Notes under the pieces: generated by a model
Told to the model about the DNA's origin: nothing
The model's database searches: none
What the model saw: only the letters and a program-made list of their open reading frames with translations
Assembly (NCBI GenBank): GCA_023150835.1
Contig: JAKLKB010000089.1
Location: forward strand, 1 to 28,621
From: Myxococcota bacterium
GTDB taxonomy: Bacteria; Myxococcota_C; UBA6777
Length of the DNA stretch: 28,621 nt
Reading direction: 5' to 3'
Position numbers and translations under genes: made by a program
Shown: one piece after another, positions 1 to 28,621 of the stretch
Layout: each line of letters starts with the position of its first letter
How positions within the stretch are numbered: position 1 is the stretch's first letter

Positions 1-150
1 TTCACGGACGGAACTCGTAGAAACTGTTTGCTTTGAAAAAAGCAGCCGTCAAAGCGAACAGTCCGGAGCAGAAACCTCGTTACGCAGGGAAAAAAGAGTC
101 GTGTTGTCAGCGAAACGAATCGATTGAGTTGGTCCAAGTGTCACAGGGGG

Positions 151-194
151 CTGCCCCTACATTTTGCGATCACGCAACGGGCGGATCTCGTATA
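151..194 (+). repeat. Left arm of an inverted, dispersed REP-like repeat
   Basis: This 44-nt stretch matches, at about 35 of 44 positions, the reverse complement of 1005-1048. Conserved blocks include CTGCCCCTAC, CGATCACGC, GCGGAT and TCGTAT. The outer edge can form a short hairpin (AGGGG 145-149 with CCCCT 154-158). The two arms lie about 0.8 kb apart in opposite orientation and bracket the small membrane gene and the hairpin-rich gap. The open reading frames across both arms give similar peptide strings (APTFCDHA and APTFYDHA). That reflects the repeated DNA and not a gene. It may belong to a REP or MITE-like family; other genomic copies cannot be seen here. Confidence 0.6.
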
Positions 195-225
195 AGTCCT
201 ATACAAAAAGACAAGGCGATGGTGA

Positions 226-651
226 TCAACGCCCAGTCTCTCGCATGTAGGTGTCCAAGACCCGCTCTGCGACCGCTCCGAAGAGCGTGAGCATCGGCGC
301 GTCAGGAGCGTGCATCCGAAGGCGCAAGCGCTTGGTGAACCAGTAGGTATCGCAGATCGCTTCTTGGATCTCGCCCCAAGGGATCAAAAGAGGCGGATGG
401 TTGATCCGAAACAAGAAAAAGACGTGAAGAAATAGCCCTTGTTCTCCCCAACCGATCACCAAGACGCCGTTGTATCGGGAGAATCCGCCGATGATGCCGC
501 TTTGAAAAGAGCGGACGTGACCGTGAAAACTGCCGCGCAAAGCATAACGCCGCGCAAGCCGAGACCAGCCAAGCAAGGCGATCAGCCAAACGGTGAACAC
601 CCAAACCAAGGGAAACAGAAGGATGGGGACGAACAGCAAGAGATTTTCCAT
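226..651 (-). CDS. Small membrane protein of unknown function
   Basis: This 141-residue protein is not assigned to a named family. Residues 3-28 form a strongly hydrophobic segment, probably one long or two short membrane passes. A mixed hydrophobic and aromatic stretch follows, with FLFRINHPPLLIPW at about residues 80-93. The C-terminus is polar. The HPPLLIPW-type motif looks like a conserved element of small hypothetical bacterial membrane proteins, but this is from memory and was not searched. The ATG start is preceded by GCGAGG at suitable spacing. The gene stands alone on the minus strand between two inverted repeat arms. No function is proposed. Confidence 0.7.
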   Translation of the reverse strand: MENLLLFVPILLFPLVWVFTVWLIALLGWSRLARRYALRGSFHGHVRSFQSGIIGGFSRYNGVLVIGWGEQGLFLHVFFLFRINHPPLLIPWGEIQEAICDTYWFTKRLRLRMHAPDAPMLTLFGAVAERVLDTYMRETGR

Positions 652-774
652 CGCGAACCTCGCTTTATTTTGCGATAGGTGAGAGAGAAGCCCAGCGCGC
701 TTGTGACAACACGGTCATTCCGAGAAAAGTGAGCAAGCGCAACTGAGAAAGTAGCACGCAAAGAATAACTGTGC

Positions 775-802
775 TTGACACGAACGGAAAGTGCGTTGTA
801 CA
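775..802 (+). promoter_or_regulatory. Candidate sigma-70-type promoter for a small RNA
   Basis: A perfect TTGACA -35 box lies at 775-780. After 16 nt comes TGTACA (797-802), a weak -10. A start near 809 would place the four downstream hairpins within one short transcript. The -35 is convincing and the -10 is poor. Confidence 0.35.
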
Positions 803-808
803 GAAACT

Positions 809-980
809 GAATAGCGGCGCGTTGGGTGTTGTTGCATCCACCCCGCCATCAAACGCAGAGATGTGGAGAGGCGCAGCGAAACGCTGCTCACCAAGGAGGA
901 GGGAAAACCCTTGGTGAAAACAACGGGGAGCCTACGGAAAAGGGGTCTAACGAGCGATACGTTAGACCCCTTTTCCCTTT
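809..980 (+). ncRNA. Candidate structured small RNA with four hairpins, the last terminator-like
   Basis: Four hairpins follow the TTGACA box. (1) GGCG 816-819 pairs with CGCC 844-847, and GGGTG 824-828 with CACCC 839-843, with a 4-nt bulge. (2) GCAGCG 873-878 pairs with CGCTGC 882-887 across an AAA loop. (3) CACCAAGG 889-896 pairs with CCTTGGTG 909-916; its loop exposes AGGAGG. (4) A perfect 15-bp stem joins 938-952 and 960-974, has a 7-nt loop and ends in TTTT, followed by CCCTTTT. No match to tmRNA, 6S, SRP RNA, RNase P or a riboswitch I know was recognised. An AGGAGG or GGA loop could suggest a CsrA-type decoy or a Shine-Dalgarno mimic; this is speculation. The ends are estimated. Confidence 0.4.
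938..974. terminator. Perfect 15-bp hairpin, terminator-like in both directions
   Basis: A938-G952 pairs fully with C960-T974 around a 7-nt loop. The stem is A4/G4 at one end and C4/T4 at the other, so each strand ends the hairpin in four T residues. It could end the candidate plus-strand RNA. On the minus strand it could end the acyltransferase transcript, whose stop codon lies about 160 nt upstream. Confidence 0.6.
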
Positions 981-1004
981 TGGATCGAGTCGAAGCCGTT
1001 GCGT

Positions 1005-1048
1005 GATACGAAATCCGCAGAGAGCGTGATCGTAAAACGTAGGGGCAG
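1005..1048 (-). repeat. Right arm of the inverted REP-like repeat
   Basis: This is the inverted partner of 151-194, with about 35 of 44 positions identical after reverse complementing. Its outer side runs into two small hairpins (1043-1064 and 1065-1092), so this arm looks more complete than the left one. Whether the arms are two independent insertions or the ends of one unit cannot be decided from the window. Confidence 0.6.
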
Positions 1049-1135
1049 ACAGGTGTGGCTGCCCAAGGATAGGGCGTCTGGGCGCTATCCTTCGATCATA
1101 GATCACACGGATATCGTATTACGCGACGTGCGCGA

Positions 1136-2653
1136 TCAGGTGGTTGGAGAGGTGGAGTCCGATGAGGCGGAAGTTTCCGCACGAAAAGGATGGCGGATCA
1201 CCCATTCTTTGGAGGGGATCGAGGAGAGCGCGGTGCGCAACAAGCGTTGCAAGATCGGGCCTTTTGCACGCAGATAAAAAGCCATCGCTTCGGGTTCTGC
1301 ACCGACACAGCTTTTGATCTCCGTTGCGGTGCGGCCCATATCGATCCCACGACAGCCCAACGCAAAGGCGATCTCCACAAAGTCGTACAGCAGGTTTTGA
1401 TAGAGGCAGTGAGGGGCATTGGCTTCGTAATCCATCCCGACCCAGTTGGCCTCAAAGATCTCTCCGCAACGATACCCTGCCAAAAAGCCCACAGGACGGC
1501 CTTCAACTTCGTACAGTTGCACGATCAGATCCTCGCCAAGAGCGGCTTTAAGACGAAGCAGCATCGCAGCGTGTGGGCGCACCATACAAAATTCGGCACG
1601 GGAGAGGACTTGTTCAAAAAGGCCCTGTATCGCGGGTTGATTGTCACGCAAAGCGGCAAGAGAAAGTTCTCGCCGTTGGAGCGCGGCTCCTTTTTTGCGT
1701 GCAGCACGCAAGCGTTGACGGTACTTTGAGGCCATCGCCTCTTGGTAATCGGCAAAAGAACGCCAAGCAGGGTCAAAAGAAAAAGCCATCACGGGTTCAG
1801 CGCGGCCAGCGATCATGCCGAGATCTTCGAGGGTATGGGCGTCATGGCGCATGGCGGAGGGAAGGTCTTTGATCCCAGACCACAAGACAGGGCGTCCGTC
1901 GCGTGCGCATTCTTGGGCGATGGTTTCTTGTACTTGCGCGATCTCTCGCAACAAGCGTTCTGTACTCCAGCGCGAATCCGCGTGGAAACCAAAATCACCG
2001 CTGCTTAGGGCGTTTCCACAAAGCAACAACCGGACGATCGATGCGCCGTCGCTCTGGCGACGTTCTATGCCCACCATTCCGCCCAAAGAGCTTTGCAGCC
2101 AAGCTGGGATCTGCGAAGTCACCGCATCCATCGGGATCTCAAGCAACTGAAATGCAGCAACAGCACGCATCTCGCCCTCATCTTCCCACCACACATAACG
2201 CCATCCCACCAAACCATCGGGGGGATCTTGTTCGAGGGCTTGCAAAAAAGCCGTTCGCAAGGGCATCTTGCGCAAAGGAACCAGACGATCCCAAGCCTCT
2301 TTTGGCACTTCGTGGATACGCGAAACAAGATGCACACCCCGCTCACGAAGCACTACACGAGCATCGCGACGAAGGCGCGACAGCGGACAAAAACACGACC
2401 GTTGCTTGTCGGAAGAAGCCTCTTGAAAAGGCAGGGAAGTAAGCTGTTTTCGGCCAAAGGAGCGCCAAACACGCTGCATCCCACCCAACAGCGAAACCCC
2501 CAACAACAGATGCCCGCCCAAACAAAACCCCATCGACACAGAAGGACACCCCAGAACCGAAGAAAGCATCACCACCGCCACCCCCAACAAAGCGATGACC
2601 ACAAAGCGCAAAGATATCAGGGAAAACAAGCCTGTTTGCTGTGTACCTTGCAT
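1136..2653 (-). CDS. Membrane-anchored GNAT/FemAB-like acyltransferase
   Basis: This 505-residue protein has two N-terminal hydrophobic segments (about residues 13-35 and 41-60). A long cytoplasmic part follows, resembling the FemAB/BioF2 group of GNAT-fold acyltransferases. Typical traits are a basic helix in YRQRLRAARKKG and, later, a GFLAGYRCG strand, an NLLYDFVEIAFALG helix and GIDMGRT near the C-terminus. The family transfers acyl or aminoacyl groups to envelope components or small molecules; the substrate here is unknown. I chose the ATG at 2653 because AAGGAG sits 10 nt before it. An upstream ATG would add 27 residues without such a site. It lies 246 nt downstream of the FkbM gene on the same strand, so co-transcription is possible. 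Family assignment is moderately sure; substrate is not. Confidence 0.7.
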   Translation of the reverse strand: MQGTQQTGLFSLISLRFVVIALLGVAVVMLSSVLGCPSVSMGFCLGGHLLLGVSLLGGMQRVWRSFGRKQLTSLPFQEASSDKQRSCFCPLSRLRRDARVVLRERGVHLVSRIHEVPKEAWDRLVPLRKMPLRTAFLQALEQDPPDGLVGWRYVWWEDEGEMRAVAAFQLLEIPMDAVTSQIPAWLQSSLGGMVGIERRQSDGASIVRLLLCGNALSSGDFGFHADSRWSTERLLREIAQVQETIAQECARDGRPVLWSGIKDLPSAMRHDAHTLEDLGMIAGRAEPVMAFSFDPAWRSFADYQEAMASKYRQRLRAARKKGAALQRRELSLAALRDNQPAIQGLFEQVLSRAEFCMVRPHAAMLLRLKAALGEDLIVQLYEVEGRPVGFLAGYRCGEIFEANWVGMDYEANAPHCLYQNLLYDFVEIAFALGCRGIDMGRTATEIKSCVGAEPEAMAFYLRAKGPILQRLLRTALSSIPSKEWVIRHPFRAETSASSDSTSPTT

Positions 2654-2899
2654 CGCAGCGCGACTCCTTTTCGGATCACAAAAACCACCCACAAAAGCAA
2701 CGAAACAGGGAGAGGATGCGCATCCCCCAAACAAAACGCAAACACCGAACGCGGCCTCACTTACAAACGGAAGGTGGCGGCCAGAAATTCTTCAGCCAGA
2801 GAACAAGGCGCTCCGTTCGGGGATTGTAGAGAAACTCCTGCGACGTGTTGCGCTTGTTGCAGCAACAGAGGGTTTTTGGGTGATCGGCTTTTCCCCTCT

Positions 2900-3766
2900 C
2901 TAAGGCTCACCCCACCACGATATGCAAGGAAAAGCGCCTTCCAATCGGGGGGGAAAAAGGACGTAATTGTTTTCGCGAAACGTTTCGAGTTCTGGGTGCC
3001 AGCCCTTGTAAACCTCGATCCCCTTGGGCGTCAATTTGCCGAGACGCAAACCAAACGGTCGACTCCATTCAAATACATCCTTCAAAAAATGCCGTGCGTA
3101 GATCCATCGGTGGTTGTACTCGAACTGGATCAGATCGATCCTATCCCGTCGCAACATCTCTTGGCAGCCTTGCAAGACATCAAAGTCGTGGCCTTCGGTG
3201 TCGATTTTTAAAAGATGGATCCGCTCGATCGATTCTTTTTGGCAGTACCGATCGAGCGTTGTCGTCTGGATGGACACAACTTCATGATCGAGAAGATCCG
3301 AACGTTTGGCATTTTCTTCGTACAAGCTGTTGATTCCGACGTTTTCACCAAGGGAAAAAAACTCGCGGGTGCCTTCTTGAGAAGACAACGCCAGATGATT
3401 CGCTTTGACGGACTGCTGTACATCGCAAGCGGCGAGTTTTTTTTGCAAGCTGAGGTAGGTTCCAAGAAAAGGCTCAAAAGCGTGGATGAGCATAGGAATT
3501 CTTGCCTTCTTTGCACGTTCCGCAAAGGAACAAGACCACTCACCGACGTTGGCCCCCACATCAAAAACACACAGGGCGTCTTGCTTGTTGCGATGCAAAG
3601 AGAGGACGTATTCTTGTAAAGCATATTCTCCGTTGGAACGCGGATCGTTGTTCAGATCCAGACGGCCTTGATTTGAAAGGAAACGGCCAAGGCGAACAAG
3701 ATTTTTCCGACCGATCGAAGACCAAAGCGCCCGAGACAAGATTTCTTTGCCTAATTCACGAAACAT
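2900..3766 (-). CDS. FkbM-family SAM-dependent methyltransferase
   Basis: This 288-residue protein has the FkbM methyltransferase signature. The SAM-binding motif VFDVGANVGEW lies at about residues 67-77, HAFEP at about 95-99, LLKIDTEGHDFDVLQG at about 185-200, and an IQFEYN strand follows. Members O-methylate sugars, lipids or secondary metabolites; the acceptor cannot be read from the sequence. Start choice: AAAGGG lies about 8-9 nt before the ATG. The start is only 15 nt beyond the T-run of the nuo terminator, so the gene depends on read-through or on a promoter overlapping the terminator. Its downstream neighbour is an acyltransferase, which suggests a pair that decorates a polymer or lipid. 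That link is inference. Confidence 0.85.
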   Translation of the reverse strand: MFRELGKEILSRALWSSIGRKNLVRLGRFLSNQGRLDLNNDPRSNGEYALQEYVLSLHRNKQDALCVFDVGANVGEWSCSFAERAKKARIPMLIHAFEPFLGTYLSLQKKLAACDVQQSVKANHLALSSQEGTREFFSLGENVGINSLYEENAKRSDLLDHEVVSIQTTTLDRYCQKESIERIHLLKIDTEGHDFDVLQGCQEMLRRDRIDLIQFEYNHRWIYARHFLKDVFEWSRPFGLRLGKLTPKGIEVYKGWHPELETFRENNYVLFPPRLEGAFPCISWWGEP

Positions 3767-3781
3767 TCAAGCTACCCTTTC

Positions 3782-3833
3782 AAAAAAGCCGAAGACCGCG
3801 TGCTCGATCAACAAAAAAGCACACGATCTCGGC
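3782..3833 (-). terminator. Intrinsic terminator of the nuo operon
   Basis: On the minus strand, 3833-3819 (GCCGAGATCGTGTGC) pairs imperfectly with 3803-3788 (GCACGCGGTCTTCGGC). Six pairs form at the base and seven at the top, around a small internal mismatch. The stem is followed directly by TTTTTT (3787-3782). It lies 23 nt past the nuoN stop, which fits the end of the complex I operon. Confidence 0.7.
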
Positions 3834-3855
3834 AAAAGCTCGTTCGGGTCAAAAA

Positions 3856-5922
3856 TTAGCGAGGAGAAGGCGAAACAGGCAAAGGCCGAGAAGTTGGGAC
3901 AACCGCTCTGGTGGTGGGCGCGTTTGGCCGATTTGAGGGTAAAACAACAGGGAGCGCGGGCATCGAAGAAGGTAGCCTCTCCCGAGCCGTAGGAAGAGGG
4001 CGGGGTGCAGGCAGCGGGCGGAGAGCAGGCAGAGAAGCAGGTGCAACAGCCCGAACAACGGGGGGAACAAGAGGGCGTGGTTGAGGGCGCGCAGGAACAG
4101 AAGGCTCGATACGACGGACAGGTTCGGTACGACGCAGCGGTTCGGTACGACGCAGCGGTTCGGTACGACGGACAGGTTCGGTACGACGCAGCGGTTCGGT
4201 ACGACGGACAGGTTCGGTACGACGCAGCGGTTCGGTACGACGCAGCGGTTCGGTACGGGGCGTTGGAAGAGGGTGAGCGCGAGGAAGAGGTCGGGGTGGG
4301 GTCAAAGTAGAGGGCGATGAAGTGCGAAGAGGAGGGATGCGACGGGCGATTTGTTCGCGTTGGAGGCGAAGTGCAGCGACGCTTTTTTTTGCGATGGGAT
4401 CGAGGTTTCCGCGTTGGGTGAACGCTGCGATCGAGTCAGGGAAGATCCCGACGAGCAAGATCAACGCGGCAAGCGAGATGGAGAGGCGCTGTTCGTAGGG
4501 ATAGGGGGCAGGTTCGGCGTTGGTGGCAGCGTCTGGGGGAGAAGGGAGCATATACATGGTGTAGATCACACGAGTGTAGTAATACACCGAGACGAGCGAA
4601 GTGATCACACCAAGAACAGCAAGGACGATGGCTCCTGACTTGATGGCGGCAGAGAAGACAAACCATTTGCCCAAAAAGCCCGCAGTCGGGGGGATACCCG
4701 CCAAAGACAGCAAGAACAAAGACAACACAGCCGAAGAGACAGGGTAGCGCGAAGCAAGGCCAGCAAAATCATCGATGGATAGGGCGGATGAGTTGCGGTG
4801 TTCAAAGATCAGCAACACCGTAAAGGCCCCAAGCGTCGTGAGCATATAAACAAAGAGATAAAAACGCAGCGAAGACATCGCCAGCGTGAGTTCATCGCGG
4901 GCGACAAGAGCCATCAACATATATCCGGCATGTGCGATGCTTGAGTAGGCAAGAAGGCGCTTGAGATCGCGTTGCGCGATGGCAGCGAGATTCCCCCAAA
5001 TCATCGTAGCTGCCGAAAGGATCAACAACACCATTGCGAGCCAATTTTTGCCGCCGAGATCCAGCGACACGACAAATACACGCGCAAAGACCGCAAATGC
5101 GGCTGCTTTCACAGCGATCGCCATCATCATCGTGATCGGGGTAGGCGCGCCGTCGTAGGCATCGGGAGCCCACATATGGAAAGGAACAGCAGCGACCTTA
5201 AAGGCAAAGCCCGCCAACAAGAAGGTCGCACCGAGCATGAAATAACCCGAGGGTGCTCGCGCCGTTCCAAAGACGGTGTCCGCAGCCAGTTGTCCGATCA
5301 GATCGAAGTGCATCGTCCCTGTAGCGCCGTAGAGAAAAGCGATGCCAAACAAAAAGATCGCAGATCCCGTTGCGCCGATGAGAAAATACTTGATGGCAGC
5401 TTCGATCGAACGTTTTTCAGGCGCAAGAAACCCCACAAGAACGTAGGTGGTGAGCGACATGGTTTCGAGGGCAAGGTACATCATCAACAAGTCCCGCGCA
5501 GCGACCAGCGCCATCATGCCGACCGTTGCGAACAAGACCAACGCAAAGAACTCACCCACAGGGCGTTGGTGGATCGTCAGAAAGCGGATCGACAACAAAC
5601 AAGTCGCCGCAGCGATCACCAGAAACAACAGATGAAAAAAACGGGTAAAGGCATCGACTTCAACGTACGAGATCGCTTGTTTGGCAGCGTACGCAGGATC
5701 GACCTCTGGAAAGCGATGAAAGCCGATCGCCCAGAGCAAAAAAGCCGCGACACCCAAGCCCACAAAAGTGATGAAGATCTGGATATCTCGCTCCACACGG
5801 AACGAAACAAACAAGATCAACAGGATCGCGGTGACAATCAAAGCCAAAGCAGGAGCGAGCGCTCCAAAAGAAGCCAGCGTGATTTTCGGCGTAATGGCCG
5901 CCCAGATCGCGGTATCGAACAT
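3856..5922 (-). CDS. nuoN: NADH-quinone oxidoreductase subunit N with an Arg/Pro-rich repeat tail
   Basis: NuoN is one of the three antiporter-like proton-pumping subunits in the membrane arm of complex I. The core, about residues 1-526, has the usual multi-pass pattern. The conserved acidic residue of TM5 is E153 in LALETMSL, and a Lys-rich discontinuous-helix region follows (FKVAAVPFHMWAPDAY). Total length is 688 residues, well above the usual 450-500. The excess is a tail of about 162 residues, largely Pro, Arg, Leu and Ser/Thr, with eight copies of an RTEP(L/V)R hexapeptide at about residues 556-606. From the family's 14-TM topology the tail would be periplasmic (inference). GGAG lies 10 nt before the ATG. 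It is last in the operon, 48 nt after nuoM and just before a terminator. Confidence 0.95.
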   Translation of the reverse strand: MFDTAIWAAITPKITLASFGALAPALALIVTAILLILFVSFRVERDIQIFITFVGLGVAAFLLWAIGFHRFPEVDPAYAAKQAISYVEVDAFTRFFHLLFLVIAAATCLLSIRFLTIHQRPVGEFFALVLFATVGMMALVAARDLLMMYLALETMSLTTYVLVGFLAPEKRSIEAAIKYFLIGATGSAIFLFGIAFLYGATGTMHFDLIGQLAADTVFGTARAPSGYFMLGATFLLAGFAFKVAAVPFHMWAPDAYDGAPTPITMMMAIAVKAAAFAVFARVFVVSLDLGGKNWLAMVLLILSAATMIWGNLAAIAQRDLKRLLAYSSIAHAGYMLMALVARDELTLAMSSLRFYLFVYMLTTLGAFTVLLIFEHRNSSALSIDDFAGLASRYPVSSAVLSLFLLSLAGIPPTAGFLGKWFVFSAAIKSGAIVLAVLGVITSLVSVYYYTRVIYTMYMLPSPPDAATNAEPAPYPYEQRLSISLAALILLVGIFPDSIAAFTQRGNLDPIAKKSVAALRLQREQIARRIPPLRTSSPSTLTPPRPLPRAHPLPTPRTEPLRRTEPLRRTEPVRRTEPLRRTEPVRRTEPLRRTEPLRRTEPVRRIEPSVPARPQPRPLVPPVVRAVAPASLPALRPLPAPRPLPTARERLPSSMPALPVVLPSNRPNAPTTRAVVPTSRPLPVSPSPR
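4105..4257. repeat. 18-bp tandem repeat inside the nuoN tail
   Basis: Seven exact-length 18-bp units run from 4123 to 4248, flanked by degenerate partial units. Two versions alternate irregularly: TTCGGTACGACGCAGCGG, five copies, and TTCGGTACGACGGACAGG, two copies. Read on the minus strand they encode PLRRTE and PVRRTE. The near-identity of units indicates recent slippage expansion within the coding frame. Confidence 0.95.
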
Positions 5923-5970
5923 ATCTAAGGCACTCCAAAGGCAAGGGGGGATGGAGCCGATCGGCGTTGC

Positions 5971-7623
5971 TTATCGGTCTGCCTTCGCGGTCTTTTGGGA
6001 TGGCATCGAAGCATCAAGAACGCGACGCACTCCGACAGCAGGGACAGGGGTCGCGATGCGTTTGGAACGAGGCGTAGCTTCGGCAACGACGGAACGAGGT
6101 GTCGCGCCCGCAACGACGCGATGTTGAACGCGCTGCATGTGTTGCAAGAAGGCTTGCACCGACGCATCGGTCTTTTGCATGACGGTGCGCGGCGCTACGC
6201 CGATCCAGATCATCAAGACCGTCACAGCGAGCATCACACCGATCTCTCGCTTATTCAGATCGGCGATCTCTTGGTTTTCGGGGCGTTCGATTGGGCCGAA
6301 CATCACGCGGCGAAACATCCAAAGCATATACACAGCGCCCAAGATGATCCCCACCCCCGCAACGATGGCGTAAGTTTTGGCGTAGATCTTGTTGACCGAA
6401 AAAGTCCCGATCAAGATCAAAAACTCACCGACAAACCCATTGAGTCCGGGCAGACCAATCGAAGAGAGCGTCGCGATCATAAAAAAGATCGTAAAGATCG
6501 GAACGACCGAGGCGATCCCGCCATAATCGGCGATCATACGGGTGTGACGGCGTTCGTACAACATACCCACGAGCAAAAACAAGGCTCCCGTACTCAGGCC
6601 GTGGTTGACCATCTGAAGCAGACTGCCCTGTAGTCCGGGAGTATTGAGCGAAAGCAAGCCCAACATCACAAAACCAAGGTGGCTCACCGAAGAGTAGGCC
6701 ACCAGTTTTTTGATATCGGGCTGAACCATCGCCACAAGCGCCCCATACAGGATGCCGATCACCGACAAGACCATCAGAGGCTGCGTAAACTGCATCAACG
6801 CTTGCGGAAACAACGGCATCGCAAAACGCAATAGCCCGTAAGTTCCCATCTTGAGCAAGACCCCCGCAAGGATCACCGAACCAGCGGTGGGTGCTTCAAC
6901 GTGCGCATCGGGTAGCCACGTATGGAACGGAAACAACGGGACTTTGATCAAAAAGGCCAAACCAAAACACAAAAACAACCAGAACTGTTCGGTTTGTGTA
7001 AAGGTCGCTGTTTCGTAAAGTTTGAGCAGATCGTAGGTTCCGTGTTGGATGCCGATATACAAGATCGCCACCAACATCAAAAGGCTCCCAAACATCGTAT
7101 AAAGCAGGAGTTTCACGGCTGCGTAGATCCGACGTTTGCCTCCCCAGATCCCGATCAAAAAATACATCGGGATCAACATCAGTTCCCAAAAGACGTAAAA
7201 CAAAAACAAGTCAAGCGCCAGAAAAGCCCCAAGCATGCCCGTTTGCAACACCAAGAGCGCAAAGCAAAATCCTTTGACGCGTTCTTGGATCGAGGACCAC
7301 GACGAAAGCAAGGTCAGGGGACCGAGAAAGGTCGTCAGCATGACAAGCAAAAGGCTCAAGCCATCGACCCCAAGGTAGTATTGGACTCCCAAAGAGGCGA
7401 TCCAGTCGACTTGGACGAGGAAAAGCATCCCGCTTTGTACGCTTGGGAGCTTGGCGGGGGGGATGTATCCAAACCACAAAAACAGCGAGAGAACGAAGTT
7501 GGCGCTCAAAAACAGCAGCGTGAGGACACGCAGCGCTTGCTTTTGTTCTTCACGCATCCACAACACGATCAAAGCCCCAAGCAGCGGCAAGAACGTGATC
7601 GTCGTCAGCAAAAGTCCCTTCAT
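5971..7623 (-). CDS. nuoM: NADH-quinone oxidoreductase subunit M
   Basis: This is an antiporter-like proton-pumping subunit of the complex I membrane arm. It is 550 residues long with about 14 membrane segments. Hallmarks are GVDGLSLLLVML in the first third, the FWELMLIPMYFLIG helix with its conserved Glu, FLIKVPLFPFHTWLPDAHVEAPTAGS, and YSSVSHLGFVMLG. I chose the ATG at 7623: GGAG ends 9 nt before it, whereas the in-frame GTG and ATG 15 and 9 nt upstream overlap that site. After the last membrane segment a tail of about 50 residues follows, with VVAGATPRS and VVAEATPRS in tandem; E. coli NuoM lacks it. nuoM sits 36 nt after nuoL and 48 nt before nuoN. Confidence 0.96.
   Translation of the reverse strand: MKGLLLTTITFLPLLGALIVLWMREEQKQALRVLTLLFLSANFVLSLFLWFGYIPPAKLPSVQSGMLFLVQVDWIASLGVQYYLGVDGLSLLLVMLTTFLGPLTLLSSWSSIQERVKGFCFALLVLQTGMLGAFLALDLFLFYVFWELMLIPMYFLIGIWGGKRRIYAAVKLLLYTMFGSLLMLVAILYIGIQHGTYDLLKLYETATFTQTEQFWLFLCFGLAFLIKVPLFPFHTWLPDAHVEAPTAGSVILAGVLLKMGTYGLLRFAMPLFPQALMQFTQPLMVLSVIGILYGALVAMVQPDIKKLVAYSSVSHLGFVMLGLLSLNTPGLQGSLLQMVNHGLSTGALFLLVGMLYERRHTRMIADYGGIASVVPIFTIFFMIATLSSIGLPGLNGFVGEFLILIGTFSVNKIYAKTYAIVAGVGIILGAVYMLWMFRRVMFGPIERPENQEIADLNKREIGVMLAVTVLMIWIGVAPRTVMQKTDASVQAFLQHMQRVQHRVVAGATPRSVVAEATPRSKRIATPVPAVGVRRVLDASMPSQKTAKADR
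6064..6117. repeat. Two tandem 27-bp units in the nuoM tail
   Basis: Units 6064-6090 and 6091-6117 both begin GGAACGAGG and end GCAACGAC. On the minus strand they encode VVAEATPRS and VVAGATPRS. They are more diverged than the nuoN repeats, so the duplication is older or less constrained. Confidence 0.85.
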
Positions 7624-7659
7624 CGAAAGCATCTCCACATCGAAGGTACGTTGGGGCGC

Positions 7660-9723
7660 TCAGAACGAGAGGCCAGCAAGCCGCAGCCACAACAACAACC
7701 CAACAAGGCCCATCGCCATACTGTACAGATAGACCTTGACATTTCCGCTTTGCAACCAGCCAAGGATCTGCGCAAACAGCCGCGTGATCGCCCCAAACAA
7801 CCGCACCATGCCATCGACCACCAGTTGATCAAAAGGCCAAAGCCCGCTGCGTGAGAGATTAACCAAGGGGCGGATCACCACAGCGTTGTAGATCTCATCG
7901 ACGTAGTATTTGTTCGACAAGAGGCGATAGATCGACGAAAAGAAGCCACCACTCGCTTCGGTTTGGGCCTCTTCTTCGCGGCTGAGGGTGTCTTCGGCAC
8001 GACGGCCACTGTAGAAAAACAAGGCCACCGCCACACCGAACAGCATCCCACCCAACGCAAAGCCCATTCCCGCCCATTCTGCGGCAGTTCCATGACCCAG
8101 CAAGGTGTGAGGATGATAGGACGGATTCAAAAAGACTTGGCTGTTTGGCGAAAGCGACCAAGCCTCGCGAAAGACAGGCTCCAACCAATGATGGAAGTGG
8201 TTGTGTCCACCCAAGACGTGCGGGATACCGATCCAGCCTCCCGCAACCGACAACGCCGCCAAGATCACCAAAGGCATCTCCATCACCCAAGGCGCTTTGT
8301 GCGGCTTTCCATGTGGCATGTGATGAAGCTCGTCTTCGGTTGCACGCAAGGAGCCAAAAAAGGTTAGCCATGTCAGGCGCATCATATAAAAGGCCGTCAG
8401 CACCGCAGCCAACGTCCCCATCACCCAGATCGCGGGATGTTGCGTTGCAAGCGCCATCCACAAGATCTCGTCTTTACTAAAAAAGCCCGCGAGTCCGGGG
8501 AATCCGATGATCGCCAAGGTTCCGATCAAAAAGGTGGCCCCTGTGACGGGCATATACTTAAACAAACCGCCCATCTTTCGGATGTCTTGTTCGTGGTGCA
8601 TACCATAGATCACGGCCCCCACGCCCAAAAACAACAGCGCCTTGAAAAAAGCGTGAGTCATCAGATGGAAAACACCCGCAGAAAAAGCCCCCACCCCAAC
8701 GCCCATAAACATAAATCCAAGCTGGCTGACTGTTGAATACGCCAACACTTTTTTGATATCGTTTTGAAAAAGCCCGATAGTCGCAGCAAAGAAGGCCGTC
8801 AAAGCCCCCACCCATGCGATCATCGTCAAGGCTGTAGGCGCTTGGATGTAAAGGAAGTTCAACCGAGCCACCATGTACACCCCTGCGGTCACCATCGTTG
8901 CAGCGTGGATCAGCGCAGAAACAGGCGTAGGGCCGGCCATCGCATCAGGCAACCACACATACAAGGGGATCTGCGCGCTCTTGCCCATCGCTCCGATAAA
9001 AAAGCAGATGCCAGCCCATTCGAGATACGATAAGCGCCACAAGACGGGGCGTTTCAGTTGTTCGATCAGACCCGCGTTTCGGAAAGACTCTTGCAGCCCG
9101 ACGTAATCGAACGTCGAAAAAGCTGCAAAGACCAAGAAGATCCCGACCAAAAACCCCAGATCACCGATGCGGTTGACCACAAAGGCTTTCATGCCCGCCT
9201 TGGCTTTTTCGGTGTCCGTAAACCAAAAACCGATCAACAAGTAGGAAGCCAAGCCCACGCCTTCCCATCCCACAAAAAGCACCAACAAGTTGTCGCCAAG
9301 CACCAGCAACAACATCGCAAACATAAAGAGATTGAGGTACGCAAAATAACGCGCAACATCCTCGTCTTCTTCCATGTAGCCGTTGGAATAGATGTGGATC
9401 AGCGAACCCACCCCCGTCACCACCAAGACCATCACCGCAGACAACGAATCAAGGTAAAAAGCGAACCGCACCTGCACATCGCCCGATTCGATCCACGTAT
9501 ACACCACCTCGTGTAGGGCAAAACCGATCTTGGCGGTCTTGGCGAGATAAAGCTGCCACACAAGACTTAAACTTACAGCAAATGAAAGCAACGGCATCAG
9601 CGAAGCGATCGCTCCGACCGTGACACGCGAAAAACGCCGCCCCGCCGCCAAAGACAAGCCATTGATCAAGAAACCCAAAAGCGGAAACAGCGGGATCAGA
9701 AACAACGGGATAGTTGGTTTCAT
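7660..9723 (-). CDS. nuoL: NADH-quinone oxidoreductase subunit L
   Basis: NuoL is the distal antiporter-like subunit of complex I, carrying the long lateral helix that clamps the membrane arm. The 687 residues are normal for a slightly long NuoL. Visible marks are FVGWEGVGLASYLLIG (conserved Glu at residue 154), IPLYVWLPDAMAGPTPVSALIHAATMV written in two parts (IPLYVWLPDAMAGPTP and VSALIHAATMV), and YSTVSQLGFMFMG. A C-terminal stretch typical of the lateral helix and last TM ends the protein. The start was set at ATG 9723, with GGAGAG about 9 nt before it. An upstream ATG adds 29 residues that overlap nuoK and do not look like NuoL. It follows nuoK by 22 nt. Confidence 0.96.
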   Translation of the reverse strand: MKPTIPLFLIPLFPLLGFLINGLSLAAGRRFSRVTVGAIASLMPLLSFAVSLSLVWQLYLAKTAKIGFALHEVVYTWIESGDVQVRFAFYLDSLSAVMVLVVTGVGSLIHIYSNGYMEEDEDVARYFAYLNLFMFAMLLLVLGDNLLVLFVGWEGVGLASYLLIGFWFTDTEKAKAGMKAFVVNRIGDLGFLVGIFLVFAAFSTFDYVGLQESFRNAGLIEQLKRPVLWRLSYLEWAGICFFIGAMGKSAQIPLYVWLPDAMAGPTPVSALIHAATMVTAGVYMVARLNFLYIQAPTALTMIAWVGALTAFFAATIGLFQNDIKKVLAYSTVSQLGFMFMGVGVGAFSAGVFHLMTHAFFKALLFLGVGAVIYGMHHEQDIRKMGGLFKYMPVTGATFLIGTLAIIGFPGLAGFFSKDEILWMALATQHPAIWVMGTLAAVLTAFYMMRLTWLTFFGSLRATEDELHHMPHGKPHKAPWVMEMPLVILAALSVAGGWIGIPHVLGGHNHFHHWLEPVFREAWSLSPNSQVFLNPSYHPHTLLGHGTAAEWAGMGFALGGMLFGVAVALFFYSGRRAEDTLSREEEAQTEASGGFFSSIYRLLSNKYYVDEIYNAVVIRPLVNLSRSGLWPFDQLVVDGMVRLFGAITRLFAQILGWLQSGNVKVYLYSMAMGLVGLLLWLRLAGLSF

Positions 9724-9745
9724 CGAAAAAGCTCTCCAGCACGCG

Positions 9746-10066
9746 TCAGCCTTGGAGTTCCCCAAGGGTGTCGACGTTGATATTCCCTTGGGAAGTGCGA
9801 GACAGCGCAACGATCAAGGCGATTCCTACAGCAGCTTCGACCGCAGCCACAGAGATAATCACCAAGACCGCTACATGGCCCGCCATCGCAGCAGGCATCG
9901 AATCGGCGTGCGCACGCGCAAACGTCACGAGGATGAGATTGGCCCCGTTGAGCATCAGCTCGACCGCCATCAAGAGGAACAAGGCATTGCGACGCAGCAA
10001 TACGCCGATCAATCCGATGGAAAACAAACCGAGACCAAGCAGCAAAAAGATATCAAGCGAATACAT
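9746..10066 (-). CDS. nuoK: NADH-quinone oxidoreductase subunit K
   Basis: This is a three-TM subunit of the complex I membrane arm that contributes conserved glutamates to the proton path. The protein has 106 residues, close to the family norm of about 100. The motifs FLLMAVELMLNGANL (Glu in TM2) and VAAVEAAVGIALIV (Glu in TM3) are both present. AAGGA lies about 9 nt before the ATG. A 76-nt gap separates it from nuoJ upstream, the only sizable spacing in this part of the operon besides nuoI-nuoJ. Confidence 0.96.
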   Translation of the reverse strand: MYSLDIFLLLGLGLFSIGLIGVLLRRNALFLLMAVELMLNGANLILVTFARAHADSMPAAMAGHVAVLVIISVAAVEAAVGIALIVALSRTSQGNINVDTLGELQG

Positions 10067-10142
10067 CGTTGTCTTCCTTCTCTAGGGCATTTTCCTGCTT
10101 GTCAAAGCCCCAAGAGGATAAATGTGGCAGACTGGATTTTGA

Positions 10143-10838
10143 CTAGGCAGAGTGAGAAGACGCCCCATGCGAAGACCCGACGACGGTCGTGCTGGTGTTT
10201 GGAGCGGCCTGTTGGCCACGCAACAACACCATGACGCCGAGGATCGCCATCAAGAGCAAGACGGAGATCAGTTCAAAGATCAGGGCATTGTGCGTAATAA
10301 AATAAGCGCCGACTGTGCGCACCGAACCAAAGTTCTCTTGCGCGGTGGGTTGGGTGCGTATCTCGGCAGACGCCAAAAACGGCGGAGGGACGGGCGATTT
10401 CGCCCATTGGAGAGCGGGGCGCAAGGCTTTCGGTGACGGTTGGCCGATCGGAGTGTTTGAAGGCGAAGCCATCGGTGCAGGACGCAACGGCTCACCAAGC
10501 AAACCACCGAGTCCGCCCGCCCCAAGCAACAGCACCAACAATCCGACACTCAAGGCGATCTGCCGACCTGCGGGCAAAAAGCCTTGAAAACCTCCGCGTC
10601 CAAAGCCCATCATCATCAACACAAAGACGATCAAGACCACCACCGCACCCGCATAAACAAGGATCTGGATCACCGCCAAAAAGTGCGCGTTCAAGATCGC
10701 ATACTCGACAGCCACCCCAAGCAGCGTAAGCAACAAGAAAAAAGCAGCGTAGATCGCGTTGCGCGACAACACCACCATCAAGGCAGAAGCCAGCGTCATC
10801 GCAGCGATCACTGTCGCAAAGAGATTTTGCATATCCAT
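10143..10838 (-). CDS. nuoJ: NADH-quinone oxidoreductase subunit J with an enlarged loop
   Basis: NuoJ is a five-TM subunit of complex I next to the quinone-linked proton channel. The N-terminal half is typical: AIYAAFFLLLTLLGVAVEYAILNAHFLAVIQILVYAGA in order, read as four blocks (AIYAAFFLLLTL, LGVAVEYAIL, NAHFLAVIQIL, VYAGA). The protein has 231 residues. About 60 Pro/Ala/Ser-rich residues are inserted between TM4 and the final TM (about residues 115-175), where relatives have a short loop. AAGGAG sits 7 nt before the first ATG; a second ATG two codons later is less well placed. The gap to nuoI upstream is 108 nt. Confidence 0.94.
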   Translation of the reverse strand: MDMQNLFATVIAAMTLASALMVVLSRNAIYAAFFLLLTLLGVAVEYAILNAHFLAVIQILVYAGAVVVLIVFVLMMMGFGRGGFQGFLPAGRQIALSVGLLVLLLGAGGLGGLLGEPLRPAPMASPSNTPIGQPSPKALRPALQWAKSPVPPPFLASAEIRTQPTAQENFGSVRTVGAYFITHNALIFELISVLLLMAILGVMVLLRGQQAAPNTSTTVVGSSHGASSHSA

Positions 10839-10946
10839 CCAACCACTCCTTCGTACCGTTCAGCCAACGCGCCGATCTCGGATGATGCGATCGTGCTGAT
10901 CGGGTTCGGATTGCCAAACGCCCATCCATTCGGGGGATACGTGCGT

Positions 10947-11495
10947 TTAGATCAAACCTGCTTTGCGCTTGGCTTCCAACTCGCGGTCGCCCAGATAGGC
11001 CCCCGCACGCGGCTTCATTTCCAACAACCGATCGAGCGTAAAGAGAAAATCTTCTCGCCGCGTCCCCATCAGATCGCCCACTTCCGAATCCATGCGGATG
11101 GCGTCTTTTGGGCAGGCTTCCACACAAAAGCCACACATCACGCAACGCAACTCGTCGATCACAAAACTGATCGGGCGCTTTTCGATCGCATCGTCAGGCG
11201 ATGGTTCGGCGATGATCTCGATCGCAACAGCAGGGCAAGCCGTCGCGCACATATAGCACGCAACACACTTGGGCGTACCATCGGGACGTTTCACCAACCG
11301 ATGAAGCAAGCGCACCCGTTGAGGATAGGGGCGCGGCTCTTCGGGATATTCCCACGTCTGGATCGTGCGGCTGCGCGAAGCTGCTCCCCAAAGATTCCGC
11401 ACCAGATGGCCGAAAGTCACCAACAACCCTTTGGCGATCTCCCAAAAATACACCTTTTCGCGTAACGAATACGCTGGTCGTGGAACGACGATCAT
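10947..11495 (-). CDS. nuoI: NADH-quinone oxidoreductase subunit I (two 4Fe-4S clusters)
   Basis: NuoI carries clusters N6a and N6b and passes electrons from NuoG to NuoB in the peripheral arm. It has 182 residues. The two CxxCxxCxxxCP motifs are intact: C77, C80, C83, C87 in CVACYMCATACP, and C118, C121, C124, C128 in CVMCGFCVEACP. An N-terminal amphipathic or hydrophobic stretch (about 15-38) suits docking to the membrane arm. The start at 11495 has GGGAG 6 nt upstream. A longer frame starting inside nuoH is unlikely. nuoI follows nuoH by 13 nt. Confidence 0.96.
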   Translation of the reverse strand: MIVVPRPAYSLREKVYFWEIAKGLLVTFGHLVRNLWGAASRSRTIQTWEYPEEPRPYPQRVRLLHRLVKRPDGTPKCVACYMCATACPAVAIEIIAEPSPDDAIEKRPISFVIDELRCVMCGFCVEACPKDAIRMDSEVGDLMGTRREDFLFTLDRLLEMKPRAGAYLGDRELEAKRKAGLI

Positions 11496-11508
11496 CAAAA
11501 ACTCCCTC

Positions 11509-12813
11509 TCAACGAAGCCAACCAAGCCACAGCCGCGCAAAAGCGAACGTCAAAAAGATATTCGCCACACCCAGCGGAAGCATATACTTCCACCCCAACT
11601 GCATCACTTGATCATAGCGGAAACGTGGGAGCGTCCAACGCACCCAGATAAAAAAGAAAGAAAAGAAAAAGGTCTTGGCACAAAAAGCCGTGATCTGAAG
11701 CAAGAGCACCACCACCACAGGAAACCACGGATACTTGGCGATATCCAAGCTTGGGATCACCCCCAAGCCCAACCACAACAGACCCACACCACCAAGCAAC
11801 GTCAGCGGCAAAAACACCTTAGGTTCGTGATCACGGCGATCTCCCCACGCAAAAAACGGACGGCGGATCGCGTCGATCAGCGAGACGCTGATCAACAAAA
11901 GCACGACACCACCCGAGATCATCATCCCCGAAAAGATCAACGCGCTGTTTTGCTTGATCATCGCAGTAGACAAGAACGGGACTTGCCAGCCACCAAAGAA
12001 CAGGGTCGAGATCACCGCCGCACCCACGACCATATTGACGTATTCACTCATAAAAAACAGAGCGAACTTGAAGCTTGAGTATTCGAGGTGAAACCCCGCG
12101 ACAAGCTCTGATTCGCCTTCGGGAAGGTCGAAGGGCATACGGTTGGTTTCAGCAAACATCGCCGTCAAGAACAACAAAAAGCCGATCGGCGATAGCACCA
12201 CGCCCCACGTCAGAGGGTTGGCTCCTTGTGCGCGCACCATCTCCGCAAGATCCGTAGTTCCATAAGCGATCAAGATCCCGATCACCGACAAACCAAGGGC
12301 GACTTCATAGCTGATCATCTGCGAAGAAGCACGCACTGCCCCAAGAAAAGAGAACTTGTTGCCTGAGGACCAGCCCGCAAGGATGATCCCGTAGACGCTG
12401 AGGCTAGAGATCGCAAAGATGTACAAGATCCCCGCGTTGAGGGGGGCGATCTGAAGATGAAGCGCCTTGCCCCAGATCGCGATCGGCTCGCCAAAAGGGA
12501 TCACCGCCATCGTCATGATCGCGATGGTCATCACCAAAAAAGGCGCAAAGCGAAAGAACGTCTTGTCGGCAGCTTTGGGTTCGAGATCCTCTTTAACCAA
12601 AAGCTTGATCACGTCCGCGACGTTGTGGATCATCCCAAAAAGGCGGATACCCAAGATGTTTGCGCGGTTTGGTCCTCGGCGATCTTGGATGTAGGCCGAG
12701 ACTTTGCGCTCCATAAAGATCATCGTGGGCAGCATCAAAGCGACCACAAAGCCAAACATAAACAAAAAAGGAACCAAAAATTGGATCAACGGCCAGAGCG
12801 CATCAAGATTCAT
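11509..12813 (-). CDS. nuoH: NADH-quinone oxidoreductase subunit H
   Basis: NuoH is the membrane subunit that forms the quinone chamber with NuoB and NuoD. The 434 residues span about nine membrane segments. Typical blocks are MERKVSAYIQDRRGPNR near residues 34-50, the acidic loop FAETNRMPFDLPEGESELV, and GFHLEYSSFKFALFF. The length exceeds the E. coli protein of about 325 residues, mainly at the C-terminus. AAGGAGG lies 4 nt before the ATG. The start overlaps the nuoG stop by one base (TGATG), which predicts translational coupling. The DNA here is extraordinarily rich in GATC (see findings). Confidence 0.96.
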   Translation of the reverse strand: MNLDALWPLIQFLVPFLFMFGFVVALMLPTMIFMERKVSAYIQDRRGPNRANILGIRLFGMIHNVADVIKLLVKEDLEPKAADKTFFRFAPFLVMTIAIMTMAVIPFGEPIAIWGKALHLQIAPLNAGILYIFAISSLSVYGIILAGWSSGNKFSFLGAVRASSQMISYEVALGLSVIGILIAYGTTDLAEMVRAQGANPLTWGVVLSPIGFLLFLTAMFAETNRMPFDLPEGESELVAGFHLEYSSFKFALFFMSEYVNMVVGAAVISTLFFGGWQVPFLSTAMIKQNSALIFSGMMISGGVVLLLISVSLIDAIRRPFFAWGDRRDHEPKVFLPLTLLGGVGLLWLGLGVIPSLDIAKYPWFPVVVVLLLQITAFCAKTFFFSFFFIWVRWTLPRFRYDQVMQLGWKYMLPLGVANIFLTFAFARLWLGWLR

Positions 12814-14360
12814 CACGCCTCCTTGCTCTGATCAGCGGAGGGCGCACAAAGCCCGATCTCTCCGAGTCCGTCAAACGTCATCTTTGCAAACAGCGGATGT
12901 TCGGTCGCCATCGCCCGAAAGACCTCCGCTGCCGAAGCGTATCGCTTGCCTCCGAAGGCTTCGCTCCAGCGGCTCGCAAGCTGCCAAAGCGGGACAACGC
13001 CTTCAGGAGCCGAGACCACAGAGAGAAACCGCTGCACGCGCCCTTGAAAGTTGGTAAACGAACCCTCGTACTCTGCCCACATCGCCATCGGCAAGACCAC
13101 ATCTGCGGATCTTGCGGTTGGGCAGTCGTGGGTTCCAACATAGATCACTCCCGCAAGTTGCGGATACAACGAGCGTTCAGGCAAAGCGTCTTCTTGGATC
13201 ACCAACGCCAACGTCGCGGTCTTGAGCCGCACAGCGAATTCTTCGGTTCCCGAAAATGCCGAAACCCCGTTGCGATTGGGCGTGCGATCTGCACGCCGCA
13301 ACAGCGCGTCATCTTCCCAACCTACGGGGCTTTCGCGCAAGCTCGAAGCGACGGGCGCTTGCATCATCTTGAGCAACCTCGCCAACGCAAAAGCATCTTC
13401 GTTGCTGACCGATGCAGATCCTTGTGTGGCGGTGTGCTTGGCATGTTTCTCAAGCAACCGAAGCGCTTCAGAAAAAGCCACCGAAGGCGTGACCGCCACC
13501 CGCTTTCCATCTTTGCGCAACATCGGTGCATTCAGGCGATCTTCGTTTCGGATCGCTTTGTACAACAAGCGCCCATCATCGCACATCCACGACTGGTTGA
13601 CCGCGTTGTTGTTGCGCGGGCGCATACGCTGGGCCTCGCCGCGATAATGATCGACAACGATATTGCATCCACGCGCACAGCCCGGGCAGATCGATTGCTG
13701 GTGTTTGAGATACCACACGCGCACTTTGAAGCGAAAATCGTTTTGGGTGAGCGCTCCCACAGGGCAGATATCCGCAAGGTTCGTTGAATAGGGGTTGTTG
13801 ACTTCTTTGACCGCTTGGATCTCAGCATGATCGCCGCGCTGCATAATCCCCATCTCGTGGGTCTTGGTGATCTCGTCGGTAAAACGGACACAACGAGAAC
13901 AAAGGATACAGCGTTCCGCGTCCAAGGTGAGCGTGGGGCCGATCTTTTGGACCTTGGCTTTGTGGACTTTGGGCAGCGTGAACTTGGTGTTGTAGAGACC
14001 GTAATCTTGGTAATTGTTTTGAAGGCCGCATTCACCGGCCTGATCGCACACAGGACAATCCAACGGGTGATTGATCAGCGTGAACTCCAAGACTTCGCGG
14101 ACGGCCTCTTGGACTTTGGGAGAGTCTGTGCGGATCACTTGCCCCGGCTGGACGGGCGTCGAGCAAGAGGGTTGAAGTTTGCGTTGCCCTTCGACATCGA
14201 CAAGACACATCCGACAGACGGCAGGACGCGAAAGATGGGGATGATAACAATAGTGAGGGATCTCGACACCAGCTTGAGCGGCAGCCTCGATAATCAAAGT
14301 GCCTTTGGGGGCCACCACCTCTTTGCCGTTGATCGTGATCTTGACCGTTTCTTGTGCCAT
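12813..14360 (-). CDS. nuoG: NADH-quinone oxidoreductase subunit G (short form, N7 cluster kept)
   Basis: NuoG holds the iron-sulphur chain of the peripheral arm. The 515 residues show 2Fe-2S ligands C38, C49, C52, C66; the His-ligated cluster H98, C102, C105, C111 (HPLDCPVCDQAGEC); and C151, C154, C157 with C199. The N7 ligands C225, C228, C232, C260 fit CxxCxxxC-27-C. The molybdopterin-oxidoreductase-like C-terminal part is short compared with the E. coli protein of about 900 residues, but still has THDCPTARSADVVLP and YEGSFTNFQGRVQRF. The start at 14360 gives the expected MAQETVKITINGK beginning, with AAGGTG about 7-8 nt upstream. A longer upstream frame inside nuoF is rejected. It follows nuoF by 5 nt. 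Confidence 0.96.
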   Translation of the reverse strand: MAQETVKITINGKEVVAPKGTLIIEAAAQAGVEIPHYCYHPHLSRPAVCRMCLVDVEGQRKLQPSCSTPVQPGQVIRTDSPKVQEAVREVLEFTLINHPLDCPVCDQAGECGLQNNYQDYGLYNTKFTLPKVHKAKVQKIGPTLTLDAERCILCSRCVRFTDEITKTHEMGIMQRGDHAEIQAVKEVNNPYSTNLADICPVGALTQNDFRFKVRVWYLKHQQSICPGCARGCNIVVDHYRGEAQRMRPRNNNAVNQSWMCDDGRLLYKAIRNEDRLNAPMLRKDGKRVAVTPSVAFSEALRLLEKHAKHTATQGSASVSNEDAFALARLLKMMQAPVASSLRESPVGWEDDALLRRADRTPNRNGVSAFSGTEEFAVRLKTATLALVIQEDALPERSLYPQLAGVIYVGTHDCPTARSADVVLPMAMWAEYEGSFTNFQGRVQRFLSVVSAPEGVVPLWQLASRWSEAFGGKRYASAAEVFRAMATEHPLFAKMTFDGLGEIGLCAPSADQSKEA

Positions 14361-14365
14361 ACAGA

Positions 14366-15625
14366 TCACCTTGCTTGTTTGGGGGTCACGGCCTTTTGAA
14401 AGGCTTCGGGGAAAGTACGCAAAAAGCCTTCCATCGGCCATGCTGCGGCATCTGCAAGCGCACAGATCGTTCGTCCCTTCATGCCTGCGCTGATGTGCGA
14501 AAGCATCTGGAGATCTTGTGCAGCACCTTTTCCTGCATAAATCCGCTTCATCGTCTTGTACAACCAGCCCGTACCTTCGCGGCAGGGCGTACATTGCCCA
14601 CAGGACTCGTCTGCATAAAAGCGTGCGATCACCGTCATCGCCTCGATCACACTAAAGTCATCGGGAAGCACGATGATTCCTGCCGTACCAAGGGCGCTTC
14701 CGAGCTTGTCGAGCGACTCATAACTGATCTTGGCTTGTTCGCATTGGACGGGCGTCAACGGTGGTGTGGACGATCCACCCGGGATCACCGCCCCAAGCGT
14801 CTTGCCTTCGATCATCCCACCCGCCAACTCGTTGATGAATGTCATCAGCGGCATACCCATCTCGATCTCGTAGACACCGGGCCGTTTGACAGGCCCCGAG
14901 ATCCCCACAAGCTTCGTGCCCGTACTCTCGGGGGTTCCGAGCTTTGCGTACTCCGCGCCGCCATTCAATACGATCCACGGCATCACCGCAAGCGTTTCGA
15001 CGTTGTTGATCACCGTAGGACATTGGAAAAGCCCTTCGCTCGCAGGAAATGGGGGCTTGTTGCGCGGTTGGCCTTTTTTGCCCTCCAGCGACTCCAACAT
15101 CCCCGTCTCTTCGCCGCAAATGTAAGCTCCCGCACCGCGATGTAAGATCAACTCCAGATCAAACGCCGTCCCACAGATACCTTTTCCAAGATAACCGTGA
15201 TCGTAAGCTTCTTGGATAGCGCGTTCGAGCATCTTGGCTTCTTCGGTAAACTCGCCTCGGATGTAGATAAAGGCCGTATGCGATTGGACCGCCCACGCAC
15301 AGATGGCGATGCCTTCGATCAAACTGTGCGGATCTTTGTGGATGATCTCGCGATCCTTGAAAGTGCCGGGTTCGGATTCATCGGCGTTACAAACCACATA
15401 CTTGGGCTTGTCGGTCTTTTTGGGAATAAACGACCACTTCATCCCCGCAGGGAAGCCCGCACCACCGCGCCCACGCAACTTGGATTGCTTGGCCTCTTCG
15501 ATCACTGCGTCGGGTTCCATTCCCAAAGCCTTCTTGATTGCGGCATATCCGCCATTTTTGAGATAGCCGTCCAGCATCTTATGATTCGGGTCGTGCCAAT
15601 ACTTGGTAAGGAGCTTCTTTTCCAT
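14366..15625 (-). CDS. nuoF: NADH-quinone oxidoreductase subunit F (NADH and FMN site)
   Basis: NuoF is the NADH dehydrogenase subunit that binds NADH, FMN and cluster N3. It has 419 residues, the usual length. The FMN/NADH glycine-rich loop RGRGGAGFPAG lies at 51-61. GAGAYICGEETGMLESLEG follows in the middle. N3 ligands are C342, C345, C348 in ESCGQCTPCREG plus C388. The start codon overlaps the nuoE stop (TAATG), and GAAGAG lies about 10 nt upstream, so translation is probably coupled to nuoE. Confidence 0.97.
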   Translation of the reverse strand: MEKKLLTKYWHDPNHKMLDGYLKNGGYAAIKKALGMEPDAVIEEAKQSKLRGRGGAGFPAGMKWSFIPKKTDKPKYVVCNADESEPGTFKDREIIHKDPHSLIEGIAICAWAVQSHTAFIYIRGEFTEEAKMLERAIQEAYDHGYLGKGICGTAFDLELILHRGAGAYICGEETGMLESLEGKKGQPRNKPPFPASEGLFQCPTVINNVETLAVMPWIVLNGGAEYAKLGTPESTGTKLVGISGPVKRPGVYEIEMGMPLMTFINELAGGMIEGKTLGAVIPGGSSTPPLTPVQCEQAKISYESLDKLGSALGTAGIIVLPDDFSVIEAMTVIARFYADESCGQCTPCREGTGWLYKTMKRIYAGKGAAQDLQMLSHISAGMKGRTICALADAAAWPMEGFLRTFPEAFQKAVTPKQAR

Positions 15626-16104
15626 TACGGCAACTCTTCCAAGATCTTGTCGATCTTCTCGATGGTAAGGTTAAGATGGTACTTGTCGTTGATCTGCATC
15701 ATCGGCGCTTCACCACACGCGCCCAAACATTCGACTCGCGTCAACGTAAAGCGCCCATCTTCGGTCGTTTCGCCAAGATGCGCCTTGGACTGCACACCGA
15801 GCCGATGTTCGAGATGTTGGATCAACTTCTCCGCGCCCATCAGCGTACAAGAGAGGTTATGACAAGCCATGATGTGGTACTTTCCGATGGGTTCACGGTA
15901 AAACATCGTGTAAAACGTGACCACTTCGGACACCGCTGCACGGGGGATATCCAGTTCCTTTGCCACCAGTTCTTCGACTTCATCGGACAGATAGCCAAAG
16001 TCTTCTTGCACAAGGTGCAACACAGGCAACAAGGTGGCCTGCCGCCGAGGATATCGCTCCAACAAGGCTTTGATCTTCGTTTTCGTTTCAGGTTTGAGCT
16101 GCAT
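15625..16104 (-). CDS. nuoE: NADH-quinone oxidoreductase subunit E (2Fe-2S)
   Basis: This is a thioredoxin-like 2Fe-2S protein carrying cluster N1a at the NADH-oxidising tip. It has 159 residues, the normal length. Ligands C81, C86, C126 and C130 lie in CHNLSC and CLGAC. The N-terminal helix bundle includes LLPVLHLVQEDFGYLS. AGAGGT lies about 7 nt before the ATG. It is followed by nuoF with a one-base overlap, and lies a few bases after nuoCD. Confidence 0.97.
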   Translation of the reverse strand: MQLKPETKTKIKALLERYPRRQATLLPVLHLVQEDFGYLSDEVEELVAKELDIPRAAVSEVVTFYTMFYREPIGKYHIMACHNLSCTLMGAEKLIQHLEHRLGVQSKAHLGETTEDGRFTLTRVECLGACGEAPMMQINDKYHLNLTIEKIDKILEELP

Positions 16105-16108
16105 CGTG

Positions 16109-17809
16109 TTACCTCTCTAGCTCGCCAGCGATGATGTTGTAGGAGCTAAACACGATCACTGCATCGGCCAGCAACGACCCTTTCGCGATATCGGTGTAGG
16201 TCTGCATCACCGAAAAACAGGGCGGATGAACATGGCAACGATGCGGCTTTCCGCCGCCGTCGCTCACAAGATAAAAGCCCAGCTCGCCATTCGCCCCTTC
16301 GGTGTAAAGATAAGCTTCGCCCGCAGGGATGCGTTCGCCGCGATAGATGATATTAAAGTGCCGAATCATCGACTCCATCTTGGAGTAAGTGTCTTCGAGC
16401 GGTGGCAGGGTCATGTCTTGGACATCAGCCATCACGGGCTGCCCTTTGGTTTTTGCGAGGCCCTTGAGACCTTGCTCCAAGATCCGCAAACACTGTTTCA
16501 TCTCATACACCCGCACCATCAAGCGATCAAAGGTGTCGCCTGCCGATCCCACAACCACACTAAAGTCGACTTGATCATAAAAATTGTACGGATACTGCTT
16601 GCGTACATCGTAGTCGTACCCCGTCGCACGAGCGATCGGTCCCGAAAGGCCGAACGCGATCGCTTGTTCAGGAGTCATCCGACCGACGTTGACGGTGCGA
16701 TCCAAAAAGACGCGATTCTTGGTAATCAAGCGCTCTACGTCGCCCAAGTACTTTTCGACCACCCCTCGGATATTGCGTACGTCGTCCTCGAATCCCTCGT
16801 AGATATCGAGCGCATAACCACCGATGCGATCGCAAGTACTCGTCAAACGACTGCCCACAAAACGATCCAACACCCGATAACCCGCTTCGCGGATCTTGAA
16901 GAAGTACCAAAAGTTGGTCAGCGCCCCCATATCGACCAAAGCCGGCCCAAGCAGCGTGCAGTGATCCATAATTCGACCGATCTCGGCCATGATCATCCGC
17001 AACCACTTGGTTCGTTCGGGAACTTCGATACCTGCGAGCTTTTCCACCGCCATCGCGTATGTTTGTGTGTTGATCGGCGCGGAAACATAGTTCAACCGAT
17101 CTGCGTACGGCATCACCAAGCCCCATGTGTGGGCCTCGGCCTCTTTCTCCATGCAGCGGTGCAGATAGCCGATCTCGACTTGGCCGTCCACCAACATCTC
17201 GCCGTCTAGTTCGGCCACAAGCCGCATAATCCCGTGTGTCACAGGGTGCGAGGGTCCGATATTCACCACCAAGGTTTCGGTTCCGTCGTCTTTGGTGTGA
17301 GACTTGACACCGAACCATTCGATCGGAGCGGACTCATCGAGATGTTGGCGCTTTTCTTTCGGGTAGTCTTTGCGCAACGGGTGGCCTTCAAACTTCCAAT
17401 GCGTCAAGATCCGCTTGAGAAAAGGATGCCCCTCAAACTGGATGCCGAACATATCGTAGGTTTCGCGCTCATACCAATTGGCTGTCTTATAATGCTCCAC
17501 CAACGAAGGGATTTTGGGTTCAGCCGCCGAGACAGGCACACGCAAACGCAAGCGTTTCCAAGTGTCGGTGGACATCAGATGGTAGATCGCTTCCAAACGT
17601 TCGGGGCGTTCGGGGTAATCGTTACCACAGATGTCAACGAGCTTGTTCATCCGACCGAGACGGGGAGGGATCTTTTCTCGTAGAAACGTGACCATCGGGA
17701 TCAAACCTTCGGCGTCGATGATCGCGGTGTCATCGCCTCGATGGCTATGGGTTTCCCTGATGTATTGGGGAAATTGACGTTGCAACTCTTCAAGCACAGC
17801 CCGACTCAT
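16109..17809 (-). CDS. nuoCD: Fused NADH-quinone oxidoreductase subunit C/D
   Basis: This single 566-residue protein combines NuoC (about residues 1-155: [16 protein letters not shown], then RKDYPKE) and NuoD (about 179-566: [41 protein letters not shown], and the C-terminal [20 protein letters not shown]). NuoD is the 49-kDa-type subunit that builds the quinone site with NuoB and NuoH. The fused form also occurs in E. coli and relatives; many other bacteria keep separate genes. The ATG overlaps the nuoB stop by four bases (ATGA), so translational coupling is expected. Confidence 0.97.
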
Positions 17810-18447
17810 GCGCTCACCTCGCTATCCTCGGAAGAACCTTTGGCGGCAGACGCCCCTTCTCGCTCGCGCCGCTTGCGCTCGGCTTCTTGCTTGGCGACCA
17901 CAACAGGCAGCGACACTTTGGACTCGGCGGCTTGGATACCCAACAGCGTCCCCCCCGCTTCACCGCGATCTCGGCGAAAGCCTTCTTTTTGCACTTTGTC
18001 TTGCAGCTCGATTACTGCGTTCAAGATCGCCTCAGGACGGGGCGGACAACCCGGGACATACACATCCACAGGAATGATCCCATCGATACCTTGAAGGGTA
18101 TGATAATTCTGATAAAACCCACCCGACGAAGCACACACTCCCACCGCGATTACCCACTTGGGTTCGGGCATCTGATCGTAGATGCGCTTGAGGATCGGCG
18201 CTTGTTTGCACGTGATCGTCCCAAGCACCAACAACACATCGGCTTGACGGGGCGAAAACCGCACCAACTCCGCACCAAAACGCGCCAAGTCGTAATCCCC
18301 TGCTGTCACCGCCATAAACTCAATGGCACAACACGCTGTGCCAAAAGGATACGGCCACATCGAGTATTTTCGCCCCCAACTCACCAACTTCTCCAAAGAA
18401 GTCGCAAGAAAGTTGGTTTCTTTATTTTGGCTCCAAAGCGTATCCAT
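17806..18447 (-). CDS. nuoB: NADH-quinone oxidoreductase subunit B (cluster N2)
   Basis: NuoB carries cluster N2, the last electron donor to quinone. Ligands C39, C40, C105 and C134 are present, with the same spacing as the E. coli ligands 63/64/129/158. The core ends near residue 155. About 55 charged residues follow ([14 protein letters not shown] and an Asp/Glu/Ser end), making 213 residues, longer than is usual. GGAG lies 8 nt before the ATG. nuoB follows nuoA by 12 nt and overlaps nuoCD. Confidence 0.97.
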
Positions 18448-18459
18448 CGACGCACTCCG

Positions 18460-18927
18460 CTACGGAATCATCCGTGAATTTTGTATCGATCTTGATCCGT
18501 CTGCCTTTGCTCTCGCGGCTCGATCTTCGGGGGGTCGTTGGAGGTTTGTGGGGGTCGTTTCGGTGCGCATACCCCATTCAAGGACGCGCTGCTTGACAAC
18601 ATACACCCACCCCACCAACAAGATCACCGTAAACAGCAGCCCTTCGACGAGCCAAAAGATCACGCCGATCCCCGCTTGATCTTGGACTGCCCAAGGGTAG
18701 AAAAACACCACTTCCAGATCAAACAGCAAAAACAGGATCACCACCAGATAAAACTTGATCGAAAACTTCCCAAGAAAGCTGCCCTCCACAGGCAAGCCAC
18801 ACTCAAAGTTGCTTTCCTTCACAGGTTCGGGCTTATGCGGCCCCACAAAGCGCGAAAGCAACAAAAAAGCCCCTGAAAAGATCGCCGCGATCACCCCCAA
18901 CAACAAGATATTTCCGTAAGCGTTCAT
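18460..18927 (-). CDS. nuoA: NADH-quinone oxidoreductase subunit A
   Basis: NuoA is a three-TM subunit at the junction between peripheral and membrane arms. It has 155 residues. The diagnostic stretch ESNFECGLPVEGSF and the acidic membrane motif LFLLFDLEVVFFYPWA are present, followed by a third TM. About 35 polar residues extend the C-terminus beyond the usual end. The start at 18927 has GGAGG 7 nt upstream; a longer frame from 19005 would add 26 unlikely residues. This is the first gene of the operon. Confidence 0.96.
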   Translation of the reverse strand: MNAYGNILLLGVIAAIFSGAFLLLSRFVGPHKPEPVKESNFECGLPVEGSFLGKFSIKFYLVVILFLLFDLEVVFFYPWAVQDQAGIGVIFWLVEGLLFTVILLVGWVYVVKQRVLEWGMRTETTPTNLQRPPEDRAARAKADGSRSIQNSRMIP

Positions 18928-19020
18928 CGAAGATCCTCCACACCGAAGCTCATGCCTGTTCTCGATTTGTGTCAAAGCGTGACGCCACTCCATGCGATCT
19001 GTCAAAGATTACGGGAAGGT

Positions 19021-19048
19021 GTTATACACCCCTCCTGCTTAGATGCAA
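19021..19048 (-). promoter_or_regulatory. Candidate promoter of the nuo operon
   Basis: On the minus strand TTGCAT (19048-19043) and TATAAC (19026-19021) are separated by 16 nt. The predicted start lies near 19014, giving a leader of about 87 nt before nuoA. The -10 matches consensus at five of six positions. Confidence 0.5.
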
Positions 19049-19097
19049 CGATCCACGCGCCTTATGGAAACATGAAACATCTTGTTGCACGAAAATT

Positions 19098-19125
19098 TTG
19101 CGACACACCCACAAACGGCTACACT
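19098..19125 (+). promoter_or_regulatory. Candidate promoter of the FGE-like gene
   Basis: TTGCGA (19098-19103) and TACACT (19120-19125) are 16 nt apart on the plus strand. They lie about 110 nt before the ATG at 19236. With the nuo promoter this forms a divergent pair about 50 nt apart in the 308-nt gap 18928-19235, which holds nothing else I can identify. Confidence 0.4.
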
Positions 19126-19235
19126 CGGCCTTTGCGCGTGGTACAGGTTCAGGATGTTCTTGTACAGCCCCGCCCCCCCACAAAACCGTTCGGCACCTCT
19201 CCTACTCCACCGAACCCACAAAGGAATCACCTCGG

Positions 19236-20501
19236 ATGCCCTTGCGCACACCACCTATCCAACACGCCCACGCAAACCCACAACGCACCCCCAAAGCGCA
19301 ACCTCCCTCCATAGCGCAGCGTACCTCCCGCACATCGGCCCGACATCCCCTCCCGCTCGTTGCTGTCTTACGAAGCCCCATCCAGACCGTTGCATCGGCG
19401 TTATGCGTGTTGCTGCTTTTTTTGGGGGAACGCGCAGAGGCTCATCCTCCCAAGACGCTCACCGAAAAAGGCCCTTTTCATCCCTGCCAACAGCCACCCG
19501 ACGGGATGATCTGCATCTCGGGAGGCGCTTACATCCAAGGCAGCGATCGCAACGCCCATCACAACGACGCTCGGCTGCGAGCGGAGTCTCCGCGCCACCG
19601 CGTGATCCTCCAAACCTTTTACATCGACAAAACCGAAGTCACCAACCAAGACTACCTCAAGTGCATGAAAGCGGGATGGTGCCAACCGCCCTCCTATTGG
19701 GCCAATCCGCGAGGTACGATGTGGCCGCGTTTTCGCACGCCCACCCGCCCTTTTGTGCGCGCAACATGGGATATGGCTGCCGAATACTGCCGCTACGTTG
19801 GAAAGCGCCTATTGACCGAAGCCGAGTGGGAAGCCGCAGCACGCGGTCCCAAGGGCGAAACCTACCCTTGGGGAAACCAGCCACCAAGCTGCAAATGGGC
19901 CAACTACCGCGTCGAACCGTCTCATACTTCTTATCCCCCTTCTCGCAAGATGCGCTTTTGCCCTAGGCCCGATGCAAAAGACCAAACACCGCTTCCTATT
20001 GGACAAGATCAAACATGGCCTGTCGGTATCACTCCGCCTTTTCGCGGGATCTACGATATGGCGGGCAACGGCTACGAATGGGTTCAAGACTTCTATGACC
20101 CCGACGCTTACGCCTGTGCTTCCACCGATCCCGCCCAATGCACCCGCATCGCCCCCAAAGGCCCTTGCGATGGCAAAGGCAGCGTCTGTACCGTGATGCG
20201 CGATCACCTCTGGATCTGGCAAAAAGAACGCGGCCAACAAGGCCCACACGCCGCAACACCCCGTTGGAAGCGCATCAAACGAAAACTCCCCCGCAGCCGA
20301 CGCTTTGTATTTCGCAAACGCATCCTCAAAGGCGGATCTTGGTGGTGGTTTGCCGATCACCTGCGCGGCGCATGGCGACGACCTGATGGCCCCTACACAG
20401 GAAATCACCGCCTCAGCATCCGTTGTGGTAGCTCTACTCACGCCCCTCAGATCCTCCCTGCCCGCGATGTCCAACTCAAACACCAACGCCCCCGCCGCTA
20501 A
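19236..20501 (+). CDS. Secreted FGE-sulfatase (SUMF1)-like protein, probably non-catalytic
   Basis: This 421-residue protein has a long basic N-terminus and a hydrophobic core at about 51-63 ending ERAEA-H, a likely signal peptide cut near residue 69. The formylglycine-generating-enzyme-like module spans about 88-400: MICISGGAYIQGSD, FYIDKTEVTNQDYLKC, WDMAAEYCRYVGKRLLTEAEWEAAARG, YPWGN, YDMAGNGYEWVQDFYDP and RILKGGSWWWFADHLRGAWR. True FGEs have active-site cysteines just after GGS; here the stretch is WWWFADHLRG, so sulfatase-activating chemistry is unlikely. A basic insert (about 329-362) precedes GGSW. Many Cys residues suit an exported, disulphide-bonded protein. AAAGGA lies 10 nt before the ATG. 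Related modules occur in surface or lipoproteins of Myxococcota-type bacteria. Its stop is 9 nt from the convergent cpsB-like gene. Confidence 0.85.
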   Translation: MPLRTPPIQHAHANPQRTPKAQPPSIAQRTSRTSARHPLPLVAVLRSPIQTVASALCVLLLFLGERAEAHPPKTLTEKGPFHPCQQPPDGMICISGGAYIQGSDRNAHHNDARLRAESPRHRVILQTFYIDKTEVTNQDYLKCMKAGWCQPPSYWANPRGTMWPRFRTPTRPFVRATWDMAAEYCRYVGKRLLTEAEWEAAARGPKGETYPWGNQPPSCKWANYRVEPSHTSYPPSRKMRFCPRPDAKDQTPLPIGQDQTWPVGITPPFRGIYDMAGNGYEWVQDFYDPDAYACASTDPAQCTRIAPKGPCDGKGSVCTVMRDHLWIWQKERGQQGPHAATPRWKRIKRKLPRSRRFVFRKRILKGGSWWWFADHLRGAWRRPDGPYTGNHRLSIRCGSSTHAPQILPARDVQLKHQRPRR

Positions 20502-20510
20502 CTTCCACCG

Positions 20511-21296
20511 CTAATCCTCCAACCAATCGGCTTCTTCAAGCGACTTTCCCGCCAACAAGCGTCGAGGATTCGTCAACAACAAACGCTCGGCCTCTTGTTC
20601 CCCCACAAGCTTCACCAGCTTAATCAACATCTTGTGCAGATAATCCTTGTGTTCTGGAGCCTTATGAAGATCCGTCGCTGCGATGTGGAACCACCCCTCC
20701 TTCAACATCTGCACCGCCAAGCGTTGAACATACACCCCCGTCTCGCCCACAATCGACGGTAGATCCAACTGCATCCACCACCCCGCCCGAATCCATTCAC
20801 GCGCCATCTCTGGACGCGCCTGCAACGCTTCATACCGTTCTGGATGCGCAAGGATCGGCTTGATCCCCTTCATCTGCAACTGAAACGCCAACTCCTTCAT
20901 CACCCGCAACGTATCGCGAATCGAAAACTCGATCAAAAGATACGCACCTTCCCCACCCACCGGCACATAAGCACCTGTGTCGATCCATTCCATCAAACCG
21001 TCTTGATAATAGATCTCGCACCCCGGCAAGATCCGCAACGGCAAGCTGTGCGCGTCTGCCTGCTCTTGGGCTGCCTGCACCAAGGCCCGAATCACTGGCG
21101 CGGAACTCTCCGTAAACAGCGGATGATGTAAGTGAGACGACACGGACACCGTCGAATATCCCGCAGCCACAAAACTCCGCATCATCTCCAAACTCTCCGC
21201 CCAATCCCCCGCACCATCGTCTATCCCGGGCAATACGTGGTTATGGATATCGATCATCCCTGCCGGAAGTTTCACTTCGCGCGAAAACCAACTCAT
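20511..21296 (-). CDS. CpsB/YwqE-type PHP-domain phosphatase
   Basis: This 261-residue protein has the PHP metal-dependent phosphohydrolase fold of the CpsB/CapC/YwqE group, manganese-dependent tyrosine phosphatases that regulate capsule or exopolysaccharide assembly. Metal-binding motifs are DIHNHVLPGIDDGA (H18, H20), SHLHHP, GCEIYY, ILAHPERY and TDLHK near the C-terminus. The start at ATG 21296 follows GGGAG by only 4 nt; the alternative at 21257 has a weaker site. It is downstream of the glycosyltransferase on the same strand (110-nt gap), so both probably act on one envelope polymer or glycolipid. No cognate BY-kinase lies in the window, so the specific substrate is unknown. Confidence 0.88.
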   Translation of the reverse strand: MSWFSREVKLPAGMIDIHNHVLPGIDDGAGDWAESLEMMRSFVAAGYSTVSVSSHLHHPLFTESSAPVIRALVQAAQEQADAHSLPLRILPGCEIYYQDGLMEWIDTGAYVPVGGEGAYLLIEFSIRDTLRVMKELAFQLQMKGIKPILAHPERYEALQARPEMAREWIRAGWWMQLDLPSIVGETGVYVQRLAVQMLKEGWFHIAATDLHKAPEHKDYLHKMLIKLVKLVGEQEAERLLLTNPRRLLAGKSLEEADWLED

Positions 21297-21337
21297 CAAT
21301 CTCCCATCCCTTCACTCAAAGACAACCAATGGTATAC

Positions 21338-21428
21338 TGCGCACATCGCCCGTCCATCGACATCTTCATCTCTTTTCAGCCGATGGATCGTTGCGCACAT
21401 CGCCGCTCAATCGGCATCTTCATCTCTT
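21338..21428. repeat. 54-bp-period duplication at the 3' end of the glycosyltransferase gene
   Basis: Segments 21338-21374 and 21392-21428 match at 33 of 37 positions, offset by 54 nt (18 codons). The right copy encodes the last residues of the glycosyltransferase (RDEDAD and stop). The left copy, past the stop, reads RDEDVDG in the same frame. Confidence 0.85.
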
Positions 21429-23287
21429 AGGTCTGCGATATCACGCCGTTGGATCTTCATCCGCTGTTTCAGCGCCTTCAACTCGCCCTCGATATCTGCC
21501 TCGCGAAACTTGGACTCCATCGCCTCCATGTCAAGAGCCTGCGCCTTTTCACCCCCTCGCCACAAAGCCCTCTCATCCGAAGATTCTTTCACCCCCACCT
21601 CCCCGCGCTGTACTTGCCCTCCACCGATACTCCCTTGCCTCGGCGCGTTTCTTCCCTCAGTCATTTCGCCACGAACTCCTAACCACGATCTTTCCCGACT
21701 ATCCGCAGGTTTCACACGCTCAAGAATCGATATCTTTTCTCGACGCAACCGACGCAATGCCTCTTCGATAGACTCTCTCTCCCGCAAGTATCGCTCTTTC
21801 TGCTCATTCGCTTCATCGTACAAACGCTGATCTCCCATCCCTTGCGCCCGTTCTACTCGATCTCCCCACCGCTCGACCTGCTCCCATAACTGATCAAAAC
21901 GCTCCACCAGCCGCTTTTCTCGTAAGATCAACGCCGCCAAAGCATCCCGCAACCTCTCCATCCCCCTTCCACTCGGATCTCCCGCTGCCTTCTCTTCTCC
22001 AACGATATCTTCGTACCACCTCTCTTCCCCGATATCTTCGTACCAACTCTCTTCCCCAACCCCTTGCGATCTCCCGTCTGTCAACAATCGCCTCGGATCG
22101 GTGATCGCCTCGACTCCCGCAGGCAACGACCGCCGCAGCGAAACAAGCTCCCCTGACAACAGCGCACGATCTCGCTCCTCGATCTTCTCCCGATTCACCG
22201 CCGTTTCCACCAACAACGATACCCAATCCTCACTTGTTCGCGCTGAAAACGCACCGCTTATCCTCCGCCGCATCTCTTCCAATCGACTTCCCTCCGATAC
22301 CTCCGCGATCTGCGCCGCAAGCGCCTGCTCCCGCACCCACAATCCCATTCCCTCCTCACAGAGATATCCACCGTTGTTCCGCTCTTCTCGATTGCTCGCC
22401 TCCCAAAACAACGTCGGTACACCCGCACCCAACGCCCCATACATCCGACACAACGAAGCTCCCATCACACACAGATCCACCGCCGACCACAACCTCTCCC
22501 AAGGCACTCCTCCACCCAACATCTTCGCCCGTAACCCCGCACGCTTCGCCGCTTCACGCAACCGACCCTGCGCCTCTGCTCCCTCTCCACCATACACCAA
22601 CCAACGAAACGACCGCACCAACGACATCTGAAAACACACACCCTCCCAGTCCGATGCACCCGAAAGATCCACCAAACCCCATGCCTCACATACCTCCAAA
22701 CCCAACGCCTCACACGCCTCTTCGCGCCCTATCTTCCGCCCTCCGCAACCCAACGGGACCCCCATCACCCGCACCTTCTCTCGCGCAATCCCACCCTCCA
22801 CCAGCCCATCCTCCACTCCCCCATGCACCACCACATAACGCCCCACACCCGGCTGCAACCACGACCGATGCAACACCAGATCCCCCAACGCCCCCACCAC
22901 CAACCCTCCCCAACGGCCCTCCCGCTTCAACGCCAACAACGGCAACAACACCATCGGATGAAACGCCACCACCACCTCCGAACGATCCACCTCCAAAAAA
23001 GCCTCCAACGCCGAAAAACCATACGCCCCTCGCAATAACGACCACGGCCCCTCTCCCGCCCACAACGCTCCCTTCTCATACAACGCCACTCCCCACCCCG
23101 GCAAACTATCCAACACCCGACCCATCCCCCGCTGAAACGCTTGCCCCCAAACCCCCGATACACTGCCCTCCAACTCCCGATACGCCACCTCCCAACCACC
23201 CATCCGCTCGCCCAACGCCTCTCCCCACGCTCGCGCCCAACGCTCCTCCTCTCCTCCACCACGCCAAAACCAAAAACCTACCCGCAT
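21407..23287 (-). CDS. GT28/MGDG-synthase-like glycosyltransferase with a PspA-like coiled-coil C-terminus
   Basis: This 626-residue protein appears to have two parts. Residues 1-345 look like a GT-B glycosyltransferase of the MurG/diacylglycerol-galactosyltransferase group. They begin MRVGFWFWRGGGEEERWARA, then show AFHPMVLLPLLALKR (108-122), GALGDLVLHRSWLQPGVGRYVV and VMGVPLG (174-180). An acceptor/donor-type end follows: LCRMYGALGAGVPTLFWEA (279-297), then NNGGYLCEEGMGLWV. Residues about 441-526 form a charged coiled coil (VERFDQLWEQVERWGDRVERA). A second stretch, 586-613 (MESKFREADIEGELKALKQR), recalls the C-terminal part of PspA/IM30-type proteins. Start 23287 has GAGGAG about 6 nt upstream. 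An upstream TTG would fall on the -35 box. The lipid or sugar substrate is not known. The fusion reading is moderately supported. Confidence 0.65.
   Translation of the reverse strand: MRVGFWFWRGGGEEERWARAWGEALGERMGGWEVAYRELEGSVSGVWGQAFQRGMGRVLDSLPGWGVALYEKGALWAGEGPWSLLRGAYGFSALEAFLEVDRSEVVVAFHPMVLLPLLALKREGRWGGLVVGALGDLVLHRSWLQPGVGRYVVVHGGVEDGLVEGGIAREKVRVMGVPLGCGGRKIGREEACEALGLEVCEAWGLVDLSGASDWEGVCFQMSLVRSFRWLVYGGEGAEAQGRLREAAKRAGLRAKMLGGGVPWERLWSAVDLCVMGASLCRMYGALGAGVPTLFWEASNREERNNGGYLCEEGMGLWVREQALAAQIAEVSEGSRLEEMRRRISGAFSARTSEDWVSLLVETAVNREKIEERDRALLSGELVSLRRSLPAGVEAITDPRRLLTDGRSQGVGEESWYEDIGEERWYEDIVGEEKAAGDPSGRGMERLRDALAALILREKRLVERFDQLWEQVERWGDRVERAQGMGDQRLYDEANEQKERYLRERESIEEALRRLRREKISILERVKPADSRERSWLGVRGEMTEGRNAPRQGSIGGGQVQRGEVGVKESSDERALWRGGEKAQALDMEAMESKFREADIEGELKALKQRMKIQRRDIADLRDEDAD
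22004..22057. repeat. Two 27-bp tandem units in the linker of the glycosyltransferase
   Basis: Units 22004-22030 and 22031-22057 differ at one base. On the minus strand they encode GEESWYEDI and GEERWYEDI, in the linker between the glycosyltransferase part and the coiled coil. Confidence 0.9.
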
Positions 23288-23324
23288 CGGCTCCTCCTCT
23301 CTTTTCCAACTCCACTCCCACCGC

Positions 23325-23353
23325 ATCCTAGGCTCCTTACTCCACCTTTGCAA
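23325..23353 (-). promoter_or_regulatory. Candidate promoter of the glycosyltransferase-cpsB unit
   Basis: On the minus strand TTGCAA (23353-23348) and TAGGAT (23330-23325) are separated by 17 nt. A start near 23318 would leave a leader of about 30 nt before the ATG at 23287. Confidence 0.45.
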
Positions 23354-23427
23354 ACCTCCACGCTCTGCCTACCATCGGAAAAATCATCAAAAAAGTCTTG
23401 CCATCTACAGCCTTATCGGTTATCTCT

Positions 23428-23457
23428 TTGACTTGGTTTTTGGCCCATCACTCTATC
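23428..23457 (+). promoter_or_regulatory. Weak candidate promoter for infC
   Basis: TTGACT (23428-23433) is followed after 17-18 nt by CTCTAT or TCTATC. The -35 is good and the -10 is poor. It would give an infC leader of about 95 nt. The intergenic region 23288-23556 holds this and the opposing glycosyltransferase promoter. Confidence 0.3.
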
Positions 23458-23556
23458 ACTATCTTTTCGTGGGTAACGTCCTTCTTCCTCAACTCTATTT
23501 TTATCTCATCCCAAAGGACACCACCACCCACACCTTCCAAGAAAGGAGACCAAACC

Positions 23557-24081
23557 ATCAGTAAGGAAAAAGAAAAAGAACCCCGCATCAACGCTCGTAT
23601 CCGTGTCAAAGAAGTCCGCCTCATCGGCGCTGACGGCGAGCAGATCGGTATCGTCCCCACCTTGCGCGCTCTTCAAATGGCCGAAGAACAAGGTCTTGAC
23701 CTCGTCGAAGTCGCTGAAACGGCTACCCCCCCCGTTTGCAAGCTCATGGACTTCGGACAATTCAAGTACCAACAAAAGCAAAAAGCCAAAGAAGCCCGCA
23801 AAAACGCCACCCAAGTCCAAATCAAAGAAGTCCAATTGCGGCCCAAAACCGACGACCACGACCTCGACTTCAAAGTCAATCACATCTTCCGCTTTCTCGA
23901 AGAAGGCGACAAAGCCAAACTCACCGTCAAATTCCGTGGCCGCGAGATCGCCCACAAAGATCGCGCTCTCCTCCTCCTCGAAAAAGTCATCGCCGACATC
24001 GGCGACGAAGGTATCGTCGAGTCCCCACCCCGCATGGAAGGGCGCACCATGATCGCTATCATCGCGCCCAAAAAGAAATAA
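23557..24081 (+). CDS. infC: Translation initiation factor IF-3, ATC start codon
   Basis: IF-3 binds the 30S subunit, prevents premature 50S joining and checks the start codon-initiator tRNA pair. The 174 residues match the family: RINARIRVKEVRLIGADGEQ at the start, DLVEVAETATPPVCKLMDFG with the FKYQQKQKAKEARK linker, then the C-terminal domain (LRPKTDDHDLDFKV, KVKFRGRE-type strand, AIIAPKKK end). No ATG, GTG or TTG fits the N-terminus. A full AAAGGAG (23542-23548) lies 8 nt before ATC at 23557. The leader read upstream in this frame is not IF-3-like. Rare AUU or AUC starts in infC are known to allow IF-3 to repress its own translation. This is the first gene of the infC-rpmI-rplT cluster. 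Confidence 0.93.
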   Translation: MSKEKEKEPRINARIRVKEVRLIGADGEQIGIVPTLRALQMAEEQGLDLVEVAETATPPVCKLMDFGQFKYQQKQKAKEARKNATQVQIKEVQLRPKTDDHDLDFKVNHIFRFLEEGDKAKLTVKFRGREIAHKDRALLLLEKVIADIGDEGIVESPPRMEGRTMIAIIAPKKK

Positions 24082-24141
24082 ACGCCAACCCCAACGTGCA
24101 ACGCAAGCACAACCCCAAAAATCAAAATCCCAAAAAACTGC

Positions 24142-24170
24142 TTGCATACCGCAACAATGCGTGCTACATA
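24142..24170 (+). promoter_or_regulatory. Candidate internal promoter for rpmI-rplT
   Basis: TTGCAT (24142-24147) and TACATA (24165-24170) are separated by 17 nt, in the 293-nt gap after infC. Transcription from about 24177 would give a long rpmI leader of roughly 200 nt. Confidence 0.45.
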
Positions 24171-24171
24171 C

Positions 24172-24285
24172 CCTCCCCTCTTGGCTTGCCTTGGGAGGCA
24201 CGCTGCATCACGCATCCCCTCCCTGTACTCATGGAGGCCCTCGGCGGATATCGCTCTCATACATATCCTCCGCATTCAAACCTCC
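24172..24285 (+). promoter_or_regulatory. rpmI leader with competing CCTCC/GGAGG pairings
   Basis: GGGAGG (24193-24198) can pair with CCTCCC at 24172-24177 or with CCTCCC at 24218-24223, but not both. GGAGG at 24233-24237 and CCTCC at 24267-24271 and 24281-24285 add further alternatives. The leader precedes rpmI, the site where ribosomal protein L20 represses translation in E. coli. A regulatory role is inferred from position and pairing. Confidence 0.4.
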
Positions 24286-24374
24286 GTGTGATTCTTTTTG
24301 TCACCAACTCCGATTGCTTGGTCCATCCACCTCGCAATCCTTTACGCGCTGTCCCACACGCAGGAGCATTCGCG

Positions 24375-24578
24375 ATGCCCAAGATGAAAACCAACAGCGG
24401 CGCTAAAAAACGCTTCCGCTACACCGCAACCGGCAAGATCCGACGCGCCAAATCCAACCACCGGCACATCTTGACCAAAAAATCACCCAAACGCAAACGA
24501 CGCCTTCGCCAAAGCGATCTCATCGACTCCAGCGATGAGCGCCGTCTCAAGCGCTTGATGCCCTACGGACAAAAATAA
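24375..24578 (+). CDS. rpmI: Large ribosomal subunit protein bL35
   Basis: This 67-residue, strongly basic protein is typical of L35. It starts MPKMKTNSGAKKRFRYTATG and continues KIRRAKSNHRHILTKKSPKRKRRLR, given here in two parts (KIRRAKSNHRHILTKK, SPKRKRRLR). The end includes KRLMPYG. It is a structural protein of the 50S subunit. CAGGAG lies 8 nt before the ATG. It sits between infC and rplT as usual, but with unusually long gaps on both sides (293 and 310 nt). Confidence 0.97.
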   Translation: MPKMKTNSGAKKRFRYTATGKIRRAKSNHRHILTKKSPKRKRRLRQSDLIDSSDERRLKRLMPYGQK

Positions 24579-24614
24579 TCCAGTCCACATCGGGCCAGAA
24601 CCATCCACCCCAAC

Positions 24615-24882
24615 GGACAGTTCTACTGTTTCTTTCGGGCTGTCCAATACAGCCCATCCCATCGAACGAATCCTCGTTCGATGTACCGAACGCTTCCCAA
24701 ACGGTTCGTGCGGTTTGTTCCACCAAACCACTGACCGCCGACTCAGACGAATCCCTCACTCTCTGTGATCGCGGCAGCTTGCACCAACCCCACCGATCGC
24801 GTTCTTCTTCCCATTACACAACACCAAGTTGCACGGAAGGGTCCATAAAGGCGGATACCGCTCCCTTCCTGCGCGAAGGAGG
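24615..24882 (+). promoter_or_regulatory. Structured rplT leader with a Shine-Dalgarno-sequestering switch
   Basis: The 310-nt rpmI-rplT gap has no gene. Its hairpins are GGGCTGT 24637-24643 with ACAGCCC 24649-24655, competing with GGACAG 24615-24620/CTGTCC 24640-24645. A perfect 10-bp stem joins 24660-24669 and 24674-24683. GGTTTG 24712-24717 pairs with CAAACC 24724-24729, competing with CAAAC 24698-24702. Near the start codon, CCTTC 24864-24868 can pair with GAAGG 24875-24879 and hide the Shine-Dalgarno. GGAAGGG 24835-24841 can instead pair with CCCTTCC 24863-24869 and free it. An L20-responsive element is the natural guess. Confidence 0.5.
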
Positions 24883-24888
24883 AAAAAG

Positions 24889-25242
24889 ATGAGGGTTAAA
24901 CGAGGTTTTAAGGCGCGACGTCGCCGCAATCGCAAACTCAAGCTCGTCTCTGGCTTTGTCTCGGGACGCCGACGCATCTATCGTCAGGCCATGGAAACCC
25001 TGCGACGTGCGCTCAATTATGCCTTCCGCGACCGTCGCCAAAATAAACGCGACTTCCGCAAACTTTGGATCGCTCGGATCTCCGCTGCGGCCAAAAACAA
25101 CAACATCTCCTATAGCAAGTTCATCCATGGTCTCAAACAAGCCAACTGCGTCCTCGATCGCAAGATCCTCGCAGATATCGCTGTGCGTGACCCCCAATCC
25201 TTCACCAGCTTGGTTGAACTCGCACGCAAACACCTTGGCTAA
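24889..25242 (+). CDS. rplT: Large ribosomal subunit protein bL20
   Basis: This 117-residue protein is clearly L20: MRVKRGFKARRRRNRKLKL at the N-terminus, GFVSGRRRIYRQAMETLRRA, YAFRDRRQNKRDFRKLWIAR, then ISYSKFIHGLKQA and LDRKILADIAV. L20 is an early 50S assembly protein and, in several bacteria, a translational repressor of its own operon. A strong AAGGAGG lies 6 nt before the ATG but can be sequestered by a hairpin. An upstream TTG at 24829 would add 20 residues within the leader and is rejected. No pheST follows. Confidence 0.97.
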   Translation: MRVKRGFKARRRRNRKLKLVSGFVSGRRRIYRQAMETLRRALNYAFRDRRQNKRDFRKLWIARISAAAKNNNISYSKFIHGLKQANCVLDRKILADIAVRDPQSFTSLVELARKHLG

Positions 25243-25306
25243 CACACCTTTTTGGCTGTGTCCCCCCCTCAACCTCTAACGTAAGCCAAAACGAAAAGAA
25301 CAAGCC

Positions 25307-25597
25307 ATGGAAAAAAAGACGATGACCAAAGCCGATCTCATCGAAGAAGTATACGAGACCGTCGGCTTCTCCAAAAAAGATTCTGCTGAACTTGTGGACC
25401 TCGTGTTCAACACCGTCAAAGAAACCCTTGAACACGGCGACAAACTCAAAGTCTCTGGCTTTGGCAACTTCATCGTGCGTGAGAAAAAATCCCGCATCGG
25501 TCGAAATCCCCAAACTGGCCAAGAGATCGAGATCTCCGCTCGCCGCGTCCTCACTTTCAAACCCAGCCAAGTCCTCAAAAACTCCCTCAACGGCTGA
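25307..25597 (+). CDS. ihfA: Integration host factor alpha-type HU/IHF protein
   Basis: This 96-residue protein is a member of the HU/IHF DNA-bending family. The order is LIEEVYETVGFSKKDSAELV, then KLKVSGFGNFIVREK, the beta-arm tip GRNPQTGQEIEI with its intercalating Pro, and SARRVLTFKPSQVLK. ARRV with GRNP and a position downstream of rplT point to the IHF alpha branch. The partner IHF beta gene is not in the window. The ATG at 25307 lacks a clear Shine-Dalgarno but is preceded by an A-rich stretch; an ATG five codons later is possible. In many proteobacteria pheS and pheT lie between rplT and ihfA; here only 64 nt do. Confidence 0.88.
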   Translation: MEKKTMTKADLIEEVYETVGFSKKDSAELVDLVFNTVKETLEHGDKLKVSGFGNFIVREKKSRIGRNPQTGQEIEISARRVLTFKPSQVLKNSLNG

Positions 25598-25787
25598 GCT
25601 TTCCCCTCTTTTTCCACACCCCGCCCACACAAACGCACCCTCTCCCCAAACAATTCTTGCTCCCCCCTCTGTTTTGCGCTATGGATACCGCAATTTCCCC
25701 GATCCACACGCGGCGCGATCCACAAGATCATCCCAAAGAACCCTTACGCGGCCACCGCAACCGCGCAACCTGAAGAAAGCGAGCCCC

Positions 25788-26798
25788 ATGGCTGAGCAAA
25801 CCACTTCCTCCCACAACACCGAGTCCCTTCAACCTACCCTCAACCCACACGCCAAACCGCGCAACCTCGCCGGATACATCGCCGTCAGTATACGTGGCGT
25901 CATCATGGGCATCGCCGATGTCATCCCCGGTGTATCGGGCGGTACGATGGCCCTGATCCTTGGCATCTACGAAGAACTCGTCTCCAGCATCCGTTCCTTC
26001 AACGCCACCGCGATCAAACTGCTCCTGCGCGGACGCTTCCTCGACTTCGCAAAACACGTCAATCTCTTCTTCTTGCTCTTTCTCGTCGGCGGCATCGCAG
26101 CCGCCATCCTCTCCCTCGCCAAACTCATCCCCGCCCTTCTCGACAAACACCCCGCCCCCGTCCACGGGCTTTTCTTTGGCTTGATCCTCGCCAGTATCTT
26201 TCTCGTCTGGCGTCAAATCAAAGAAGTCTCCATCGCCACTATCTCTTTGGCTATCCTCGGGGCCGTCGGAGCCTATTGGCTTGTGGGCTTGATCCCCTTC
26301 TCCACACCCGATTCCTATCCCTTCATCTTCTTCTGCGGATTCATCGCCATCATCGCCATGATCCTCCCCGGCATCAGCGGCTCCTTTGTCTTGCTCTTGC
26401 TCGGAAAATACGCCTTTATCTTGGCCGCGCTCCATCATGTCGCCAAATACCGCTCCTTCGATAGCAACCTCCTCGTCATCCTCGTCTTTATCGCTGGATG
26501 CGTCGTCGGCCTTCTCTCCTTCTCTCACGTCCTACAATGGCTCCTTGATCATTACCACGCCTTTACGATGGCCCTCCTCGCTGGCTTTATGGTCGGTTCC
26601 CTCCGACGTATCTGGCCTTACCAAGATTACGTTCGTAAAACTTTCGGCCAAAAAGAACTGATCGTCGAATATACCAACGTCCTCCCCAGATCTTGGGGCA
26701 GCGAACAGATCCTCGCCATCGTCCTCCTGTTTGTTGGTATCCTTATCATCTTCACCATGGATATGCTCGTTCAACAAAAAGACAAAACCGCTACATAA
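25788..26798 (+). CDS. popT: DUF368 polyprenyl-phosphate translocase (PopT family)
   Basis: This 336-residue, roughly ten-segment membrane protein is of the DUF368 family. It contains the paired re-entrant-type motifs GVIMGIADVIPGVSGGTMAL (37-56) and MILPGISGSFVLLLLGKY (191-208). DUF368 proteins (PopT) have been shown to help return undecaprenyl phosphate to the inner leaflet, alongside DedA (UptA) proteins, supporting peptidoglycan and surface-polymer synthesis. The N-terminal 25 residues are polar. The ATG follows GAAAGCGAG, a poor ribosome site. It lies 190 nt after ihfA and 79 nt before apt. The function here is inferred from the family; the symbol is given on that basis. Confidence 0.85.
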   Translation: MAEQTTSSHNTESLQPTLNPHAKPRNLAGYIAVSIRGVIMGIADVIPGVSGGTMALILGIYEELVSSIRSFNATAIKLLLRGRFLDFAKHVNLFFLLFLVGGIAAAILSLAKLIPALLDKHPAPVHGLFFGLILASIFLVWRQIKEVSIATISLAILGAVGAYWLVGLIPFSTPDSYPFIFFCGFIAIIAMILPGISGSFVLLLLGKYAFILAALHHVAKYRSFDSNLLVILVFIAGCVVGLLSFSHVLQWLLDHYHAFTMALLAGFMVGSLRRIWPYQDYVRKTFGQKELIVEYTNVLPRSWGSEQILAIVLLFVGILIIFTMDMLVQQKDKTAT

Positions 26799-26877
26799 CC
26801 CCATAACCCCGCACCCTCAGCTTTTTATCAAAAACCGCTACAGCTTCCACCAACCTTTGCCATCACGGAGCTTTCCC

Positions 26878-27393
26878 ATGTCCATCATCCTCGACAACAT
26901 CCGCGATATCCCTGACTTTCCCAAACCCGGGATCTTGTTCAAAGATATCACTCCACTACTCGCAAATCCCGATGCCTTCGGCCATGTCATCGAACTTCTC
27001 ACCGCACATTACAAAAACATGCAGATCAGCAAAGTCATCGGCGTCGAATCCCGTGGCTTTATCTTTGGCGCTCCTCTCGCCTACAGCCTCGGTGTCGGCT
27101 TTGTCCCTGTCCGCAAACCCGGCAAACTACCCCACAAAACCCTCAAAGAAAGCTACGAACTCGAATACGGCTTCGACACCATCGAGATCCACGCCGAAGA
27201 TATCCAACCCAACGAACGCGTCCTCGTCATCGACGACCTCCTCGCAACAGGCGGTACTGCCGCCGCTGTCGGACGCCTCCTCGAAAAACTTCAAGCCCAC
27301 GTCGTTAGCTTCGCCTTCCTGATCGAACTCTCTTTCCTCAATGGCCGCCAAAAACTCGCTGGACACGAGATCTTTAGCATCGTCCAATACTAA
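26878..27393 (+). CDS. apt: Adenine phosphoribosyltransferase
   Basis: This is a purine-salvage enzyme converting adenine and PRPP to AMP and pyrophosphate. The 171 residues match the family length. Features are IRDIPDFPKPGILFKDITPLL near the start (given as IRDIPDFPKPG and ILFKDITPLL), GVESRGFIFGAPLA, VPVRKPGKLP, YGFDTIEIHAEDI, and the PRPP-binding loop VLVIDDLLATGGTA (about residues 118-131). GGAG lies 7 nt before the ATG. It follows popT by 79 nt on the same strand; no terminator was seen between them. Confidence 0.96.
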   Translation: MSIILDNIRDIPDFPKPGILFKDITPLLANPDAFGHVIELLTAHYKNMQISKVIGVESRGFIFGAPLAYSLGVGFVPVRKPGKLPHKTLKESYELEYGFDTIEIHAEDIQPNERVLVIDDLLATGGTAAAVGRLLEKLQAHVVSFAFLIELSFLNGRQKLAGHEIFSIVQY

Positions 27394-27549
27394 TCCACAC
27401 CTGCTTTCCACTTCCGCTCCTCCCCGACCCTGCCTTCTCTCCACGTCACAACACAAACGCCCCTCTTGCCTTGCACAACGAATCATCCCAAGATACCGAT
27501 ACTTCCATCTCCACAGATGGCTGCCCCCTTACTGCAAAGGCCGACACCG

Positions 27550-28621
27550 ATGGACCTACACCGCAAACAACGATCCCTCCCAACACCTCGACCTTTTTTC
27601 ACACTCGCCGCGATCTGGCTTGCGCTCGCTGCCATGCTTGTTTTCCCCCATGCTTGCGTTGTCTCCAGTCCTTCCGTCGCCTGCCTCCCTTGCCCTTGCG
27701 CAAACGGCCTCACCCGCGCAAACGGCCTTTGTGTCCCCCCCGAACAACAAACCAACCCGCTCTCCTTTTGCTTTGCCGACGGCCAAACCTCGGACGGACT
27801 CCTCACAGAACCCCTCCATCAAGAAACCACACCCAAAGATGCCGCCACACCCGAAGAGATCACTCCCTCCGAAGATGCCGCCACACCCGAAGAGATCACT
27901 CTCTCCGAAGAGGCCACCACACCCGAAGAATCCACCCTGATCGAACCCAGCCCCGAAGAGGCCACCACCGAACCCAACCCAGAGATCTCCCCAGATACCC
28001 GTTGCACCGATGATACAGACTGCCCCACAGGCTCGATCTGCCTCACCGAAAAAGGCGAATGCGCCCCAAGCGAATGCACCCCAACTCGCCCATGCAACGG
28101 CTTTCTCGCCTGCATCAACGGACGCTGCCAAGCCTGCCAAGTCGACGATCAATGCAAACCTCGTGGCACAGGGTATTTCTGCCTCGATGGGATCTGCATC
28201 CGCAAAGCAGTCCTCACCAACAACGTCTATGCGTGGAGCGACGGAACCTACGCCTCCGATTGTATGCAGTATCGCTACCCCACCCTCGGCTTTGAACCCG
28301 CCTCACAAGACGGCGTCTACCGCATCCAACCTCCCGGTGAATCCCCCTTCCTCACCCACTGCATGATGCGCTACGCAGGTGGCGGATGGACCTTAACTTT
28401 ACGCATCGACGGCCAAAAACAAAACTTCTCCTACAGCGAACCCCTCTGGACCAACCGCAACTCCACCGCCAACATCGCCTCCCCCGACGCCCTCGCCAAA
28501 GAAGAAGTCAAACCACCCAGCTATTGGAGCCTCCCCTTCCAGCAAATCCTCCTCCACAACGCTTCCTCCCCCAAAAGCACCCCCTTGATCCTCAACGCTA
28601 CCGCCGCCTCAACCCTCGCTT
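27550..28621 (+). CDS. Exported Cys-rich protein with a fibrinogen-like domain (3' end outside the window)
   Basis: This open frame continues past the window end; 357 complete codons are visible. After MDLHRKQRSLPTPRP comes a hydrophobic stretch (about 16-34), then FPHAC, probably an export signal; a lipobox is not convincing. Residues about 88-145 are a Thr/Pro/Glu-rich stalk with 12-residue repeats (DAATPEEITPSE type). Cys-rich segments follow, of the CTDDTDCPTGSICL, CNGFLACINGRCQACQVDDQC type. Next comes a DGVYRIQPPGE... HCMMRYAGGGWTLTLRI stretch typical of the fibrinogen C-terminal fold. Such proteins are usually displayed on or released from the cell and may bind glycans. The start has AAAGG 9 nt upstream and is the first in-frame ATG before the signal. 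No partner gene is visible. Confidence 0.75.
   Translation, partial: MDLHRKQRSLPTPRPFFTLAAIWLALAAMLVFPHACVVSSPSVACLPCPCANGLTRANGLCVPPEQQTNPLSFCFADGQTSDGLLTEPLHQETTPKDAATPEEITPSEDAATPEEITLSEEATTPEESTLIEPSPEEATTEPNPEISPDTRCTDDTDCPTGSICLTEKGECAPSECTPTRPCNGFLACINGRCQACQVDDQCKPRGTGYFCLDGICIRKAVLTNNVYAWSDGTYASDCMQYRYPTLGFEPASQDGVYRIQPPGESPFLTHCMMRYAGGGWTLTLRIDGQKQNFSYSEPLWTNRNSTANIASPDALAKEEVKPPSYWSLPFQQILLHNASSPKSTPLILNATAASTLA
27838..27945. repeat. 36-bp tandem repeat encoding the acidic stalk
   Basis: Units at 27838-27873 and 27874-27909 are nearly identical, and a diverged third lies at 27910-27945. They encode DAATPEEITPSE, DAATPEEITLSE and EATTPEESTLIE. A further partial unit follows. The repeat lengthens a Thr/Pro/Glu spacer between the membrane-proximal and Cys-rich parts. 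Confidence 0.9.

Follow-up and report, generated by a model that had tools for sequence, protein, structure and literature searches.

What accounts for the 310 nt that separate rpmI from rplT in a Myxococcota bacterium, when the two genes usually lie close together in the infC-rpmI-rplT operon? The stretch of DNA analysed here (the window, 28,621 nt) contains the complete locus, which is laid out as follows.

up to 24081: infC, the first gene of the operon, before rpmI
24375-24578, + strand: rpmI, ribosomal protein L35 (Pfam PF01632, E 4.4e-27)
24579-24888, + strand: rpmI-rplT inter-cistronic leader, 310 nt, with excess secondary structure
24875-24882, + strand: Shine-Dalgarno (SD) sequence of rplT, GAAGGAGG
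24889-25242, + strand: rplT, ribosomal protein L20, start ATG at 24889 (Pfam PF00453, E 3.1e-40)
from 25307: HU-like gene, 3' of rplT

Since rpmI ends at 24578 and rplT begins at 24889, the gap measures exactly 310 nt. The original prediction had called this length unusual and the gap short in most bacteria. Both statements hold: the flanking genes are confirmed by Pfam, and the median rpmI-rplT gap is 33 nt in 22 diverse genomes and 64 nt in 72 Desulfobacterota loci, with 52 nt in E. coli. The infC-rpmI gap of the window is likewise long (293 nt). The reading preferred here, tentatively and with a probability of about 0.4, is that the rpmI-rplT gap is a lineage-specific autoregulatory leader of the L20 type working through a hairpin at 24835-24869, to which we infer that L20 binds and thereby represses its own synthesis.

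The coding content of the locus calls for a few observations. One + strand frame, which ends in a TGA overlapping the rplT ATG (as ATGA), runs for 117 codons without a stop across the gap and offers a TTG start at 24779 (span 24779-24892). As a small ORF preceding rplT it was set aside, only 1-9 codons being open in relatives; L20 itself could be extended in frame to a TTG, again a feature not common to the relatives. The small ORFs of the minus strand gave no Pfam match. At the head of the operon, infC apparently starts with the rare codon AUC (23557-23559), preceded by AAGGAGA, and in the three related loci L037, L038 and L039 apparently with AUU. AUU is also the start codon of E. coli infC, so that IF3 seems to have retained a rare start codon in the lineage.

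The upstream part of the gap carries the following elements.

24615-24655, + strand: competing hairpins, either 24615-24621/24625-24631 together with 24637-24643/24649-24655, or 24615-24620/24640-24645
24660-24683, + strand: perfect 10-bp hairpin with a 4-nt loop (24660-24669/24674-24683)
24688-24804, + strand: predicted branched domain, closed by helix 24688-24693/24799-24804 (mean pair probability 1.0)

The perfect hairpin and the sets of competing hairpins are thus where they had been announced. Dinucleotide-shuffled versions of the gap contain a perfect hairpin of 10 bp with P=0.0015; around the real one, two copies of CGAACG (24663 and 24687) compete for CGTTCG at 24675 and GGTTCG at 24703. 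Against dinucleotide shuffles, the fold of the whole gap reaches a z of -4.67 when some 30 nt of rplT are included and -6.46 for the gap alone. Among 32 windows of the same length sampled on the + strand (mean z -0.8), 31 lie above -2.9, and the lone outlier, at -7.3, contains a terminator-like hairpin. The latter corresponds to a long near-perfect inverted repeat at 938-976 (AAAAGGGGTCTAACG...CGTTAGACCCCTTTT), which resembles a bidirectional terminator. By sub-region, z amounts to -5.6 for 24579-24700, -4.3 for 24684-24805, -1.7 for 24795-24888 and 0.02 for 24806-24921; the strongly negative values are those of the upstream regions, and the excess of structure therefore lies mostly away from the SD sequence. 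A search of the rpmI-rplT gap for intrinsic terminators and sigma-70 promoters found none. An origin of the gap as a dispersed repeat was rejected, as the whole gap matches only itself in its own genome and sequences close to the hairpin core are no more frequent than background.

Near the ribosome-binding site, three strands can pair with one another or with the SD sequence.

24805-24811, + strand: UUCUUCC strand, predicted to pair with the SD region around the hairpin (pair probability 0.77-0.97 with GGAGGAA 24878-24884)
24835-24869, + strand: candidate L20-binding hairpin, with outer helix 24835-24841/24863-24869 and inner helix 24850-24854/24858-24862
24864-24868, + strand: CCUUC, a local anti-Shine-Dalgarno sequence that pairs with GAAGG 24875-24879 in the alternative fold

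The SD sequence is a strong one, its duplex with the anti-SD sequence being worth -10.6 kcal/mol for AAGGAGGA. According to the original prediction, two exclusive structures control access to it, the hairpin at 24835-24869 freeing the SD sequence and the 24864-24868:24875-24879 hairpin hiding it. Both pairings exist as described: GGAAGGG (24835-24841) pairs with CCCTTCC (24863-24869), whose CCTTC also fits GAAGG (24875-24879), and shuffling of the upstream DNA reproduces this two-arm competition with P of about 0.0025. The supposedly free state, however, involves a strand that had been overlooked. In the predicted fold of the full leader, the hairpin forms with a probability of about 1 and is enclosed by the 24805-24811:24878-24884 helix, which keeps the SD sequence paired (P about 0.95). 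In the alternative fold, 24805-24811 pairs with the GGAAGGG arm while 24864-24868 pairs with 24875-24879; it hides the SD sequence too, and is about 6 kcal/mol less stable, with negligible probability. As 24805-24811 pairs with the SD sequence once the hairpin forms, the site is predicted to be hidden in both states, and not in one of two exclusive folds as an on/off switch supposes. The probability of an unpaired SD sequence is about 1e-4 in the predicted ensemble of the full leader, figures of this kind being equilibrium predictions that ignore co-transcriptional folding and translating ribosomes. Such closure is ordinary, the opening energy being 5.5 kcal/mol versus 6.3 +/- 2.0 in shuffled leaders.

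The direction of control raises a further difficulty for a two-state scheme: if L20 stabilized the hairpin, the SD sequence would be freed and translation activated, which is the opposite of the known L20 feedback (PMC10931766). In addition, the complementary arms, whose absence from related genomes the original prediction had itself named as evidence against it, are absent from all three relatives checked. A switch of this type is thus very unlikely, and a riboswitch in the small-molecule sense finds no support. What stands of the proposed translational leader is the long structured RNA and a plausible link to L20; its simple on/off logic does not.

The link with L20 is plausible because the hairpin at 24835-24869 resembles the L20 site of 23S rRNA. 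L20 uses its C-terminal domain to bind 23S rRNA at the H40-H41 junction and, by mimicry, its own mRNA (PMC6962249, PMC10931766). Published L20 leaders (PMC7247131), among them a candidate from Deltaproteobacteria, vary in scaffold but retain an AA dimer along with two consecutive G-C pairs; both elements are present in the hairpin, a correspondence described post hoc. The bacterial consensus of the junction, GGu-CCCuAA-g-u-gcgggc...gcccgc-c-aCC, is kept by 13 23S fragments located by pattern in diverse genomes; no 23S turned up in the window's own genome when it was searched with the LSU family RF02541. The hairpin reads GGG-U-CCAUAA-A-G-GCGG-AUA-CCGC-U-CCC. It shares with the junction the order GGU, CC.UAA internal loop, purine of a purine-pyrimidine closing pair, one-base bulge and GCGG helix, together with consecutive G-C pairs (GG:CC) and a nearly empty opposite strand. 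It differs by a CCA in place of CCC in its loop, by lacking the A that pairs with U1004 and by an inner helix capped by a 3-nt loop.

How specific is this likeness? An earlier, looser descriptor of the L20 site was useless (1.6 hits per kb) and was replaced by a stricter version, which occurs 0.11 times per kb in background DNA. It is found in 2.8% of shuffled gaps in its loose form (P 0.028) and in 0.125% when a 7-bp outer helix is required (P 0.00125, strict), post hoc values that are optimistic because the tolerances were set with the hairpin in view. The window provides the sole match when 98 loci are searched across their infC-rpmI and rpmI-rplT gaps, 25 kb in total. A covariance model built from the 23S fragments gave the hairpin an E of 1.3 in 841 bases, below a coding-sequence match, and no match when the whole window was searched; the L20 operator known from E. 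coli escapes this model, which is therefore insensitive, a weak test either way. The idea of two L20 sites in one operon, based on the occurrence of GGCGGATAYCGCTC in both gaps, was discarded (P about 0.1).

Comparison with relatives bears on how widely these features are shared. The source genome is a 7.56 Mb MAG from a sparsely sampled group: five genomes were found in the phylum, its own included, and four of them hold rplT, namely the window and Deltaproteobacteria NP119, Myxococcales S139 and Deltaproteobacteria M3003, none of the latter three belonging to the window's genus. In the assembly of a genome of that genus (G001), rplT, rpmI and infC were not found. The rpmI-rplT gaps of the three relatives measure 405, 143 and 200 nt, with z of -5.8, -2.6 and -3.3. 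With gaps of at least 143 nt and negative z in 4/4 genomes, a long structured gap is a family trait. At the level of sequence, the gap of the window has no alignable counterpart in those of the three relatives, and four genomes are too few for covariation. Neither the arms at the SD sequence nor the hairpin mimicking the L20 site was found in these three, where the longest helix formed by the SD sequence with upstream RNA measures 4-5 bp in each and an open SD site is predicted (1.1-1.2 kcal/mol). The sequence GCUAAACC is common to L037 and L038 and appears as CCUAAACC in L039, in structural contexts that differ among them.

These data are also compatible with a structured spacer devoid of L20 sensing, made of hairpins that stabilize or punctuate the mRNA or of palindromic DNA specific to the lineage, with rplT translated from its own strong SD sequence and no ligand. 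The lack of sequence conservation among relatives, the position of the structure excess upstream of the SD region and an SD closure no different from that of shuffles all fit such a spacer, as do several long gaps of Desulfobacterota that are clearly repeat-derived (e.g. L115 and L114). It accounts less well for the maintenance of long structured gaps in all four family members, for the absence of dispersed copies of the gap from its own genome and for the rRNA-like hairpin directly upstream of the SD sequence. We regard it as a quite conceivable explanation; if correct, it would be a caution that a strong fold signal in a gap need not sit at the ribosome site. In L115, the rpmI-rplT gap (260 nt) forms a large imperfect palindrome of AGAGCAGGGAGCA-type repeats (z -8.7), apparently a repeat insertion within the r-protein operon.

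The gap might also owe its length to a promoter of rplT's own followed by a 5' leader. In two genomes of one genus, the gaps of L038 and L039 contain TTGACA-N18/17-TAAACC/TAAAGC, and the two align at this block with a Smith-Waterman score of 25 versus 15.7 +/- 2.5; moreover, TTGACA-N17-TATAA promoters lie upstream of infC in the family. However, the -10 elements of these relatives fit at only 3/6 positions, nothing promoter-like was found in the gap of the window, and a promoter leaves the structure unexplained, which makes this explanation improbable for the window. In L038 and L039 themselves, TTGACA and the TAAA-type -10 at 17-18 nt are accompanied by a hairpin with a UAAA loop, and the block is possibly an internal rplT promoter or a leader in its own right.

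Returning to an L20-type leader, known systems offer points of comparison. Like known L20 r-leaders, the candidate lies in cis in the infC-rpmI-rplT operon, 5' of the r-protein gene that it would regulate. In E. coli, the operon is under translational control by L20 through rRNA mimicry and an irregular-hairpin binding site (sites 1 and 2), features that the candidate would share. The E. coli operator, however, consists of a long-range pseudoknot and a hairpin upstream of rpmI, with rplT coupled across 52 nt. The gammaproteobacterial arrangement of a site 5' of rpmI and coupling over a short gap is not that of the window, where the candidate hairpin lies inside the 310-nt rpmI-rplT gap, about 20 nt 5' of the rplT start. 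The B. subtilis leader (RF00558) also binds L20 in the same operon and uses alternative structures, but it precedes infC and works through a transcription terminator, whereas the gap of the window has no Rfam match and no T-run after its hairpins. It is this difference in location that sets the leader of the window apart from its counterparts in E. coli and Bacillus. A close parallel, compared through its described features, may be the Deltaproteobacteria L20 r-leader of 2020 (PMC7247131), for which an rRNA mimic has been proposed in a similar, Deltaproteobacteria-like host group, again with two consecutive G-C pairs plus an AA dimer. The Rfam scan suggested by the original prediction, run at gathering score and at E up to 10, returned no family, L20_leader (RF00558) included, apart from a chance match to Giardia U4 (E 9.2); in 20 related loci it returned tRNAs only.

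Under the L20-type reading, control would proceed as follows. The structured gap would separate translation of rplT from that of rpmI. Free L20 would bind the hairpin at 24835-24869, which imitates the H40-H41 junction, and the bound hairpin, close to the rplT start and held within the predicted UUCUUCC (24805-24811):GGAGGAA (24878-24884) helix, would lock the ribosome site shut or block the 30S subunit directly, so that less L20 is made. If L20 binds there, repression is what the enclosing helix and the steric block would lead one to expect, in keeping with L20 feedback. A gap length and a structure beyond chance, with long structured gaps in all four family members, support such a leader. 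The region 24806-24921, which folds no better than shuffles, an SD closure at chance level and the absence of arms and mimic from relatives count against it. A more specific version, which we consider rather doubtful, is that a minimal 35-nt copy of H40-H41 has been built into a four-strand SD device (a:d around b:c, or a:b with c:d) by which L20 controls rplT alone, independently of rpmI, with an origin separate from that of the leaders of E. coli and Bacillus and of the one published for Deltaproteobacteria. L20 leaders are known from a few lineages, on unrelated scaffolds with the same small rRNA-like core. A further independent version between rpmI and rplT, if true, would show how easily the mimic arises and would provide a compact system for testing a minimal L20-binding RNA.

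A different structured element was observed in the infC-rpmI gaps of Desulfobacterota, where at least 17 loci carry a conserved hairpin, GGUGGCGUGRGC...GCUCACGCC-AUCUAUUUUU, upstream of rpmI (for example L063 2563-2616, L116 200-256 and L098 2671-2727). Membership of the window in this group was considered and rejected, a model of the hairpin (R2) matching neither the window nor L037-L039. The members scanned have no Rfam match, and the hairpin could be either a terminator or a further leader.
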